This document shows positions 1 to 64,000 of a stretch of 64,000 nt of DNA, piece by piece. The stretch lies in the NCBI GenBank assembly GCA_913057205.1, contig CAJXNO010000013.1, forward strand, positions 1-64,000. Direction: 5' to 3'. Below the pieces are notes generated by a model, which saw only the letters and a list, made by a program, of their open reading frames with translations, made no database searches and was not told the DNA's origin. Within the stretch, counting starts at the first letter, position 1. Every line of letters starts with the position of its first letter. Position numbers and translations under genes: made by a program. This DNA is from an uncultured Flavobacteriales bacterium. Its GTDB lineage: Bacteria > Bacteroidota > Bacteroidia > Flavobacteriales_G > Salibacteraceae.

Positions 1-1
1 T

Positions 2-2119
2 GATACCGATAATGATACCATTCCGGATTACTTGGATTTGGATTCGGACGACGATACCTACCCAGATGAGATCGAAGGGCATGATATGAACGGCGATGGT
101 TTAGCCGATGCCTCGAGTCCTGCAAATACAGGGGTGTCCGGAGGTTTGACGGATGCGGATAACGATGGGTTACTCGATGGATGGGATAACGACAATACCT
201 TGTCGATCTACGATAACGGTGGCCTTACGACGTCTTCTCACCCAGATGTACATAATCCTGGGGATGACCGCGATTGGCGTGATAGTAAAGACACGGTTTT
301 AGATGGTATTCTGGATTTCTTGGATGTGGATGACGACAACGACGGTATCCCAGATGTGGTAGAATCCTTCGGAAACGATCCAGACGGTAATGAAGACGGC
401 GATGAGTTCCTGAACTGGTTGGATGTTTCTGACGACGGAGCTGGCGACGGATCCCTCACCGACTGCACCGACCCGAACGGTGACGGTATTGCAGACATCT
501 ACGACTTTGATCTAGACGGTATTCCGAACCACTTGGATAAGGACAGCGATAACGACGGATTAGCAGATGCCTTGGATAACGTAGATAACGGGTCTGGCGG
601 AAGCGTACTCACTTCAGGTATACCGCATCCAATGCACGATACAGACGGTACAGGCAATGCTGACTACCTCGATATTGATGCAGATGACGATGGTATCGTA
701 GATAACATCGAGGCACAAGCTACTACTGGCGCACCGTTGCAGGCTACTGCAGCAGACACCGACCTTGATGGCATCTCCGATGTGTTCGACCCAGATAATG
801 GAGGTGCGAACATCGTACCAGTGAACACCGAATCAACCGGTCTGCCAGACTATCGAGACACCGACTCAGACGACGATGGTGAAAGTGATTTGATCGAGTG
901 TTGGGATTCAATTGGTGATGGCGTAGCAGAAACGGTTCCAGCCAATAGCGATACCGATAACGATGGCTTGGACGATGCTTTTGATGATATCGTCGGTCCA
1001 AATGCTACTACAAACCCGAGTAACAACGGTCAAGATGCGCTAGACTTTCCTGATGCGGATCTTGGCGACAGTGAGCGGGATTGGAGAGAAGAACCCTGTG
1101 GCAATGGATCGGTAGGTATGGCCCCATTGAACACGACGACCACTGCTTCAACCCGATGCATCAACAATGGTTGGACCTACTACTATGATCCATTGGACCC
1201 GAGCGTTCTGTTGTTCGCCGTAGAGCACTTCCCCGCAGGTGGAAATACCAATCCGTTCACCTTAGAGATCGATATCACGGTAAGTGTTGATCCAGCTACT
1301 GGTGACGGCGTGTATTTTGAAGAGGACCTTGTAGAGGAACAGGCAACCTTTATTATGGGACGCTACTTCAATTTCGACATCACCTCAGGCTCATTGAATG
1401 GACCGATCAACGTATGCCTCTTCTATGAACAGGTTGATGAGGATACCTTGGTTGCTACAGCACAAGACTGGAATCAAGCCAATGCTGGAGGTACGTCCTT
1501 TGTCAGTGGATTGCGTTGGTTCCGTGTCAACAGCGGTACCTTCGATCCTAATTCTGCAGATCTTCAGCCTGCTGGTGTACAGAACGCTACGCAGCTCTTC
1601 CCAACCAATACAGGGTCAGAAGAAGGTTTCCGATTTGCGGAGTTTTCTACGAGCACGCTTACGGGCGGTGGACTTGGATTTACCGTTGGTGAGAACTCGG
1701 TGATTCTACCGGTTGAATTGATCAGCTTTGATGCTGTGCCGGTGCACAACGAGCAGGTGCTCACCCACTGGGAGACCGCCTCAGAGGTGAACAATGATTA
1801 CTTCTTGGTAGAACGTTCAGCTGACTTGAATGAATGGTCTGTTATGCACAAAGAGAAAGGTGCCGGAACATCCAATACCTATCGCTATTACGAGTGGTTG
1901 GATGCGAGGCCTTTGTTTGGCCATAGCTATTACCGTCTTCGTCAGATAGATTTTGACGGATCAACATCCATAAGTGATTTGCGGGATGTTTACTTGGCCG
2001 CTGGAGCGGCGGATGTGCGCAGTTTGTTTGTATACCCGAATCCATACACCGGTGCTGTATTCATTCAAGTGGATGCAGATGTAGATGTGACCCTCCAAGT
2101 AAGAAATAGCCTTGGTTAA
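2..2119 (+). CDS. T9SS-type secreted protein with thrombospondin-3-like Ca-binding repeats (5' partial, truncated 3')
   Basis: The reading frame is open from base 2, so the gene starts left of the window. The first ~360 residues are a run of Asp-rich motifs of the DxDxDG(I/L)xD type, as in thrombospondin type-3/adhesin Ca-binding repeats. A beta-rich region follows, and the end (VYPNPYTG, then LQVRNSLG) is the start of a type IX secretion C-terminal sorting domain. The frame hits TAA at 2117-2119 in the middle of that domain, although the same frame goes on coding for a normal domain end (next entry). As read, the product would lose the signal for export and cell-surface attachment. Probable role: large secreted or surface adhesin-like protein; the exact ligand is unknown. 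Confidence 0.85.
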   Translation, partial: DTDNDTIPDYLDLDSDDDTYPDEIEGHDMNGDGLADASSPANTGVSGGLTDADNDGLLDGWDNDNTLSIYDNGGLTTSSHPDVHNPGDDRDWRDSKDTVLDGILDFLDVDDDNDGIPDVVESFGNDPDGNEDGDEFLNWLDVSDDGAGDGSLTDCTDPNGDGIADIYDFDLDGIPNHLDKDSDNDGLADALDNVDNGSGGSVLTSGIPHPMHDTDGTGNADYLDIDADDDGIVDNIEAQATTGAPLQATAADTDLDGISDVFDPDNGGANIVPVNTESTGLPDYRDTDSDDDGESDLIECWDSIGDGVAETVPANSDTDNDGLDDAFDDIVGPNATTNPSNNGQDALDFPDADLGDSERDWREEPCGNGSVGMAPLNTTTTASTRCINNGWTYYYDPLDPSVLLFAVEHFPAGGNTNPFTLEIDITVSVDPATGDGVYFEEDLVEEQATFIMGRYFNFDITSGSLNGPINVCLFYEQVDEDTLVATAQDWNQANAGGTSFVSGLRWFRVNSGTFDPNSADLQPAGVQNATQLFPTNTGSEEGFRFAEFSTSTLTGGGLGFTVGENSVILPVELISFDAVPVHNEQVLTHWETASEVNNDYFLVERSADLNEWSVMHKEKGAGTSNTYRYYEWLDARPLFGHSYYRLRQIDFDGSTSISDLRDVYLAAGAADVRSLFVYPNPYTGAVFIQVDADVDVTLQVRNSLG

Positions 2120-2248
2120 TTGATGGGTACTGTGCAAACGCACGGAGTAGAAACAGCGCGTTTGGATGACTTGGCGCCGGGGGTTTACTTTCTCCAGCCA
2201 CCGGAAGGAAGTGCCTTTGATCCGGTTCGATTTGTGATCACGCGCTAG
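2120..2248 (+). pseudogene. Detached end of the T9SS sorting domain, in frame after a premature TAA
   Basis: Directly after the TAA at 2117-2119, without any frame change, 42 codons encode LMGTVQTHG, then LDDLAPGVYFL and FVITR, ending at TAG 2246-2248. This is the standard last third of a type A T9SS sorting domain (N-LG-Q motif, then the L-x-GxY-x-L strand, then a basic end). In the family the codon at the stop position is most often Gln (as in LGQ), so CAA to TAA is the simplest origin. The stretch has no plausible start of its own. A sequencing error, a real nonsense mutation or readthrough would all give this picture. Confidence 0.75.
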
Positions 2249-2279
2249 AGCTTTGAGCTACCTCTCGTAACTTAGCGGC

Positions 2280-2579
2280 ATGATTATCTACAACGTCACG
2301 GTCAAGGTAGACCACGAAGTACATGATGATTGGCTGAATTGGATGCAGCAGGTGCACATCCCAGAGGTCATGGGTACGGGAAAATTTGTTGAACACCAGA
2401 TCGCGAAGGTTTTAGTTGACGATCAAGACGGCATCACCTACGCCATTCAGTACAAATGTGCTTCCATGCAAGACCTGGAAGCGTATCAATCGGATCATGC
2501 TCCTGCATTGCAGCGTGATCACGCCGAGCGGTACAAGGATAAATTCGTAGCCTTCCGCACCTTGCTTGAATTGATCTGA
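2280..2579 (+). CDS. DUF4286 family protein
   Basis: A 99-residue cytoplasmic protein matching the DUF4286 family by its start (IIYNVTVKVD), the central HIPEVM segment and overall length. The family has a dimeric alpha/beta-barrel-like fold and no established function; it is common in Bacteroidota. Its stop overlaps the rsmA start by one base (TGATG), so the two are probably translationally coupled and co-transcribed. No signal peptide or membrane segment is present. Confidence 0.85.
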   Translation: MIIYNVTVKVDHEVHDDWLNWMQQVHIPEVMGTGKFVEHQIAKVLVDDQDGITYAIQYKCASMQDLEAYQSDHAPALQRDHAERYKDKFVAFRTLLELI

Positions 2580-3346
2580 TGGCTGGACCAGTCAGAGCTA
2601 AAAAGCACCTGGGTCAGCACTTTCTGCGCGATGAAGGAGTTGCAAAACGCATCGTGGATGCGCTCGAAGCAGCTCCCTTCAGTACGCTGGTGGAAGTTGG
2701 TCCCGGAGATGGAGTCCTCTCTAAGTACTTGTTTGACCGCCATGATCAGGTGGAGTTGTATGATGTAGACCTCGAGTCGATCGCTCACCTCAAACAGCAT
2801 TTTCCGCTGAGAGCCGATCAGATCAAAGAGCAAGATTTTCTGAAAGCTAAGCTTCAATCCGATCAAGCTGTGATCGGCAACTTCCCTTACAACATCTCTT
2901 CTCAGATCGTTTTCAAAATCTTGGAGAACCGATCCGATGTACCCATCATGGTGGGGATGTTTCAAAAAGAAGTGGCCGAACGCATCGCCGCAGACCCCGG
3001 CAGTAAGACCTACGGCATCCTCAGTGTGCTCACCCAAGCATACTACCACGTGGAGTATCTCTTTACGGTTCCGCCACAAGCCTTCGAACCTCCACCGAAA
3101 GTTGATTCAGGCGTACTTAGAATGGTCCGAAAAGACCAAATTGAGCTCGATTGCGATGAGGAGCGCCTCTTTAATCTGGTGAAACGCTCGTTCAACCAGC
3201 GCCGCAAGATGATCCGGAAATCGCTCCGTGATCTTATACCAGAAGAGCCAACGGAGGCATTGCAGCCTTTTCTTACCATGCGGCCAGAGCAACTATCATT
3301 TAACGATTTCATCCTATTGACCCGTCTATTGGCTGAGGTCAAATAA
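2579..3346 (+). CDS. rsmA: 16S rRNA (adenine1518-N6/adenine1519-N6)-dimethyltransferase
   Basis: RsmA/KsgA transfers four methyl groups from SAM to the two adjacent adenines in the 3'-terminal helix of 16S rRNA, a late 30S maturation step. The 255-residue length is normal. Visible motifs are KKHLGQHFL near the N-terminus, SAM motif I VEVGPGDG at residues 38-45, and the catalytic motif IV NFPYNIS at 101-107, where Phe replaces the more usual Leu, as is common in Bacteroidota. The start overlaps the DUF4286 stop by one base. The gene is followed by a promoter and mgtE. Confidence 0.95.
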   Translation: MAGPVRAKKHLGQHFLRDEGVAKRIVDALEAAPFSTLVEVGPGDGVLSKYLFDRHDQVELYDVDLESIAHLKQHFPLRADQIKEQDFLKAKLQSDQAVIGNFPYNISSQIVFKILENRSDVPIMVGMFQKEVAERIAADPGSKTYGILSVLTQAYYHVEYLFTVPPQAFEPPPKVDSGVLRMVRKDQIELDCDEERLFNLVKRSFNQRRKMIRKSLRDLIPEEPTEALQPFLTMRPEQLSFNDFILLTRLLAEVK

Positions 3347-3357
3347 TCTTACTTTTG
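3329..3357 (+). promoter_or_regulatory. Bacteroidota-type promoter before mgtE
   Basis: TTG at 3329-3331 and TACTTTTG at 3350-3357 match the -33/-7 elements (TTG, then TAnnTTTG) with 18 bases between them. Transcription would begin near 3363, giving a short leader to the ATG at 3376 and ruling out the upstream TTG at 3355 as the start codon. The -33 element lies inside the end of rsmA. Confidence 0.6.
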
Positions 3358-3375
3358 GGACGATTCGCCTCGCGT

Positions 3376-4728
3376 ATGCAGTTTGAACTGACCAAAGACT
3401 ACCTCGGAGATCTCCGTGCCGCAATAGAGCGGAACGATGAGCTTGCATTGATCGAGCTCGTTCAGGATCTACATGCGGCTGATATAGGCGAGATCCTCGG
3501 AGAGCTTGATACCATTGAATCCACCGCACTTTACAAGGTGTTGGATGCTGCTCGGGCTTCTGCTGTGTTGACCTACATGGAGGAAGACAAGCGGGAAGAC
3601 TTCTTGGCTTCCCTCTCCTCCAAGGAGATCGCTGAACAGTTCATCGATAACCTGGACAGTGATGATGCGGCAGACATGCTCAACCTCTTTCCGAAAGAAC
3701 AGAAAGAGGAGATCATCTCGCTCATTGAAGACCGCCAGCAGGCACAAGACATCGTTGACCTGCTTCACTATGAAGAGGGAACCGCGGGTGCCTTGATGGC
3801 CAAAGAACTTATCCGTGTGAACGTGAACTGGACCGTTTCCAAAGCCGTGCGTGAGATGCGTAAACAGGCGGAAGCGATCGAACATGTGTATACCGTTTAC
3901 GTGGTAGATGACGACGACCGCTTGGTTGGTCGGCTCCCCATTAAACGCTTGCTCATCACCCCATTGAAGACCAAGATCGAAGACATCTATGACGCGAAGA
4001 TCAACTCGGTGGGCGTAGATGAAGACCAGGAAGAGGTAGCGAGCATGATGGAGAAGTATGACATTGTTGCGATGCCCGTAGTAGACGAGTTGGGACGCTT
4101 GCAAGGGCGGATCACCATCGATGACGTAGTGGATGTGATCAAAGAAGAAGCGGAACGGGATTATGCGCTGGCTTCCGGTATCTCCGGAGACGTGGATAGC
4201 TCGGATACCGTCTTTCGGCTTACGCGGGCACGTTTACCTTGGCTGTTGATCGGATTGCTCGGAGGTGTGCTCGGAGCGCGTGTGATCGAGCTGTACGAAG
4301 GTGATTTACAATTGTATCCAGAGATGGCCTTTTTCATCCCGCTCATCGCGGCGATGGGAGGTAACGCTGGCGTACAGTCTTCTGCGATCATCGTGCAAGG
4401 ACTGGCCAACAAATCGATGGGGCTCTCGGGCATCTTATCGAAGCTTTCCAAGGAGTTCTTAGTAGGTCTGCTGAATGGTTTGGTGTGTGCGTTATTGATT
4501 TTCGGATACAATATTTTGCTTGGAGACTCGCTTGGACTAAGCTATACCGTGAGTGTGGCACTCTTAAGCGTAATCTTGATCGCAACCCTTTTTGGGACCT
4601 TTGTGCCCTTGGTTCTGGATCGCTATAACATTGATCCTGCTCTGGCTACGGGTCCATTCATCACTACTGTGAATGATGTTCTTGGACTGTTCATTTACTT
4701 CCTCATCGGACACCTACTTTACATCTGA
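3376..4728 (+). CDS. mgtE: Magnesium transporter MgtE
   Basis: A Mg2+-gated Mg2+ channel of the inner membrane. The 450-residue product has the family order: an N-terminal helical superhelix domain (~1-125) with the GTAGALMAKE segment, two CBS domains (~130-255), a connecting helix, and five membrane helices (~280-450) containing the conserved MGGNAGVQSSA stretch at the pore. ATG 3376 is preferred to the in-frame TTG at 3355 because the latter overlaps the promoter -7 element. The stop overlaps the next gene's ATG (TGATG at 4726-4730). In this family Mg2+ bound in the cytoplasmic domain closes the channel. Confidence 0.95.
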   Translation: MQFELTKDYLGDLRAAIERNDELALIELVQDLHAADIGEILGELDTIESTALYKVLDAARASAVLTYMEEDKREDFLASLSSKEIAEQFIDNLDSDDAADMLNLFPKEQKEEIISLIEDRQQAQDIVDLLHYEEGTAGALMAKELIRVNVNWTVSKAVREMRKQAEAIEHVYTVYVVDDDDRLVGRLPIKRLLITPLKTKIEDIYDAKINSVGVDEDQEEVASMMEKYDIVAMPVVDELGRLQGRITIDDVVDVIKEEAERDYALASGISGDVDSSDTVFRLTRARLPWLLIGLLGGVLGARVIELYEGDLQLYPEMAFFIPLIAAMGGNAGVQSSAIIVQGLANKSMGLSGILSKLSKEFLVGLLNGLVCALLIFGYNILLGDSLGLSYTVSVALLSVILIATLFGTFVPLVLDRYNIDPALATGPFITTVNDVLGLFIYFLIGHLLYI

Positions 4729-5219
4729 TGTTACGTGGTTTTTTGGTTTTATGGAGCCTTGTTTGCTTTACATTTCTTGGTGTAGCGCAGCAGAAATTAC
4801 CCGCGTTGTCCTTTCAAGATAAGAGCATTCAATTTGCCAACAGCAACCAAGTATACCGTCAAGGGAACGATGGAACAGAGAGCGATTCCTTGAACGACCA
4901 ACTGATCGTACAAACCTTGGCGAAGATCTTACTGGATCACCCCCAACTGCAGGTTGAGCTGGCGGGTCATACCGCAATGAACGAGCAAGAGAGTTTGGGT
5001 TTGGAGCGGGCACAGTTGGTGCAGAAGATACTCATTGATCGAGGGGTTGTTGCGGAGCGATTGACGGTTGTGAATTATGGCAACAGTCAACCGATGATCG
5101 CGTCGGATGTGATCTTTTCATTTATCACTGCAGAAGAGAAGCATGCTGCCAATGCGAAGAACCGGAGGGTAGAGGTTCGTGTTATTTCCAATGAATATGC
5201 GACCGATGGAGAAGAATGA
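4728..5219 (+). CDS. OmpA-family C-terminal domain protein
   Basis: A 163-residue protein with a signal peptide (hydrophobic ~1-20, cleavage near GVAQ) followed by a single OmpA-like domain. Key segments are VELAGHTAMNE, LGLERAQLVQKILIDRGV and the C-terminal AKNRRVEVRV, where conserved Asp/Arg residues normally bind the meso-diaminopimelate of peptidoglycan. In the usual GHTD motif the Asp is replaced (GHTA), so binding may be altered. It is probably a small periplasmic peptidoglycan-associated protein. It overlaps mgtE by 1 nt and the next gene by 14 nt, indicating an operon. Confidence 0.8.
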   Translation: MLRGFLVLWSLVCFTFLGVAQQKLPALSFQDKSIQFANSNQVYRQGNDGTESDSLNDQLIVQTLAKILLDHPQLQVELAGHTAMNEQESLGLERAQLVQKILIDRGVVAERLTVVNYGNSQPMIASDVIFSFITAEEKHAANAKNRRVEVRVISNEYATDGEE

Positions 5220-6159
5220 CCTGATACTCGTGATCGATGCGGTACATTCTGCCCTGATCGAGCGCTTGGAGGCGGAAGGGTACACCTGTTTTGATGGAAG
5301 CAAGGAGAGCGATGACGTCTTGCAAGCATTGCTTCCTCAGGCAATGGGTCTGGTGCTTCGCAGCCGATGGTCATTGAATCAGTCTTGGTTGGAGCGAAAC
5401 CAACACCTGCGTTTTGTTGGTCGAGTTGGTGCCGGATTGGAGCACATTGATGTGAAAGCCGCGGAGACGCTAAGTATTCAAGTGTTGAGCTCGCCAGAAG
5501 GGAATCGGCAGGCCGTTGCAGAGCAGGCTTTGGGCATGCTTTTGAATCTCCTACACAGGATCCGTTCGGCCAATGATGAAGTGAGGGAAGGCGTTTGGCA
5601 GCGCAAGCAGAATGAAGGTTTGGAGTTGCAGGGTAAGACCGTCGGCATCATCGGATATGGAAACACCGGAAGCGCATTCGGCAAGTTGCTGAGTGGTTTT
5701 GGTGTGGAGGTATTGGCCTATGATAAGTACAAGAAGTTGGATGATCCTGCGGTGAAACAGGTTGGTATGGAGGCGTTGTGGAAGCGCGCGGATGTGGTGA
5801 GCTTGCATATTCCGCAAGATGCGGATACCATCGAAATGGTGAATCGTGCTTGGCTGCATCGTTTTGAGCGGTCTGTTTTCTTCATCAATACCTCACGCGG
5901 TAAGATCGTTGTGGATAAGGATCTATTGGATGCGGTAAATGAGGGGAAGGTCATTGGCGCAGCCTTGGATGTGTTGAGCATTGAAAGGGAAGACCTATCC
6001 GTGCCAGCGTGGGAGGAATTGCCCGGTGCGGCACGTGGGTTGATCGGGCATCCGAGGGTTTTGGTAACGCCACATATCGCGGGCCTTTCGAAGGAATCAT
6101 ACGAAAAACTAGCCACAACAATGGCCGAAAAGATCATTGCCTTGCTGCGGAGCGCATAA
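5206..6159 (+). CDS. D-isomer-specific 2-hydroxyacid dehydrogenase (phosphoglycerate-dehydrogenase-like)
   Basis: NAD-dependent oxidoreductase of about 317 residues. It shows the split substrate-binding fold around a Rossmann domain with GIIGYGNTGSAFGKLL, the catalytic Arg in NTSRGKIV, and the catalytic His in TPHIAGLS. The sequence resembles 3-phosphoglycerate dehydrogenases without the C-terminal ACT domain, but substrate cannot be assigned. ATG 5206 (MEKNDLILVID) is chosen because the strand-forming start follows directly; it overlaps the OmpA-like gene by 14 nt. Its 3' end overlaps the convergent aspartate kinase gene by 26 nt. Confidence 0.85.
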   Translation: MEKNDLILVIDAVHSALIERLEAEGYTCFDGSKESDDVLQALLPQAMGLVLRSRWSLNQSWLERNQHLRFVGRVGAGLEHIDVKAAETLSIQVLSSPEGNRQAVAEQALGMLLNLLHRIRSANDEVREGVWQRKQNEGLELQGKTVGIIGYGNTGSAFGKLLSGFGVEVLAYDKYKKLDDPAVKQVGMEALWKRADVVSLHIPQDADTIEMVNRAWLHRFERSVFFINTSRGKIVVDKDLLDAVNEGKVIGAALDVLSIEREDLSVPAWEELPGAARGLIGHPRVLVTPHIAGLSKESYEKLATTMAEKIIALLRSA

Positions 6160-7408
6160 GGATGCGCATGGTATGACGGGTTTTCTGTTCCAACATCACC
6201 TCTTTCCCTTTGATCAGTTCAGCCACTACTTCTGTGTTGTAATGGCGGATGGTCATCAACTCCAGCCCATCGTTATAGCGCACCTGGTAGTCCTTGTTCA
6301 GGTCTTCGATGAGTTGTTGCAGCTTGATGCCTTGATCTGCAACACTCACAGAGAAACTGATCGCAGAGTTTTGCATGGTTTGAATGGTGACGCCGTGCTT
6401 GGCGAAACGCTGAAAGAGATCGCTCAAGTGTTCTTCCACCATGAAGCTAAAATCGCGGGTTGAGATCGAGATCAAGACTTGATTTGTCTTGAAGATGTAG
6501 CTCGGCACCTTGCTGTCTTCAGAGGTGTTGTCGTTAATCAAGCTGCCTGGCTCATCTGGCGATAAGAAACTCTTTACGAAGAGTGGGATCTGCTTGTTCT
6601 CGAGCGGTTTGATCGTTTTTGGGTGAATCACCGAAGCACCGAAATAACTGAGTTCGATGGCCTCCCGGTAGGAAATGTTGGGGAGCAATGACGTGTTCGA
6701 AAAGTACTTCGGGTCTGCATTCAGCATCCCCGGTACGTCCTTCCAAATGGTGACTGAAGCGGCATTCAAAGCATAGGCGAAAATCGCAGCAGAGAAGTCA
6801 GAACCTTCACGGCCGAGGGTTGTCATTCGGTTGTGGTCGCCTCCGCCGATGAATCCTTGCGTGATCACCAGATCCTGTTTGCGTTCCTTCCATGCCTTTT
6901 CGATCCGTTCTTCCGTTTCGCACCAGGCTACTTGAGCATTGCGATAACGGTTATCGGTATGTACCAACTTGCGGGCATCCCACCACTCTGGATCACACCC
7001 TTCTTCACGCAAGTATCCGTCAATAATTTTCGTTGAGATGATTTCACCGATGCTTACGATCTGATCATACACAAAGTCGTGATCATTCAACTCCTCCTGC
7101 TCCAAAAATGCGAAGGCGTAGCGTTTGATCTTAGCGAGGGTCTCTTTGGTTTCAGCGTGCTCCGCCGGAAGCAATTCATCTAAGGTGCTCAAGTGGAATG
7201 CAAAGACCTGCTCGAGCAAGGGTTTCCAATCGCCACCATCGAGAAAGGCCTGTACCACGCCTTCAAGGTGGTTGGTGGTTTTGTGCATGGCAGAGATCAC
7301 CACTACCAGTGGCTCGCTGTTGTTATGCTGAATGATCTCCTTGAGATTCCTTACAGCGTTCGCATCTTTCACCGATGCTCCTCCGAATTTGAAAATGCGT
7401 ACTGCCAT
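6134..7408 (-). CDS. lysC: Aspartate kinase (monofunctional)
   Basis: Phosphorylates L-aspartate, the first step toward lysine/diaminopimelate, threonine and methionine. The 424-residue protein starts with the kinase signature FKFGGASVKDA (residues 6-16) and carries GREGSDFSAAIFAYAL and the substrate-binding FGASVIHPKTIKP. The C-terminal ~120 residues look like paired ACT domains, the usual site of lysine/threonine feedback. No homoserine dehydrogenase domain is fused. Start ATG 7408 overlaps the upstream GNAT stop (TGATG-type junction), so the two are coupled. The 3' end overlaps the convergent dehydrogenase by 26 nt. Confidence 0.92.
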   Translation of the reverse strand: MAVRIFKFGGASVKDANAVRNLKEIIQHNNSEPLVVVISAMHKTTNHLEGVVQAFLDGGDWKPLLEQVFAFHLSTLDELLPAEHAETKETLAKIKRYAFAFLEQEELNDHDFVYDQIVSIGEIISTKIIDGYLREEGCDPEWWDARKLVHTDNRYRNAQVAWCETEERIEKAWKERKQDLVITQGFIGGGDHNRMTTLGREGSDFSAAIFAYALNAASVTIWKDVPGMLNADPKYFSNTSLLPNISYREAIELSYFGASVIHPKTIKPLENKQIPLFVKSFLSPDEPGSLINDNTSEDSKVPSYIFKTNQVLISISTRDFSFMVEEHLSDLFQRFAKHGVTIQTMQNSAISFSVSVADQGIKLQQLIEDLNKDYQVRYNDGLELMTIRHYNTEVVAELIKGKEVMLEQKTRHTMRILMRSAARQ

Positions 7409-7872
7409 TACACATCAAAGTATAAGCGACCATTCAGCCATTCGTCCGAAAGATCGGCCCGATAGCGTTGATAGAACTTGATCGCGGGTTCATTCCAATC
7501 CAGAACTTGCCATCCCATCCTGCGCACCTTACTGCGCTTGGCTTCTTCGATCACCGCTTCAAACAACAGCTTTCCCGCACCTTGGCCCCGGAATTCAGGG
7601 TCAACATAGAAGTCTTCCAAATACAGGTACTTCCCCTTCCAAGTTGAATACGCAAAGTAGTACAGCGCCATTCCCATCACCTCTCCATCAGCTTCACTGA
7701 TCTTCAAATGAAAGAGTGGATGCGCTGAAAAGCCATCTTGTAGTAATTGTTCTTCCGTGACCACCACTGCATCGGGCTCCTTTTCATAGGCAGCGAGATC
7801 TTTGATCATACGTAACACATGGGTTACATCGGAGGGCCTGCCGTCACGTATCATAATCTGATGGGATCGCAT
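7408..7872 (-). CDS. GNAT N-acetyltransferase, diamine-acetyltransferase-like
   Basis: A 154-residue single GNAT domain. LAAYEKEPDAV near the N-terminus, LEDFYVDPEFRGQGAGKLLF (acetyl-CoA binding motif A) and WQVLDWNEPAIKFYQRY are the pattern of the spermidine/spermine acetyltransferase (SSAT) branch. The family's usual Gly-Ala after FYQR is replaced by Tyr-Arg-Ala. It likely acetylates a polyamine or other small amine; the substrate is inferred only. It is the first gene of a coupled pair with aspartate kinase. A perfect 10-nt tandem duplication lies at 7875-7894, just before its ATG. Confidence 0.85.
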   Translation of the reverse strand: MRSHQIMIRDGRPSDVTHVLRMIKDLAAYEKEPDAVVVTEEQLLQDGFSAHPLFHLKISEADGEVMGMALYYFAYSTWKGKYLYLEDFYVDPEFRGQGAGKLLFEAVIEEAKRSKVRRMGWQVLDWNEPAIKFYQRYRADLSDEWLNGRLYFDV

Positions 7873-7923
7873 AGAGCAATATTCAGCAATATTCCTGTAT
7901 TCCAGAAATCCCGCTGCGAAAGC

Positions 7924-8733
7924 TTATGCCTTCATGGATCGCAATTTCACCACTAGCCTCTCCGCAAGCTCCATGTCATAGGAAGTAGCTGTTGTGCGCT
8001 TCAATGATCGCTTGGTGTAGTAACCACCGTTTTGGAGCTGATCTTTCGGGGTTCGACTGAGGTACAGAATGGTATCCGCTCCTTTCTGCGGGGAGATGCC
8101 AGCGAGCTTGAAGAAGAAATTACCGAGCCCTCCGAGGTTTCTGCCCAGAGCGGTGCTTACAACACCTGGATGCACCGTATAGAAGCCGATTTCATCGTGT
8201 TGTTCAGCCATCCATCGGGTTAAGAGGATCAGTCCGAGTTTACTCTGTCGGTAGGCTTTGAATCCACTGAAGTCTGCTCCGAATTCCAAATCGTCCAATT
8301 GCAGGTCTCCTTGATGTAATGCAGAAGCCGTGTTGATTACTTTGCCTCCTGCCGCCTTCAGCAGTGGGAGAAATCCTTCCATGAATAAGAGGGGTGCGAG
8401 CAGATTAACCTGGAGGGTGCTTTCAATACCGTCTTTACTGCTCTCCAAGACCTTATTCCATAGCCCTGCGTTGTTGATCAAAAGATCAAGGTGTGTATGT
8501 TCCTGTTTAACCGTTTCGATCGCACTTCGGATGCTCGAAAGGTCGTTCAGGTCACAGTTTACAATGCTGAGTTCACCTTTAAGGGCTCGCACCTCTGATT
8601 GAAGTGCTTCTCCTTTTTTCCGGTCACGTGCAGCAAGAATTACGTGATGTCCACTGCTCAATAGATCGATCACTGCAGCCTTGCTGAGTCCGCTGGTACC
8701 GCCCGTGAAAAAGATGGTAGTTACTTGTGCCAT
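7924..8733 (-). CDS. Short-chain dehydrogenase/reductase
   Basis: NAD(P)-dependent SDR oxidoreductase of about 269 residues. It has an N-terminal cofactor motif TGGTSGLS (the last Gly of TGxxxGxG is Ser here), NNAG in the middle, and the catalytic YRQSK (YxxxK). The form resembles retinol-dehydrogenase/WW-oxidoreductase-like SDRs, but substrate is unknown. ATG 8733 (MAQVTTIFFTGG) places the first beta-strand at the usual distance; an in-frame ATG at 8754 would add seven residues. It lies 34 nt downstream of the cytochrome gene and may share its transcript. Confidence 0.85.
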   Translation of the reverse strand: MAQVTTIFFTGGTSGLSKAAVIDLLSSGHHVILAARDRKKGEALQSEVRALKGELSIVNCDLNDLSSIRSAIETVKQEHTHLDLLINNAGLWNKVLESSKDGIESTLQVNLLAPLLFMEGFLPLLKAAGGKVINTASALHQGDLQLDDLEFGADFSGFKAYRQSKLGLILLTRWMAEQHDEIGFYTVHPGVVSTALGRNLGGLGNFFFKLAGISPQKGADTILYLSRTPKDQLQNGGYYTKRSLKRTTATSYDMELAERLVVKLRSMKA

Positions 8734-8767
8734 ATGGTTCAAACCCGTGAACATGGCCTTTGGTTCG

Positions 8768-9697
8768 TTAAGCGGGCTCGAAGTAGATGCTCCAGATGCC
8801 TCGGACTTGGTTCAAACCATATCCGGTGGCCTCGTCGTTTGGGTAGCGCTCTTTGATCTTTTGGGTGGTTTCAGGAGTAACATCACTGCCCACTTCGCCG
8901 TGGCATTGCAAGCACATGGCGTTGGTGTTAATGGGGCCATAGAAACGGTAGCCATCGCCCTCTGCTCTGATCATCGGCCTCGCCTGGCCAGCATCAGCGA
9001 TCTGTTGCTTTAAGTGTTCAATCGCTTCGAGTTCTGCTTCATTTGCGCGGTTGTTAGGATTGCGCGGACGATCAGATACACGTTGGATACGGGCATTCAT
9101 CGCTGTTGACATGCTATCCGTAAAATGGATGGCCTTGGTGTTGCAAAAATCTACCGCATGTACAGGCCCTCCTTCATTAAGTGCTGCCATCAGGTTCTTC
9201 CCAAGAATACGTTTGGTACTCATGGCCAGTTCCTGACCTGTTTGTAGTGGTCCACTTTCACCTTTTGATTCATTTGGTTTAGAAAAGTTGCCGTGGTAGA
9301 TGTAGGAGGCGATCTGGTTGAGTTCTTCTTCTGCATAACCCATCGCAGGCATCAAACCGAACTTTTCTACTGCTTGCAGCATGATCGCTTTTTCCTTGCT
9401 CGGATGCACAACAAAATCGGACATCGCTTCAATGAATGCGGGTTCTTCAGCGTATGCCTCTTTGTAATGCTCTTGAAGTGCAAGCGGAGGTGGTGCAAGT
9501 CGCGCATCTTCTGGACTCTGCTCATTGTGGCATGACATGCAATAAGCGGTAAACTTTTCCTTACCTGCTACCATGAGTTGTTCTGGATGCGCATCGTTTG
9601 CAACGGTTTCGGTAGAGGAGTTATCGCTATCGCCGCATCCACCTAGAAGTATGGTCAGTGCTGCAATAGAGAGGAAGGGAAAGACAGATTCGGTCAT
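8768..9697 (-). CDS. Cytochrome c lipoprotein with DUF3365 heme domain
   Basis: A 309-residue exported heme protein. The ATG at 9697 gives a clean lipoprotein signal ending LTILLGGC; the longer open frame to 9760 would bury it. Residues ~30-135 form a small cytochrome c domain with heme motif CMSCH and a distal Met (LMPAMGYAEEEL). The second half matches DUF3365 (Tll0287-like) with CLQCH near the C-terminus (GPINTNAMCLQCHG). It probably sits in the periplasm anchored to a membrane and takes part in electron transfer or redox sensing. The partner is not identifiable from context. Confidence 0.88.
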   Translation of the reverse strand: MTESVFPFLSIAALTILLGGCGDSDNSSTETVANDAHPEQLMVAGKEKFTAYCMSCHNEQSPEDARLAPPPLALQEHYKEAYAEEPAFIEAMSDFVVHPSKEKAIMLQAVEKFGLMPAMGYAEEELNQIASYIYHGNFSKPNESKGESGPLQTGQELAMSTKRILGKNLMAALNEGGPVHAVDFCNTKAIHFTDSMSTAMNARIQRVSDRPRNPNNRANEAELEAIEHLKQQIADAGQARPMIRAEGDGYRFYGPINTNAMCLQCHGEVGSDVTPETTQKIKERYPNDEATGYGLNQVRGIWSIYFEPA

Positions 9698-9836
9698 GAC
9701 TAATGCTTTGCGTTCAAAAATAGAAGTGGACCGCAGGATAGAATGTGACCTATCATACAAAAACCTCTGAAAACCTAATGGATATCATAGTTAGGCTCAC
9801 TCACCTTTTACAACTTCGCGCACAAATTGGAAGACC

Positions 9837-11102
9837 ATGAAGATCGTATCTGCTACCGAGGCACTTTCCCATCTGAAAGACAATGACAACGTCTACATCC
9901 ACAGCGTCGCAGCCGCTCCGCTTGCGCTCGTAGACGCCATGACCGAGCGGGGTAAAAGCTTAAACCGAATCAACGTTTACCATCTGCATACAGAAGGACC
10001 TGCTCCTTATGCGGATAAGGATGTATCGGACGTTTTTCATGTACATAGTTTGTTTGTTGGCGGCAATGTTCGCCGTGCAGTCAATGAGGGACGGGCGTCT
10101 TACATTCCAGTATTCTTGAGCGAAATGCCGATCCTCTTCAGGCGAGGAGTGATCCGCTTGGATGTAGCACTGATCAGTGTTTCTCCTCCTGATGAACACG
10201 GCTATTGTACCTTGGGACCATCCGTAGATGCTACCCACGCGGCCATCGAAATGGCCGATTTGGTCATTGCGCAGATCAACAACAAAATGCCGAAGGTACA
10301 AGGAGACGGTTTCATCCACGTGGATAAGATCGACTTTGCTGTTGAACATGATGCCGACCTACCCACAGTTGCTCCCCAGGAGCTGAATGAGGTGGAAAAG
10401 GCGATCGGGCGCCACGTGGCGGAATTGATTGAGGATGGTTCAACCCTTCAAATGGGCATCGGTAACATACCGAATGCGGTGCTCGCGAGTTTGGGAAATC
10501 ACCAACACTTGGGTATCCATACGGAGATGTTCAGTGATGGATTACTTCCTTTGATCGAGAGCGGTGTTGTTGACAATACCAAGAAGACAAGTCACCCAAA
10601 CAAGACCGTTTCCACCTTCGTGATGGGTACGCAGCGGGTGTATGATTTCATCGACAATAATCCAGGTGTTGTTCTGTTGGACTGCCAATATGTAAACAAT
10701 ACTTCTGTGATCAAGAAGAACCCAAAGGTAGTGGCCATCAACAGCGCCATCGAGATCGACCTGTCGGGACAGGTGTGTGCAGATTCGATCGGTAACCGCA
10801 TCTATTCGGGTGTGGGCGGACAGATGGACTTCATCCGTGGCGCATCCCTGAGTGAAGGTGGTAAGCCAATCATTGCCCTTCCTTCAACCACACGGAAAGG
10901 AGAAAGTCGCATGGTATTCATGTTAAAGCCAGGAGCGGGCGTGGTGACCACACGGGCGCACATGCATTATGTTGCTACGGAGTACGGTGTGGTAAACCTT
11001 TACGGTAAAGACCTGAAGGAGCGTGCCGAGCTTCTGATCAGCATTGCGCATCCAGACCACCGAGAGATGTTAGAACGGGGTGCCTTTGAGCGCTTCAGTT
11101 GA
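9837..11102 (+). CDS. Acetyl-CoA hydrolase/transferase family protein (4-hydroxybutyrate CoA-transferase-like)
   Basis: A 421-residue family I CoA-transferase. The conserved segments LQMGIGNIPNAVL and GIHTEMFSDG (active-site Glu, which forms the glutamyl-CoA thioester in this family), then GVGGQMDFIRGA and the C-terminal YVATEYGVVNLYGK are all present. It moves CoA between acyl donors, for example acetate/acetyl-CoA or 4-hydroxybutyrate/succinate; the true substrate cannot be told from sequence. Full length and apparently intact. The downstream gene's start overlaps its 3' end by 23 nt. Confidence 0.9.
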   Translation: MKIVSATEALSHLKDNDNVYIHSVAAAPLALVDAMTERGKSLNRINVYHLHTEGPAPYADKDVSDVFHVHSLFVGGNVRRAVNEGRASYIPVFLSEMPILFRRGVIRLDVALISVSPPDEHGYCTLGPSVDATHAAIEMADLVIAQINNKMPKVQGDGFIHVDKIDFAVEHDADLPTVAPQELNEVEKAIGRHVAELIEDGSTLQMGIGNIPNAVLASLGNHQHLGIHTEMFSDGLLPLIESGVVDNTKKTSHPNKTVSTFVMGTQRVYDFIDNNPGVVLLDCQYVNNTSVIKKNPKVVAINSAIEIDLSGQVCADSIGNRIYSGVGGQMDFIRGASLSEGGKPIIALPSTTRKGESRMVFMLKPGAGVVTTRAHMHYVATEYGVVNLYGKDLKERAELLISIAHPDHREMLERGAFERFS

Positions 11103-11730
11103 TCGGTCATTCCTAAAAAATACTAGTCATGTCGCCATCAATTGGCGACTGTTTTTCATCGCTTTATTGCTGAATGGAGGAGGGGTTCTTGCACAAGAGG
11201 CGGAATACAATTGTCTGACCCTAGAGGTCGACAGTGAGGTCTTCGTTGAGGGGAAGGCCAACGTGGGTTCTTTTCGTTGTTACACCAGCCCGCTTACATC
11301 CGATGAGCCCTTACCATCCTGCTTTAAGAAATCACCTAGACACATCGAGCTCACGCAAGTCGAGTTTGAGATTCCCATCGATGGTTTTCATTGTGGCAAT
11401 CCATTGATTTTGAATGATCTTAAGTATGTTTTGGATAGCGAGCATCATCCCTACATCGCCTTTGAGATGCATAAGTTGGATGCGCGCGATGTGAATGGAC
11501 TGTTTTATAAAGGCGAAGTGCAGGCTTCAACCAAAGTAAAAGGGGTAAGTCACGACATGGTTATGCCGGTGGAGGTCGATGAGCTAGAAAAGAACTACTT
11601 CCAGATCTCTGGTCAGGCACCGATCTACCTTTCTTGGTATGGCATAGAACAGCCGTCACGCTTATTTGGCTTATTAACCTTAGAAGACCGGGTAGATGTA
11701 TGCTTCGAGCTTTACTTCGAGAAGCATTGA
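11080..11730 (+). CDS. Exported YceI-like protein
   Basis: A 216-residue protein whose layout resembles YceI/lipid-binding domains: strand VDSEVFVEGKANVGSFRC, then VEFEIPIDGFHCG and LKYVLDSEHHPYIAFEM, parallel to the clearer YceI protein at 13184-13768. A hydrophobic segment (LFFIALLLNGGGVLAQ) suggests a signal peptide after an unusually long N-terminal region. No ATG fits: GTG 11080, inside the preceding gene, is the only good start in frame, so the exact start is unsure. Several Cys residues could form periplasmic disulfides. Ligand unknown. Confidence 0.7.
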   Translation: MPLSASVDRSFLKNTSHVAINWRLFFIALLLNGGGVLAQEAEYNCLTLEVDSEVFVEGKANVGSFRCYTSPLTSDEPLPSCFKKSPRHIELTQVEFEIPIDGFHCGNPLILNDLKYVLDSEHHPYIAFEMHKLDARDVNGLFYKGEVQASTKVKGVSHDMVMPVEVDELEKNYFQISGQAPIYLSWYGIEQPSRLFGLLTLEDRVDVCFELYFEKH

Positions 11731-11749
11731 TGCCGACATCAACTAAGAA

Positions 11750-11775
11750 GCCCCATCCTCCGAAGAAGATGGGGC
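11750..11775. terminator. Hairpin terminator between convergent genes
   Basis: GCCCCATC (11750-11757) pairs with GATGGGGC (11768-11775) around a 10-base centre. It sits 20 nt after the YceI-like stop and 28 nt before the end of the convergent porin gene, and could serve both. There is no strong T-run on either side, so termination strength is uncertain. Confidence 0.6.
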
Positions 11776-11803
11776 CCGATTAGCTAATCCTTTAATCGAT
11801 TTC

Positions 11804-12337
11804 TTAGAAGCTAATGGCAGCTTCAAGTACTACGCCAGTGAAGGCAGCGCCTTGGAATTCTGAACCTTCCCAGCCAGAGCCGATGTAGCGTTGCTCAACA
11901 TACTCTAACTTGGTCATGATGTTCTTGGTCAAGAACCATCCACCACCTACGTTGAAGCGCTGGATCTCTTGTGGGTCTGCTTCAGGAATGTTCACTAGCA
12001 CTCCCGCAACATCTGTAGTGTAGGCACCATTGCTGATATCTTGGACCAAGTTGTAGCGACCGGCAACATAGAACTTCTCTTGCTCACCGATGCGGTAGAT
12101 CAGCTCTGCAGCGATCTGGTTGTAGTTACCGTCTGCCACAGGCTCAGCAACAGCACCCAATACTGTTTCATAGAATCCGAAGAACTCAAGTCCTTTGGAC
12201 TTCGTGAATACCGATCCCATGAAGGCGTTGTACTGACGGAAGCGCGGATTGAATCGCCCGCCGAAGTCGCTTGAACCTTCAGCTGCAGTTCCGATCACGT
12301 TGTAGTTACGAGATCCTGCTCGGTCGCCGTTGTACAA
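11804..12337 (-). pseudogene. C-terminal part of a porin-like protein after an in-frame stop
   Basis: This frame continues directly from the gene at 12338-13120 after TAG 12338-12340, with no frame change and no credible start (the next codon is TTG). It encodes about 177 residues of alternating hydrophobic/polar strands and ends in Phe (VVLEAAISF), the normal terminal residue for insertion of an outer-membrane barrel by BamA. The conservation of the barrel end suggests the stop is recent, is read through, or is a sequence error. Confidence 0.75.
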
Positions 12338-13120
12338 CTAAGTACCGTTGTCGTTGCCGGGAGAGATGTAGCCGCTACCGGTAATACGCAAGCGGAAATC
12401 ATCGGTCAACTGCTCATCATAGTCCAACTTGAAGTAAGGAGATGGCATGTAGTCATTGTCGCCAACGATGGTGCGTTGGTTCAGGTTACCATTAGAGATA
12501 CCCGCTAATGCGATGATACCCGCCATGCGGAACAAGATCTCTCCGAATGCTTCGGTAGTGAAGCCATCCATTAAGGAGTTACCTACAAATGGGTTGAAGA
12601 ATGCGCGTGCGTTATCTGATCGGCGGAAGTGTGCATCACCATAGTTGATCTCGTCCAAACCAACCTTGATGGTCAACATTTCCATAAGCCCTGACGCCAA
12701 ACCTTCTTGGATGAAGTCAAGCTTGTCGATCTGGATGTAACCTCCTTTTACCCATGCCTCTGTGTGGTGACGAGAAGCAAGGTAGGTACGCAAGTGCATG
12801 CGCAATCCATCTGCAAACTGAGCATCCAAGTTCAAGTTTGCTGTTGGGAGGTTAAAGTTGTAGCCCAAGTTGGCCAATTCTGGTACTCCAGCCGCCTTAG
12901 CTAGGTTGCTGTCACGGTCCCATAAATTGGTTTGTTGAAGCCCTTGAAATTGCAGTGCAAAATCACCGCCAACACGCACCTTCATGCCTGTGTACTCCAC
13001 GTCATTCTTTGGTGCTTCAAAGACATTCATGCCTCTGCTGTCATTGATCCGCCAGTATTGGATCTTGTCGTAGTCTGATAGTTCCTCTTGGGCCATAGCG
13101 TTGAAGCCCGTAGCGAACAT
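12338..13120 (-). pseudogene. N-terminal part of a porin-like outer-membrane protein, interrupted by TAG
   Basis: About 260 residues of beta-barrel-like sequence. ATG 13120 leaves only a very short leader (MFATGFNAMAQ) before the likely mature start EELSDYDK. A second ATG (13138-13136) lies 15 nt upstream in another frame, and one added base would join it to give a longer hydrophobic leader, so a one-base deletion near the start is also possible. The frame ends at TAG 12338-12340 and continues in the entry at 11804-12337. Intact, the product would be a ~440-residue porin. Two YceI-type genes flank it. Confidence 0.7.
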
Positions 13121-13183
13121 TAAGATAAATGATTCATTTTGATTAGTTTATGGTTGGATATGGATTAGTCTGATTTGAATTGA

Positions 13184-13768
13184 TTACTGATATATAGCTT
13201 CGAAGTGAACCTCCACTTCTTTGCCTACGGTCATGGCGCCGAACATGATGCTCGGTGGTTCCACGTCATAGGTGGTCATGTCTATTTTCTTCTTTCCTTC
13301 ACACGTGAGTTTGGATCCTTCAACCGCGCAGTTCGCAGTGATTTGCTCGGACTTGTCGAAGCCTGCTATATTCATGGTGCCTTTCGCAACAACGGTATAC
13401 TTGTTTCCGCCTTGCGTCGATGGACTCACTTGAATATCACTCGACTTGAATCGGATGTTCGGATGATCTTCGTACTTGAGCGCCTCATAGGTATTTTCAT
13501 CCATGGTTTCTTTTCCGCTTTTGATGGATGATACCTTCGACTCAAAGCTCAGGTTGCTGATGCTTTTTAAGCTGCTTCCGTCCATTACCGCCGTTAGGTT
13601 GCCGTGCATTTCTTTCACGTGTTCTGACCAGTCGTGAACGTTACTGGTTCCATAAATGGAAAGGTTCGATCCGTCTTTGATCATCATCTTTTGTTGCGCT
13701 TGAGTAGTGATTGGGCTACCCATTAGCGCTAAGATGAAGAGGACGAGGGTTGGTCTCATTTTTTTCAT
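13184..13768 (-). CDS. YceI family protein
   Basis: A 194-residue periplasmic protein with signal peptide (MKKMRPTLVLFILALMGS, cleavage near TQAQ) and one YceI domain. Typical segments are LSIYGTSNVHDWSEHV, LKYEDHPNIRFKS and MTTYDVEPPSIMFGAMTVGKEVEVHFE. The family is a lipocalin-like barrel that binds long isoprenoid chains such as quinones. ATG 13768 is preferred to the in-frame TTG 13783. It is transcribed upstream of the broken porin, with 63 nt between, so the two may form a unit. Confidence 0.88.
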   Translation of the reverse strand: MKKMRPTLVLFILALMGSPITTQAQQKMMIKDGSNLSIYGTSNVHDWSEHVKEMHGNLTAVMDGSSLKSISNLSFESKVSSIKSGKETMDENTYEALKYEDHPNIRFKSSDIQVSPSTQGGNKYTVVAKGTMNIAGFDKSEQITANCAVEGSKLTCEGKKKIDMTTYDVEPPSIMFGAMTVGKEVEVHFEAIYQ

Positions 13769-13921
13769 GGGGACAAAGCTCAAGGTTGTCTGATGGACAG
13801 AACATGTGCGAAAGCAACTCCCGATGTGATATCTATCACTTATGATATACTTCCCATAAAATCAGTGTGTTGCGAATGCTTTTTGAATTTTAAGGGGCTT
13901 GAGTAGCTTCTGTTTAGCTTT

Positions 13922-15202
13922 GTGGAAAACAATTTTACTGTGGAGAACACCCTGTCATACGCCCAACAACAAGACGCCAACGACGAACTCTCATCCTTTC
14001 GTTCGATGTTCTACATGCCAGAAGTGAATGGCAAGCCAGCTATTTACTTTACGGGTAACAGTCTAGGTCTGCAGCCAAAAACCGCAGAAAAATTCTTGAA
14101 GCAAGAGTTGGAAGACTGGAAGAAGTTCGGCGTAGAGGGACACTTTGAGGCGCGTCGCCCATGGTACGACTATCATGAGTTCTTCAGTGAGCACTTGGCA
14201 TACATCACCGGTGCTAAACCGTCTGAGGTGGTAGCGATGGGGTCGCTTACGGCGAACCTCCACAGCATCATGGTCAGCTTTTACCGACCTACGGCCACAA
14301 GAAATGTGATCCTCTGTGAAAAGAAAGCCTTTCCGTCGGATACCTACGCCCTTCAAGCACAGGCGAAGCTTCATGGCTTAGATCCCAAGGAGGTGATCGT
14401 AGAAATGGAACCAAAGCCAGGAAGTGAACTCATCACAGAAGACGCCATCATCGAAAAGATCTACGAGCTCGGCGATTCCCTTGCCATGGTAATGATTGGT
14501 GGTGTGAACTACTATAGCGGACAGGTGTTCGATATGGCTGCCATCACCGATGCGTCACACAAGGTTGGCGCGAATTGTGGCTTTGACCTGGCACACGGAA
14601 TTGGAAACATTGAACTGAAGCTGCATGAATGGCAGGTGGATTTTGCGGCGTGGTGTACCTATAAATATCTGAACAGCGGCCCAGGTTCGGTTGGTGGATT
14701 GTTCGTTCATGAGAACCATCATAAGAAGAAGCTTCCCATACTTGCGGGCTGGTGGGGACACAATAAAGAAGAGCGCTTCCTGATGGAGCCAGAGTTCAAA
14801 CCAATGCAGAGTGCCGAAGCGTGGCAAATGAGCAATGCACCCGTATTCAACATGGCGATCCACCTAGCTTCATTGGAGATATTCAAGGAAGCAACCATGG
14901 AGAAACTGTGGGCCAAGAGCAGACCGCTCACCGATTACCTCGAGTTCATTATTGAAGATGTTGCAAAGGAAACGGGTGCAGAACTTGAAATCATCACGCC
15001 CAAGGAACATCACCGAAGAGGATGTCAATTAAGTGTGGTTGCACACGGCTACGGCCGAACATTATTCGATCAGATCAGTTCAGAAGGGGTGATCGCCGAT
15101 TGGAGGGAACCAAACGTGATCAGAATGGCACCGGTGCCATTGTATAATTCCTTTGAAGACGTTTATCGCTTCGGCGAGATTTTGAAAAAAGCATTGAAAT
15201 GA
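13922..15202 (+). CDS. kynU: Kynureninase
   Basis: PLP-dependent hydrolase that cleaves (3-hydroxy)kynurenine to (3-hydroxy)anthranilate plus alanine, in aerobic tryptophan degradation or de novo NAD synthesis. The 426-residue length is normal. Visible are IYFTGNSLGLQP, GSLTANLHSIMVSF, FDLAHGIGN (PLP Asp) and WCTYKYLNSGPG, whose Lys forms the Schiff base. The listed GTG 13922 is the first start; TAGCTTTG at 13915-13922 resembles a -7 element, so a later start such as GTG 13940 is possible. The stop overlaps kmo by 4 nt (ATGA). Confidence 0.95.
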   Translation: MENNFTVENTLSYAQQQDANDELSSFRSMFYMPEVNGKPAIYFTGNSLGLQPKTAEKFLKQELEDWKKFGVEGHFEARRPWYDYHEFFSEHLAYITGAKPSEVVAMGSLTANLHSIMVSFYRPTATRNVILCEKKAFPSDTYALQAQAKLHGLDPKEVIVEMEPKPGSELITEDAIIEKIYELGDSLAMVMIGGVNYYSGQVFDMAAITDASHKVGANCGFDLAHGIGNIELKLHEWQVDFAAWCTYKYLNSGPGSVGGLFVHENHHKKKLPILAGWWGHNKEERFLMEPEFKPMQSAEAWQMSNAPVFNMAIHLASLEIFKEATMEKLWAKSRPLTDYLEFIIEDVAKETGAELEIITPKEHHRRGCQLSVVAHGYGRTLFDQISSEGVIADWREPNVIRMAPVPLYNSFEDVYRFGEILKKALK

Positions 15203-16542
15203 AAGATGTAACCATTGTAGGTGCAGGATTGGTGGGGTCACTATGGGCTGTGTACTTGTCGAAGGCAGGATACAAGGTCAATATTTACGAACGCCGACCA
15301 GACATCCGCAAGGCGGAGATCTCCGCTGGGAAGTCCATCAACCTGGCACTTTCTGATCGGGGATGGAAGGCGCTGAAAGGTGCCGGTGTAGACCACTTAA
15401 TCCGCGAGATCGCTATCCCTATGCCGGGCAGGATCATGCACGACCTTGAAGGGAAATTGACCTACCAAGCATACGGTAAGGAAGGGCAGGCCATCTACAG
15501 TGTCTCCAGGGGTGGGGTGAATGCCCGTATGATGGACATCGCTGAAGAGGTAGGTAACGCCAAGATCCACTACAACATGAAGTGCTTGAATGCCGATCTC
15601 GAAGCGGGTATTTGTCATTTTGAAGATACCAGCACGGGCGAGCGGTTGGAGGTGAAATCTGACCTGATCTTTGCGTGCGATGGCGCGTTTTCGGCCATTC
15701 GCTACAACGCGATGCAGAAGTTAGACCGCTTCAATTACAGCCAACGCTACATCGAAGATGGTTACCGGGAGATCTTACTTCCTGCAAATCCCGACGGCAG
15801 TTATAAGATCGAGAAGAATGCCTTGCACATATGGCCACGAGGGCGTTTCATGCTGATTGCATTGCCCAATGAGGATGGATCGTTTACTTGTACGCTATTC
15901 ATGCCGTTTGAGGGTGAGAACAGCTTTGAACAATTGAAAACACGCGATCAGGTGGATGCCTTCTTCAAGAAGACCTTCCCTGATTTCTACGAGATCATGC
16001 CAAATGTTGGCGATGCTTGGGAAGACCATCCGCTTTCATCGCTTGCCATTACGCGCTGCTATCCTTGGCACCATGGTAAGTGTGCCCTGATGGGCGATGC
16101 TGCTCACGCCACCGTTCCGTTCTACGGGCAAGGCATGAACGCAGGTTTTGAAGACTGTACCGTGATGAATAACCTGATGCTGAAGCACAACCATGATTGG
16201 GAGAAGATCTTTGCGGAGTACAGCCCGCTGCGTAAGCCAGATGGTGACGGACTACAAGACCTCTCGCTACACAACTATCATGTGATGCGCGATTATGTGG
16301 CCGATCCGAAGTTCTTGTTGCAAAAGAAGATCGAAGCCCGCTTCTCAGATAAGTATCCAGAGAAATGGCTTCCACTCTACAGCATGACCACCTTCAGTGA
16401 GTTCCGCTACAGCGAGGCATGGAAGGAAGGGCAACGCCAACAGGCCATCATGGACGAAGTCATGGATGCGCCGGACATCGAGTCGAAGTGGGACTCAGAA
16501 GCGGTAGAACAACAAATGCTAAGCTTGCTGGAAACGCATTAG
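15199..16542 (+). CDS. kmo: Kynurenine 3-monooxygenase
   Basis: FAD-dependent hydroxylase that converts kynurenine to 3-hydroxykynurenine, which the upstream kynureninase then cleaves. The 447-residue protein begins with the FAD motif VTIVGAGLVGSLWAVYLSKAG and has the second FAD motif LMGDAAHATVPFYGQGMNAGFEDC. Its start overlaps kynU by 4 nt (ATGA), indicating coupling. No tryptophan 2,3-dioxygenase or 3-hydroxyanthranilate dioxygenase gene is in the window, so the rest of the pathway must be encoded elsewhere. The 3' end overlaps the convergent gene by 4 nt. Confidence 0.95.
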   Translation: MKDVTIVGAGLVGSLWAVYLSKAGYKVNIYERRPDIRKAEISAGKSINLALSDRGWKALKGAGVDHLIREIAIPMPGRIMHDLEGKLTYQAYGKEGQAIYSVSRGGVNARMMDIAEEVGNAKIHYNMKCLNADLEAGICHFEDTSTGERLEVKSDLIFACDGAFSAIRYNAMQKLDRFNYSQRYIEDGYREILLPANPDGSYKIEKNALHIWPRGRFMLIALPNEDGSFTCTLFMPFEGENSFEQLKTRDQVDAFFKKTFPDFYEIMPNVGDAWEDHPLSSLAITRCYPWHHGKCALMGDAAHATVPFYGQGMNAGFEDCTVMNNLMLKHNHDWEKIFAEYSPLRKPDGDGLQDLSLHNYHVMRDYVADPKFLLQKKIEARFSDKYPEKWLPLYSMTTFSEFRYSEAWKEGQRQQAIMDEVMDAPDIESKWDSEAVEQQMLSLLETH

Positions 16543-17108
16543 ATCGTTCCGCCGCGAATAGCGATACCGTTTTTCAGCCAGAGTCCTACAGCGAGTTGTG
16601 CCCCGATGAAGGGCACGAATTGATTGCCCCGACTCAGATTGATGCGGTAATCGCACCCACCTTGCAGGCTGAATGACCACCCGAAGATGCCCTTGGGTTC
16701 ATTGTATCTTCCAAATTCCAATCCGGGAGAAACGGCGTAATGGTTGCGGAAGAAATCCCTGCGCCCTGCAATCAATGGACCTAAATACCAACCGCTGGAT
16801 TTTTCACTGAAGCGTTCCTTCGCTGAGAAAAAGCGCGGAAATACCACTTGAAGACCCGCCCGGCTGATGCGTATTTCATCTTCGAAACGGTAACTTGCCA
16901 AGGTGTTGATCTTGAAATCGGTTACCTCGTTGATGGGGGTTTGGAAAACAAGCGGAATAACATTGATGTCGATGACTTCCGGTGGATAGTAGGGCGTCAC
17001 CACGTCCAACTGCGCGCCGGGTTGAAGGCCTATATACCGGTACCGGCGCCCTTGTCCAAAGCTGGAAGTCGCTACCATGAAAAGCACAAAGAAAAGGATC
17101 GATCGCAT
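16539..17108 (-). CDS. Small outer-membrane beta-barrel-like protein, function unknown
   Basis: A 189-residue exported protein. Residues 1-18 (MRSILFFVLFMVATSSFG) form a signal peptide cleaved near SFGQ. The rest is rich in alternating hydrophobic strands with Gly/aromatic residues (for example WYLGPLIAGRRDFF, VPFIGAQLAVGLWLK), suggesting a small eight-strand barrel. No specific family was recognised. It is 38 nt downstream of the quinone-oxidoreductase-like gene and overlaps kmo by 4 nt at its 3' end. Confidence 0.65.
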   Translation of the reverse strand: MRSILFFVLFMVATSSFGQGRRYRYIGLQPGAQLDVVTPYYPPEVIDINVIPLVFQTPINEVTDFKINTLASYRFEDEIRISRAGLQVVFPRFFSAKERFSEKSSGWYLGPLIAGRRDFFRNHYAVSPGLEFGRYNEPKGIFGWSFSLQGGCDYRINLSRGNQFVPFIGAQLAVGLWLKNGIAIRGGTI

Positions 17109-17146
17109 AAGACAAAGGAAGGCCTAATCTTCGCTGCTGTGCTCCA

Positions 17147-18118
17147 TCACTTCGTATTTCCTTCCACAGGTATTTGAACAACCAGTTTGCCAATTGCATG
17201 TCCTTTTTCCAAGTGGTCTATTGCTTCAGAGAACTTCTCCATTGAGTAGATCTTGGAAACATGTGGTGTTATGCTTCCTTTTTCAACCATTTCAACCAAG
17301 GGCTTCATGGAAGATCGGTTTTCCTCCACTCCTACCACCTTCAAGTCCATGCTTCCAAACCGTTGATGCCACATTTTTTTCATCATATCAGGCATGCCGT
17401 TATAGCCAACTACCGCTACACGGCCTCCTTTTCGGAGGAGTTGTTTATACGTTGCTAATGTCAAGTTCCCGTTCACATCGATGATAACATCGAACTGATC
17501 TTCGAGCGATGACACATTGGTTTGTGTGTAATCAATAACCTCATCAGCACCTAGGCTTTTTACCCATGCACTGTTTTTTCTGCTACATATGCCAGTTACG
17601 TTGGCTCCAGTGGCATGTGCCATTTGAATGGCTAAATGCCCTACACCGCCTGAAGCTCCATTGATCAGAACGCGATCTGCTTGCTTTACTCGGCCAAATT
17701 CGTGAACACCGGCATGAGCCGTAACACCGGCCATGACCAGCGCCGCAGCGTTGGGGCCATCTAGCCCCTCTGGAACACGAATGACGCGTGATGCAGCCAC
17801 AGCAGCGTATTCGGCAAAGCCTCCGAGCTTAGCTGCGGCCATAACGCGGTCCCCGATCTGAAGGTCATTGACTTGCTTGCCTACCTCCGTGATCACACCG
17901 TAGATATCGTTGCCAAGTATCGTATGCTTTGGCTTCCTTAAACCATGCTCTAGACGCATGAAGTAGGGCTTACCGCGCATATAGTGCCAGTCGTATGGAT
18001 TGATCGAAAGGTAGTGCGTTCTGATCAGTACTTGGTCTGCTTGGATCTTTGGTTGGGGTTGTTCCTGAATTTGAATCACCTCGGGTCCTCCGTAGCGGTC
18101 ATATGTGATGGCTTTCAT
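17147..18118 (-). CDS. NAD(P)-dependent alcohol dehydrogenase / quinone oxidoreductase (MDR family)
   Basis: A 323-residue medium-chain dehydrogenase/reductase. The N-terminal GroES-like domain (MKAITYDRYGGPEVIQIQE) is followed by a Rossmann domain with VLINGASGGVGHLAIQMAHATGA. The structural zinc Cys cluster of classical alcohol dehydrogenases is absent, which puts it near the zinc-free quinone oxidoreductase branch (NADPH:quinone or enone reduction). The substrate is not determinable. It appears to be transcribed with the small outer-membrane protein downstream. Confidence 0.88.
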   Translation of the reverse strand: MKAITYDRYGGPEVIQIQEQPQPKIQADQVLIRTHYLSINPYDWHYMRGKPYFMRLEHGLRKPKHTILGNDIYGVITEVGKQVNDLQIGDRVMAAAKLGGFAEYAAVAASRVIRVPEGLDGPNAAALVMAGVTAHAGVHEFGRVKQADRVLINGASGGVGHLAIQMAHATGANVTGICSRKNSAWVKSLGADEVIDYTQTNVSSLEDQFDVIIDVNGNLTLATYKQLLRKGGRVAVVGYNGMPDMMKKMWHQRFGSMDLKVVGVEENRSSMKPLVEMVEKGSITPHVSKIYSMEKFSEAIDHLEKGHAIGKLVVQIPVEGNTK

Positions 18119-18272
18119 CGGCGTTGGGTTTCATCAAATATCATGGACGAAATCGACTCAACGAACGGTGATCGTTTAGGCGGATCGAAATTGCTTTTAG
18201 CGGCACCAAGTTGTTTTCACTGGCGTATTATGAATGGCTGCTGACGTAATTTTGCAGACTTATTTAATAGTC

Positions 18273-18761
18273 ATGTTTGGATACAGCATTGAAGTTGTTT
18301 TAACCGCGTTGGTCATTGCTTTCTTGGTCGTGATCCGCCTGCTCACCAAGAGCGCGATCAGCCGGGCTCTGCGCAAGTTCAACTTCTCTTACCAGCGGAG
18401 ACGGGTAACCTTGAAGTTGATCAACTTCATCGGAGGCTTGTTGGCGATCTTCCTCATCCTGAGTATATGGGGGGTGGATAAGAAGGATCTTTTCCTGTTC
18501 ATTTCCTCTATCGTTACGGTATTGGGTATTGCCTTTTTTGCGCAATGGTCGCTCCTTTCAAACATCAGTGCCGGATTGATCTTATTCTTCAACCATCCAT
18601 TGAAGCTTGGGGATACGGTGAAGGTGCTGGATAAAGACTATCCCATAGAAGGGGAGATCAAGGACATTGGCTACTACTTCGTGCACATCGAAACCCTGGA
18701 AGGAGAAAAGCTTACGATCCCCAATTCCATTTTGCTGCAGAAGGTTGTGCAGGTGAAGTAA
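18273..18761 (+). CDS. Small mechanosensitive channel (MscS) domain protein
   Basis: Inner-membrane protein of 162 residues with two or three hydrophobic helices (~5-25, 50-70, 75-95) and the start of the MscS beta domain (FFNHPLKLGDTVKV, YFVHIETLEGEKLTIPNS). It is much shorter than MscS of E. coli (286) and lacks the C-terminal alpha/beta portal domain. Small MscS-like proteins of this size are known in Bacteroidota. TAATTTTG at 18247-18254 fits a -7 element and favours ATG 18273; an in-frame ATG at 18234 would add 13 residues. The role in osmotic protection is inferred. Confidence 0.8.
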   Translation: MFGYSIEVVLTALVIAFLVVIRLLTKSAISRALRKFNFSYQRRRVTLKLINFIGGLLAIFLILSIWGVDKKDLFLFISSIVTVLGIAFFAQWSLLSNISAGLILFFNHPLKLGDTVKVLDKDYPIEGEIKDIGYYFVHIETLEGEKLTIPNSILLQKVVQVK

Positions 18762-18799
18762 GGCTTGATCCCACACAGCGAGAGGCTAAAGAAACATGT

Positions 18800-19468
18800 C
18801 TACAATGCTGCCAGCTTATTGATATCTGGCGGAAGTACAATGGACTTATCATGACCCTTTAGATGGCTGTTGATCATCGCTTGACCGATCTTCACCGTAT
18901 CTGTGATGGCATTCGGATTGATCCATGCAATGAGGTGCAGCAGCCAAGTGAAGTAATCGATAAAGAATTGATACAGCTTAGTTGAGGAGGTAACGCCCCT
19001 CTTTGGAATGATGCCTCCGGGTCTGAACATGTAGGCTTGTTTGAAACCGAGAGCCAACAGATCGTTCTCGGTCTTGCCTTTAACGCGTGCCCACATCTGT
19101 CTGCCTTCCTCCGTGCTGTCTGTTCCCACACCTGAAACATAGTTGAAGGTCATGTTAGGGTTGTTGGCGTGAAGGATTTGTGCAAGCGCTAAGGTCATGT
19201 CATAGGTCAGGCGCTTGTATTCCTCTTCTGATTTTCCTGCAGCGCTTAGGCCCATGGTGGCAAAGCAAGCGTCATATCCTTTCAGCTGTTCGGATAAGGT
19301 GGTGAAGTTGCTGAAGTCTTTATGGATGAGCTCATTGAGCTTCGGATGCGCTTCGCCCGTTGATCGTCTAACGATGACCAATACTTCTGTCACGGCAGGA
19401 TGGTCGAGGCATTCCAATAGCACACCTCGACCGATCATACCGGTAGCACCTGTGATGATGACCTTCAT
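18800..19468 (-). CDS. NAD(P)-binding Rossmann protein (atypical SDR / NAD-dependent epimerase type)
   Basis: A 222-residue atypical SDR beginning VIITGATGMIGRGVLLECL (TGxxGxxG). Its AAGKSEEEYKRLTYDMT, YVSGVGTD and FRPGGIIP segments are typical of small NAD(P)H-binding proteins of the HTATIP2/CC3 type. It lies one base after the SDR gene at 19470-20531 and is surely in the same transcript. Function is unknown; coexpression with a dihydroflavonol-reductase-like SDR under a TetR regulator suggests detoxification of a carbonyl or aromatic compound. Confidence 0.82.
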   Translation of the reverse strand: MKVIITGATGMIGRGVLLECLDHPAVTEVLVIVRRSTGEAHPKLNELIHKDFSNFTTLSEQLKGYDACFATMGLSAAGKSEEEYKRLTYDMTLALAQILHANNPNMTFNYVSGVGTDSTEEGRQMWARVKGKTENDLLALGFKQAYMFRPGGIIPKRGVTSSTKLYQFFIDYFTWLLHLIAWINPNAITDTVKIGQAMINSHLKGHDKSIVLPPDINKLAAL

Positions 19469-19469
19469 C

Positions 19470-20531
19470 TTATTTGGTTGGAATGAGTTGGTTGTCGATC
19501 AGCATTTGGAACGATTCCTCCATTGTTTCCTTCATTGGACGGTACTGAATACCAAGGTCGCGGATGCTTTTGCTGTTGTCTGCTTTCCACTCCACATTCA
19601 CGTTGCTTTTGATGACCTTTCGGGAGAATAGCTTGTTTACGAATGGACCGATCAGCATCAATAACCACTTGGGTGGGTCGGTTTTTGGTAGGGGGTATTG
19701 CTTGCCATACTTGTCTTGCAGGGTCAAGGCCATGTCGAGCAGGTTCGTGTTGTGTCCGGCCAAGATGTAGCGTCCGTTCGCTTTTGGGTCGAAGCCTGCT
19801 TTGAAGTGCGCGTCTGCCACCTCCCGCACATCCACCACGCCAATCCCGAACTTTGGAGCGCCCGCTTTCAAGGTTCCGTCGCCCATCTGTTTCAAGATGT
19901 TCATGCTTTCAGACGTAGCCGACTTTGGGTTCAGTGCCGGACCAAATACCCCGCAAGGATTGATCGTCACCAATTCCCAACGATTCTGTGCACCGGCGAT
20001 CTTCCACGCTTCCATTTCGGCCAGGGTCTTGGAGTAGGAATATGGCTGATAGTCGAGGGAAGCTGTCGTATTCCAGATGTCTTCGGTGAGGATGCCGTTT
20101 GGAGCCAACTTGCAATCTATCGCATCGGTGTAGATGGCCGCACAACTGCTCGTAACCACAACGCGTTTTACCGAAGCGGTCTTGTTGGCTTGTTCCAGTA
20201 CGTTTCGTGTGCCGTTCAACGCGGGATCGATCAGTTCCTTTTGCGGGTCCTTCACGTCCAACGTAAACGGAGATGCGGTATGGTAGACCAACTCACAACC
20301 TTCCATTGCTTGTGCATAAGAACCTTCCTTCAAGAGGTCGCTCTCAAAGTATTTGATGGAGCCCGAACTCTTCTCTGCAATCGCGTCGAGGTGTGCATAC
20401 TTGTCTTTTTTGGATGGATTCCGAACCGCAGCATGTACGGTGACGCCGTCTTCCAGTAGTTGTTTTACGAGCCAACTGGCCACATATCCATTCGCGCCAG
20501 TTACAAGTACAGGTGTGTTTTTATCGATCAT
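19470..20531 (-). CDS. NAD-dependent epimerase/dehydratase, dihydroflavonol-4-reductase-like
   Basis: Extended SDR of 353 residues. Visible are the cofactor motif VLVTGANGYVASWLVKQLL, the VYHTASPF segment, VVTSSCAAIY and the catalytic YSYSKTLAE (YxxxK). Sequence style matches the DFR/cinnamoyl-CoA/aldehyde reductase branch, which reduces ketones or aldehydes with NADPH. A palindromic site lies directly before its ATG (20537-20554) and resembles one before the TetR gene, so repression by that TetR protein is likely. It is followed after one base by the Rossmann gene at 18800-19468. Confidence 0.88.
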   Translation of the reverse strand: MIDKNTPVLVTGANGYVASWLVKQLLEDGVTVHAAVRNPSKKDKYAHLDAIAEKSSGSIKYFESDLLKEGSYAQAMEGCELVYHTASPFTLDVKDPQKELIDPALNGTRNVLEQANKTASVKRVVVTSSCAAIYTDAIDCKLAPNGILTEDIWNTTASLDYQPYSYSKTLAEMEAWKIAGAQNRWELVTINPCGVFGPALNPKSATSESMNILKQMGDGTLKAGAPKFGIGVVDVREVADAHFKAGFDPKANGRYILAGHNTNLLDMALTLQDKYGKQYPLPKTDPPKWLLMLIGPFVNKLFSRKVIKSNVNVEWKADNSKSIRDLGIQYRPMKETMEESFQMLIDNQLIPTK

Positions 20532-20536
20532 AATAA

Positions 20537-20554
20537 TGAGTAATTAATCACTTA
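20537..20554. promoter_or_regulatory. Candidate TetR operator before the SDR gene
   Basis: TGAGTAATTAATCACTTA is an imperfect inverted repeat (half-sites TGAGTAAT and ATCACTTA, the second reading TAAGTGAT on the other strand). It ends 6 nt before the SDR start. The same half-sites, without the central four bases, occur at 21099-21112 before the TetR gene. Confidence 0.5.
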
Positions 20555-20571
20555 TTAGTTTGGTGAAATTT

Positions 20572-21093
20572 TTAAACGTTGTATTTCTTCTTGATGCACT
20601 TCAGCACATCTGCTTTATTTTTTGGTTCGTGCAGTAGAAAGGCGGTGGAGGCGCCATCCAAGAACATGAATACCAGCTCTGCTTCTGCCTCTGGATCCTC
20701 ATAACCGAGTTGCTGAAAAGCATCTTTCAATATCAGGCGTAGTGCATCGTTTGCGCTGCTATCATACATGTTCATCTGCCATTTGAGCGCATAGGTCAAT
20801 CGCCACATATCGTAATGGGAGCGGTCTACTTGATAGGGTAACTCCAACATTTTTCGGATCACCTTCTTCGGCTCTCCTGCAAGCATTACTTCAGTGATCA
20901 ATTGCTTGCTCGATTCCATCGCCATGTTCATGATGGCCTTTAGTAAACCTTCCTTGTTTTCGAAGTGACGAAAGATCAGTCCCTCTGATACACCGGCCTC
21001 CTTCGCTACCTTACTGGTGGAGGTGGAGGCGTATCCGTTCTGTGCGAACAGATTCAAGGCGGCTTTAAGGATCTTTTCTTGTTTTTCGGTCAT
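20572..21093 (-). CDS. TetR/AcrR family transcriptional regulator
   Basis: A 173-residue repressor. The N-terminal helix-turn-helix is clear: KILKAALNLFAQNGYASTST, then VAKEAGVSEGLIFRHFENKEGLL. The C-terminal ~115 residues form the all-helical ligand domain, whose inducer cannot be predicted. It is the first gene of a minus-strand set with the SDR genes at 19470 and 18800, 40 nt apart. Matching inverted repeats at 20537-20554 and 21099-21112 suggest it represses both itself and the SDR pair. Confidence 0.9.
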   Translation of the reverse strand: MTEKQEKILKAALNLFAQNGYASTSTSKVAKEAGVSEGLIFRHFENKEGLLKAIMNMAMESSKQLITEVMLAGEPKKVIRKMLELPYQVDRSHYDMWRLTYALKWQMNMYDSSANDALRLILKDAFQQLGYEDPEAEAELVFMFLDGASTAFLLHEPKNKADVLKCIKKKYNV

Positions 21094-21098
21094 TGTAG

Positions 21099-21112
21099 TG
21101 AGTAATCACTTA
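21099..21112. promoter_or_regulatory. Candidate TetR operator before the TetR gene
   Basis: TGAGTAATCACTTA lies 6 nt upstream of the TetR start codon. Within it AGTGA (from 21098) and TCACT form a perfect inverted repeat around GTAA. Half-sites match those of the site at 20537-20554, pointing to autoregulation. Confidence 0.5.
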
Positions 21113-21211
21113 CAAATGTTAAGGGTATATTGAGATCCACAAGCTTTTCTGCCCAAAACTTGCTTTTTTTGTGGAAGGATCGTCTATGAGAGCGATCATA
21201 ACTTCACTCCT

Positions 21212-21760
21212 ATGAAAAAGACCTTGACCGTATTTCTTGCTATTCACGCCTTCCTATTTTCTGCCAGTATATTTCAGAGTTGTTGCCGACAGGAGTACCG
21301 TATCCATGAAGAAGGCGGTTACTTGAGGGCGATGTACTATTACGATGATGAAATGAGCGCTCCTGTTGAAGTAGAGGTTATTCAAGCTCCTTTTAAGCTG
21401 ATCGCAGAATTCGGCACGGAAGTGGTACAAGTTCCTTCCGTTCAATGGCTGAGCAGTGCGTATGCCCTGAAATGCGATTACCCGATTGTGAACCTGATCG
21501 AAGAAGAGAGCATCGTGCTTACCCTTTCAGAATCCTTTGTTTGGAATGGTGATACGCTCGCTGCGAACACAGACCTGCTTCAACTTGAAGATGCAGGCAT
21601 TGAGCTTCCCGCAGCCTATCCGGGTACGGTTGAGTTTGACTTCACCAAACAGTTCTTCGATCAAGTTACTTGGATATCCGAAGCGTATACCTTTCAATTC
21701 AGTGCATTGACCAATGACGGTGTTCAACTCGATGCGAGCCTGACACTGCCGGTGGAGTAG
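21212..21760 (+). CDS. Exported protein of unknown function
   Basis: A 182-residue protein with an N-terminal signal (MKKTLTVFLAIHAFLFSASIF) and two adjacent Cys (SCC, residues ~23-25) that could act as a weak lipoprotein site, though the -3 residue is not the usual Leu. The remainder is acidic and beta-rich (VILTLSESFVWNGDTL, VEFDFTKQFFDQVTW). No domain was recognised. Many small Bacteroidota lipoproteins have this layout. It stands alone between the TetR regulator and another exported protein on the same strand, with ~85 nt to the next gene. Confidence 0.6.
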   Translation: MKKTLTVFLAIHAFLFSASIFQSCCRQEYRIHEEGGYLRAMYYYDDEMSAPVEVEVIQAPFKLIAEFGTEVVQVPSVQWLSSAYALKCDYPIVNLIEEESIVLTLSESFVWNGDTLAANTDLLQLEDAGIELPAAYPGTVEFDFTKQFFDQVTWISEAYTFQFSALTNDGVQLDASLTLPVE

Positions 21761-21844
21761 GAATGTCAATACCAACAATGACTTGGTTGTATCCTGCTGG
21801 CGAGCCATCGGTCAATTGCCTCCAGTAGCCCTTACCTTTGGTCA

Positions 21845-22738
21845 ATGATGCGTTCGATTTTGCTTTCGTTGATGGTGCTCTTCCTTTGCCACAGCCTTCA
21901 AGCTCAGAAGAAAGGATTTGGGAAGAAGAAGCCTGTTTCCTTCCAAAAGCACTACAATGAGCTGCTTCCAAAAGCACCTCAGTACAAATTGAATGGCTGG
22001 CACTTTGCCCCTGGGGCCACCTACATGCTCACCCCCTTTGTTTACCAAGACCGCGTCTTTGATGAAACGGATGTTTACCGTTTCGATGCTCGCGTTAGGG
22101 GGATCGGAAAGCCGGGCCTCTACGCTGAAGTTGGCCGCTATCGCATGCTTCCTTACATGCCGTTCTTCGAATACCTCGATTATTCGATTTCCTACAAGTC
22201 ACTGCGTGGCAGTGAACGTGCCAATGGGCAGTATGTGAGCGTCCCGGCAGAAGTCCCTTTACTTCCAATGGAAGACACAAAAGGTGATTTCGGATTTCAC
22301 TATGCGGAGTTGAACTTTAACCTTAACCACATATGGCGGATCAGCAAGTACAACTTCATTCAGCACAGCATTGGTGTCAATGGTGGATATGCGTTCCTAC
22401 CGAATCAGACCGGCTTTACGGTATCAGCTGTTGCCCAGGATAACCCAGGGCGTTGGAATGCTCAGCTTCATTATAAACTGGGCTTCGGCATAAAAATGCG
22501 GGGCAATTGGTTGCTGATCCCGGCCATCGAAACACCGATCTTGGGTGCTTGGCCGTTTGAGAATGGACGCTCCTCCATGGGCTTCTTTGCGAGTCGCTAC
22601 CGCCCGCTTATTTTTAGTCTGCGCTTTTTCTTCATGCGTCCCGCCAATACGATGGATTGCACGCCAGTGAAGACAAAGGATGGTTTGATGATGCCTACCG
22701 ATATGAATAAGCAGCAACAGATGGATCAGACCAAGTAA
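21845..22738 (+). CDS. Exported, probably outer-membrane protein of unknown function
   Basis: A 297-residue protein with signal peptide (MMRSILLSLMVLFLCHSLQAQ), then a basic stretch (KKGFGKKKP) and about 230 residues of amphipathic strands rich in Tyr, Phe and Gly (YAEVGRYRMLPYMPFFEYLDY, FSLRFFFMR). This suggests a 10-12-strand barrel or periplasmic beta protein. A final polar tail contains Gln/Met-rich residues. No family was recognised. It converges with the CDGSH gene on the other strand. Confidence 0.65.
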   Translation: MMRSILLSLMVLFLCHSLQAQKKGFGKKKPVSFQKHYNELLPKAPQYKLNGWHFAPGATYMLTPFVYQDRVFDETDVYRFDARVRGIGKPGLYAEVGRYRMLPYMPFFEYLDYSISYKSLRGSERANGQYVSVPAEVPLLPMEDTKGDFGFHYAELNFNLNHIWRISKYNFIQHSIGVNGGYAFLPNQTGFTVSAVAQDNPGRWNAQLHYKLGFGIKMRGNWLLIPAIETPILGAWPFENGRSSMGFFASRYRPLIFSLRFFFMRPANTMDCTPVKTKDGLMMPTDMNKQQQMDQTK

Positions 22739-22747
22739 ACCCCTAGC

Positions 22748-23002
22748 TTACCCTGACCAAGCTTCACGTTTGTGGCTGCCATCGCAGTACGGCTTGTTGG
22801 CAGAATGTCCGCATCTGTAAAGCGCGGTCATCTTTTCTCGGTGCTCCACCCGTCTATTGGAGAGTTTCACATCGATGTTGCCATGCACCAAGACGGTGCC
22901 ATTCGGAGTAACTTCAATCTGCACTCCGGCCTCTTCGGGCTGCGTAGGCTTACCATCTGTGTTGCGGTACCAAGTGAGGGCACCGGATGGACATTGATCC
23001 AC
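22748..23002 (-). CDS. CDGSH iron-sulfur domain protein (surviving 3' part of a YjdI-CDGSH fusion)
   Basis: The open part encodes 84 residues: the end of a divergent 4Fe-4S domain (DQCPSGALTW, Fer4_19/YjdI type) followed by a CDGSH [2Fe-2S] domain with ligands in YRCGHSANKPYCDGSH. Listed from its first usable start, but the natural gene almost certainly begins at GTG 23176 and is broken by a TAA (next entry). If translated alone it lacks most cluster ligands of the first domain. It is the last gene of the run from nitroreductase to here. Proteins of this type are small cytoplasmic redox proteins. Confidence 0.75.
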   Translation of the reverse strand: MDQCPSGALTWYRNTDGKPTQPEEAGVQIEVTPNGTVLVHGNIDVKLSNRRVEHREKMTALYRCGHSANKPYCDGSHKREAWSG

Positions 23003-23176
23003 TTGTTTCGTGATGCTTTCCGTATCCGCACCGTCTAGGTTGATCCAAGGCTTGCTTTTCGGTTGGAATACCGTTCCCAGCCCTCGCCAGCATTATTCTG
23101 AGTGAATGCAGGTATTTGGTTTCCACACAACGGTTACCTCGCCGTTGCTGTATTCTTTACTGATGGTTGAACTCAC
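23003..23176 (-). pseudogene. N-terminal YjdI-like half cut by an in-frame TAA
   Basis: In the same frame as the CDGSH ORF, GTG 23176 opens a reading frame with YSNGEVTVVWKPNTCIHSE, then TAA (23095-23093), then CWRGLGTVFQPKSKPWINLDG running into DQCPSGAL. These are the family features: CIH plus Cys, KPWI and CPSGAL. The stop replaces one residue between conserved Ser-Glu and Cys. The GTG overlaps the sulfotransferase TGA (GTGA), the normal coupling geometry, which supports this as the true gene start. Whole gene: 22748-23176. Confidence 0.75.
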
Positions 23177-23847
23177 AGTGATCGTAGTCTTTCTTCTGGT
23201 GTTGGAAGATAGCCTTTCTGGTTCATCCGCCAAATCTTCACCGGGTTGAGCAGTTGCTTCTTGAGGTACTTCAGCCTTCGTTTTCCTCCGGCGTGTTTGT
23301 CTTTATTGAAAGCGCTTTGGTTAGCGTGGGGAAAGGGGGCGTCTGGTGGGGAGATGTTCAGAAACGCACAGATCTCTTCCCAGCGAGTCGTTTGGGTGAT
23401 ATCGATTACGAGGAGGTCGTCGGGACGATCCTTGAAGTATGCTTTGGCCGCTGCTTGGTGCTGCAGGTAAACAGCCAAGGTGTGTACTTTATCTTCTTTG
23501 GGCAGGCTTTTACCCTGACCAAACAGCCATGCGTGCATCGGACTTGGCAGATCACCGATGTGAAAGCAAACGCTTTGATACCATGCCTCTGGATCTCTGG
23601 TAGAAAGGATGAATTTACTGCCTGGAAAGGCTTGATCCAGGTGTTTGTAGATGAGTGGAATCGGATTGTCTTCTAACGCATCCCACTCGGAGGCCTTTTG
23701 TGCGATGGTTTCCCAGTCTTCACGAACGATATCGTCCAACCACCGCCAAGAATTGTGGCTGACGCGATACCCTAACATGGTAAGGGCACGATTCAAAGTG
23801 GTCGTGCCCGTTTTCATGAATCCTATGCAAAAGACCTTCTGCTTCAC
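23173..23847 (-). CDS. Sulfotransferase family protein
   Basis: A 224-residue PAPS-dependent sulfotransferase. The 5'-phosphosulfate loop FMKTGTTTLNRAL (residues ~9-21) and the 3'-phosphate motif FILSTRDPEAWYQS are both present, with a basic C-terminus. The length and the NSWRWLDD-type segment resemble bacterial relatives of the sulfotransfer_3/Sulfotransfer_4 families. The acceptor is unknown; it could be a lipid, glycan or small phenol. It lies 19 nt after the pirin gene and overlaps the YjdI-CDGSH start by 4 nt, an odd position within a redox-type operon. Confidence 0.85.
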   Translation of the reverse strand: MKQKVFCIGFMKTGTTTLNRALTMLGYRVSHNSWRWLDDIVREDWETIAQKASEWDALEDNPIPLIYKHLDQAFPGSKFILSTRDPEAWYQSVCFHIGDLPSPMHAWLFGQGKSLPKEDKVHTLAVYLQHQAAAKAYFKDRPDDLLVIDITQTTRWEEICAFLNISPPDAPFPHANQSAFNKDKHAGGKRRLKYLKKQLLNPVKIWRMNQKGYLPTPEERLRSL

Positions 23848-23866
23848 AGCTGCGAAGTTAGGCGCA

Positions 23867-24754
23867 TCAGCCCAACTGCATCGGTACTTCCATCAAGAGG
23901 ATTTCGCTGTTCTCCGTTGCTTCTACTTCTAAGCTATCCACCGCCCAGACACCCAAACCATCTCTATGCTTGAGGTCCTGACCGTTGATGCGTGCTTCAC
24001 CTTTGATCATAAACGCATAGACGCCATTGCCTGCCTTCTTGAGTTGGTAGTCTTGCTTTTGACCTTTGTCAAACTTCCCGAGATGGAACCATGCGTCTTG
24101 GTGAATCCATACGCCTTCATCATCCGGGTTAGGCGAAAGCACTTGCTGCCATTTGTTGAGTCGGTCTTCTTCCTTGAAGCTGAGTTGGTCATAGCGAGGT
24201 TGTACTCCTTTCTCTCGCGGAAACAACCAGATCTGCAAGAATTTTACGGCCTTATCCTTGTTCTTGTTGTACTCGCTGTGTTGTACGCCCGTTCCTGCAG
24301 ACATCACTTGCACATCCCCTTGTTTGATTACACCCACATTGCCCATGCTGTCTTTGTGCTCAAGGTCGCCCTCCAAAGGAATGGAGATGATCTCCATGTT
24401 CTGGTGGGGATGCGTACCGAAACCCATGCCTGGTGCAACATGATCGTCATTCAGAACCCTGAGTACACCGAAGTGCATTCGCTCTGGGTTGTGATAGTTA
24501 GCGAAACTGAAGGTGTGGTTGCTGTCTAACCAACCGTGGTTGGCGTGTCCGCGTGTCTCAGCGCGGTGTAATACCATGTTTTCCATGATTTTGGAAGGTT
24601 TATTGGGTAAATGATTGAAACCAACTTGCTCAGCCAACAGGTTGGATGGTCTTACATTCTCATGGACTTGCGCCTGGGATGCACCGATTTGAGGTAGCAC
24701 CAATCCACCCGCAATTCCAAGGGCTGATTTCTTTAAAAAGTCTTTCCGTTTCAT
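23867..24754 (-). CDS. Pirin family protein with export-type N-terminal extension
   Basis: Bicupin of 295 residues. The core starts near residue 59 with MVLHRAETRGHANHGWLDS and holds the metal ligands in GTHPHQNMEIISI (His-x-His and Glu). Bacterial pirins of this branch are Fe-dependent quercetinase-like or regulatory proteins and are normally cytoplasmic. Here a 58-residue extension begins KRKDFLKKSALGIAGGLVLP, which looks like a Tat-like leader with KRK in place of RR, as in many Bacteroidota proteins labelled with a DFLK motif. Export is therefore likely but not proven. The start overlaps the GNAT stop by 4 nt (ATGA). Confidence 0.85.
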   Translation of the reverse strand: MKRKDFLKKSALGIAGGLVLPQIGASQAQVHENVRPSNLLAEQVGFNHLPNKPSKIMENMVLHRAETRGHANHGWLDSNHTFSFANYHNPERMHFGVLRVLNDDHVAPGMGFGTHPHQNMEIISIPLEGDLEHKDSMGNVGVIKQGDVQVMSAGTGVQHSEYNKNKDKAVKFLQIWLFPREKGVQPRYDQLSFKEEDRLNKWQQVLSPNPDDEGVWIHQDAWFHLGKFDKGQKQDYQLKKAGNGVYAFMIKGEARINGQDLKHRDGLGVWAVDSLEVEATENSEILLMEVPMQLG

Positions 24755-25041
24755 TTTCTCAAGATATCGCGCCAGTCACTATTCTTTTCAATTACGCCCT
24801 TTGCGAATGGACAAAGGGGCATCACTTTTTGATCATTACCTCGCGCCCGAAGCACCAGTTGCTCTACGATCGCTTTGCCGTGTCCCTCACCTTTGCTGTT
24901 CGGGTCAACGGCGGTGTGGTCTACAATGATGTTGTTGCTATCTAATCTGCTGTAGGTCATACGAGCAACAATCTTGTCTTCGTTGATTAAGCTGAAGGTG
25001 CCCTTGGCGCCTGCTTCTTCGTGTTCAAAGGTGTAGTTCAT
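24751..25041 (-). CDS. Small GNAT-fold N-acetyltransferase (YjdJ type)
   Basis: A 96-residue minimal acetyltransferase of the N-acetyltransf_CG group. Typical segments are MTYSRLDSNNIIVDHTAVDP, the acetyl-CoA loop KGEGHGKAIVEQLV and CPFAKGVIEK with a conserved Cys. In E. coli the homologue yjdJ sits next to yjdI (Fer4_19), and here a YjdI-like gene occurs three genes downstream in the same run. Its start is 1 nt after the nitroreductase stop and its stop overlaps the pirin start. The substrate is unknown. Confidence 0.85.
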   Translation of the reverse strand: MNYTFEHEEAGAKGTFSLINEDKIVARMTYSRLDSNNIIVDHTAVDPNSKGEGHGKAIVEQLVLRARGNDQKVMPLCPFAKGVIEKNSDWRDILRK

Positions 25042-25042
25042 C

Positions 25043-25627
25043 TCAGTCGTTCAATTGTTGGGAGAATTCAGTCAATGCTTTACGAGAACGAGGCGTCTTT
25101 TCGCGCTCAGCATATGGCTCTTCTAACGCATCTGGATCTCCAGGATAGCCCAATGCGATGAAACACGCAATCTCCCATTTGCTGTCATCGATAGCGAAGG
25201 CTTTGAGCGCTTCGTCCATATGAAAACCTCCCATCATGTGACCCAGAATACCAACGTCAACAGCCTGAAGGAGCAAGGTGGTATTGGCTGCTCCAACATC
25301 ATGCATGTAATGCCTGTTCTCCTTGCCATTTCGATCGAAGTGGCGTTTTGCGAGCGCTATCATCAGAACGGCAGCGTCTTTCGCCCATGGTTTGTTACCA
25401 TCCATCAACACCTCCGTCATTCGCTCAAAGGCTTGGCTTCCTCTGAAAGCATATAGGTAGTGCCATGGCTGCTCATTCATGCTGCTAGCCGACCAGCTCG
25501 CTGCCTCCAAGAGTTGCTCCATGGTTTCCGGCGCAATGGCTTGATCGGTAAAGGATCGCGGACTCCATCGTTTGGCGATAAACGGTGCGATTGAATGGGT
25601 AGTATCGGGTTGGCGGATCGTATTCAT
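25043..25627 (-). CDS. Nitroreductase family protein
   Basis: FMN-dependent oxidoreductase of 194 residues. RWSPRSFTDQAI (FMN phosphate contact), AASWSASSMNEQPWHYLYA and the C-terminal ALGYPGDPDALEEPYAERE are the family signature. Such enzymes reduce nitroaromatics, quinones or other electrophiles with NAD(P)H. First gene of a tight minus-strand run (nitroreductase, GNAT, pirin, sulfotransferase, YjdI-CDGSH). A good promoter lies immediately upstream at 25632-25662. Confidence 0.9.
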   Translation of the reverse strand: MNTIRQPDTTHSIAPFIAKRWSPRSFTDQAIAPETMEQLLEAASWSASSMNEQPWHYLYAFRGSQAFERMTEVLMDGNKPWAKDAAVLMIALAKRHFDRNGKENRHYMHDVGAANTTLLLQAVDVGILGHMMGGFHMDEALKAFAIDDSKWEIACFIALGYPGDPDALEEPYAEREKTPRSRKALTEFSQQLND

Positions 25628-25631
25628 GATG

Positions 25632-25662
25632 CAAATATATACAACAACAATAAATGTATCAA
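25632..25662 (-). promoter_or_regulatory. Bacteroidota-type promoter for the nitroreductase operon
   Basis: On the minus strand TTG (25662-25660) is followed after 20 bases by TATATTTG (25639-25632), an exact -33/-7 pair. The spacer holds ATACA-N11-TGTAT, a short inverted repeat that might be a regulator site. The -7 element lies only 4 nt before the ATG, so the leader would be nearly absent or the start codon slightly later. Confidence 0.6.
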
Positions 25663-25708
25663 CATTAAAAAGAAGATCCTTTTCGAATTCGGGCTATGGT
25701 AGCCCTGA

Positions 25709-26995
25709 TCAGTGAGGGTCGTCTTGTGAAGGTGGGGGCGGAGGCATGGACTCCTGCTGGTCGTCAGGCTTGGCTGCATTCTTCTTTCCCAGCATTTCCA
25801 TCACTTCAACCGCAACATCGCGGTCGTTTGCCTTGATCATAGCCCAGGTCATCACAAGGGCGGTGGCGATGATCACAAAGAGTAGGATACCGTTATCAAA
25901 GGATGCCACTTGGAGCTCCTCCGGTATCGCAAAAAACAAGAGTACGGTGATCAATCCCCGGGGTGCTACGTAGACCTCAGGATAGATGTCTTTACCCAAG
26001 AACAATTGAAACATTACGAATCGGAGTCCATAGATCGATGCCAAGATCAACGCAGAGACCAAGATGACCTTGATGCTGAGCAAGGAGCTCAATACAATGG
26101 TGACACCAAAAATGATGAAGAAGAAGGTGCGTACGATGAACGCGGTTTCACCAGTTACGATGTGAAGCTCATGGAAAAGCGATTTCACACTGTCTTCTTT
26201 CAGAAAACGTTTCAAGAAGCCCGGGAAGAAGAGGTTGGAGTTGCTGATTACCAAGCCAAAAACCAAGATGATGATCAAGCTGGATAGGTGGAGCTGCTTT
26301 CCGATCGCGTAAAGCAAGATCAAGATCGCGATGAGCAGGAAGGTCTTTACTTGGGTCTTGATGTTCTGAAAGACGTAGACCAACCCATAAGACGCCACGG
26401 CACTTACCACGATGGTAATGACCAAACTTAAGAAGAATCCACCAACCGCCCCACCGTTTGATCCAGGTTCAGCCAATGAGGTCAGAAAGTAGAAGAACAT
26501 GATACCCAGGATATCGCTAAACGTACTCTCGTAGATGCAGAACTCCTTCTTCTGTTGCGGTAAAAATGAAACGGAAGGAATGATGATCGCGCTGCTCAGG
26601 ATCGATAAGGGTACGGCATAGATCATCGCATTCAGCCAACTGAAGTCGGGTAGGATGAGCATGATGATAAAGGCCGCAACCACCGAGGCAACCAAGAGCC
26701 CGAGCAAGGCAATGACAAACGAAAGTCCGATCAGCGGCATCTTTTGTCGCTCAAGTTTCAGGTCGAGCGCCGCTTCCAATACGATCATGATCAATCCAAC
26801 AATACCGAGGATTTCCAGGTAAGGAAACCAATCGATGCGTCCCACTTCAAAGTAGTCCATTGCCTGCTTGATCACAATACCCGTTAGAATCAGCATCAAC
26901 ACCGATGGGATGTTGTACCGCTTAGCAATCAGGTTGTAGAAGTAACTTAAGATGACCAGTACGGAGGCCGCGATGACCAAGCTATATGCACTCAT
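25709..26995 (-). CDS. Cation:proton antiporter (CPA1/NhaP-like)
   Basis: Inner-membrane Na+(K+)/H+ exchanger of 428 residues with about 11-12 hydrophobic helices over residues 1-390. The family core is visible in VLMLILTGIVIKQ, GLIMIVLEAALDLKL and PLSILSSAIIIPSVSFL, and in APRGLITVLLFF near the end. It lacks the large cytoplasmic C-terminal regulatory domain of longer NhaP or RCK-linked forms and ends in a short proline-rich tail (SMPPPPPSQDD). It shares the minus strand with the DUF389 gene 72 nt upstream, so the two may be cotranscribed. Confidence 0.88.
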   Translation of the reverse strand: MSAYSLVIAASVLVILSYFYNLIAKRYNIPSVLMLILTGIVIKQAMDYFEVGRIDWFPYLEILGIVGLIMIVLEAALDLKLERQKMPLIGLSFVIALLGLLVASVVAAFIIMLILPDFSWLNAMIYAVPLSILSSAIIIPSVSFLPQQKKEFCIYESTFSDILGIMFFYFLTSLAEPGSNGGAVGGFFLSLVITIVVSAVASYGLVYVFQNIKTQVKTFLLIAILILLYAIGKQLHLSSLIIILVFGLVISNSNLFFPGFLKRFLKEDSVKSLFHELHIVTGETAFIVRTFFFIIFGVTIVLSSLLSIKVILVSALILASIYGLRFVMFQLFLGKDIYPEVYVAPRGLITVLLFFAIPEELQVASFDNGILLFVIIATALVMTWAMIKANDRDVAVEVMEMLGKKNAAKPDDQQESMPPPPPSQDDPH

Positions 26996-27067
26996 GAAAC
27001 GTTGTGATCCTTTGGATTGAAGGGGAAAGGTAAGGAAAGGAACGACGCACCTTCGCTAGAGGCGGAC

Positions 27068-28582
27068 TTAATCTACCACCAGTTTCAAGGAATCCGCTTT
27101 GGTGCGCGTCTTCAACCAGTTCTCTAATCGGGCCAGCTCCTCTTTTGGCGGAAGCTTCTTGAAATGCACGTACGCGAACGTCACCGTATCGGCCTTCAGG
27201 CTGTCCATGGTGATGATCGGATTTTTCGTTAGGGTGAATTCCTGCACTGAACCGTGCTGTGCTCTGAGCTCTGCGGAGATGTCACCAATCGGCAACTCAC
27301 GTGATTTAAGCGTTACGATCTCATTCTGCAGTACCTTGATCTGCTCATCCTTTGATTGAAGCGCTTCTTCGTTGCGCTTATACAGGTCTTCGATGATGCC
27401 TGTCTTCATGCTCTGGTTCATCAGCTGAACCGTCTCCATATCCAGACCAGCGTCGTTGATCGGGCCTTGACGCACCACGAGAATGGCGTCGGCCAATCGT
27501 TCGTTGTTCTTCAACTTGTTCTCTAGCAGATCAAGGGTCTCTTGAGGCACAGGCTGACCGATCAAAGCCACTTCAATCTTTTTCTCATCCCCATCCACCG
27601 AAATGTTCTTGCTGATGACTTGGGCATGTTCGAAAACAAAGTTCTCCGTTACAAACACGCCTGCCTCACGTTGGAATACCGTCGTTTTTACAAGATCGTA
27701 TGCGATGTACAAACTAGGAAGGATCACGATGATGACGAAGGCAGTGATCCATCGTTTAACCCGCAACTCCTTGGCATGATCTATAAATTCTCGTGTCGGA
27801 TAGCGCAGGTAACGTACGATGATCGTGGTTGAAAGGCTGATGAATACCGAGTTGATCGTGAAAAGATAGAAGGCTCCAAAAAAGTACGACAGGTTGCCCG
27901 TAGCCAAACCGTAACCCGCTGTACACAAAGGTGGCATCAGTGCCGTGGCAATGGCCACCCCTGGAATGGCATTGCTCTTTTCCTTTCTAGACCCAGCCAC
28001 AATGCCTGCTAATCCTCCGAAGATTGCGATCAACACGTCCCATATCGTGGGTGTGGTGCGTGCTAAGAGTTCACTTTGGGCGTCGCTCAAAGGCGTAAGG
28101 AAAAAGTAGATGGTTGACGTAAGCACGGAGATGCCAACCATCAGTCCGAGGTTCTTTCCCGAACGTTTGATCAAATCGAAATCATTGATACCTACGCCCA
28201 TTCCAACCCCCATGATTGGCCCCATGAGGGGGGAGATCAACATGGCACCGATGATGACCGCCGCAGAGTTCATGTTCAATCCGATCGAGGCGACCAAGAT
28301 GGCGAAGACGAGGATCCAAACGTTGGTACCTTTGAATTCGATCCCTCGTTTGATGTAGTCGATGGTCTCCTGCGGATCGGCCTTGTCTTCCTCTAAGCTC
28401 GTGCGTTGACGCAAGAAGATCAGGAATTGCAATAACATGCGTCTGAAATCAGGACGCTCGTTTGGTATACCTGGGTCAGTGCTTGAGTTCGTCTGCTCTT
28501 GCGTGCCTTCCGAAGGAGTGTCAGACTTCGGTTGTTGCGATTGGTCTTGAGGGTCGGTTGGATTTTCCGAAGGAGTTGTCAT
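27068..28582 (-). CDS. DUF389 domain membrane protein
   Basis: A 504-residue inner-membrane protein from ATG 28582 (MTTPSENPTD); an in-frame extension to 28699 would run back into the divergent promoter region. It has a disordered Gln/Pro/Ser-rich start (~1-55), then a hydrophobic DUF389 block with six or so helices (for example MNSAAVIIGAMLISPLMGPIMG, with the conserved GAMLISPLMGPI core), then a ~190-residue soluble C-terminal part. No transport substrate is known for the family. It is divergent to the fused E1 gene. Confidence 0.88.
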   Translation of the reverse strand: MTTPSENPTDPQDQSQQPKSDTPSEGTQEQTNSSTDPGIPNERPDFRRMLLQFLIFLRQRTSLEEDKADPQETIDYIKRGIEFKGTNVWILVFAILVASIGLNMNSAAVIIGAMLISPLMGPIMGVGMGVGINDFDLIKRSGKNLGLMVGISVLTSTIYFFLTPLSDAQSELLARTTPTIWDVLIAIFGGLAGIVAGSRKEKSNAIPGVAIATALMPPLCTAGYGLATGNLSYFFGAFYLFTINSVFISLSTTIIVRYLRYPTREFIDHAKELRVKRWITAFVIIVILPSLYIAYDLVKTTVFQREAGVFVTENFVFEHAQVISKNISVDGDEKKIEVALIGQPVPQETLDLLENKLKNNERLADAILVVRQGPINDAGLDMETVQLMNQSMKTGIIEDLYKRNEEALQSKDEQIKVLQNEIVTLKSRELPIGDISAELRAQHGSVQEFTLTKNPIITMDSLKADTVTFAYVHFKKLPPKEELARLENWLKTRTKADSLKLVVD

Positions 28583-28686
28583 AAGGAAATTTGAGCTACT
28601 AAAATGCGAAAAGATTTCGTTGGATAACTTGAAATTATCTGCTGTAAGGATTCTCAACTCATGCAGGTCGTGGCCTGATCGAATGC

Positions 28687-28694
28687 TATCTTTG
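28687..28694 (+). promoter_or_regulatory. Promoter -7 element before the fused E1 gene
   Basis: TATCTTTG is an exact TAnnTTTG match, 19 nt before ATG 28714. No clear -33 TTG is seen at the proper distance. It supports ATG 28714 over GTG 28705 as the start codon, since initiation near 28700 would leave almost no leader for the GTG. Confidence 0.5.
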
Positions 28695-28713
28695 AACACC
28701 GAAAGTGAGAGTT

Positions 28714-30810
28714 ATGAGTGAATCAACGAAGGAAGCGAAGAAGAAAACCCTACCGGTAGAAGAAGATGTACTCCTAAAGGCGTGGAGGTTGATGAGCACC
28801 GCAAAGCGGATGAGTAACCTTTACAACGAAAACATCCAGCTTACGTCAAAGTACGTGCACGCTACCAGCCGTGGACATGAAGCAGCTCAGCTGGCGTTGG
28901 CCTTGCAATTGAAACCGCAGGATTGGGTAGCGCCGTACTACCGCGATGATGCTATCCTTTTGGGTATCGGTATGACGCCCTACGACCTCATGCTGCAGCT
29001 TTTTGCGAAGCGTGAAGATCCTTTCTCGGGAGGACGAACCTACTACAGTCACCCATCGCTCAACGATCCAGATAAACCGAAGATCCCGCATCAATCCAGT
29101 GCAACGGGAATGCAGGCCATTCCTACCACCGGAGTTGGGATGGGTATCCAGTACAAAGAACAACAAGGTCTGGCAGAAGACTACGGCGGTGAGAATCCCG
29201 TTGTGGTATGTTCCCTCGGTGATGCATCGATCACAGAGGGTGAAGTAGCTGAAGCATTCCAGATGGCGGTGCTGAAGCAGCTACCTATGCTCTATTTCAT
29301 CCAAGACAATGAATGGGATATTTCAGCCAGCGCCGATGAGATCCGAGTAGGCGATGCCTCACATTACGCGAAAGGATTCAAGGGCATGGAGGTGATCACG
29401 GTAGAGTATGGTCATGACTTTGTGCAATGCTACACGGCCTTGAAAAAGGCGATTGATACCATCCGTAAGGAGCGTAGGCCGTTTTTGGTTCACCTGAAGG
29501 TGCCATTGTTGAGTCACCACACCTCCGGCGTTCGCATGGAGTGGTATCGGGACGATCTAGAGGATGATCGCAAGCGCGATCCACATCCTTATATGAGGAA
29601 GCAGCTATTGGATGCGGGAATGGAAGCCTCCGCACTGGATCGCTTGGAATCCGAAGCCATTGCTTTGGTAGAGGCTGATTTCAAACGGGCACAGGAAGCA
29701 GAGGATCCCAAGCCCGAAGACCTTACCAAGCACATGTACGCACCCACTCCGATTACAGAAGAGAAAGGAGAGCGTGATCCAGCAGGAAAGGAGAAGACCG
29801 TGATGGTGGATAGCGCCCTGTTTGCTGTGCGTGAGTTATTGTCGAAACACCCAGAGGCCCTGCTTTACGGGCAAGACGTAGGACACCGTTTGGGCGGTGT
29901 GTTCCGCGAAGCAGCAACATTAGCCCAGCAGTTTGGAAAAGACCGGGTGTTCAACACGCCTATTCAAGAGGCATTTATCATTGGTTCAACGGTGGGAATG
30001 AGTGCAGTTGGACTGAAGCCCATTGTTGAAGTCCAATTTGCAGATTACATCTGGCCAGGGCTCAACCAGCTTTTCACAGAGGTGAGCAGAAGCTGCTACC
30101 TCAGCAACGGTAAATGGCCGGTGAGCTGTGTGATCCGTGTGCCGATCGGGGCATACGGTAGTGGAGGGCCCTACCACAGCTCTTCTGTAGAAAGTGTACT
30201 GTCTAACATACGCGGAATCAAAGTGGCCTATCCTAGTACCGGAGCTGACCTGAAGGGGCTACTAAAAGCGGCCTTCTACGATCCGAATCCATGTGTGCTA
30301 CTCGAGCATAAGGGATTGTATTGGTCAAAGATCAAAGGCACGGAAGGCGCGAAGACCACGGAGCCAGATGAAGACTACGTCGTGCCCTTTGGTAAGGCCA
30401 GGGTGGTTCAAGAGGCTGACCCTGAGAAAGTAGCTAGCGGTGAGAGCTGTGTGGTGATCACTTATGGACGTGGCGTCTATTGGAGCAGGGATGCAGCAAA
30501 GGCATTCCCTGGTCAGGTGGAGATCTTGGACCTCCGATCCATTCAGCCGGTTGACGCAGAAGCCATCTTCGGTGCGTCCAAACGTCACAACAAAGTAGTG
30601 GTGGTAACGGAGGAGCCCCGGGGCAATAGTTTTGCGCAAGGAATTGCTGGACGCATCGTTGATGATTGCTTTGAGGACCTCGATGCGCCTGTGATCACCG
30701 TAGGTGCCATCGATACCCCTGCAATCCCGTTGAACGAGACCTTGGAAGCGACCTACCTACCAGATGCGGAGCGTGTGCGTGAGGCGTTGGCTCGTGTGCT
30801 GAACTTTTAA
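28714..30810 (+). CDS. Branched-chain 2-oxoacid dehydrogenase E1, fused alpha and beta subunits
   Basis: Thiamine-diphosphate enzyme of about 698 residues that decarboxylates branched-chain 2-oxoacids (Val/Ile/Leu breakdown, also primers for iso-fatty acids) and passes the acyl group to the E2 lipoyl domain. The alpha half (~1-330) has the ThDP motif CSLGDASITEGEVAEAF running to NEWDIS. The beta half (~350-698) has YGQDVGHRLGGVFREA, FNTPIQEAFIIGSTVG and VVVTEEPRGNSFAQGI. Fusion of the subunits in one chain is common in Bacteroidota. E2 and E3 are not in the window. Confidence 0.9.
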   Translation: MSESTKEAKKKTLPVEEDVLLKAWRLMSTAKRMSNLYNENIQLTSKYVHATSRGHEAAQLALALQLKPQDWVAPYYRDDAILLGIGMTPYDLMLQLFAKREDPFSGGRTYYSHPSLNDPDKPKIPHQSSATGMQAIPTTGVGMGIQYKEQQGLAEDYGGENPVVVCSLGDASITEGEVAEAFQMAVLKQLPMLYFIQDNEWDISASADEIRVGDASHYAKGFKGMEVITVEYGHDFVQCYTALKKAIDTIRKERRPFLVHLKVPLLSHHTSGVRMEWYRDDLEDDRKRDPHPYMRKQLLDAGMEASALDRLESEAIALVEADFKRAQEAEDPKPEDLTKHMYAPTPITEEKGERDPAGKEKTVMVDSALFAVRELLSKHPEALLYGQDVGHRLGGVFREAATLAQQFGKDRVFNTPIQEAFIIGSTVGMSAVGLKPIVEVQFADYIWPGLNQLFTEVSRSCYLSNGKWPVSCVIRVPIGAYGSGGPYHSSSVESVLSNIRGIKVAYPSTGADLKGLLKAAFYDPNPCVLLEHKGLYWSKIKGTEGAKTTEPDEDYVVPFGKARVVQEADPEKVASGESCVVITYGRGVYWSRDAAKAFPGQVEILDLRSIQPVDAEAIFGASKRHNKVVVVTEEPRGNSFAQGIAGRIVDDCFEDLDAPVITVGAIDTPAIPLNETLEATYLPDAERVREALARVLNF

Positions 30811-30889
30811 GCAACAATCATCCAAACCTTCCGAGGCTGTTTTGCGTACTTCGTAGAGTGGACTCAACAAGTAATATGCCTGTTTGTCC

Positions 30890-30897
30890 TACATTTG
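30890..30897 (+). promoter_or_regulatory. Promoter -7 element before the secreted subtilisin gene
   Basis: TACATTTG matches TAnnTTTG exactly and lies 42 nt before ATG 30939. No convincing -33 TTG is visible at 19-21 nt upstream. Confidence 0.45.
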
Positions 30898-30938
30898 ATC
30901 ATCCACCCGCTTGACATTGAATAACTTAAGAAACTAGC

Positions 30939-33900
30939 ATGATTGTACGTAGTACCCAATTGATCGCCTTTTCTTTTCTTCTTTTTGTTTCATCCGCTCT
31001 CTTTGCTCAATCAGACAATGAAGGTATAAGGAAGGATGTAGAGGCACTTCAGTCGCTGGCCAAGCGCTTGCATGACCAACATAAGAAAGACAGTTTAGAG
31101 ATTGAGCGCCTCAAAGATCGCTTCGGCGAGTCGGTTGTGATGGAGATCGGCGAGGATGGTAAGATCACCCAATTGGTTGGCTTCAACGAACGCGGGTTCC
31201 CAGAGTTCTATGAAACCTACAATGCCAATGCCGCAGCAACCATCAATACAGATGATGTCCATCCAGGTGGTGGTGCGGGTTTCAACCTCACAGGTGCCGG
31301 AATCGAAATCGGTGAGTGGGATGGAGGAGCGGTACGTGCAACGCATCAAGAGTTAACAGGTAGAGTAACCCAAGTGGATGGTGCAACGACACTGAGTGAC
31401 CATGCGACCCACGTAGCAGGAACGATGATTGCTAGCGGTGTGCAAGCTTCAGCTAAAGGCATGGCCTATGAAGCGGAGCTGAAGGCGCACAGCTTTTCTA
31501 ATGATGAGTCGGAGATGGCCACTTATGCTGCCACAGATAGCGCCATTGTTTCTAATCACAGCTATGGTACCATTACGGGTTGGTACTACAACTCTGGAGC
31601 TCAAGCATGGTATTGGTACGGAGAACCCAGTATCAGTCAAACCGAGGACTACCTTTTCGGGTTTTACAACTATTGGGCCTATGTGTGGGACACCATAGCA
31701 AACGCCGCACCGAACTACCTTATCGTGAAGTCGGCCGGTAACGATCGGAACGACAATATTTCAGCGAGTGCGAATGATACCCACTTTGTTTGGTCATCGG
31801 GTTGGACACTTTCCACACAGGCTCGTGCTGCCGATTGTCCAACAGGCTACGATTGCATCTCCACGCAGGGAAATGCGAAGAACATCCTCACTGTAGGTGC
31901 GGTAGCGGATATTGCTGCAGGCTACTCTCAGCCGAGCAATGTGGTGATGAGTTCTTTTAGTGGGTGGGGGCCAACAGACGATGGACGAATCAAACCGGAT
32001 ATTGTGGGTAATGGTATCTCCCTTTATTCTTCAGGTTCAGCGTCAAATACGGACTATTATAACAGCAGTGGAACGTCTATGAGCGCGCCGAATGTTACAG
32101 GTTCACTTGCCTTGATCCAAGAGTATTACGAGGAACAGAATTCCGCATTCTTACGCTCTTCTGCTTTGAAGGCTTTGGTTATTCACACGGCAAACGAGGC
32201 CGGTAATGATGATGGTCCTGACTACCGTTTTGGATGGGGCTTGATGGATACCCGTGCGGCTGTTGAGCATTTGGAAGACACGAATTCCATCGTTACCTGG
32301 GATGACCTCAACAACAACGATTCCTTGGTCTACAACTATTACTTCGATGGCACGGAGCCGATCATCGCAACAATTTGCTGGAATGATCCTGCGGGCACAC
32401 CGGTTGCTGCTTCCTTAGACCCAACAACTTCTATGCTGGTGAATGACCTTGACCTTCGTGTGATCAATGACTCGTCTAACATCGAGTACCAGCCCTGGAT
32501 CTTGAACCCTTCATCACCAGCGAATGCGGCAACAACGGGTGATAATTTTCGGGATAATGTGGAGAAAGTGGAGATCCAGAATCCGGATGCCGGTTGGTAC
32601 ACATTCAAGATTACACATAAAGGTAGCTTAGTGAACCCTCAGGAAGTATCCGTGGTGATCAGTAGAAAGGCAGATCCGCCCGTAGGCTGCTTAACAACCA
32701 CGAGTTCACTGAACCCATCCATCTGCCAAGGGCAAACGTATACCGCACCTTCTGGAATGATGCTTATGACAACCGGGGTCTACAGCGATACGATCATGAA
32801 TGCAGCAGGTTGTGATAGTGTGATCACCATTAACCTTACCGTATCAAACCCTCAGGTGAATATCGCATCGTCTGCTACAGGATGCAGTAACGCCAGTCCA
32901 AATCTGACCACGAGTGTTGCGGGTGGACAAGCACCGTTCAGTTATCTATGGAGCACTGGATCTACCAACAGTTCACTTCTAAGCGTAGCTAATGGCACAT
33001 ATACGGTTACCGTTACAGACAACATCGGATGTACAGATAGCGAAACGATCAATGTCAATACGACCATCGATAACGTACCGCCAACGGTGGTAACACAAAA
33101 CGTCACGCTGACGTTAGATGCCACAGGCAATGCTGCATTGACAGTAGGTCAAGTGGATGATGGTTCAACAGACAATTGTGCAATCGCTTCCATGTCGCTA
33201 GATCAAACCAGCTTTAATTGCGGTGATATCGGAAGCAACTCCGTGAACTTAACGGTTGTCGACTCCGCTGGAAACAACGCTTCGGCTAGTGCAACCGTAA
33301 CGGTTGAGGACAATACTGCTCCGCAAGCAAGCGCATCCAACGCGACGATCTACGTTGATGCCTCGGGCGCTGCATCGATCACCGCTGCTCAAGTGGATAA
33401 TGGATCTACGGACAACTGCGGTATCAGCACTTTGAGTTTGTCGCAAACAAACTTCAACTGTGGCAATCTTGGTGCAAACTCGGTGACGTTTACAGCAGAA
33501 GACGCTTCAGGCAATCAGGCAAGCACTACCATTACTATTACTGTTGTGGATACGATCAATCCAACGGTCAGCGGACAGAGCGCTACTGTTTACTTGGATA
33601 ACAGTGGTGCAGTAAGTGTAACGGCTGCTATGTTATCTGCTGCAGCAACGGACAACTGTTCGGTCAATAGCTTTACCGTGAGTCCGAACAACTTCACGTG
33701 TGCCGATCTAGGGGTGCAGAATATCACCTTGACGGCTAATGATGTCGCAGGCAACAGCACCAACATGATTGTACAGGTTACCGTGGTGGATACGATCGCA
33801 CCAAGCATGTCAGTCGTTAATACGACCTTGAATCTGGATGCTTCTGGAATGGCTACACTCACAGGCAGCTCTTTGCTTTCAAATGCAAGCGACAACTGTG

Positions 33901-35045
33901 GGGTGGATTCGATCACTGTTTCTCAATCTCTTTTTGACTGCAATGACATCATGGTTGGAGGTATACCGGTTACCGTGATGGTGTACGATGGAAGTGGAAA
34001 TATTGGACAAGAGGTGGTCAATGTACAGGTGGTTGACAACAGCGTGCCAACCCTAAGCTTACAAACAACCACGATCTACTTGGATGAGAACGGCTCAGCA
34101 GGAGTGACACCCTCTATGGTGGTAGATACAGCCTATGATAACTGTGGTATTTCTCAGCTTTTTGTAACCCCAGCAACATTTGATTGCAATGCGATTGGAC
34201 AAGCATCCGTGACCGTATTTGCTTATGATGAGAATGGAAATATGACCAATGAGAGCATCCAGATCAATGTAGTTGACGAAATGCCGCCTGCCGTTGTAGG
34301 TCAGTCTACTACAGTTTACCTGAACGCACAAGGAGAGGCTGTGATCGATGCGCTGGATATCGAGAATGGAAGTACAGATAACTGCGGTGTTGAAGCGTTT
34401 TCACTCTCAAAGTATCTCTTCACCTGTGATGATCAGGGGACTTCTAGTACATGGTTGATCGTTACTGATGTGAACGGCAATGCAGACTCTGCCGAGTTTG
34501 AAGTGGTAGTGATGGATACCTTCAATCAGGTAACCGGATTCGTTTGGTCAGATGGCATCGTTGCGGGTGTTGATGACAGTGTGCGCGTAGACCTTCAAGC
34601 TGGTGCCAGCTATCAATGGGGTGCGAACAATGGAAACATTATTTCGCAAAACAACAATGAGGCGGTGGTGAGCTATACGAATGGACCCAATGCTTCGGTA
34701 TGGGTGGTACAGACAGCAGCTACCGGATGTGTGGATAAGGTGGTTAAGAAGGTGAAGGTTTGGCCACTTGAAGTGGCTGAAATCAATGGCGGGTCACTCG
34801 GCTTCAAGGTGTTCCCAAACCCCACCTCTGTTGTGCTCAACATCGCTTTAGAGGATGGGAATGCCGCTGACCTTGAGTTGCTGCTTTACAATACGATCGG
34901 TCAAAGGGTCTACCAAGAACGGGTGGGCAATCTACAAAGAGGTACGCAACACAGCATCTCGGTTCCCGACCTTGCCACAGGAACTTATGTCTTGCACCTC
35001 AAGCATACCCAAGGTGAGGAGCGTTTCCGCATCTTGATCGAGTAG
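30939..35045 (+). CDS. Secreted S8 (subtilisin-like) serine peptidase with SprB-type and six Ig/HYR-like repeats, T9SS cargo
   Basis: A 1368-residue exported protease. Order: signal peptide (~1-24, ending LFAQ); short prodomain-like helix; S8 catalytic domain with Asp128 (EIGEWDGG), His158 (DHATHVAGT) and Ser380 (SSGTSMSAPNVTG); a beta domain (~440-585); a SprB-like repeat (GGQAPFSYLWSTGST, ~650-705); six tandem ~81-residue repeats (~713-1194); and a type A T9SS sorting domain (FKVFPNPTS to the end). In Bacteroidota such proteins are exported by the Sec and type IX systems and released or attached to the surface. Likely an extracellular protein-degrading enzyme. Confidence 0.92.
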   Translation: MIVRSTQLIAFSFLLFVSSALFAQSDNEGIRKDVEALQSLAKRLHDQHKKDSLEIERLKDRFGESVVMEIGEDGKITQLVGFNERGFPEFYETYNANAAATINTDDVHPGGGAGFNLTGAGIEIGEWDGGAVRATHQELTGRVTQVDGATTLSDHATHVAGTMIASGVQASAKGMAYEAELKAHSFSNDESEMATYAATDSAIVSNHSYGTITGWYYNSGAQAWYWYGEPSISQTEDYLFGFYNYWAYVWDTIANAAPNYLIVKSAGNDRNDNISASANDTHFVWSSGWTLSTQARAADCPTGYDCISTQGNAKNILTVGAVADIAAGYSQPSNVVMSSFSGWGPTDDGRIKPDIVGNGISLYSSGSASNTDYYNSSGTSMSAPNVTGSLALIQEYYEEQNSAFLRSSALKALVIHTANEAGNDDGPDYRFGWGLMDTRAAVEHLEDTNSIVTWDDLNNNDSLVYNYYFDGTEPIIATICWNDPAGTPVAASLDPTTSMLVNDLDLRVINDSSNIEYQPWILNPSSPANAATTGDNFRDNVEKVEIQNPDAGWYTFKITHKGSLVNPQEVSVVISRKADPPVGCLTTTSSLNPSICQGQTYTAPSGMMLMTTGVYSDTIMNAAGCDSVITINLTVSNPQVNIASSATGCSNASPNLTTSVAGGQAPFSYLWSTGSTNSSLLSVANGTYTVTVTDNIGCTDSETINVNTTIDNVPPTVVTQNVTLTLDATGNAALTVGQVDDGSTDNCAIASMSLDQTSFNCGDIGSNSVNLTVVDSAGNNASASATVTVEDNTAPQASASNATIYVDASGAASITAAQVDNGSTDNCGISTLSLSQTNFNCGNLGANSVTFTAEDASGNQASTTITITVVDTINPTVSGQSATVYLDNSGAVSVTAAMLSAAATDNCSVNSFTVSPNNFTCADLGVQNITLTANDVAGNSTNMIVQVTVVDTIAPSMSVVNTTLNLDASGMATLTGSSLLSNASDNCGVDSITVSQSLFDCNDIMVGGIPVTVMVYDGSGNIGQEVVNVQVVDNSVPTLSLQTTTIYLDENGSAGVTPSMVVDTAYDNCGISQLFVTPATFDCNAIGQASVTVFAYDENGNMTNESIQINVVDEMPPAVVGQSTTVYLNAQGEAVIDALDIENGSTDNCGVEAFSLSKYLFTCDDQGTSSTWLIVTDVNGNADSAEFEVVVMDTFNQVTGFVWSDGIVAGVDDSVRVDLQAGASYQWGANNGNIISQNNNEAVVSYTNGPNASVWVVQTAATGCVDKVVKKVKVWPLEVAEINGGSLGFKVFPNPTSVVLNIALEDGNAADLELLLYNTIGQRVYQERVGNLQRGTQHSISVPDLATGTYVLHLKHTQGEERFRILIE
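33070..34520 (+). repeat. Six tandem Ig/HYR-like repeats inside the subtilisin gene
   Basis: Six units of about 240 bases start near 33075, 33318, 33556, 33799, 34041 and 34281. Each encodes (V/A)P, then a strand of the type TTxYLDxxGxA, a DNCG/DNCS motif, a second Cys in (F)xC(N/D/A)D, and V(V/E)D at the boundary. Paired Cys per unit would form a disulfide. DNA identity between units is clearly lower than protein similarity, so the expansion is old. Confidence 0.8.
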
Positions 35046-35061
35046 TAAGAAAGGCAGTATT

Positions 35062-36462
35062 CTACTGAACGACGATGCGTTCCCATTGATCCCTTTGAGG
35101 ACCTTTAAGGTGCAAGATGTAGAGGCCCTTGCTCAGTTCAGAAACGTCAATGGACGTAGAATGCCCATTTTTTAAAGTGCTTCCATTGATGGTTTGAATT
35201 GACCATTCAATATTGGAATCGTTCAGGCCATCACCCTTGAGGTAGGTCTTGTCTTCTGCTGGGTTCGGATATACAAGAAGCTTCGATTGAGTAGCTATAT
35301 GCTCTCCTCCGAGTAATTCGGGCCAAACACCGTAGTTACCCTTGGAGGTTTCACTCGCAATCAGGGTATAGGTTTCATAATCGCCCCAAGAACCGGTTCT
35401 TTGTGACCACATCCCTATGCCTGCGGTAAGATCAAACAAATAGCTTGGAGCGTCGATCGACAAGCCAGCGCACTGACCGTCTAGCATTGATAATTGAAGA
35501 TGTTCTTCGTCATTGGAATCGAGGCTCAAGATCGGGCTGAAAATATTGTATGGACGATACGCTGCCATACCAGGAGACCACGGCTCAAGCAACATCAGCT
35601 GAAAATCGAAGTTCAAGTATACACCGCAGCGATCTTGGCTAAGGAGATAATTGGGTTCGTGGTCGGTTCGCTTGAAGAATGAACGGCCATTTTGATCTGT
35701 ACTGTCTACGATAACTTCAATGAAGCCTGTGCAATTCTCAGCGCTTGAAATCGGGCCTTTCTGTCTTTCTACTTCATAAAGGAAACGATCTCCTACTTCG
35801 AATCCGAACCAGTCATTGAAGCTTGGTAACTCATATCCCAATGAAACATTCCCATCCTGCCATCCAATCAGTTTGTACATGTGGTTCAGCGCATCCATAG
35901 TTTCAATGCTTGTCATGGCTCGTACACTTGGACCTTCCAATATGCCGAAGGACTTTGAACGTACCAACCACCAGTCAGTTGGAGTGGAATCAAGGTGTAG
36001 GATGGAGTAATAGATGCAGGAATCGGTTTGGTCGAACACGGAGGTCACAGAGATGGAATCGCGCTGCAATAAAAGGCTGTCATAAAAAAAGGTATGGTCC
36101 TCTGCTTGACCAACTGGAGGAAGCGTGAACGGTTTGTTCAATTCAGGAGAGCCTATGAGATGACTGTCACCGCGAACTTCAAAAGCATCAAAAAGCAGGA
36201 GATTGGAAAGAGGTTGATAGGTCCAGCCCGCAACCAAGGTGGTATCGCAACCCGCACCCATGGAAGACCGCAGGGCGAGGTTGATGTGATGTCGGTTCAC
36301 ACCGTTCTGCTGGTTGATACTATCCAAGGTCATTTCGGATACACGGCCATTCCCTAGGGATTGGTAAATGCTGGTCGAGTTTTCAGGCATCAATTCCCAA
36401 GATTGCTGGGCGTTGGACATGAACATTAAGCTTGAAAAGGCAAGGGCTATCAAGTATTTCAT
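35062..36462 (-). CDS. T9SS type A sorting domain-containing secreted protein
   Basis: A 466-residue exported protein with a signal peptide (MKYLIALAFSSLMFMSNAQQ) and a C-terminal sorting domain (KLLVYPNPAEDKTYLKGDG, then SELSKGLYILHLKG and a basic tail). The middle ~370 residues are beta-rich with several Cys and resemble no enzyme family I recognise. The domain end is intact, unlike the protein at the left edge of the window. It converges with the subtilisin gene, 16 nt apart, so the two share an intergenic spacer but not a transcript. Confidence 0.82.
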   Translation of the reverse strand: MKYLIALAFSSLMFMSNAQQSWELMPENSTSIYQSLGNGRVSEMTLDSINQQNGVNRHHINLALRSSMGAGCDTTLVAGWTYQPLSNLLLFDAFEVRGDSHLIGSPELNKPFTLPPVGQAEDHTFFYDSLLLQRDSISVTSVFDQTDSCIYYSILHLDSTPTDWWLVRSKSFGILEGPSVRAMTSIETMDALNHMYKLIGWQDGNVSLGYELPSFNDWFGFEVGDRFLYEVERQKGPISSAENCTGFIEVIVDSTDQNGRSFFKRTDHEPNYLLSQDRCGVYLNFDFQLMLLEPWSPGMAAYRPYNIFSPILSLDSNDEEHLQLSMLDGQCAGLSIDAPSYLFDLTAGIGMWSQRTGSWGDYETYTLIASETSKGNYGVWPELLGGEHIATQSKLLVYPNPAEDKTYLKGDGLNDSNIEWSIQTINGSTLKNGHSTSIDVSELSKGLYILHLKGPQRDQWERIVVQ

Positions 36463-36481
36463 ACCTGTAAGGTGCTGAAAA

Positions 36482-37579
36482 TCAACTTATTGCATTCAAT
36501 CCTTGGATGAATAATTCATTCTCAGCTTCAGTACCCGTAGAGACCCGTACACAATGTGGTAAGCCAAATGCTTTCAGTTGCCGGATGAATACACCACGAT
36601 CGAGCAGGTTTTGCACAAATTGCCCTGCCGCCTCTTCTGACCCCAGATCGATCATGATGAAGTTTCCATAGGAAGGAACGTAGTGGTACTCCGCGTCGTG
36701 CAAGGCCAGTGTAAATGACTTCAATGCCGCTGTATTCAAGGCCACCGTCCGCGCTAGGTGTTCGGGATCGGATAGTGCTGCAAGCGCTGCTGACTGAGCG
36801 ATGCTAGAAGGAGCAAAGGTCATGCGCACCTTACGGATCGCTTCGATGAGGTGGGTGGGTCCGAGGGCGTATCCAACGCGCATTCCAGCAATGCCGTATG
36901 CTTTACTGAAGGTGCGCAGTGTGATCACGTTCTCTGCTCTGAGACTGAAACTATCCGGATATTCGGGAGAAAGTGCTTTCGCGTATTCGTAGTACGCCTC
37001 ATCCACGATGATCAATACGTGTTCTGGAACAGCTTCAATCAGTTGTTCCAGGTCGGCCCGACTGATCATAGCTCCTGTTGGGTTGTTCGGATTGGCCACG
37101 TAGATGGCCTTCGTTTTAGGGGTAACCGAAGCAATGAGTCCATTGATGTCAAACCGGTAACCACTTCCGAGGGCTATCTTCTTTACAGGCACTTTGTTGG
37201 ATTTCGCCCAGATGTACACAGCAACGAAGGTGCCTTTACAGGTTAACAGCTCATCTTCCCCTTCAAAGAATGCGCGAAGCATACAATCGAATACGGATTC
37301 GGAGCCGTTATCTACTGTCACGTGCTCTGGATTACACCCATTGAGTTGGGCAATCGCGCTGCACAGTTCACTAGCAGATGGGTCGGGATAAAGATGGAGG
37401 CGATCGGTTGCTGCTGAAATGGCCGCTGCAACCTTGGGTGAGGCGCCAAGGTTGTTCTCATTATTCCAGAGAATGGCGGTTTCTGTTAGACCATACTCTT
37501 CAATGATCTGCTTTACCGGTTTCCCAGGTTTGTAGGAAACGAGGTCCTCGATATTTTGTGGAATGTGTACCATAGCCAT
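36482..37579 (-). CDS. Histidinol-phosphate aminotransferase-like PLP enzyme
   Basis: Fold-type I aminotransferase of 365 residues. Substrate and cofactor residues are seen in NENNLGASP, VTVDNGSESVFDCMLRAF, VANPNNPTGAMI, IIVDEAYYEYA and FSKAYGIAGMRVGYAL, whose Lys binds PLP, plus a final Arg in CVRVSTGT. It resembles HisC, but no other his genes are adjacent, so it may act on another aromatic or imidazole oxoacid. It stands just downstream of the T9SS protein gene on the opposite end (both minus). Confidence 0.88.
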   Translation of the reverse strand: MAMVHIPQNIEDLVSYKPGKPVKQIIEEYGLTETAILWNNENNLGASPKVAAAISAATDRLHLYPDPSASELCSAIAQLNGCNPEHVTVDNGSESVFDCMLRAFFEGEDELLTCKGTFVAVYIWAKSNKVPVKKIALGSGYRFDINGLIASVTPKTKAIYVANPNNPTGAMISRADLEQLIEAVPEHVLIIVDEAYYEYAKALSPEYPDSFSLRAENVITLRTFSKAYGIAGMRVGYALGPTHLIEAIRKVRMTFAPSSIAQSAALAALSDPEHLARTVALNTAALKSFTLALHDAEYHYVPSYGNFIMIDLGSEEAAGQFVQNLLDRGVFIRQLKAFGLPHCVRVSTGTEAENELFIQGLNAIS

Positions 37580-37645
37580 GATTCAATAACACATAACATG
37601 GGCAGAGGTTGCCATGCTGCTCAGGCTAAATGTACACTTTAGGGC

Positions 37646-37780
37646 TTAACCCAAAAGGAGTAAAAGAAATACGATCGCCAACATGGCTGAAACCCAAACA
37701 ATTCCGAATCCACCCATGGTTTCATCGAATACGGTGTTCAAGAATCCTTCTGGCTTTTGTTCTTCGTGATCGTGTGACAT
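37646..37780 (-). CDS. 44-residue single-pass membrane peptide
   Basis: ATG 37780 to TAA 37646 encodes a short protein: a His/Glu-rich start (MSHDHEEQKPEG), a middle FLNTVFDETMGGFG, and one hydrophobic helix (VWVSAMLAIVFLLLLL) ending in Gly. The composition is what is expected of a small membrane subunit or accessory peptide, and the ORF fills an otherwise empty 400-bp gap (37580-37979). No family was recognised. The rest of the gap shows no gene. Confidence 0.5.
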   Translation of the reverse strand: MSHDHEEQKPEGFLNTVFDETMGGFGIVWVSAMLAIVFLLLLLG

Positions 37781-37979
37781 GGTCATCTAATTTGCGACGA
37801 AAATAAGGCATCGTCTCTATTCTCTGAAGGGCTCTGTTCAATCTTTTTCAATTGATCAGCCGTGTACATCTACCAACTTCTTCAACAAGTGAATTTGAAA
37901 ACTATCACGCAAATACCTGATTTCGGGTATGTTCTGATCTGGTGGATAAGCCTAAGTTCGGAGTATATTTCAAAGTATC

Positions 37980-38675
37980 ATGACGAAAAGCTTACATATC
38001 CTGAACGATCACATCCACTTCGAACCCATCACAGCCATGGCGTTGGAGCGTTTCGACCTGCGTTTCAATGATGGAGAATGGATTTTGGTGCAACGAGATG
38101 AGCGCACGCCAAAGGATGTTTCGTTCATCGTTGACTTGGTTAAGTTCTATGAGTCAACCACGCCTGAGCACTTCAAGACCCTCAAGGGTTACACATTTTC
38201 TGTGATCTTAGATTACCTCATGCGCACCCACAGCTTCTACATCAAAGTGATGCTGCCAAAAATGGAGATGACCATGCGCAACCTACAGAAGGAGTTCAGT
38301 CATCATCCTTTCGGACACGTGGTTGGGCATTTCTATAACAACTATCAAAATGAGCTTTTAGAGCACATTGAGTTAGAAGAGAATAAACTCTTTCCATACG
38401 CAGAGGGACTCTACGACGGTAAGCTCGTTGAAGGTTATTCGGTGGAAAGTTTCAAGCACCACCACAATCATGATATTGAAGATCACCTAGAGGATATGCT
38501 TGAAGTGATTGAAGAAGAATTCCCGGAGGTGTGTCATTCTTTGCCTTACCGAACCTTTAAGCACCTCTTGAACTCGTTCAAGGCTGACCTTGCCATTCAT
38601 CATGCTATTGAAGAGGGCATCTTTTTGCGTTTGACCGAACAACTGGAGCGTGAAGTGAAGCACGCTGGGGTCTAG
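37980..38675 (+). CDS. Hemerythrin-domain protein
   Basis: A 231-residue cytoplasmic protein. After an N-terminal ~75-residue segment there is a helical hemerythrin-like region with metal-ligand candidates: HSFYIKVMLPK, HPFGHVVGHFYNNY, HIELEENKLFPYAE, HHHNHDIEDHLE and FKADLAIHHAIEEGIFL. The order (H...H...HxxxE...H...H....E/D) fits a di-iron four-helix bundle, as in O2/NO-binding or iron-repair (ScdA/YtfE-like) proteins. It has no ScdA-type N-terminal Cys. Its own start is ATG 37980; a short ORF beginning at 37862 in another frame is ignored. Confidence 0.82.
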   Translation: MTKSLHILNDHIHFEPITAMALERFDLRFNDGEWILVQRDERTPKDVSFIVDLVKFYESTTPEHFKTLKGYTFSVILDYLMRTHSFYIKVMLPKMEMTMRNLQKEFSHHPFGHVVGHFYNNYQNELLEHIELEENKLFPYAEGLYDGKLVEGYSVESFKHHHNHDIEDHLEDMLEVIEEEFPEVCHSLPYRTFKHLLNSFKADLAIHHAIEEGIFLRLTEQLEREVKHAGV

Positions 38676-38698
38676 TAGGCACCAGTGAAGCATCAATT

Positions 38699-39036
38699 TG
38701 TAATGCACCCCAAATTTGTAGCCTTCCCGGTGTTTCGGATAGTTTAAAAGTAGAGAAAGTGCTTACATTTAAACTGCTAAACCATGAAGAAGTCAAGATT
38801 ACTCCTAAAGGTCGTGAGATCGCTGCGCTAAGTTTAGTGAAGCCCAGATTATTCGGATGCTCAAGGAGTACGAAGCTGGCAAAAAAGCAAAGGATGTGTG
38901 CAGGGAGCATGGCATCAGCGAGGCAACCTTTTATAATTGGAAGAAGAAGAGGACTTTGGAAGGTGGGGCGAGTGCATACCTCACCAAACCAATCGGCGCT
39001 AATCAGCTCATCGAGGTACTGGAGAAGTTTTGTTGA
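38699..39036 (+). mobile_element. IS3-family remnant joined to a response-regulator tail
   Basis: TGTAATGCACCCC at 38699-38711 looks like the left end of an IS3-family element. ATG 38784 starts MKKSR; after a 34-nt interruption (38799-38832) the frame at 38833 gives FSEAQIIRMLKEYE, CREHGISEATFYNWKK, the helix-turn-helix of the IS3 OrfA transposase. At about 38949 this turns without a break into GGASAYLTKPI and LIEVLEKFC, the end of a receiver domain with its conserved Lys-Pro, ending TGA 39034-39036. OrfB and the right end are missing. The element inserted near or in a regulator gene and deleted most of both. Bases 39037-39198 hold nothing recognisable. Confidence 0.7.
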
Positions 39037-39198
39037 AGAGCGGTAAGGAAGCGGATAGCTGATTTGCTCAAAGATGATCGATCAGCGTGGAAATGCCAAG
39101 TAGCATGACCCCTAAGGAGATCGGGGTAAACTTCTCATCCTGGCTTGTCGCTTCGCTCCAATGCTGCTTGCTTCGCAACCACCACCGGTGCTACTTAG

Positions 39199-39270
39199 TA
39201 GCCCCGCCAGGAATCGAACCTGGATCTAAAGTTTAGGAAACTTCTATTCTATCCATTGAACTACGGGGCC
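39199..39270 (-). tRNA. tRNA-Arg (anticodon CCU)
   Basis: A 72-nt cloverleaf on the minus strand: acceptor GGCCCCG pairs with CGGGGCU (one G-U), D arm GUUC/GAAU, anticodon arm GAAGU/ACUUU with loop UUCCUAA, T arm CCAGG/CCUGG with loop UUCGAUU, and discriminator A. CCA is not encoded. The CCU anticodon reads AGG. Downstream of its 3' end lies the IS3/receiver remnant. Confidence 0.92.
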
Positions 39271-39421
39271 ATTGGAAAGGTTCAAAGATTTTAAGAATTC
39301 TTTATCCGAACCTCCTTTTCGGAAAATTTCTCTTTAGCCAACGGGTTCTTGCCCATCAATTTCTATTGTCGGTAACCCTTAGAAAATCGAAGACGGTCTT
39401 GATCTTACGTCAATCCTTGGC

Positions 39422-40519
39422 TTACGCCAACGACTCCCGATTCCCCAGCATATACAGCATGCGCGCATGCTCAGCTACGGTCTCGCGGAAGCGGCCGATC
39501 GTATTGTAAGGAACTCCGTACTCTTCTGCAGTGGCGCGAACGATCTTTGAGATGTCCTTGTAATGCACATGGCAGATGCTCGGGAAGAGGTGGTGCTCCA
39601 CCTGGAAGTTCAAGCCTCCGATGTACCAACTCAAGATCTTGTTGTTCGGGGCAAAATTTGTGGTGGTCATCAGTTGATGTACCGCCCAATTGTTATCCAC
39701 TTTTCCGGAAAGCGGTGGTGCTGGAAACTGCGTCTCCGGCATAACGTGGGCGGATTGAAAGATCACTGCCATTACCATGCCTACCACATAATGCATCAGG
39801 AAGAAACCAAGCACAATCATCCATGCTGAGACGGGCATTACGATGATCGGAAGCACCAAGAAAGTAGTGAAGTAGACAACTTTCCAGAAGCTGATCTTCA
39901 TGAGCAACTCAACAAACTCTTTGCGTGTTTTTACCAGCTTGATACTCCTGTAGTGAAAGGCTTGAGTGAAGTCCGTGTAAAGTACTTTCAAAAGGATCAT
40001 AAAACCATAGAGGAACCATGCATAGATGTGCTGGTAGCGATGGATCGGACGTAGCTTTTGGTGCGGTGAGAAGCGGAGGAAACTCGGTGCATTGATGTCT
40101 TCATCTGCCCCGTCAATATTGGTAAAGCTGTGGTGAAGTACATTGTGCTGAAGCTTCCAAATGCTGCTGTTCGCTCCCAAGATATTCATCAAATTACCTA
40201 AGGCCATATTCACGTACTTATTCGTAGAATAGGCACCGTGATTGGCGTCATGCATGATGCTAAAACCAATACCTCCCGCACCGAGGCCCATCAGTAACCA
40301 TAATCCGATGAAGGCATAGGGATTAGTTACCCACCCGAGCATCATTGCAACGTAAGGGGTGAAGTACAAGGCAATGAAAAAGACCGTCTTAAACACCATG
40401 GCTGCATTTGCCGTGCGAGCGATGTTGTTCTCTGTAAAATAAGCGTTTACACGTGAACGAAGGGTGCGGTAAAAATTGGCGTCGACCTTGCGGTCAAACC
40501 GAAGAGAAGTAAACTCCAT
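39422..40519 (-). CDS. Membrane fatty acid desaturase
   Basis: Acyl-lipid or acyl-CoA desaturase of 365 residues with the three His boxes of the di-iron family: HDANHG (His90-His94), HNVLHHSF (from His125) and QVEHHLFPSICHVHY near the C-terminus (QxxHH, as in front-end and delta-6-like enzymes). Four hydrophobic helices span ~40-85 and ~215-260. It would add a double bond to membrane fatty acids, helping fluidity control at low temperature. Position and type of bond cannot be assigned. Single gene, with metG in the same direction 93 nt upstream. Confidence 0.9.
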   Translation of the reverse strand: MEFTSLRFDRKVDANFYRTLRSRVNAYFTENNIARTANAAMVFKTVFFIALYFTPYVAMMLGWVTNPYAFIGLWLLMGLGAGGIGFSIMHDANHGAYSTNKYVNMALGNLMNILGANSSIWKLQHNVLHHSFTNIDGADEDINAPSFLRFSPHQKLRPIHRYQHIYAWFLYGFMILLKVLYTDFTQAFHYRSIKLVKTRKEFVELLMKISFWKVVYFTTFLVLPIIVMPVSAWMIVLGFFLMHYVVGMVMAVIFQSAHVMPETQFPAPPLSGKVDNNWAVHQLMTTTNFAPNNKILSWYIGGLNFQVEHHLFPSICHVHYKDISKIVRATAEEYGVPYNTIGRFRETVAEHARMLYMLGNRESLA

Positions 40520-40612
40520 GAGCGTGAGAAATCAATTAGACTACAATAATACGCCCCTTTAGCGGTAGTGTTCAGTTAAGAAAGCTGTTTTTGGTCAGCC
40601 TTGACGTAGAAA

Positions 40613-42655
40613 CTAGCGTATCTCAGCGCCATTCTCAAAGGGTGCGTCAGGATTCACGAAGACCAGTTTACCCTCAGCGTCTTCTGCCATCAACACCATT
40701 CCCTTGCTTTGCACGCCTCTGATCTTGCGCGGTTCTAAGTTGCAAACTACCGAAACCTGTTTGCCGATGATGTCTTCGGGTTGGTAGTGTTGCGCGATAC
40801 CTGAAACGATGGTGCGAACTTCTGATCCGAGGTCTACGGTCAACTGCAACAACTTGTCTGCTTTCTTTACCTTCTCGGCATTCGTAATCGTACCTACTCG
40901 AAGATCGAGTTGCATGAACTGTTCAAAATCGATGTTGTCTTTGAAAGGTCGTGCCTCTGGAGCGCTTTGATTGCTCATTTTCGCCTGATTCAGTTTTTCC
41001 AATTGTGCTTCGATCACCTCATCCTCTACCTTGGTGAAGAGCAGCTGTGCGGGTCCGATCTCATGACCATCCAAAAAACCCTTGAAAACACGATCGATGC
41101 CAAGCATCTCCCTCATCTTAATCGAAGTGTCGGGTAAGAAAGCTTCAAACGCATCCGCTAGGTAAGCGGCAATATTCAGCGCGTTGAACATGATCTTTCG
41201 TACCGCTTCCGGATCGGTTTTTTGAAGCTTCCAAGGCTCGTTATCCGCTAAGTACTTGTTTCCGAATCGGGCCAAGTTCATCGCCTCGGCCAGTGCTTCG
41301 CGAAATTTGAAGGTACCGAGCCCTGCTTCGATCGCATCCATGCTCTTGTTGAACTGGTCTTCAATGGCCGGATCGAGCGATTCAAAGGGGATTACCCCAC
41401 CATAGTACTTATTCGTCAACACCACCACCCGGTTGATGAAGTTGCCAAGGATGGCTACGAGTTCATTGTTCACCCGGGCTTGATAGTCCTTCCAAGTGAA
41501 CTCGCTGTCTTTGGTCTCCGGTGCAATACTGGTCAATACGTACCGCAATTCATCCTTCCGTTCTGGAAAATCCTCCAAGTATTCATGCAACCAGACGGCG
41601 TGGTTTCTCGAAGTAGAGATCTTATCACCTTCCAAGTTCAGGAATTCATTTGCCGGAACGTTCACCGGAAGGTTGTACTCCCCGTGGGTCTTCAATAGGA
41701 TCGGGAAGATGATGCAGTGAAAAACGATGTTGTCTTTGCCGATGAAATGCACGAGATCGGTATCGTCATCTTGCCACCACTTTTTCCAGACTTCCGGGTT
41801 GTCTTGATCGATGGCCCATTGCTTGGTAGCAGAGATGTAGCCAATCGGTGCGTCCAACCACACGTACATCACTTTGCCATCCGCACCCTCTAAGGGAACG
41901 GGAACCCCCCAATCAAGGTCGCGCGTCATTGCACGGTCGCCGAGTCCACCTTCGATCCAACTCAAACATTGTCCGATCACCTGCCTCCGCCAGCGCGATG
42001 GGTCGTGATGTGGCTCGCCGTTCAACCTGCCATCTCGGATGAAGGCTTCGATCCATTCGCTGTGTTTACCCATCGGCAAATAGAAATGCCAGGTTTCCTT
42101 TAGCTCAGGTGCTGCACCGCTGAGGGTGGATTTTGGATTGATGAGGTCGGTCGGACTCAAAGCCTTGCCGCAGTTCTCGCATTGGTCGCCGTAGGCGCGG
42201 TCGCTCTGGCAGTTCGGACACGTACCCATGATAAAGCGATCCGCCAAGAATTGCTTCGCTTCCGGATCGTACATCTGTTCGCTCGTTACCTTTTCGAAGA
42301 CGCCTTTTTCATAGAGCTTGAGAAAGAATGCCTGCGAGGTCTCTTTATGCAGCTCAGAGGAGGTGCGGTGGTAGATGTCGAAGTCGATTCCAAAGTCTTT
42401 AAATGCTTTTTGATTGATGGCATGATAGGTATCTACGATCTCCTGTGGTTGCTTGCCTTCCTTGATGGCCTTCATGCTGATGGCTGCGCCATGCTCGTCT
42501 GAACCGCAAACGTGCAGAACATGCTCGTGCCCGTACTTCCTGCGCAGGTAGCGTACGTAGATATCGGCCGGCAAGTAGGCTCCAGCAATGTGTCCCAAGT
42601 GCAAGGGTCCATTGGCGTAGGGAAGGGCAGAGGTAACGAGATGTCTTCTAGGCAT
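40613..42655 (-). CDS. metG: Methionyl-tRNA synthetase
   Basis: Class I synthetase of 680 residues. Motifs: PYANGPLHLGHIAG (HIGH), a zinc knuckle with CPNCQSDRAYGDQCENCG, and GDKISTSRNHAVW (KMSKS variant KISTS). The C-terminal ~105 residues (FEQFMQLDLRVGTITNAEKV) form a tRNA-binding (EMAP/Trbp111-type) domain that dimerises. The length is normal for this two-part form. It is divergent to the LD-carboxypeptidase gene, with an 8-bp inverted repeat in the spacer. Confidence 0.95.
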   Translation of the reverse strand: MPRRHLVTSALPYANGPLHLGHIAGAYLPADIYVRYLRRKYGHEHVLHVCGSDEHGAAISMKAIKEGKQPQEIVDTYHAINQKAFKDFGIDFDIYHRTSSELHKETSQAFFLKLYEKGVFEKVTSEQMYDPEAKQFLADRFIMGTCPNCQSDRAYGDQCENCGKALSPTDLINPKSTLSGAAPELKETWHFYLPMGKHSEWIEAFIRDGRLNGEPHHDPSRWRRQVIGQCLSWIEGGLGDRAMTRDLDWGVPVPLEGADGKVMYVWLDAPIGYISATKQWAIDQDNPEVWKKWWQDDDTDLVHFIGKDNIVFHCIIFPILLKTHGEYNLPVNVPANEFLNLEGDKISTSRNHAVWLHEYLEDFPERKDELRYVLTSIAPETKDSEFTWKDYQARVNNELVAILGNFINRVVVLTNKYYGGVIPFESLDPAIEDQFNKSMDAIEAGLGTFKFREALAEAMNLARFGNKYLADNEPWKLQKTDPEAVRKIMFNALNIAAYLADAFEAFLPDTSIKMREMLGIDRVFKGFLDGHEIGPAQLLFTKVEDEVIEAQLEKLNQAKMSNQSAPEARPFKDNIDFEQFMQLDLRVGTITNAEKVKKADKLLQLTVDLGSEVRTIVSGIAQHYQPEDIIGKQVSVVCNLEPRKIRGVQSKGMVLMAEDAEGKLVFVNPDAPFENGAEIR

Positions 42656-42680
42656 CGTGCGATCAATTTTTAACGTTCAC

Positions 42681-42704
42681 GAAGCAAATTCTGTGCTTTG
42701 CTTC
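42681..42704. repeat. Perfect 8-bp inverted repeat in the metG/LD-carboxypeptidase spacer
   Basis: GAAGCAAA (42681-42688) and TTTGCTTC (42697-42704) are exact inverted copies around 8 bases. The site lies between two divergent start codons (42655 and 42736) and has no T-run, so an operator or small RNA hairpin is more likely than a terminator. Confidence 0.45.
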
Positions 42705-42735
42705 GAGGCTTCAAAAGTAGGATTATCTTAGTCGC

Positions 42736-43632
42736 ATGGCCAGACCAGATTACTTAAAAGCCGGCGATGAGATCGCGGTGGTAGCAACCGCAAAATGCCT
42801 AGCCTCAGATGAGATAGAACCCGCATTGAAGCACATAGAATCCTGGGGTTTAAAGGTACGTCGGGGACCGAACTTGTACGCCCAGGAGCACTTGTTTGCA
42901 GGCACCGGTGAGCAAAGAGCAGCTGATCTGCAGTGGGCATTGGATGAACCATCCATCAAAGCGGTAATTTTTGCGCGAGGTGGCTACGGAACAGCACGCA
43001 TCATCGATCATATTGATTGGACAAAATTTATCAACCAACCGAAATGGCTGTGCGGTTTCAGCGACCTTACCGTATTGCATTCACACGTGCACAAGCATTG
43101 GAACATCGAGACCTTGCACAGTACCATGCCGATCTTTTTTAAAGATGGTAAGTCCATAGCCGGGTCAGAAAGTTTGCGAAAGGCACTTTTCGGTGAGCAA
43201 GATGCTTTGCGTTGGAATGCAAATGAGCACAACCGACGCGGCGAGGCACGAGGACAATTGGTGGGCGGAAATGCATCCGTACTCTATTCGATCGCTTCTA
43301 CGCCAAGTGCCATGGACTGGTCAGGAAAGGTTCTCTTTTTGGAAGATTTGACAGAGTACCTCTATCACTTAGACCGGATGATGATGCAATTCAAACGCGC
43401 TGGGCAGTTAGAGAATTTGGCAGGCTTGCTTGTAGGACAGTTCACGGATATGGAGGATGGTTCCCCTTCTTTCGGCAAAACAGCCGAGGCAATCATTTTT
43501 GATGCGGTAAAGGAGTACGATTATCCCGTTGCTTTTGGTGCGCCGATCGGACATGTGAAGGAGAATTTGGCAGTATATCATGGGAGGGAGGTCAGCTTGA
43601 AAGTGAGAGAATATGTGGACCTCGATTTCTAG
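42736..43632 (+). CDS. LD-carboxypeptidase (S66 family)
   Basis: Cytoplasmic serine peptidase of 298 residues that removes the terminal D-Ala from murein tetrapeptides during peptidoglycan recycling. The N-terminal ARGGYGTARI and the nucleophile Ser in CGFSDLTVLH are present. The C-terminal charge-relay Glu (LFLEDLTEYLYHLDRM) and His (GAPIGHVKENLAVYHG) follow. Full length and intact. It overlaps the next gene by 20 nt. Confidence 0.92.
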   Translation: MARPDYLKAGDEIAVVATAKCLASDEIEPALKHIESWGLKVRRGPNLYAQEHLFAGTGEQRAADLQWALDEPSIKAVIFARGGYGTARIIDHIDWTKFINQPKWLCGFSDLTVLHSHVHKHWNIETLHSTMPIFFKDGKSIAGSESLRKALFGEQDALRWNANEHNRRGEARGQLVGGNASVLYSIASTPSAMDWSGKVLFLEDLTEYLYHLDRMMMQFKRAGQLENLAGLLVGQFTDMEDGSPSFGKTAEAIIFDAVKEYDYPVAFGAPIGHVKENLAVYHGREVSLKVREYVDLDF

Positions 43633-45022
43633 GTATTTCAGAGATATAAGGTTTTGGATCGCGTTGTTCTTTCTACTCCGTCTGGTTGGAATCACCAATC
43701 CACCGCTCGAAGTAGCGCACAACTGGAGACAAAGTGCCGTCAATACAATCGCAAGAAACTTTGAAGAGATCGATGGAAACATTTTGTATCCTAGGTTTGA
43801 TACCGCTGGGGAAGAGGACGGTGTATCTGGGACAGAGTTTCCCTTGTTCAATTACCTGATTTTTATTTTTAACCTACTGTTTGGTAATGCGCACTGGTAT
43901 GGCAGGCTCATCAACCTAGTGGTTTCGAGTCTAGGGGTGTTCTTATTCTATAGGATCATTCGCGATTGGTTCAATCATCGCCTCGCCCGCTATGCTGCGA
44001 TGGTCTTGCTGACGTCGTTATGGTTCACCTTCTCCAGAAAGATCATGCCCGATACTTTTAGCCTAAGCCTGGTAATGGTGAGTATGTTCTACGGATTGAC
44101 CTATCTGAGAGATGGTAAGCTCTGGCGGCTTTTAGTCTATATGGCTTTGATGACACTCGGCTTGCTTTCAAAGATTCCTTCGCTCACCATTGCAGCTGTG
44201 ATGGCGCTTCCTCTTTTGGATGGAGGATTGTCTTTGAACAGAAAAGCAACCTTAATTATAGCTTCAATTCTTCCACTAGTATTGAGCGCTTGGTGGTACT
44301 TCTATTGGTTTGATCATATAACGACGGGATATCAGCTATTCAGCATGGGACCGGGTTCGGCCGAGGGAATGAAACAACTGATTGGCGCACCGCTTGAAAT
44401 GCTAGACAACTTCTATTTCGACGCACTGAAATTCTCGGGATTTGTGCTGTTTATTATAGGTCTCATAGCTGCGATTAAGAATCGGGCCTATAATGTGCTT
44501 GGAGTGCTTCTGTTGTCAATGACATCGTTCTTGTTGTTTATGTTGCAAGCAGGTTATGGCTTCAGCATGCACGAGTACTACACCTTGCCTTTTGTGCCCA
44601 CAATGGCTTTTATGGCAGGTTATGGTTTAAGTATGATTCCGCTGGCTACCATACGTTCTACATTGGTAGCGGTAATTATGATCGAAGGTGTAGCTAACCA
44701 ACAGCATGACTTTTTCATTAAAGATAAGCAGCGCTATAAGCTGGGTTTGGAGGCCTTCCTCGATGCGCACATCGGTGAAGAATTAATCGTTGTCAACGGT
44801 GGACAAAACCCACAGCTCATGTACTTCGCTCATCGACGTGGTTGGACAGAATCATCCGAACGACTAAGCAAGGGGCATCGCCTTAAAGCGCTTGTGAGAA
44901 AAGGAGCGCAATACTTGGTTTGGGATAAAAACGTAGAAGTCTCACCGCCATCTGCAATTACCGCAAGGGCTGAAAATGAACACTTCGTTATTTTCGATCT
45001 ATCTCCTACAAACAGGGAGTAA
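43613..45022 (+). CDS. GT-C fold membrane glycosyltransferase-like protein
   Basis: A 469-residue integral membrane protein with about 9-10 hydrophobic helices. The first loop has NWRQSAVNTIARNF and a charged TAGEEDGVSGTEFP, resembling the catalytic loop of PMT/ArnT-like GT39/83 enzymes that use polyprenyl-phosphate sugars. The C-terminal ~90 residues are soluble. The exact donor and acceptor are unknown. It overlaps the LD-carboxypeptidase 3' end by 20 nt. It appears richer in A+T than its neighbours, but this was not measured. Confidence 0.75.
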   Translation: MWTSISRYFRDIRFWIALFFLLRLVGITNPPLEVAHNWRQSAVNTIARNFEEIDGNILYPRFDTAGEEDGVSGTEFPLFNYLIFIFNLLFGNAHWYGRLINLVVSSLGVFLFYRIIRDWFNHRLARYAAMVLLTSLWFTFSRKIMPDTFSLSLVMVSMFYGLTYLRDGKLWRLLVYMALMTLGLLSKIPSLTIAAVMALPLLDGGLSLNRKATLIIASILPLVLSAWWYFYWFDHITTGYQLFSMGPGSAEGMKQLIGAPLEMLDNFYFDALKFSGFVLFIIGLIAAIKNRAYNVLGVLLLSMTSFLLFMLQAGYGFSMHEYYTLPFVPTMAFMAGYGLSMIPLATIRSTLVAVIMIEGVANQQHDFFIKDKQRYKLGLEAFLDAHIGEELIVVNGGQNPQLMYFAHRRGWTESSERLSKGHRLKALVRKGAQYLVWDKNVEVSPPSAITARAENEHFVIFDLSPTNRE

Positions 45023-45036
45023 ACAACGGATTGATC

Positions 45037-45399
45037 ATGGCAGCACACAATGAACTCGGCGAAAAAGGCGAAGACATCGCCGTACGCTTTTTGCTCAATA
45101 AAGGCTTTGAGCTGCTCGATCGGAATTGGCGTTTTGGAAAGGACGAAGTCGATATCATCGCGACACTTGCCGATACCCTTGTGGTGGTTGAAGTGAAAAC
45201 GAGGAATACGGCCTTCTTTGGTTCACCCGCGCAGTTTGTAAGCAAGGTGAAGCAGCGACACTTGATCCGAGCTGCCCATGCTTACATCGAAAAACACCAG
45301 CTTGACCTTGAGGTGCGCTTTGACATCATCGGGATCATCATCGACGCCCGAGGAGAACAGGTCGAACACATCGAGCATGCGTTTTTACCCAAGTGGTGA
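45037..45399 (+). CDS. YraN family (UPF0102) endonuclease-fold protein
   Basis: A 120-residue protein with the family pattern: AHNELGEKGEDIAVRFLLNKGFELL, then NWRF(G)..EVDIIA and VVVEVKTRN, the Asp/Glu-x-Lys core of a restriction-endonuclease-like fold. The biological role of YraN proteins is not established. ATG 45037 is chosen over the in-frame TTG 45031. It follows the glycosyltransferase closely on the same strand and converges with the DUF2279 gene one base away. Confidence 0.9.
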   Translation: MAAHNELGEKGEDIAVRFLLNKGFELLDRNWRFGKDEVDIIATLADTLVVVEVKTRNTAFFGSPAQFVSKVKQRHLIRAAHAYIEKHQLDLEVRFDIIGIIIDARGEQVEHIEHAFLPKW

Positions 45400-45400
45400 G

Positions 45401-46381
45401 CTAGAAGTAGAACGGACGAAATCCCACACCGGTCTTATTGTTGAGCTCCAATGCGGGAAAGGGAAACTTGAAGAAGCTGGCCACAGGTCGCAACCAAACG
45501 AGCCCCTTCGGAAGATCTACGTGGTCCAGGTTGAGGTCGAACGAAAGCAGCAGCTGGCGCTGACGGGATAGGTTGGAGGTATAAAGTGTTTCAACACCAT
45601 CATCTTCGATCAACCAGCTGTTCGACTCTGCTCCGAGCATGCCATCAGCGCTGTAGCCTACCGAGAAGTCGATCCATTTGGGCATCCAATCTGGTTTCCC
45701 CGTTAGCATCCAAAGGTTGGCACTTGCCCAATGGGTTTGCCCATTGTAATCTTTCAACCACTGCTCAAAAATGGATGTGCCGTAGAGGTTTTGCGCACGC
45801 TGGGCTTCGATCGGATTGCTGCTTCGGGTCAAACCACTGGGTGAAAAACTGAACTTCAATTTCACCGGCTGTGCACCCCATGCTGCATCTTGAACATGAA
45901 AAAGTGCGATACCCGCGGTATTGAATCCAAAATCGTATAAACTGAAACCCCAGCCTTGAGAGAAACCGTCCATCACCTCAACGGTAGCTAAATAGCCAAA
46001 GGACAATCCGCTGGACAACCATCTTGCCGCTTTGGGCTTCATGCCTGTCCACAAATGGATCCGCTGAATATTCGATGCGATCTGATAGGTGGAGACCGCG
46101 TGTCCTGTCTTATCCATCTGAAGCCAACCTTCCCAATCATTGAAAATGCGAAATGGCTGCTGGTCGAATTGACTGTACCAAGCGAAGTAAAGGCCTGTCA
46201 AGGTGCTCACTGTGATAACAGACTCTGAGATAACCGCCGCCCGAACACGTGGCTTGCTCAAGGTATCCGGGTAGGCCAGCCAGTTTTGGGCCTCAACCGT
46301 TCGCGGAAGGAGGAACGTACTCCATACAAGCAGAAGCAGTGCATACCCCTTGAAACGTTTGATGGAAATGGATAGACTCAT
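45401..46381 (-). CDS. DUF2279 family exported protein
   Basis: A 326-residue protein with a basic start and signal-like helix (FKGYALLLLVWSTFLLPRTVEA). The conserved block DWEGWLQMDKTGHAVSTYQ, followed by MDGFSQGWGFSLYDFGFNTAG, identifies DUF2279 (YfiM-like, predicted outer-membrane or periplasmic). The function is unknown. ATG 46381 overlaps the methyltransferase TGA by 4 nt (ATGA), so it is coupled to it; the longer frame to 46435 would lie inside that gene. Confidence 0.82.
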   Translation of the reverse strand: MSLSISIKRFKGYALLLLVWSTFLLPRTVEAQNWLAYPDTLSKPRVRAAVISESVITVSTLTGLYFAWYSQFDQQPFRIFNDWEGWLQMDKTGHAVSTYQIASNIQRIHLWTGMKPKAARWLSSGLSFGYLATVEVMDGFSQGWGFSLYDFGFNTAGIALFHVQDAAWGAQPVKLKFSFSPSGLTRSSNPIEAQRAQNLYGTSIFEQWLKDYNGQTHWASANLWMLTGKPDWMPKWIDFSVGYSADGMLGAESNSWLIEDDGVETLYTSNLSRQRQLLLSFDLNLDHVDLPKGLVWLRPVASFFKFPFPALELNNKTGVGFRPFYF

Positions 46382-47040
46382 GCTTTTTCTCCGCTTATTA
46401 CCCAGTAGTCGAACAACCCGCTTTTCTTTATACAAGCCTGATGCTTGATTCGAATGCCTCGCTTCGAAAGTAGGGCAATGTATTCCTCTAAATCGAATTG
46501 ATGCGGATGTAAGATGTCCAATGGAATGCTATTGAGTACCCTTTTCGCCCAGCTATACTTGTGACAATCGATGCTCATGACCAGTGTTCCCCCCGGCCTC
46601 AATGCAGCACACAAGCGATCACAGGCTTGGTCAATATCCACCACGTGATTGATCACGTTCAAACAAAACACATGATCAAACGAATCCTCTTCTTGCATAG
46701 ACTCGATCGCAGAACGCCGAAAGCTGGTCCAAGGGTAGAAAGACGGGTCGAAATGATCAAGTTTTTCATACGTATCCAAGAGCAGGTCGATGGCCGTAAC
46801 CGACTGCTTTGAAAGAATCATTTGGATTCCCGCCGGGCCTGTGCCTGCGTCTAAGATTCGCTCTCCATTTTCTAATTTGACCTGCGTCTTGAGCAGAAAG
46901 TCGTGCCAATACGAGCGCTTCCAATCCAGATAGTCCTTCATAGGCTGCTTTCGCAAGTAATTCTTCCACCATCGTTCCTCGAAGTACTGTGCAAGGTTCC
47001 AACGCCTTTGTTGGAGAGTATGGACTGATTTATAGCTCAT
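46378..47040 (-). CDS. Class I SAM-dependent methyltransferase
   Basis: A 220-residue methyltransferase. SAM motif I is ILDAGTGPAGIQMIL, followed by acidic VTAIDLL and the motif DHVFCLNVINHVVDIDQACDRL, then GGTLVMSIDCHKY. This resembles the UbiE/Methyltransf_11-type superfamily. The substrate is unknown. It starts 37 nt from the divergent RluB-type gene and is coupled by 4 nt to the DUF2279 gene. Confidence 0.82.
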   Translation of the reverse strand: MSYKSVHTLQQRRWNLAQYFEERWWKNYLRKQPMKDYLDWKRSYWHDFLLKTQVKLENGERILDAGTGPAGIQMILSKQSVTAIDLLLDTYEKLDHFDPSFYPWTSFRRSAIESMQEEDSFDHVFCLNVINHVVDIDQACDRLCAALRPGGTLVMSIDCHKYSWAKRVLNSIPLDILHPHQFDLEEYIALLSKRGIRIKHQACIKKSGLFDYWVISGEKA

Positions 47041-47049
47041 TAATTCCCG

Positions 47050-47057
47050 TACCTTTG
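47050..47057 (+). promoter_or_regulatory. Promoter -7 element before the RluB-type gene
   Basis: TACCTTTG is an exact TAnnTTTG match, 19 nt before ATG 47077, the same spacing as at 28687. A -33 TTG is not seen. Confidence 0.5.
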
Positions 47058-47076
47058 CAGATCGAATCTAAAAGAT

Positions 47077-48207
47077 ATGGCAAAGAAAAGTACTTGGGAG
47101 AAGCGAAAGCAAAAAGTGAAGAAGGAAGAGTACCTCGTGCTTGGTGGAAAAACGAAGCGAAGCAAGACGACCAGTGGTCCTAAATCATCCGACAAAGAGG
47201 AAGATGGTGATAAGCGAAAGCCGCGCACCCGCGGTGGTAAGCCGAACTACGATAAACCGAAGTTCAAGGGTGGACCACGTCGATCAGAGCGCTCCGATCG
47301 TTCAGAGCGAGGGGAGAAAAAGTTCAATCCGAGCGATTTCATCACCCGAGATGGTGATGAGTCTTCCAACGACCGCTTCAAAGGAAGAGGAAATGCAGAC
47401 AAGCAATTCCGTAAGAACGATCGAAAGAAATCTTATTCGAAATTCACCAAAGACAAGCCATTCCAAAAAGAGGATAAGCCGGCAAAGCCCGGTTCGGAAT
47501 TGGTTCGATTGAACAAGTACCTCTCAATAGCAGGTATCTGCTCCCGACGAGAGGCCGATAAGTTCATTGAACAAGGATTGGTCTCCATCAACGGAAAAGT
47601 GGTTACCGAATTAGGTACCAAAGTGAAGCCAAATGACAAGGTAGAATACGCGGGTGAGCAGGTGAAAGCGGAGGCCATGCGATACATCTTGCTAAACAAA
47701 CCAAAGGATTGCATCACTACGCTTAGCGATGAGCGTGGACGAAGTACGGTGATCGGTTTGGTGAAGAATGCCTGCAAGGAACGGGTGTTCCCTGTGGGTC
47801 GATTGGACCGCAATACCACTGGACTGATCCTGCTCACGAACGATGGAGAGTTGGCTGATAAGTTGGCTCACCCGAGCAATGAAGTGCGCAAGGTGTACCA
47901 CGTGATTACCGATAAGAACGTGAGCATCGCTGACCTGAAGAAGTTGGAGACCGGTGTTCAATTAGATGACGGTGTTGCAAAGGCAGACGCTGCACTCTTT
48001 GCTGGCGACGGCTCTGTGCGTAATGAGATCGGTTTAGAGATCCACTCTGGACGCAATCGTGTGGTACGTCGAATGTTTGAAGTAATGGGCTACGAGGTCA
48101 CCCGCCTCGATCGGGCCGCGTTTGCCGGTCTCAGTAAAAAGGGTCTTCCACGCGGAAGGTGGAGGTTCTTGACCGATAAGGAAATCGGTTACTTGAAGAT
48201 GCTCTAA
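47077..48207 (+). CDS. RluB/RsuA-type pseudouridine synthase with long basic N-terminal extension
   Basis: A 376-residue enzyme. Residues 1-~135 are very rich in Lys, Arg, Asp, Ser and Gly (low complexity, no fold). An S4 RNA-binding domain follows (VRLNKYLSIAGICSRREADKFI), then the catalytic core with VFPVGRLDRNTTGLILLTNDGEL, whose Asp is the catalytic residue, and RNRVVRRMFEVMGYEVTRLDR. It isomerises uridine in 23S or 16S rRNA (RluB or RsuA site not decided). Bacteroidota copies often carry such basic extensions. Confidence 0.9.
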   Translation: MAKKSTWEKRKQKVKKEEYLVLGGKTKRSKTTSGPKSSDKEEDGDKRKPRTRGGKPNYDKPKFKGGPRRSERSDRSERGEKKFNPSDFITRDGDESSNDRFKGRGNADKQFRKNDRKKSYSKFTKDKPFQKEDKPAKPGSELVRLNKYLSIAGICSRREADKFIEQGLVSINGKVVTELGTKVKPNDKVEYAGEQVKAEAMRYILLNKPKDCITTLSDERGRSTVIGLVKNACKERVFPVGRLDRNTTGLILLTNDGELADKLAHPSNEVRKVYHVITDKNVSIADLKKLETGVQLDDGVAKADAALFAGDGSVRNEIGLEIHSGRNRVVRRMFEVMGYEVTRLDRAAFAGLSKKGLPRGRWRFLTDKEIGYLKML

Positions 48208-48283
48208 GCATGGGCTTGGTTCAATAGCCTTTGGTTCATAAATACTCTTAAAGTAAGTCTTTTGCGCGCGCTAAGCCGGTAGC

Positions 48284-48303
48284 TTCGAATAAATTCATTC
48301 GAA
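48284..48303 (+). repeat. Inverted repeat in the leader of the AsmA-like gene
   Basis: TTCGAAT (48284-48290) and ATTCGAA (48297-48303) are exact inverted copies around AAATTC, ending 16 nt before the ATG. An mRNA hairpin near the start codon or an operator is possible; nothing else is seen in 48208-48319. Confidence 0.35.
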
Positions 48304-48319
48304 TCAGCGTTGTCTTAGC

Positions 48320-51034
48320 ATGCGGAAGTTTATCCTGTGGTTTTTTGGTATCGCAATCATGCTCGTAGTGGGGATGATAGCAGCTTATTTGCTCGCAAAG
48401 CGATATGAGGAACCGGTGCGCAACTACATCGTTCAGCAGGTCAACACACGTCTCAATGCGCCGGTACATGTAGCCGATATCAACTTCTCTTTCTTGGAGC
48501 GATTTCCTTCTGCATCCCTGGTGATGGATGATGTTTGGGCCGAGGAGAGCATCATCAAGATGGGCGACCCCGACACGCTTTTCTATTTCAAAAAGGTATA
48601 CCTGAACCTTGATGTGTTCGGACTCTTCAAAGGCAGTTACAAGATCGATGAGATCGAGGTGCGTAGCGGTTTCGCGCGTTTGTACATCGATGAAGGAGGC
48701 TTCGATAATTACCACATCTGGAAGACAACCACCGATACAACCGGTTTCCTCTTGGAGCTGGATAAAGTGCACTTGGAAGACACGCGGATCAGCTTCAACA
48801 ATGCACTTCGTAACCAGTGGTACGACCTAACGGCAGAAGACCTTTACTTCAAAGGCAGCTTCTCGGAAGATAATTACACCATGGCCGTTTTTGGAGATGG
48901 CATTGTTCATGACCTACAGATCAAAGGCACGAGCTATTTGTTGAACCGCCGCGTGCACGTAGAGACTGATTTAGACATTACGGCACCGGAAGACCGCTAT
49001 GCCTTCCCAAAGGGTGAACTCACCATCGATGATCAACTCGACTTTTCCATTGCCGGTGTATGGGTGGATGACAATGTGGATCTACGCATCCAAGGCAAGG
49101 AGCTCGACATCATTCGCACGCTGTCATTGATTCCTACGGAGAGTCGCGAAAGCTTGGATCGCTTTAGAAGTACAGGCGAATTGACCTTTGATTGTACCAT
49201 GAAGGGAGCGTTTAGTCGTACTACAAACCCATCCTTGACCGCAATTTTTTCCTTCAAAGACGCCTCCATTACACCACGAGATGCGGATTGGGAGCTGAGC
49301 GAACTGGTTGGTGCCGGGAGGCTGAACAACGGCTCCAAGAGAAATTTCTCTACTACGCTAATCGAATTAGACACGCTCAGCGGCGCTTTGAACGGTGACC
49401 TTTTCCATTTGAACGGGAGTTTTGAGAACTTCAATAAACCGAAGATCAAGGGGCATGTGAAGGTGGATACCGATCTAGAAGGGATTCAAGATCTCGTCGC
49501 TTTTGAGGGCATTGAACGTATGTCTGGATCCGTTAACATCGATACGAAGTTGGAGGCTGTGCTCAAGGATCCGTCCAACCCAAGACCTGAGGAATTTCTG
49601 AATTCAGAAGCCAGCGGAAGCATCCTCATCCGAGAAGCTGAACTCGTTCGAGTGAACGATGACCGTAGTTATAAGGTGAATCGAGCGGTTTTTGCGTTGG
49701 ACGATAATAACCTCAAGATCGTGAATTATGATGGTGCGGTAAACGGTTGCGCCATCCGACTAGACGGCGAGGCCGAGGGATTCTTAGGATACATCTTCAC
49801 CGATGAAGGACGCTTGAATGTAACGGGAAACATCTCAGCCGGAGCCGTAAACTTGAATGAACTGTTCGCCAATTCTACCGACGAGGGGAGTGGAGTGGTG
49901 GTTTCCTTTCCCAGCCGTTCATCTTGGCGTCTGAATATGGAGGCAGAAGCCTTTGCCCTGGATCGCTTCACGGCCGATCAGATCACAGGAAAACTGGTCA
50001 TGAATGCCTTCAAGGTAGAAGCCACAGACCTGCGTTTCAACAGCCAAGAAGGAAGTGTGGACGGCAGCATCGGTATCTACCGCTTCGATGCGAATCAACT
50101 TGGCATCAGAAGCGATTTCAAGCTGCGGGACATCAATATCAACACCTTGTTCTACAGCTTTAAAGACTTTGATCAAACCTTCATTCCGGGCTCCGTACTC
50201 TCCGGGCAGATCGATGCGGATGTGGATTTTCAAGCCTTTTGTGATTCCGTCTTGAAGATCGACACGAGGTCCATTGTATCAACGGCAGACCTGCGGATCG
50301 TAGATGGCGCGATCACCGGGTTCAAACCGCTGATCGAAGTAGCCGATGCCGTTGAAGAAAAACGTGTGCTAAAGCTGTTCATTCAAACCGACGAGCTTAG
50401 AAAGCGGCTTCAAGACGTTCGTTTCGCTACCTTGGAGAATGAGATTACCATCAGGGACGGAAAGCTTACGATCCCGAATATGACCATACAGTCTACGGCC
50501 CTCAATCTGAATGCTAGTGGAACGCACAGTTTTGAGAATGCGATTGACTATGAACTCGACTTTGCATTATCAGATGTGCTCACCTTGAAAGAACGAGCCG
50601 GTGAGTACAATGAGTTTGTGCAGCAGGATGCAGATGGCAAGACCCGGATATTTCTACGGATTTACGGTACCACCGAGGATTTTTCCGTAGATGTTGAACG
50701 CACAGATATCAAACGTCAAGTGAAGGAAGAGATCCGTTCAGAAAAGGAAACGGTCAAGGGACTTTTGAAAGAAGAATTCGGTGTGTTTGCTAAAGAAGAT
50801 AGCCTAGAAGTTAAACCGATTCGAAAGGAAGTCAATCCCGTGGGGATTGATTTCGACCCATCGCTCCCAGAAGATAGCGATAACCCTGAAGGGGGTGATA
50901 CCCTGAAGCAGCCCAGCGAGCCGAAACCATCAGATGGAAAGAAGCCGGCAAACTTGATCAACAAGATCATCAAAAAGACCGAGAGCGATAAGAAAAAACT
51001 CAAGGAAGGCGATTTTGAAGATGACGACTTCTGA
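48320..51034 (+). CDS. AsmA-family protein
   Basis: A 904-residue envelope protein with one N-terminal membrane helix (FILWFFGIAIMLVVGMIAAYLL) and a long beta-rich periplasmic part containing AsmA N-terminal and C-terminal blocks (NTRLNAPVHVADINFSFLERFPSASL, then the C-terminal FALSDVLTLKERAG). AsmA/TamB/YhdP-type proteins form bridges that move phospholipids between the inner and outer membranes; that role is inferred here. The last ~100 residues are Glu/Lys/Pro-rich and probably disordered. Confidence 0.85.
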   Translation: MRKFILWFFGIAIMLVVGMIAAYLLAKRYEEPVRNYIVQQVNTRLNAPVHVADINFSFLERFPSASLVMDDVWAEESIIKMGDPDTLFYFKKVYLNLDVFGLFKGSYKIDEIEVRSGFARLYIDEGGFDNYHIWKTTTDTTGFLLELDKVHLEDTRISFNNALRNQWYDLTAEDLYFKGSFSEDNYTMAVFGDGIVHDLQIKGTSYLLNRRVHVETDLDITAPEDRYAFPKGELTIDDQLDFSIAGVWVDDNVDLRIQGKELDIIRTLSLIPTESRESLDRFRSTGELTFDCTMKGAFSRTTNPSLTAIFSFKDASITPRDADWELSELVGAGRLNNGSKRNFSTTLIELDTLSGALNGDLFHLNGSFENFNKPKIKGHVKVDTDLEGIQDLVAFEGIERMSGSVNIDTKLEAVLKDPSNPRPEEFLNSEASGSILIREAELVRVNDDRSYKVNRAVFALDDNNLKIVNYDGAVNGCAIRLDGEAEGFLGYIFTDEGRLNVTGNISAGAVNLNELFANSTDEGSGVVVSFPSRSSWRLNMEAEAFALDRFTADQITGKLVMNAFKVEATDLRFNSQEGSVDGSIGIYRFDANQLGIRSDFKLRDININTLFYSFKDFDQTFIPGSVLSGQIDADVDFQAFCDSVLKIDTRSIVSTADLRIVDGAITGFKPLIEVADAVEEKRVLKLFIQTDELRKRLQDVRFATLENEITIRDGKLTIPNMTIQSTALNLNASGTHSFENAIDYELDFALSDVLTLKERAGEYNEFVQQDADGKTRIFLRIYGTTEDFSVDVERTDIKRQVKEEIRSEKETVKGLLKEEFGVFAKEDSLEVKPIRKEVNPVGIDFDPSLPEDSDNPEGGDTLKQPSEPKPSDGKKPANLINKIIKKTESDKKKLKEGDFEDDDF

Positions 51035-51090
51035 GTGCTGCTGGCAGCTTGGCGGTAGATTGAGCGAAATATCCGTTCTTCGTAATTAAG

Positions 51091-52611
51091 GTGGCCAATA
51101 CGTACAACATATACTCTCAAAAGCAGCGGTGGAAGCTCCTCCTCTTTGCGGCTGCCTTGGTGTTCGTAGCCTTATCGCTTTGGTATACAAAGACCTTGGT
51201 AGATAAAGTGGCCGCTGAAGAACGCTCTAAGGTGGAGATCTGGGCAGAGGCCGTAAAGAAGCGCTCCGCCTTGGTGCAGTATACCAGTCGGTTGTTCGAT
51301 AAACTCCAAGCCGGAGAGAGAAAGAAAGTCGAGCTTTACCTAGAGGCTACCCGCTACGTTACCCGACCCGACGTTACCGATCTCAGCTTCGCGCTGAATG
51401 TATTGAACGACAATACAACGGTACCGGTAATCCTCACCAACGAGGATGGTACCATCACCTCCCACCGAAACATCGAGGTCCCAGAAGGAGAGGATGAAAC
51501 CGCCTTCCTGAAGCGAGAGATCGAAGACATGGCAGCGCAGTACGATCCCATCGAGATCGTTTACTATGGGAATTCTAAGGTTTACCTCTACTACAAGGAT
51601 TCAAAGCTCTTCTCAGAACTGAAGAAGACCTTTGCTGACTTGCAAGAGTCGTTCATCGCAGAGCTGATGCTCAACGCAGCTACCAGTCCACTCATCCTGC
51701 TCGATAGTGCTTCAGGTAAAGTGATTGAAGCGGGCAATGTGAGTCAAGAAGTTCTGGGGGATGAGGACCTGCTTCGGGCGAAGCTGGATCAGATGCTCAG
51801 TCAGCACGAACCCTTAGATGTGGAGATGAACGGCCGCAAGGCTTATGTGTACTATGAAGATTCCTTTATCCTTACACAGCTCACCTATTATCCCATTGCT
51901 CAATTTGGGATCATCGGTCTTTTCATCTTCATCGCCTACCTTTTATTCAGTACAGCCCGCAAGGCGGAACAGAACCGGGTTTGGGTAGGAATGAGTAAGG
52001 AAACTGCCCATCAATTGGGTACCCCACTCTCCTCTATGATGGCTTGGATCGAACTACTCAGGCAAGACGAGAAGAATGCACAAGTAGCAGACGAGTTGAT
52101 GAAGGATGTAGAGCGCTTACAGGTGGTTACAGATCGCTTCAGCAAGATCGGTTCACAGCCCACATTGGAGGAACAGGACCTGATCGCGTTGCTTCAAGAA
52201 GGCGTTGACTATTACAAACGAAGGATGGGAAAGAAGGTAGCATTCGAGACCAACTTTCCGGATCATCCTGTGTTCGTAACCTTAAATCGTCCTTTATTCG
52301 AGTGGGCAGTAGAAAACCTGATCAAGAACGCCTTGGATGCCATGGAAGGAAAAGGTACTATTGAGATACGTCTGGAAGACTTGGATAGCAGAGTACACAT
52401 CGAGTTCAGCGACACAGGTAAAGGCATTCCTGCCAATAAGTTTAAGTCGGTATTTGACCCAGGTTATACGTCTAAGAAAAGGGGGTGGGGACTTGGACTA
52501 TCCCTCAGCAAGCGTATCATTAAGGAATACCATGACGGCAAGATTTATGTGTTGAAGTCAGAACTTGGCGTAGGAACCACCTTCCGTATTACATTGAACC
52601 GAAAAAAATAG
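51091..52611 (+). CDS. Sensor histidine kinase
   Basis: A 506-residue membrane kinase. TM1 is ~17-36 (LLLFAAALVFVALSLWY), a ~230-residue sensor region follows, and TM2 is ~270-290. The DHp box is ETAHQLGTPLSSMMAWIELL with the phospho-His, and the ATPase part has N-box ENLIKNALDAMEG, G1 FSDTGKGIP and G2 GWGLGLSLSKRI. There is no HAMP domain and no receiver or response regulator next to it (orphan). It begins at GTG 51091, 57 nt after the AsmA-like gene. Confidence 0.88.
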   Translation: MANTYNIYSQKQRWKLLLFAAALVFVALSLWYTKTLVDKVAAEERSKVEIWAEAVKKRSALVQYTSRLFDKLQAGERKKVELYLEATRYVTRPDVTDLSFALNVLNDNTTVPVILTNEDGTITSHRNIEVPEGEDETAFLKREIEDMAAQYDPIEIVYYGNSKVYLYYKDSKLFSELKKTFADLQESFIAELMLNAATSPLILLDSASGKVIEAGNVSQEVLGDEDLLRAKLDQMLSQHEPLDVEMNGRKAYVYYEDSFILTQLTYYPIAQFGIIGLFIFIAYLLFSTARKAEQNRVWVGMSKETAHQLGTPLSSMMAWIELLRQDEKNAQVADELMKDVERLQVVTDRFSKIGSQPTLEEQDLIALLQEGVDYYKRRMGKKVAFETNFPDHPVFVTLNRPLFEWAVENLIKNALDAMEGKGTIEIRLEDLDSRVHIEFSDTGKGIPANKFKSVFDPGYTSKKRGWGLGLSLSKRIIKEYHDGKIYVLKSELGVGTTFRITLNRKK

Positions 52612-52617
52612 ATCCCA

Positions 52618-53292
52618 ATGGCCTGGTTTACCAATGACTTTGAGCAGTTCTTCAGAGAGCTGGAAGACAATAACAATCGTGAGTGGTATCACGAGAACAA
52701 GAAACGTTTCGATAAGCAGGTCAAGAAACCGTTTGATGCGTTCATCACCGACATGATCTTGCGCATGCAGCACTACGACCCTCAGTGCAAGATCGCAGCA
52801 AAAGATGCGGTCTTTAGGATCTACCGAGACATTCGTTTTTCAAAGGACAAGACGCCCTATAAAACGCAGATGAGTGCGGTGATTGGACGCGGAGGGAGAA
52901 AAGAGACCACCATGGCAGGCATGTACCTAGAGATGGGGTATAGACACTTAAGGCTCTACGGCGGGGTATACATGCCAGACAAGGATCAACTTTTCAAGAT
53001 CAGGCAAGAGATCGCTTACAACCTAGATAGCTTCAATGCCTTGCTTCAGGAGAAGAAGTTCAAATCAACGTTTGAGACCATCCGAGGTGAGCAGAATAAG
53101 CGCTTGCAGCCAGCGTTCAAAGATGTTCAGGACGAACAGCCGCTCATTGCGAATAAACAGTTTTATTACTATACAGACCTTGATCCATCGCTCATCACAA
53201 GCGATGGACTAATCGACGCCCTCTACGAAGCCTTTGAAGCCGGCTTACCCATGCGCGATTTCCTTTTCACCGCGTTGGAGGTAGAGCTTTAG
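52618..53292 (+). CDS. DUF2461 family protein
   Basis: A 224-residue cytoplasmic protein of the DUF2461/TIGR02453 family, recognised by the start (WFTNDFEQFFRELEDNNNREWYHENK), the FRIYRDIRFSKDKTPYKTQMSA block and YLEMGYRHLRLYGGVYMPD. No biochemical role is established. It starts 6 nt after the histidine kinase stop, so the two are one transcript; its stop overlaps the convergent DUF3078 gene by 4 nt. Confidence 0.92.
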   Translation: MAWFTNDFEQFFRELEDNNNREWYHENKKRFDKQVKKPFDAFITDMILRMQHYDPQCKIAAKDAVFRIYRDIRFSKDKTPYKTQMSAVIGRGGRKETTMAGMYLEMGYRHLRLYGGVYMPDKDQLFKIRQEIAYNLDSFNALLQEKKFKSTFETIRGEQNKRLQPAFKDVQDEQPLIANKQFYYYTDLDPSLITSDGLIDALYEAFEAGLPMRDFLFTALEVEL

Positions 53293-54263
53293 AACTGGTA
53301 TTGAATACCTAGTGAAAAGACCTCCTTGAACTGGGTTCTAGGTCCACTTCCGTCAACTACACCATCGTCATTTCGATCCACCTCAAAACGGATGTCATCG
53401 TCATAGATCAAATGGGTCGTAATGCTCGCAGACAAGAAGTCGTTGATCTTCATCGCGATCAAGGTTTCCCAGTTGATATCGATGTTCAGCGGATTATTCA
53501 AGTAGTTGGAAAAGAAATCAGCACGGGTTGAGAATTTGACGTTCTTCATCAACTCACGACTGTAGGCCAGCTTTAAAAATCCCCCAACCTCGTAGAGGAT
53601 GATTTCTCCATCCTGAAGCTTCATTCCGGTAACAGGGTCAAACGTTGCAGCAGTCACACCAAACGCACCTGCATCAGCCAAGCGTTGATTGTCTACAATG
53701 GTAGTCTTGTTGGTCAATGGCGAGATGTAGAGTGAAAAGTCTTCACTTGGCTTGTAGTCAATACCAAGACCCAGCAAAATATACGCAGGGGCAAAGGGAT
53801 CAGAGATCAGGGGCGAAGGATTGACGCTGTAATCGTAACCGGCATCCCACTGGGTTCTAAAGGTGAATGAACCTGTCCATGAGAGCTGCTCTTGCTTCCA
53901 AGTGCGGCCAACTTTAGAGTTGATCTCCACACGGTCGTCTGTTTTCTGGAAAGGAACAGAGTTGTCGCCAAGGCGAGTCAGGCCATAAGCAGCATTAAAG
54001 CTGCTCTCCCAACTCCATCGATCCTTTTGATAGTTGGCAAAAAGGTTTGCAAGGGCCGTTCCACTGATGGCGGTTTGTCCACCACCTTGCCAATTCTGGA
54101 GGTAGGTCTGTGCGAAGTTCAATCCGAGTACAGCACCTTTCTTCCAAGGGCCTTTTTCTTCTTCAGTTACTGCTTCTTCTTCGGTTGCCGTTGCTTCATC
54201 CTGAGCAAAGGTTGGCATGATGCTAATCCACAGTAAGGCCAGCAGGATTAGGTTACGCTTCAT
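53289..54263 (-). CDS. DUF3078 outer-membrane protein
   Basis: A 324-residue exported barrel with signal peptide (MKRNLILLALLWISIMPTFAQ), an acidic EATATEEEAVTEEEKG stretch, then WKKGAVLGLNFAQTYLQNWQGGGQTAISG, the DUF3078 signature. The chain ends LGIQYQF with C-terminal Phe, the barrel-insertion residue. The function of the family is unknown. The start overlaps the enoyl-CoA hydratase 3' end by 11 nt. Confidence 0.88.
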   Translation of the reverse strand: MKRNLILLALLWISIMPTFAQDEATATEEEAVTEEEKGPWKKGAVLGLNFAQTYLQNWQGGGQTAISGTALANLFANYQKDRWSWESSFNAAYGLTRLGDNSVPFQKTDDRVEINSKVGRTWKQEQLSWTGSFTFRTQWDAGYDYSVNPSPLISDPFAPAYILLGLGIDYKPSEDFSLYISPLTNKTTIVDNQRLADAGAFGVTAATFDPVTGMKLQDGEIILYEVGGFLKLAYSRELMKNVKFSTRADFFSNYLNNPLNIDINWETLIAMKINDFLSASITTHLIYDDDIRFEVDRNDDGVVDGSGPRTQFKEVFSLGIQYQF

Positions 54264-55038
54264 TTGATGAATGAGGTTCAGATTTGCTTTTGAATTTGTT
54301 GATTGCGTTTCTCGTGAAATCTGAAAGGACGAGCTTGCCGCTGGTTGCAGCGCGCTCCATCAATAAGGTGTCCCAATCTTCCGTACCGCGCCAGAAGATG
54401 CGCTTCATCTCTGCCATGGCTTCGGGGTTGAAGGTCTTTACTTTTTCTAAGAATGCCCCGATCGCCTCATCCATGTCTTCTACGGACTCAAATACCTCGG
54501 AGTACATACCTTGTTGTTTTGCCCATTCGGCATCTCTCCATCCCGTGGCATCAATAGCTAGCGCATTGAAGGCAGCCTTCCCTACCTTTCGTTCCACGGC
54601 CGGACCTACAACAAATGGCCCGATACCTACGGCAAGTTCAGAGAGTTTAATGGATGCATATTGAGTGGCGAAACAATAGTCCATAGAGCTCGCAACCCCA
54701 ACGCCACCGCCAACGGTCTTTCCCTGAACCCGACCGATGATAAACTTCGGACAAGTACGCATGGCGTTGATAACCTTGGCAAAGCCGCTGAAGAACTCCT
54801 TTCCAGCCGCTTCGTTTTCAATGGCGATCAACTCATCAAAGCTTGCGCCGGCGCAAAAGGCACGATCACCGCCGCTTTTGAGGAGGATCGCGAGCACCTG
54901 CTCTTCCTTACCTGCTGCCGTGATTGTTTCAGCGAGTTGGTTCAGAACTGCGCCGGGTAAACTATTGCTCTGTGGGTGGAAGAATTCGATGGTGCAAATG
55001 CCATCCGTCGTGTTGTGCTTCACGTACGCTTCACTCAT
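54253..55038 (-). CDS. Enoyl-CoA hydratase/isomerase family protein
   Basis: Crotonase-fold enzyme of 261 residues from ATG 55038 (MSEAYVKHNTTDG); a longer frame to 55101 reads through an untypical start. Oxyanion-hole segments are LKSGGDRAFCAGASFDEL and GKTVGGGVGVASSMDYCFA. The usual second catalytic Glu region is replaced by LAVGIGPFVVG, so hydratase activity is not certain; it may be an isomerase or hydrolase. Related Bacteroidota proteins are annotated as enoyl-CoA hydratases in fatty acid or amino acid breakdown. Confidence 0.85.
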   Translation of the reverse strand: MSEAYVKHNTTDGICTIEFFHPQSNSLPGAVLNQLAETITAAGKEEQVLAILLKSGGDRAFCAGASFDELIAIENEAAGKEFFSGFAKVINAMRTCPKFIIGRVQGKTVGGGVGVASSMDYCFATQYASIKLSELAVGIGPFVVGPAVERKVGKAAFNALAIDATGWRDAEWAKQQGMYSEVFESVEDMDEAIGAFLEKVKTFNPEAMAEMKRIFWRGTEDWDTLLMERAATSGKLVLSDFTRNAINKFKSKSEPHSSNEA

Positions 55039-55168
55039 AGTCCTAAATTTTGTGCAAAGGAAATGCTTTCGATAGAATAGGAACGCCCAATATTCATTCA
55101 CATTGGTCTGCTAAAACTTTTGTTTCAGTGATCGAATTTAGCCTAGGTGCTGCCTTAGCTTTGGCTGC

Positions 55169-56785
55169 ATGATCAGATCCATTGTTTTATTTCTTATCGG
55201 GTGTTTTGCGCTAACGGTTACAGCACAGGATCAAAAAGTGAAGAAGCCCCAAGCGGAAGAAGTCGTGACCTACTACGATAAAGACCAGAAGCATGTATAC
55301 TACCGAGGTTCCTTTTTGTTTGGTAAGAAGCATGGCGAGTGGACCTATTTCTACCGCAACGGCAATAAGATGGAGCAAAGCATGTACAACAATGGTCTCC
55401 TTAGCGGAGATGTGAAGTACTGGTATGATTCTGGACAACGCAAGGCGGAAGGTGCATTCAAGGTGGTTTATGAGAACGGTCTCTTGATCAGTGTTGCAGA
55501 TAGCAGCTATCGAGAATGGTATGCCAATGGAAACATGAAGGTGAAAGGAACGTACGACAATGATCTGCGAGTGGGTGATTGGTCCTATTGGTTTCCAGAA
55601 GGAGACCTGTGGAAGCAAATCCATTTCATCAATGGCTTTCCAAGGCCCTTCCATGGGTGGAACAAGGAGCGAGAGCAAACCCTGTTAGACGGAAATGGAA
55701 TCCTATACGATTACTATGAAACAGGTCCGCTCAAAGCAACGTTTGCCGTGAAAGACAGTACATACAATGGACTCAGTCAGAATTTTAGTCCAGAAGGTGT
55801 GCTCGTTTCAGAGGGAGACCTGAAAGGGCTGGATAAGCAAGGCTTGTGGAAGTTTAACTTTCCGGATGGCACTTCTTGGAAGCACATTGAATACGTAGAC
55901 GGCGAGCTGGATGGGTTAATAAAGAATTGGTTCAGAAACGGAACCCTGAGCCTAGAGGGTCAGCATGCCAGCGGCAGTAAGACGGGGCACTGGAAGTGGT
56001 TCGATGAGGAAGCTCGTATTTATCAAGAAGGCGATTTCAAGGAGGATCTTCAGCATGGAAAGTGGACCTATTACTTCGATAATGGCCAGATCGAGAGTAC
56101 CGGAAATTTCGAAAAGGATTTGCGTAAAGGTGCTTGGGAGATGTTCTATAAGAATGGGGCAAAGTGGAAGGATGGAAGCTACCTGAACGACAAGAAGCAC
56201 GGGCATTGGGTGACTTATTTTGAAGATGGTCAAATGCTTCAGGAGGGAGATTATGTGAACGGCAAAGAGAATGGTGTTTGGAAAGCCTGGTACCAAAACG
56301 GTCAGATGAAAGATGAGGGTGCTTACGCTGATGGTATCATGCATGGCAGCTGGACCGGATGGTATGATAATGGTGAGTTAAATTATAGAGGAACCCGAAA
56401 GCAAGGCAAGAAAGACGGTGAATGGACCTATGGCTTCAGAAATGGAAAGACACGTGAAGAAGGCAGCTACAACGATGGCATGAAAACAGGGAAGTGGGTT
56501 TTCTATTATGAAAGCGGTCAAATCGACTACTCCTGTTCCTATACCGATGGCGCAAAGGATGGGAAGTGTGTTTACTATTATCCGCATGGATCAAAGATGC
56601 GTGAAGAAAGCTATCGAATGGATCGATTGACAGGTAAGAGCAAAATGTGGGGTCCTACAGGTGAGCTTGTGAGCGTAAGGAGCTACAAAGACGGCGTTCC
56701 ACACGGTAAGGCCATCAACTACGATGAAAAAGGTCAGAAGCTAAATGAGATCATCTACAAAGAAGGGGTTCGAGTAGGACCGTAG
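55169..56785 (+). CDS. Exported MORN/YwqK-repeat protein
   Basis: A 538-residue exported protein with a signal peptide (~1-19, ending TVTAQ) followed by an almost unbroken series of ~23-residue MORN-2/YwqK repeats of the type GxWxxYYxNGQxxxEGxYxxGxxxG, covering residues ~40-535. Such repeats form elongated beta-hairpin rods that bind membranes or other proteins. In databases these are often called toxin-antitoxin YwqK antitoxins, but nothing here supports a toxin partner. Its role is probably structural. Confidence 0.88.
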   Translation: MIRSIVLFLIGCFALTVTAQDQKVKKPQAEEVVTYYDKDQKHVYYRGSFLFGKKHGEWTYFYRNGNKMEQSMYNNGLLSGDVKYWYDSGQRKAEGAFKVVYENGLLISVADSSYREWYANGNMKVKGTYDNDLRVGDWSYWFPEGDLWKQIHFINGFPRPFHGWNKEREQTLLDGNGILYDYYETGPLKATFAVKDSTYNGLSQNFSPEGVLVSEGDLKGLDKQGLWKFNFPDGTSWKHIEYVDGELDGLIKNWFRNGTLSLEGQHASGSKTGHWKWFDEEARIYQEGDFKEDLQHGKWTYYFDNGQIESTGNFEKDLRKGAWEMFYKNGAKWKDGSYLNDKKHGHWVTYFEDGQMLQEGDYVNGKENGVWKAWYQNGQMKDEGAYADGIMHGSWTGWYDNGELNYRGTRKQGKKDGEWTYGFRNGKTREEGSYNDGMKTGKWVFYYESGQIDYSCSYTDGAKDGKCVYYYPHGSKMREESYRMDRLTGKSKMWGPTGELVSVRSYKDGVPHGKAINYDEKGQKLNEIIYKEGVRVGP

Positions 56786-56800
56786 CATTCTGATTATTCA

Positions 56801-56808
56801 TATATTTG
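56801..56808 (+). promoter_or_regulatory. Promoter -7 element before rimP-nusA-infB
   Basis: TATATTTG is an exact TAnnTTTG match, 16 nt after the MORN gene stop. Transcription would start near 56812-56815, immediately before the hairpin and T-tract at 56824-56850. No clear -33 TTG is seen. Confidence 0.5.
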
Positions 56809-56823
56809 CCACGAATTAGAGAA

Positions 56824-56850
56824 GTGAGGGGAAGGCCCCTCATTTTTTTT
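56824..56850 (+). terminator. Hairpin plus T8 before rimP: MORN-gene terminator or attenuator
   Basis: TGAGGGG (56825-56831) pairs with CCCCTCA (56836-56842) around AAGG, followed directly by eight T (56843-56850), an ideal intrinsic terminator. It stands between the promoter -7 element (56801) and the rimP start (56864). If the promoter is used, it is a leader attenuator for rimP-nusA-infB; otherwise it simply ends the MORN transcript. Confidence 0.75.
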
Positions 56851-56863
56851 GGAGAAAATAAAG

Positions 56864-57310
56864 ATGATTTCGGAAGCGAAGATCGAACAGTTAGTGAACG
56901 AGAAACTCGAGGGAAGCTCTCGGTTTTTGGTGCGATTGTCTGTTAGTTCGTCCAACAAGATCATCGTAGAGATCGATGGATTGGAGGGGGTTACGATAGA
57001 TGATTGCGTAGCGGTAAGTCGGCATATTGAAGGAAACTTGGATCGTGAACAAGATGACTTTGAGTTGCAAGTTTCATCCCCAGGGGTGAGCAAGCCGCTG
57101 ATCGATAAGCGTCAGTACCCGAAGAACATCGGTCGAGAAGTAAAGCTGACCACGGTAGAAGGTGCAGAGATGAAAGGTGAGTTGCTCGAAGCAGGAGATC
57201 ACATCAAACTCAAGCTCCCTGCCTCAAAGAAGAAGAAGCTCCCCGAGCGAGAAGAGGTCTTGCAATGGGGTCAAGTAAAGGAAACTAAAGTTTTAATATC
57301 ATTCAAATAA
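56864..57310 (+). CDS. rimP: Ribosome maturation factor RimP
   Basis: A 148-residue 30S assembly factor (uS12 region). Typical segments are MISEAKIEQLVNEKL, VEIDGLEGVTIDDCVAVSRHIE and DFELQVSSPGVSKPLIDKRQYPKNIGREVKL. ATG 56864 follows a GGAG stretch by nine bases, one of the few Shine-Dalgarno-like sites in the window; an in-frame TTG 56849 would lie in the T-tract. First gene of the conserved rimP-nusA-infB order; nusA starts 10 nt later. Confidence 0.95.
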   Translation: MISEAKIEQLVNEKLEGSSRFLVRLSVSSSNKIIVEIDGLEGVTIDDCVAVSRHIEGNLDREQDDFELQVSSPGVSKPLIDKRQYPKNIGREVKLTTVEGAEMKGELLEAGDHIKLKLPASKKKKLPEREEVLQWGQVKETKVLISFK

Positions 57311-57320
57311 CAACGCGACC

Positions 57321-58556
57321 ATGAATGCTGATGAATTAATTGAGTCGTTTCAGGATTTTAAAGAGGTAAAGAACATCGATCGTGTTACCATGATGCACAT
57401 CCTAGAAGATGTGATCCGTAACATGATCATTAAAGAGTTCGGTGATGATGAGAATTTCGACATCATCATCAACCCAGACAAGGGTGACCTCGAGATTTGG
57501 CGGAACCGAATGATCGTTGAAGATGGTGAGGTGGAAGATGACTTGACGGAGATCGCTTACAGCGAAGCCATCAAGATTGAGCCTGACTTTGAAGTCGGTG
57601 AAGAGGCTTCTGAAGAATTGAAGATCGAAGAATTTGGACGTAGAGCTATCCTTTCTATGCGTCAGAACCTTGTTGGTAAGATTCAGGAGTTGGAGAAGGA
57701 TACCATCTACAAGAAATACAAGGATCGCGTTGGTGATATCATTACCGGTGAGGTATATCAGATTTGGAAGCGGGAAATCTTGGTCTTGGATGACGAGAGC
57801 AATGAATTGGTCTTGCCAAAATCAGAGCAGATTCCAACGGATTACTTCAAGAAAGGCGATACTGTTCGTGCGGTGGTGAGCAAGGTGGATATGCGCAATG
57901 CAAATCCGGTCATCATCCTTTCTCGTACATCACCAGCGTTCTTGGAGCGCTTGTTTGAGATGGAGGTTCCAGAGATCTTCGATGGTTTGATCACCATCAA
58001 GAAGATTGTTCGCGAGCCGGGAGAGCGTGCTAAGGTTGCAGTAGAGTCTTACGATGATCGCATCGATCCAGTAGGAGCTTGTGTAGGTATGAAGGGGTCG
58101 CGTATTCATGGCATCGTGCGTGAGTTGCGCAATGAGAACATCGACGTGATCAACTTCACCAATAATCCACAGCTGTTCATCCAGCGTTCTTTGAGTCCGG
58201 CTAAAATCACGACCATCAAGATCGACGAAGAAGAAGGAAGAGCAAACGTTTACTTGAAGCCAGACCAGGTATCCTTGGCCATCGGTAAGGGTGGACATAA
58301 CATCAAACTAGCTGGAAAGCTTACCGGGTTCGAGATCGATGTTTACCGAGAGTCAGAAGAAGACTACGAAGACGTAGACCTGGAAGAGTTTGCAGATGAG
58401 ATCGATCACTGGATCATCGACGAGTTGAAAGCAATTGGTTGCGATACGGCGAAAAGTGTCTTGGAACTCAGTTCAGAAGACCTCGTGAAACGTACCGACC
58501 TAGAGGAGGAAACCGTGAAGGAGATCCTCGAAATTCTAAAGGCAGAATTTGAATAA
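57321..58556 (+). CDS. nusA: Transcription termination/antitermination protein NusA
   Basis: RNA-polymerase-binding elongation factor of 411 residues. Order: N-terminal RNAP-binding domain (ELIESFQDFKEVKNIDRVTMMHILEDVIRNM), S1 domain (GDIITGEVYQIWKREILVL), KH domains (PVGACVGMKGSRIHGIVRELRNENIDVI and LAIGKGGHNIKLAGKLTG), and an acidic C-terminal helix-hairpin region (residues ~340-411). Between rimP and infB as in most bacteria. NusA favours intrinsic termination and pausing, so the upstream hairpin could allow autogenous control. Confidence 0.96.
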   Translation: MNADELIESFQDFKEVKNIDRVTMMHILEDVIRNMIIKEFGDDENFDIIINPDKGDLEIWRNRMIVEDGEVEDDLTEIAYSEAIKIEPDFEVGEEASEELKIEEFGRRAILSMRQNLVGKIQELEKDTIYKKYKDRVGDIITGEVYQIWKREILVLDDESNELVLPKSEQIPTDYFKKGDTVRAVVSKVDMRNANPVIILSRTSPAFLERLFEMEVPEIFDGLITIKKIVREPGERAKVAVESYDDRIDPVGACVGMKGSRIHGIVRELRNENIDVINFTNNPQLFIQRSLSPAKITTIKIDEEEGRANVYLKPDQVSLAIGKGGHNIKLAGKLTGFEIDVYRESEEDYEDVDLEEFADEIDHWIIDELKAIGCDTAKSVLELSSEDLVKRTDLEEETVKEILEILKAEFE

Positions 58557-58599
58557 TCGCTTTTAGTCTTATAAATTAACGAGATTCGTAACAATATTT

Positions 58600-61386
58600 A
58601 TGGCAGACGGCGCACCTATAAGATTAAGCAAAGCAGCGAAAGAGTTTAACGTTGGACTCCCTACCGTAGTGGATTTCTTGGCTCAAAAAGGAATCCAGAT
58701 CGAAGGACGTCCGAATACCAAAATCTCACCAGAAGCGTACCAGCTTTTGATGGAAGAGTTTGCTCCTGACCGTGCAAAGAAGTTGAAGTCAGATGAGTTG
58801 GCTCAAACCAAGGTGGTCAGAGAGACCATTACCCTCGATGATCAGAAGAAGACTCGTGGCGATAAAGACCATGGCGACCAAGAAGAGGTTCTGATCAAGA
58901 ACGTGGGTGGTTTCGATACTCCAGCTGAAGAGGAGAAGCCTGCCAAACAAGAGAAAGCACCAGAGCAGCCGAAGGAGACAAAGCCAGCTGAGAAGGCTCC
59001 TGAAAAGAAAGAAGAAGCTCCTGATGATGCAGGCGATAAGAGCGGTCCGAACGTGGTAGGGAAGATCGATTTGTCGAGCATTAAGTCCAACCGTCCGAAG
59101 AAGAAAGCCGAAGTAGAAGAAGAGAAGAAGAAGGAAGAGGCGGCGAAGAAGAAGGCGGAAGACGACAAGGCAACAAAGGCCAAAGAAGAAGCAGAAGCTA
59201 CGAAGAAGGAAACGGAAGAAAAGAAAGAAGCAGCCCCAGAGAAGAAGCCAGAGCCGGAAGTGATGAAGGCCAAGGCTCAAAAGCTCGATGGGCCAAAGTT
59301 TGTCGGTAAAATTGACCTTCCAGAACCTAAGCCATCTAAGAAGGACGACGACAGTGACGAAGATGGCAAGCGCAAACGCAAGCGTAAGCGCATTGCCAAG
59401 GTGGATACCCAGAAAGGGTTTGGTGATAAAGACAATCGTAAAGGCGGTAAGAAAGGAGCGAAGGCTGCTCCAAAGCCTGAACTGACTGAAGAAGAGATTC
59501 AAAATCAAGTACGAGAGACCCTTGCCGCATTGAAGAGTAAGGGTAAGTCGACCCGCTCAAAGTATCGTCGTGAGCGACGGGATGCTGTGAGTGAGAAGAT
59601 GCAAAAGGAACTCGAACAGCAGCAGGAAGACCAAAAGGTGCTAAAGGTGACAGAGTTCGTAACGGTAAGCGAACTGGCTACCATGATGAACGTGTCTCCT
59701 ACAGAGATCATCTCCATGTGTATGGGTATTGGTATGATGGTATCCATCAACCAACGCCTTGACCGAGAGACCTTAGGCTTACTGGCGGAAGAATTCGGTT
59801 ACACGGTTGAGTTTGTTAGTGCTGACATCGAGGAATCGATGTTGGAAGAAGAAGAGGAAGATCCGGATACGCAAATTGAGCGTCCGCCAATCGTTACCGT
59901 AATGGGTCACGTAGACCACGGTAAGACCTCATTGTTGGATCACATCCGAAGAGAGAATGTGATCGCCGGTGAAGCCGGGGGTATCACACAGCACATCGGA
60001 GCGTATAGCGTAGACCTTGAAAACGGCAAGACCATTACCTTCTTGGATACTCCAGGTCACGAAGCGTTCACCGCGATGCGTGCCCGTGGTGCTCAAGTAA
60101 CCGATATCGCCATCATTGTGATTGCAGCAGACGATGCCGTGATGCCGCAAACAACGGAGGCCATCAACCACGCACAAGCGGCGGGTGTACCAATGGTCTT
60201 TGCGTTCAATAAGATCGATAAGCCGGGAGCCAATGCGGACAAGATCCGAGAGCAACTGGCCAACATGAATATCCTCGTAGAAGACTGGGGTGGTAAGTTC
60301 CAAAGCCAAGAAATCAGTGCCAAGAACGGACTGAACATCAATGACCTTCTAGATAAGGTGTTGTTGGAGTCTGAACTGCTTGAACTCAAAGCGAACCCAG
60401 ATCGTGCCGCGAAAGGAACCATCATCGAAGCGACCTTGGACAAGGGGCGTGGTTATACCACAACATTGCTTGTGCAGACCGGTACCCTTCGCGTAGGAGA
60501 TAACATCCTTGCTGGAAGTTATTTCGGTCGGGTCAAGGCTATGTTCAACGAGCGTGGCGTGGAAGTAGAGTCGGCCGGACCATCGCACCCGGTGAGTATT
60601 CTAGGATTGAATGGAGCGCCGAATGCTGGTGATACCTTCCTGGTAATGGAAGATGAACGCGAGGCGAAGAACATTGCAACCAAGCGTCAGCAGCTTCAGC
60701 GTGAGCAGAGCATTAGAACGCAGCGTCGTAGAACGCTGGAAGACATCGGTGAGATCATCAAGCTGGGCGATTACCAAGAGGTTAACCTCATCATCAAAGG
60801 TGACGTTGACGGTTCCGTGGAAGCGCTTGCAGACTCTATGTTGAAGCTGTCTACAGATAATATTGTGATCAATGTGATCCATAAATCGGTCGGACAGATC
60901 TCCGAATCGGATGTGTTGTTGGCGACCGCCTCAGATGCGATCATCATCGGCTTTCAGGTGAGGCCATCGGTGCAGGCGCGCAAGCACGCCGAGGCAGAAG
61001 GTGTGGAGATCCGTCAATACTCTATCATCTACGATGCGATCAATGACATGAAGGCGGCCATGGAAGGTATGTTGAAGCCTACCATCGAAGAGAAGGTAGT
61101 CTGCAACATCGAAGTCCGCGAAACATTCAAGATCTCGAAAGTCGGAACCATCGCGGGCTGTTATGTGCTGGATGGAACCATCACCCGAAACACCAAGGTG
61201 CGTTTGATCCGAGATGGCATCGTGCAGTACTCAGGTGCGCTAGGCTCTCTGAAGCGTTTCAAGGAAGACGTGAAAGAAGTGAAAGCAGGCTTCGAGTGCG
61301 GTTTGAACATCGAGAACTACAACGACATTAAAGTAGGTGATATCATCGAAGGCTACGAAGAAGTTGAAGTAGCACGTAAGCTTTAG
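58600..61386 (+). CDS. infB: Translation initiation factor IF-2
   Basis: GTPase that delivers fMet-tRNA to the 30S subunit; 928 residues. The N-terminus has an IF2_N domain (RLSKAAKEFNVGLPTVVDFLAQKGI), then a ~270-residue low-complexity stretch rich in Lys, Glu and Ala, then a second IF2_N-like domain, the G domain with GHVDHGKTS (~434), DTPGHEAF and NKIDKPGA, and domains II-IV ending in EVARKL. Length fits the long Bacteroidota form. It ends 23 nt from the convergent SPOR gene. Confidence 0.96.
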   Translation: MADGAPIRLSKAAKEFNVGLPTVVDFLAQKGIQIEGRPNTKISPEAYQLLMEEFAPDRAKKLKSDELAQTKVVRETITLDDQKKTRGDKDHGDQEEVLIKNVGGFDTPAEEEKPAKQEKAPEQPKETKPAEKAPEKKEEAPDDAGDKSGPNVVGKIDLSSIKSNRPKKKAEVEEEKKKEEAAKKKAEDDKATKAKEEAEATKKETEEKKEAAPEKKPEPEVMKAKAQKLDGPKFVGKIDLPEPKPSKKDDDSDEDGKRKRKRKRIAKVDTQKGFGDKDNRKGGKKGAKAAPKPELTEEEIQNQVRETLAALKSKGKSTRSKYRRERRDAVSEKMQKELEQQQEDQKVLKVTEFVTVSELATMMNVSPTEIISMCMGIGMMVSINQRLDRETLGLLAEEFGYTVEFVSADIEESMLEEEEEDPDTQIERPPIVTVMGHVDHGKTSLLDHIRRENVIAGEAGGITQHIGAYSVDLENGKTITFLDTPGHEAFTAMRARGAQVTDIAIIVIAADDAVMPQTTEAINHAQAAGVPMVFAFNKIDKPGANADKIREQLANMNILVEDWGGKFQSQEISAKNGLNINDLLDKVLLESELLELKANPDRAAKGTIIEATLDKGRGYTTTLLVQTGTLRVGDNILAGSYFGRVKAMFNERGVEVESAGPSHPVSILGLNGAPNAGDTFLVMEDEREAKNIATKRQQLQREQSIRTQRRRTLEDIGEIIKLGDYQEVNLIIKGDVDGSVEALADSMLKLSTDNIVINVIHKSVGQISESDVLLATASDAIIIGFQVRPSVQARKHAEAEGVEIRQYSIIYDAINDMKAAMEGMLKPTIEEKVVCNIEVRETFKISKVGTIAGCYVLDGTITRNTKVRLIRDGIVQYSGALGSLKRFKEDVKEVKAGFECGLNIENYNDIKVGDIIEGYEEVEVARKL

Positions 61387-61409
61387 TAATTGTTCATGAG
61401 AGAGGTGGT

Positions 61410-61874
61410 TCAGTCCATCTTGATCTCATCCTTCACGATGAAGGAGGCAGGATAGATCGTCTTGATCTCATCATGAAATTCTTGTGCTTCTAGGTGGTTG
61501 CGGTAATCTCCAAGCCTCACGACCCAATTCGGGTAGTCCCATGCAGTGTAGGCACTATGCTCGCTGTAAAGCTTTAGGAATTCAGATTGACTTTTGAGTG
61601 CATCCTTTTTGGCTGTTGGTCCAGACGAAGAGAAGATCTGTATGCGGTAGCCAAAGGTTTTTTGTTGTTCCACATCCAAACTGTCCATTAAGGAGATGTA
61701 CCGCTCTAGTTCGGGCTCCATTCGAATGCTAACCATAGCCGCCGTGTTCGAATCGGTTGTGGACGCATTCGCTTGCGTTGAATAGCTACTATCTGATTGT
61801 GCTTGAAGCAAAAGAGGTGTTCCGAGCATCAAAAGGCCCGAAAAGAGGTGCTTAAATGGTATAAACATGTGCAT
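61410..61874 (-). CDS. SPOR-domain exported protein
   Basis: About 154 residues from ATG 61874 (alternative ATG 61868). A signal peptide (FIPFKHLFSGLLMLGTPLLLQAQ) is followed by a Ser/Thr/Asn linker and a SPOR-like domain (GYRIQIFSSSGPTAKKDALKSQSEF, WVVRLGDYRNHLEAQEFHDEIK) that binds denuded septal peptidoglycan glycans. Likely an envelope or division-site protein; partners are unknown. A longer frame to 61922 has no clear merit. Confidence 0.82.
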   Translation of the reverse strand: MHMFIPFKHLFSGLLMLGTPLLLQAQSDSSYSTQANASTTDSNTAAMVSIRMEPELERYISLMDSLDVEQQKTFGYRIQIFSSSGPTAKKDALKSQSEFLKLYSEHSAYTAWDYPNWVVRLGDYRNHLEAQEFHDEIKTIYPASFIVKDEIKMD

Positions 61875-62040
61875 CCTTACGAAAGTACTCGCTGCCAGTT
61901 GGATACGATTTTGGGACCTCAAGAATGGTGATGTAAGTATCAGTTAATCAGCTATTAGAATTACTTATATAGAATCATTTTAAATTAAACTACCCTAGGC
62001 TATTTTTAAACTTTTGTTAATGCCCATATTGCCATTCTTC

Positions 62041-62048
62041 TAAATTTG
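62041..62048 (+). promoter_or_regulatory. Promoter -7 element before actA
   Basis: TAAATTTG matches TAnnTTTG exactly, 47 nt before ATG 62096. TTG at 62014-62016 lies 24 nt upstream, at the long end for a -33 element. This drives the alternative complex III operon. Confidence 0.5.
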
Positions 62049-62095
62049 CCGACGCTTTCTGACCGCCCTTTAGACAACGAAAACTGAAAGAATCT

Positions 62096-63370
62096 ATGCG
62101 AAACAATTGGGTGAGCCTGACAAAGAAGTTACTAACGGTAACAACGGTTTTGTCTCTGCTCTTGATCTCATCGCCAGCCGCTGCCCAAGATGGGGAAGCG
62201 CTTTATAAAGCGAACTGTACAGCATGTCACAAGATCGATAAGAAGGTTGTTGGACCTGCGCTGCAAGGTGCTCGAGAGAAGTGGGCTGAGCGTACCGGTA
62301 GTGACGACGCGATCATTGCTTGGATTAAGAACTCGCAGGGCTACATCAAGGAAACAAAGGATCCGTACGCAATTCAATTGTGGGAGGAATACAACAAGAG
62401 TATCATGACACCGATGGCGCTTTCTAGCGATGAGGTGGTAGCGGTATTGGACTACATCGATAATTGGAAGCCAGAGGAGCCAGTAGCTGCTGCAGGGGAG
62501 GCTGTTGCCGGAGAAGGAGGTGGTGAGCAGGAATCTGCTGGTGATCCAACCATTTGGTTGATCCTAGTGGTTGTTGTTCTCTTCGTTGTTTTCCGCGTTC
62601 TGTGGAGTGTGAACAACAGCTTGGAAAGTCTGAATCGTCAGAAGGAAGGCGAAGAAGCTGCACCAGTAGACGATATGTTCGCGGAGTTCGTTGGATTCTT
62701 TACCCGAAACCGAGCAGTGAGTGCGGTGGTGATCGTACTGATTGTGGCGTACATCAGTGTCCTTGGTTGGGATTGGTTGAACGGAATAGGTGTTTACCAA
62801 GGCTACCAACCGAAGCAACCGATTTGGTTCTCCCACAAAATTCATGCGGGACAGAACGGCATCAATTGTGTTTATTGCCACAACTCCGTTGAGAAGAGTA
62901 AGTCCGCAGGTATTCCTTCGGTTAACATCTGTATGAATTGCCACATGGGTGTTCAAGAAGGAAAAGTCTCTGGTACGAAAGAGATCGCGAAGATCTATGA
63001 TGCCATCGGCTGGGATCCGGACAAATTGCGCTACATCGAAGGCTACGATCAGAAGCCGATTGAATGGGTGCGTATTCACAACCTGCAAGATTTCGTTTAC
63101 TTCAACCATAGCCAACACGTAGTGGTGGGTAAGCAAGAGTGTCAGACCTGTCACGGTCCGATCGAAGAGATGGATGAGGTATATCAGTATTCAGAGTTGA
63201 CGATGGGATGGTGTATCAACTGTCACCGCGAGACCAACGTAGCCATGGATGGCAACGGATACTATGAAGCAGTTCACGACGAACTGGTTGAGAAATACAA
63301 AGGCGAAGGCCTAGAAACGTTCACTGTAGAGCACATCGGAGGATTGGAATGTGTTAAGTGCCACTATTAA
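62096..63370 (+). CDS. actA: Alternative complex III subunit ActA with fused N-terminal cytochrome c
   Basis: A 424-residue exported multiheme cytochrome of the quinol:acceptor oxidoreductase alternative complex III, which replaces the bc1 complex. Signal peptide ~1-30 (ends SPAAAQ). A monoheme cytochrome c domain (CTACH at 41-45, Met ligand in MTPMALSSDEV) is joined through one membrane helix (~150-172) and a second (~208-226) to a pentaheme part with CVYCH, CMNCH, CQTCH, CINCH and CVKCH near the end, six CXXCH in all. The N-terminal fusion is usual in Bacteroidota. actB follows after 18 nt. Confidence 0.93.
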   Translation: MRNNWVSLTKKLLTVTTVLSLLLISSPAAAQDGEALYKANCTACHKIDKKVVGPALQGAREKWAERTGSDDAIIAWIKNSQGYIKETKDPYAIQLWEEYNKSIMTPMALSSDEVVAVLDYIDNWKPEEPVAAAGEAVAGEGGGEQESAGDPTIWLILVVVVLFVVFRVLWSVNNSLESLNRQKEGEEAAPVDDMFAEFVGFFTRNRAVSAVVIVLIVAYISVLGWDWLNGIGVYQGYQPKQPIWFSHKIHAGQNGINCVYCHNSVEKSKSAGIPSVNICMNCHMGVQEGKVSGTKEIAKIYDAIGWDPDKLRYIEGYDQKPIEWVRIHNLQDFVYFNHSQHVVVGKQECQTCHGPIEEMDEVYQYSELTMGWCINCHRETNVAMDGNGYYEAVHDELVEKYKGEGLETFTVEHIGGLECVKCHY

Positions 63371-63388
63371 TTCTTGGGATACAACGCT

Positions 63389-64000
63389 ATGAGCAATAAG
63401 AAGATATACTGGAAAGGAGCTGAAGAACTGGAGAAAGATCCAGCCTTCGTGCAACGTGCAGAAAAGGAGTTCTCAGAAGAGCTTCCGATCGATCAGTTCC
63501 TATCAAACAAGGAGTTGGATTCAACCAACACGAGCCGTCGAGACTTCCTGAAGTTCATGGGTTTCGGTATCACGGCTGCTACCCTCGCTGCTTGTGAGAC
63601 GCCAGTAGTAAAGAGCTTGCCTTATGTGGTGAAGCCAGATGAGGTGATGCCAGGTATTGCGAATTATTATGCGTCTACCCATTTCGATGGTTTTGACTAC
63701 GCAAGCATCTTGGTGAAGACGCGTGAAGGTCGTCCGATCCACATCGAAGGAAATAAGAAAGGTATTACTTCTCGTGGAGGCGTAAGTGCACGTGTGAACT
63801 CATCTATACTGTCACTTTATAATAACCGTCGCTTTAAGTCGCCTCTGAAAGCCGGACAACCAACCGATTGGTCGACCGTTGATGGTGAGATCGCTTCAAT
63901 CCTAGAAGGGGTGAAAGCAAATGGCGGTAATGTTTGCTTCCTTTCTTCTACGGTAATCAGTCCAACTTCCGCTAAGCTTATGGGTGAGTTTAAGGCTTGG
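63389..64000 (+). CDS. actB: Alternative complex III subunit ActB, molybdopterin-oxidoreductase-like (3' partial)
   Basis: ATG 63389 opens a frame that runs off the right edge after ~204 codons. The start (SNKKIYWKGAEELEKDPAFV) and the Tat-like segment SRRDFLKFMGFGITAATLAAC are typical of the ActB TAT-variant-translocated molybdopterin oxidoreductase. The next part (VVKPDEVMPGIANYYASTH) is the beginning of the catalytically inactive molybdopterin-like domain; the Fe-S cluster domain lies beyond the window. ActB carries electrons with ActA at the membrane surface. Confidence 0.9.
   Translation, partial: MSNKKIYWKGAEELEKDPAFVQRAEKEFSEELPIDQFLSNKELDSTNTSRRDFLKFMGFGITAATLAACETPVVKSLPYVVKPDEVMPGIANYYASTHFDGFDYASILVKTREGRPIHIEGNKKGITSRGGVSARVNSSILSLYNNRRFKSPLKAGQPTDWSTVDGEIASILEGVKANGGNVCFLSSTVISPTSAKLMGEFKAW

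What the first reader, a model, noticed from the sequence alone, without database searches (positions are those of the whole stretch)
2090..2248. In-frame TAA inside a T9SS C-terminal sorting domain
The frame to 2119 stops at TAA within the sorting domain, but the same frame continues for 42 codons with a complete, normal domain end to TAG 2246. The position usually holds Gln (LGQ), so one C-to-T change explains it. If real, the surface protein loses its export/attachment signal, or the stop is read through to control how much is anchored.
Basis: seen in the sequence. Interest (0 to 1): 0.55.

Follow-up and report, generated by a model that had tools for sequence, protein, structure and literature searches.

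The report
Broken giant surface-protein gene
The stop codon is really there, but it is just one of several breaks in a dead or dying gene for a giant secreted surface protein that related species have also lost, each by its own mutations, so it looks like ordinary gene decay rather than a control switch.

Summary
An in-frame TAA at 2117-2119 cuts a T9SS type A sorting domain, the frame runs 42 more codons to TAG 2246-2248, and the codon is Gln in 9 of 11 congener orthologues. The wider locus decides what it means. The window starts at a contig end inside the gene. The 5' part lies at the end of another contig of the same genome (C42), next to leuS as in relatives. That part carries a TGA, a frameshift and a TAA. 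The CTD stop is therefore one of at least four inactivating lesions, and a product could not reach this codon even if the TAA were read through. Over the leuS-ksgA locus of 12 genus members, one copy is fully intact, one is open as far as its contig shows, two have a single 1-base slip in a G run, and eight are broken at different places, mostly with large losses. Flanking genes in the same loci have no lesions. In the intact clade the gene is under strong purifying selection (dN/dS about 0.04). Other genes of this genome that share the pre-CTD module are broken too. Most likely this is parallel pseudogenisation of a giant T9SS surface protein, as known for Brucella adhesins. Read-through control is not supported.

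The parts
2..2119 (+). 3' part of a giant surface-protein gene (Asp-rich DxDxDG repeats, conserved pre-CTD module, start of the sorting domain), open to the TAA; its 5' part is on contig C42 of the same genome
   Evidence: 65% identity over 741 aligned codons to residues 1115-1896 of the intact 1898-aa orthologue in G007
2030..2197 (+). T9SS type A C-terminal sorting domain (TIGR04183), interrupted by the stop
   Evidence: over the curated cut-off only when read across the stop; no match for the truncated protein
2117..2119 (+). in-frame TAA in place of a Gln codon (G007 codon 1857)
2120..2248 (+). remaining 42 codons of the sorting domain and the original TAG stop
2280..2579 (+). intact downstream gene (99 aa; DUF4286-like, name recalled), conserved neighbour in 10 of the 10 loci where it was in the stretch
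   Evidence: one full-length match, no stop, in each
2579..3346 (+). intact ksgA-like gene (name recalled), syntenic anchor and lesion control
3376..4728 (+). intact mgtE-like gene (name recalled), syntenic anchor and lesion control

Best explanation
The TAA is one of several inactivating mutations in a pseudogene of a giant (about 1,900 aa in the intact relative) T9SS-exported surface protein. The protein has an AgmC-like N-terminal part, calcium-binding-type Asp-rich repeats, a conserved pre-CTD module and a type A sorting domain. Shown: the in-frame TAA; three more lesions (TGA, frameshift, TAA) in the 5' part of the same gene on contig C42; synteny leuS - giant gene - small gene - ksgA - mgtE in relatives; lesions at different places in most congeners; intact flanking genes. 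Inferred: that the C42 and C13 contig ends are the two halves of one gene (the middle, about G007 residues 635-1114, is not in the assembly); that no functional protein is made; that the lesions were separate losses; that the cause is relaxed or intermittent selection on a costly, dispensable surface protein.
For: 5' half at the end of C42, divergent from leuS exactly as in G007, with TGA for W148, +1 frameshift at 582, TAA for Y630. TAA for Q1857 in C13. Orthologous locus in relatives: G007 intact, 1898 aa; G008 open over the 818 aligned codons its contig shows; G003 and G009 one 1-base loss in a G run; G001, G004, G005, G006, G011, G012 frameshift or stop, most with loss of the N-terminal part; G010 only a C-terminal remnant. 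No two lesions coincide. Control: leuS, the 99-aa gene, ksgA and mgtE in the same stretches, 36 gene copies (33 without the window's own), 0 stops, 0 frame changes. Background: 2 interior stops in 13,735 aligned codons of the window's other genes against 4 lesions in 1,325 codons here, Poisson p about 5e-5. Purifying selection between G007 and G009: dN/dS 0.043, like neighbours at 0.024-0.054. Paralogues with the same module in this genome are broken as well, by stops and by frameshifts.
Against: G007, with the intact giant gene, itself shows 2 interior stops in other genes of the syntenic block, so a low background of errors or decay exists everywhere. The two contigs are not physically joined. 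The lost frame is still well conserved after the stop, so the loss is recent or the gene was lost elsewhere first.
Confidence: 0.9

Rival explanations
1. The stop is an assembly or sequencing error in a working gene.
For: No reads; the genome is a draft in 68 contigs; other single in-frame stops occur in otherwise well conserved genes of the window and of G007. The gene lies at a contig end in repeat-rich sequence.
Against: The background is about 2 per 13,735 codons, far below 4 per 1,325, and the lesions are of four separate kinds and places. Essential neighbours show none in 36 copies. Most congeners are independently broken at the same locus, several with deletions that are not base-call errors.
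Confidence: 0.07
2. Programmed read-through of the TAA sets how much protein is anchored.
For: The frame after the stop is intact and conserved for 42 codons.
Against: Upstream TGA, frameshift and TAA in the same gene. All three stop codons replace different residues (W, Y, Q) in this gene, so no single decoding rule fits. No relative has a stop at this codon.
Confidence: 0.01
3. On/off switching or within-population polymorphism: the gene is repeatedly silenced by slips and stops and kept intact in other cells.
For: In G009 and G003 the only lesion is a 1-base loss in a run of G although G007-G009 dN/dS is 0.043. Selection maintains the gene somewhere in the genus.
Against: The G-run slips may be base-call errors. 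The window's copy is broken by substitutions and a frameshift that do not revert easily, and no repeat tract sits at the TAA.
Confidence: 0.12

Closest known systems
Type Va autotransporter adhesins BmaA/BmaB/BmaC of Brucella (PMC8111173, passages read)
   Same: large surface adhesins at conserved syntenic loci, broken by different stops and frameshifts in different species, described as parallel pseudogenisation
   Different: another secretion route (autotransporter, not T9SS), a host-bound pathogen genus, and very close species; here the species are distant (about 50-92% protein identity) and the genomes unnamed
T9SS cargo with type A sorting domain (TIGR04183 / PF18962)
   Same: read across the stop, the domain passes the NCBIfam cut-off, and the intact G007 protein ends with it
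   Different: in the window the domain is cut after about 29 residues and the truncated product no longer matches
AgmC-type N-terminal domain (NCBIfam NF047640, adventurous gliding motility)
   Same: residues 47-405 of the intact G007 protein match at 179 bits
   Different: below the curated cut-off of 275 bits, so not a member by that model

Membership tests
T9SS cargo, type A sorting domain | C-terminal domain over the TIGR04183 cut-off (23 bits) | tested here: inconclusive
   met at 30.1 bits only when the stop is read through; no match for the protein as it stands; the intact orthologue G007 meets it at 34.8 bits
T9SS cargo, type A sorting domain | N-terminal signal for Sec export | tested here: inconclusive
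   the C42 part begins MVLCFKGLYRALFLLVMMFLLSGGFLHAQ, judged a signal peptide by eye only; no predictor was run
T9SS cargo, type A sorting domain | T9SS present in the genome | tested here: met
   SprA family PF14349 over its cut-off in an uninterrupted 2465-codon frame; 97 rows of TIGR04183 marked over the cut-off in the genome, one of them the window's. Other T9SS genes were not searched
Pseudogene | two or more independent inactivating lesions relative to intact orthologues | tested here: met
   three stops and one frameshift over 1,325 aligned codons
Pseudogene | no functional product | not testable with these tools
   needs proteomics or localisation
Programmed stop read-through | stop conserved in relatives with conserved coding after it | tested here: not met
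   0 of 11 congener orthologues have a stop at this codon
AgmC N-terminal domain | score over the NF047640 cut-off (275 bits) | tested here: not met
   179 bits in the intact G007 protein

The most novel reading that the evidence does not exclude
In this genus the giant T9SS surface protein between leuS and ksgA is kept by strong purifying selection in some lineages but actively selected against in others (for example as a receptor for phage or a target of predators). Loss then recurs by independent lesions, sometimes first as reversible G-run slips, while the T9SS and most other cargo stay intact. In the window's species a whole class of module-bearing cargo is being shed at once.
Probability: 0.2. 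Interest if true: 0.45.

Novelty: new member of a known kind. Interest (0 to 1): 0.2.

Why it matters
It shows that a stop codon which looks like a possible control point is better explained by decay once the whole gene and its relatives are read. The locus is also a tidy example of repeated, independent loss of one giant exported protein with intact neighbours as an internal control, and could be used to ask why costly surface proteins are kept in some species and dropped in others.

Tried and rejected
Rejected: read-through or recoding (three kinds of stop replacing W, Y and Q in this gene, plus a frameshift). Rejected as sole cause: sequencing error (background and flanking-gene controls), though single lesions, above all the G-run slips in G009 and G003, may be errors.

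A hexamer coding-potential track on five short CTD loci (L083-L087) was too noisy to use. Promoter and terminator patterns near the stop: 0 found. Literature searches found no paper describing this locus; only the held library was searched.

Limits: the module comparison across the genus (tested) counts in-frame stops only, not frameshifts, and used rows with E at most 1e-6 and query start at most 30; three rows with later starts were dropped, and rows above 1e-6 were not used. The Poisson test for the genus was run for 11 lesions; a recount gives 12 in 12,398 aligned codons, or 10 without the two G-run slips. The background rate comes from one pair of genomes. Lesion counts use G007 as the reference, so copies that differ from it in the N-terminal part (G004, G005, G008, G010) are only partly comparable. 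C33 of this genome (L175) was fetched and not used; L190-L192 were fetched and not analysed further.

Full report
Observation. The frame from the start of the window ends at TAA 2117-2119, and the same frame continues 42 codons to TAG 2246-2248. Read across the stop, the end is a T9SS type A sorting domain (TIGR04183, 30.1 bits, cut-off 23; PF18962 25.3 bits, just under its cut-off of 27). Without the part after the stop there is no match. Among 11 congener orthologues the codon is Gln in 9 (6 CAA, 3 CAG) and Thr in 2. A single C-to-T change explains the TAA. In the own genome, 97 rows of TIGR04183 are marked over the cut-off and only the window's has a stop inside the matched stretch.

The window is only half a gene. 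The window starts at the first base of contig C13 (72,503 bases) of a 68-contig, 2.83 Mb assembly, inside the gene. The intact orthologue in genome G007 is 1898 aa. Its N-terminal half, searched in the window's own genome, hits the end of contig C42 at 75-78% identity. There the gene lies divergent from leuS, as in G007. A frameshift-aware alignment gives these lesions in the window's genome, in G007 numbering: TGA for W148, a +1 frameshift at 582, TAA for Y630 on C42, and TAA for Q1857 on C13, with in-frame gaps of 46 and 36 aa. The middle (about 635-1114) is not assembled. If so, the TAA in the sorting domain is at least the fourth lesion and has no bearing on export by itself.

Relatives. 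The locus leuS - giant gene - 99-aa gene - ksgA - mgtE was read in 12 of the 13 genus members searched, counting the window's own; in G002 (78% complete) no ksgA was found. Gene names are recalled from the sequences. State of the giant gene: G007 intact. G008 open over what its contig shows. G009 and G003 one 1-base loss in a run of six G, where a seventh G would keep the frame, so either slippage or a base-call error. G005 frameshift at 463. G004 frameshift at 1703 and N-terminal pieces in several frames. G001 aligned only from 851, with TAA at 1214. G011 only from 1186, with a frameshift at 1336. G006 only from 1399, with TAG at about 1572. G012 only 1637-1888, with TAG at 1750. G010 only a C-terminal remnant in line with 1745-1880. 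No lesion position is shared, which points to separate events. The total is 12 stops or frameshifts in 12,398 aligned codons (recount, G010 not included).

Controls. In the same stretches leuS, the 99-aa gene, ksgA and mgtE gave 36 gene copies (33 without the window's own), each a single match with no stop; not every gene lay in every stretch. These are conserved genes, so I also compared the other genes of the window with the syntenic blocks of G007 and G009. G007 proteins on the window: 2 interior stops in 43 genes and 13,735 codons, no frame change. G009 proteins on the window: 42 genes, 14,328 codons, 1 interior stop, which lies on the strand opposite to ksgA and is a shadow-frame match, not a gene. 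Window proteins on G007: 2 interior stops in 42 genes. G007 proteins on G009: 1 stop and 2 frame changes in 47 genes. So every genome has a low background of lesions or errors, but 4 in 1,325 codons is well above it (expected 0.19, Poisson p about 5e-5). The genus-wide test, run for 11 lesions, gave p about 3e-6 with the same rough background.

Selection. Between G007 and G009 the giant gene has dN/dS 0.043 over 1,895 codons, close to its neighbours (0.024-0.054); the module and CTD region is looser at 0.116. So the protein is maintained in that clade, which argues for real function there and against it being junk throughout the genus.

Same-genome paralogues. A 181-aa query (module and CTD of the intact G007 protein) was searched in all 13 genus genomes. 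With E at most 1e-6 and query start at most 30, 6 of 7 matches in the window's genome hold an in-frame stop, against 3 of 49 in the others (Fisher p 1.7e-5; without the window's gene 5 of 6, p 9e-5). Open frames around five of them show further stops and frame changes, so these too look like pseudogenes. SprA is intact (2465 codons), so the secretion system itself does not look lost, though only SprA was tested.

Meaning. In P. gingivalis, removing two C-terminal residues of RgpB blocks export, and the signal of HBP35 lies in its last 22 residues (PMC11285876, passages). Losing 42 residues would therefore abolish export if a protein were made. Parallel pseudogenisation of large adhesins at conserved loci is described for Brucella (PMC8111173, passages), and confirmed or possible breaks in giant surface proteins for Apilactobacillus (PMC12863079, one passage). 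The find is a T9SS example of that known kind. Why the gene is lost so often (relaxed selection, or active selection against a surface target) is not shown by these data.

Noticed in passing
window 11807-13105, minus strand, stop at 12338-12340: A second single in-frame stop, in a porin-like outer membrane protein gene (description by eye; no NCBIfam or Pfam family): 61% identity to the G007 protein over 444 columns on both sides, stop at a Tyr.
   Followed up: partly
window 22754-23176, minus strand, stop at 23093-23095: A single in-frame stop (Lys in G007) in a 142-aa cysteine-rich protein, 63% identical on both sides; the same gene is split by a frame change in G009.
   Followed up: partly
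G000 contigs C4, C7, C14, C24, C31 (L079-L082, L088): Other genes with the same pre-CTD module in the window's genome carry in-frame stops and frame changes, far more often than in congeners.
   Followed up: partly
L070 (G009) near G007 codon 80; L071 (G003) near codon 300: The only lesion of each giant gene is a 1-base loss in a run of six G; phase variation or base-call error cannot be told apart without reads.
   Followed up: partly
L178 (about 18832-18834, minus) and L181 (ORF from 18423, plus): G007, which has the intact giant gene, has in-frame stops in two other genes that are intact in the window and in G009.
   Followed up: no

Follow-up and report, generated by a model that had tools for sequence, protein, structure and literature searches.

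The window analyzed here, a stretch of 64,000 nucleotides from contig CAJXNO010000013.1 of an uncultured Flavobacteriales bacterium of the Salibacteraceae (GCA_913057205.1), carries a rimP-nusA-infB operon behind the gene of a MORN_2-repeat protein (table 1). The operon is essential and serves transcription and translation, and two of its products, NusA and IF2, are core factors. A sequence-only reading had proposed that a promoter, a terminator hairpin, a T8 tract, and the rimP start follow one another in this order between the MORN gene and rimP, and all four were located in the window sequence. In particular, TATATTTG matches the -7 box of the Bacteroidota sigma-A factor perfectly, and it is separated by 16 nt from a hairpin composed of TGAGGGG (56825-56831), AAGG (56832-56835), and CCCCTCA (56836-56842). 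The T8 tract directly behind the stem is followed by GGAGAAAATAAAG and, 13 nt behind the tract, by the rimP ATG at 56864.

Table 1. Genes and leader features at the rimP-nusA-infB locus of the window
Feature	Position	Strand	Basis
MORN_2-repeat protein gene, 538 aa; upstream neighbour, co-directional	55169..56785	+	
Bacteroidota sigma-A -7 box TATATTTG (TAnnTTTG)	56801..56808	+	sequence; consensus from PMC9723704
Predicted terminated leader RNA, ~38 nt	56813..56850	+	start inferred from box position; fold
Terminator hairpin TGAGGGG-AAGG-CCCCTCA	56825..56842	+	sequence, fold, conservation
U tract, T8	56843..56850	+	sequence
rimP, 148 aa, RimP_N PF02576	56864..57310	+	
nusA, 411 aa, NusA_N + S1 + KH domains	57321..58556	+	
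infB (IF2), 928 aa	58600..61386	+	

In Flavobacterium psychrophilum, the TAnnTTTG box of sigma-A promoters has been placed at -12 to -5 (PMC9723704), and by applying this rule to TATATTTG we inferred a transcription start near 56813. The terminated RNA predicted from that start has a minimum free energy of -18.9 kcal/mol (z -4.2), and its first Us can lengthen the hairpin stem to 14 pairs. No -33 element was recognisable in the window: there is no TTG near -33, where positions 56777-56783 read GGACCGT. A generic promoter and terminator scan of the window picked up neither the box nor the terminator, because it seeks promoters of the E. coli type and because the T tract is absorbed into the extended stem. 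In the predicted leader, the RNA ahead of the stem is A/G-rich and only about 12 nt long, and neither sequence nor fold revealed a C-rich stretch from which an antiterminator could form in this short leader. A leader peptide was ruled out, since nothing more than these ~12 nt would be available to encode it ahead of the hairpin.

The conservation of this arrangement was addressed by reading the rimP leaders of 57 relatives, 80 loci from deposited Bacteroidota contigs, and 80 loci from a phylum-wide draw, with one fixed rule for all leaders: a terminator-like hairpin, and TAnnTTTG 4-50 nt before it. In the class Bacteroidia, the hairpin lay directly 5' of rimP at 154 of 164 loci and was accompanied by the box in 146/164, with a median box-to-hairpin distance of 22.5 nt. 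Dinucleotide-shuffled leaders yielded a terminator in 46/2060 cases and a terminator with box in 1/2060, and control regions taken from upstream of nusA at these loci gave 2/132 and 0/132, respectively. In the other classes of the phylum, the hairpin was found in 39 of 42 leaders and the exact box in 14 of 42. Visual inspection still reveals a hairpin at most of the loci without a call, where the loop is longer, the U tract is weak, or the start is misassigned; misassigned start codons of distant rimP genes affected L053, L074, L188, L214, L219, and L249, which were inspected visually. Absence of the hairpin from relatives had been named in advance as an observation that would speak against an attenuator, and the hairpin is instead kept across the class and beyond.

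Not all of these hairpins are followed by a good U tract. Five leaders (L018, L035, L043, L084, and L093) have the canonical rimP-leader hairpin with hardly any U tract, and there termination would need help, or the hairpin has another role. One such role, proposed for the element as a whole, would be that the hairpin and the U-rich stretch protect the 5' end of the mRNA or aid ribosome loading in bacteria without Shine-Dalgarno sites, termination being incidental. The position of the hairpin, at a median of 18 nt before the start codon, and its retention with a poor U tract in leaders such as L018, L035, and L043 are in keeping with this explanation; however, at least five of the eight bases after the stem are T in 154/164 Bacteroidia leaders, and the distance to the start codon spans 7 to 81 nt and is in many cases greater in the leaders of lineages lacking rimP, which makes it highly improbable.

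The hairpin could also be merely the terminator of the MORN gene standing beside an unrelated rimP promoter, as the sequence-only reading had itself considered. The MORN gene runs in the same direction, its end lies 40 nt ahead of the stem, and no other terminator occurs in between. However, at the 55 loci where crude ORF calling found the nearest upstream ORF to be divergent, the hairpin is kept in 49/55 and the hairpin with box in 46/55, and the same order of promoter and hairpin recurs in nearly all sampled families. Because the arrangement survives where the neighbour is divergent, the hairpin generally does not serve as the terminator of the upstream gene, and this alternative fails as a general account. 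Moreover, the promoter is situated 5' of the hairpin, so rimP transcripts that start at it must cross the hairpin. For these reasons, we regard a mere MORN terminator as very unlikely, and in the window the hairpin may additionally stop MORN transcripts. At locus L035, a separate terminator lies upstream, followed by the promoter and then the hairpin. The attenuator reading, in which a promoter stands upstream of an intrinsic terminator, thus gains support from the conservation, from the loci with divergent neighbours, and from the match to a published leader discussed below. Three loci without the box (L063, L070, and L107, on Bacteroidales contigs) carry a tRNA-Gln (TTG) gene shortly before the rimP hairpin on the same strand, which suggests that rimP may there be transcribed from the tRNA promoter, as it is from that of metY in E. 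coli.

Sequence preferences of the stem were then apparent. The 5' arm has more G than C in 149 of 154 Bacteroidia hairpins, with the reverse in 3, whereas a G-rich 5' arm was seen in only 17 of the 52 gene-end terminators from these loci; likewise, the core GGGRAC...GUYCCC occurs in 79/164 Bacteroidia leaders and in 0/52 of the gene-end controls. Outside Bacteroidia, the 5' arm was G-rich in 27 hairpins and C-rich in 11, and several other lineages have reversed arms (e.g., CGCCC...GGGCG in L230-L234 and L236); a G-rich 5' arm is thus strongly preferred but not universal. Paired changes in the stem amounted to 12 double-changed cells compared with 1.3 in shuffles, in a seed alignment of 32 well-aligned sequences picked by motif, a choice that favours structure; the count was restricted to these sequences because a MAFFT alignment of all hairpin types misplaced the stems. 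Further paired changes were seen in L119 (GAGCGGAC/GUCCGCUC), L123 (GAGGCACGC/GCGUGCCUC), and L011 (GAGGCC/GGCCUC). A covariance model of the hairpin by itself matched in 72 of 148 genomes, and because a good part of these matches were ordinary 3' terminators with no -7 box, we concluded that the hairpin alone is unspecific and that the combination of box and hairpin is specific. Two ordinary 3' terminators within a single genome (G000:C8:99474-99511, L170; G000:C46:12524-12561, L169) have a leader-like G-rich hairpin and no promoter box.

The attenuator is of a kind already known, here in its Bacteroidota form. The rimP-leader, described in other bacteria by Naville and Gautheret (2010), who considered NusA the most likely regulator (PMC2965389), is likewise a single hairpin directly upstream of rimP-nusA-infB with a G-rich 5' arm, a C-rich 3' arm, a U stretch, and no visible antiterminator. 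The arms TGAGGGG/CCCCTCA of the window fit its pattern GGGc...gCCC, although the inner c-g pair is absent. The Bacteroidota leader differs in having a sigma-A promoter immediately upstream, in the GGGRAC...GUYCCC core of about half of the Bacteroidia leaders, in the reversal of arm polarity in some lineages of the phylum, and in its persistence on nusA after the loss of rimP. Almost the same geometry as in the window is found in the leader of gbs0413-gbs0418 (rimP-nusA-infB) of Streptococcus agalactiae, with termination 31 nt after the start (PMC4448216), although in a different phylum and with a different promoter type. The metY-rimP-nusA-infB leader of E. coli resembles it in the GGGCUUUAGGCCC-U hairpin just before rimP and differs in its tandem hairpins and the upstream tRNA-fMet. 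In Bacillus subtilis, too, the nusA operon is reported to have an intrinsic terminator in its leader (Mondal 2016, as cited in PMC12288461); that leader is about 180 nt long (as reported in PMC2965389), compared with the ~38 nt predicted here.

Database models did not recover the element. The covariance model RF01770 (rimP; cut-off 47 bits) gave no match above the cut-off in any of 21 genomes (0/21) and none at the element in the window, its sub-cut-off matches being scattered over the genomes, and Rfam searches at gathering and relaxed thresholds returned no family for the element. In F. psychrophilum, a structured 5' element upstream of rimP was noted without an Rfam hit (PMC9723704), and the literature searched yielded no Bacteroides study of the nusA leader. 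An element of clear anatomy lies outside Rfam coverage in this phylum.

Which product the leader answers to, a question posed in 2010, can be approached through lineages lacking rimP, which are natural deletions that split rimP from nusA. No rimP precedes nusA in G055 and six other searched members of its family (L251, L260-L265), at 26 loci of the G166 family (L254, L266-L290), which belongs to another class, or in the single-cell genome AG-903-K14 (L082, L252), which is incomplete. PF02576 gave no rimP match above its cut-off in G055 or in any of the 30 G166-family genomes searched (30/30); rimP appears to have been lost from whole families that retain nusA. At the loci lacking rimP, the hairpin was found upstream of nusA in 34/34 and the hairpin with box in 31/34, compared with 15/680 and 2/680 in shuffles of these leaders; at L288 and L290 at least, another hairpin lies closer to nusA than the one that the script scored. 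Because the hairpin and box are kept on nusA where rimP is missing, the element goes with nusA-infB and not with rimP, which suggests that the switch controls nusA or the infB gene behind it. In nearly every readable locus infB lies behind nusA, and when the loci lacking rimP were re-examined with longer flanks, infB followed nusA in 9 of 11, with a partial match in a tenth; a separation of the two genes was not found among the readable loci. Since infB follows nusA nearly everywhere, synteny does not tell whether NusA or IF2 is the product under control.

We therefore propose, as the probable reading, that the element is a compact leader attenuator of rimP-nusA-infB at which partial termination is raised by NusA. 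RNA polymerase would start near 56813 at the sigma-A promoter and transcribe the G-rich/C-rich hairpin within about 30 nt and then eight U; a fraction of the polymerases would stop at 56843-56850 and release an RNA of ~38 nt, and the remainder would read on into rimP, nusA, and infB. NusA would stimulate stopping at the hairpin, so that abundant NusA lowers, and scarce NusA raises, NusA synthesis. NusA is probably the regulator in this organism, judging from the B. subtilis precedent and from the retention of the element before nusA in lineages lacking rimP: in B. subtilis, leader termination stimulated by NusA controls nusA (PMC12288461). NusA-dependent terminators of B. subtilis have been described with distal interruptions of the U tract (PMC8060035), which are typical of such terminators and not strictly required. 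Many relatives, such as the Chitinophagaceae, have interrupted U tracts; in the window, however, the T8 tract is uninterrupted and the stem is strong, so termination could be independent of NusA. The hairpin might instead be a leaky terminator with a fixed read-through fraction, or one that answers to NusG, IF2, RimP, or an RNA-binding protein reading the G arm, and not to NusA. Apart from the strong stem and perfect T8, this explanation draws on the leader-specific G-rich 5' arm, which could mean a sequence-reading factor. The NusA precedent in B. subtilis (PMC12288461) weighs against it, as does the association of the element with nusA in lineages lacking rimP for RimP in particular, and the reversed polarity of other lineages for a strictly sequence-reading factor; we consider it unlikely.

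The NusA attenuator may, more tentatively, be generalized. A NusA-sensing module of promoter and hairpin might extend over the phylum and stay with nusA whichever gene comes first, with NusA, or NusA-bound polymerase, mostly reading the G-rich 5' arm by sequence and this preference being relaxed or reversed in some lineages; we regard this as possible, though rather doubtful. The lineages with reversed polarity make it possible to test whether the sequence of the G-rich arm is read or whether only the hairpin matters.

As far as the literature was searched, the phylum-wide distribution with a Bacteroidota promoter, the retention on nusA in lineages lacking rimP, and the measured polarity of the arms, including its reversals, are new, as is the occurrence of tRNA-Gln just upstream in three of the loci without the box. 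A leader attenuator described for Firmicutes and Gammaproteobacteria is nearly universal in Bacteroidota, whose promoters are of a different kind. Several variants were observed among the loci. At L048 and L125, a spacer of a few hundred nucleotides separates rimP and nusA, compared with tight spacing elsewhere, and no second attenuator was seen in these spacers. In Arenibacter sp. 6A1 (L108), the usual hairpin upstream of rimP is swapped for a strong, different one, CGCCTGGTTTTAA...TTAAAACCAGGCG, without a T tract. The Chitinophagaceae and similar loci (L086, L087, L095, and L097-L100) share a uniform variant, GAAGGGAACG...CGUUCCCUUC, followed by a U tract interrupted by C.
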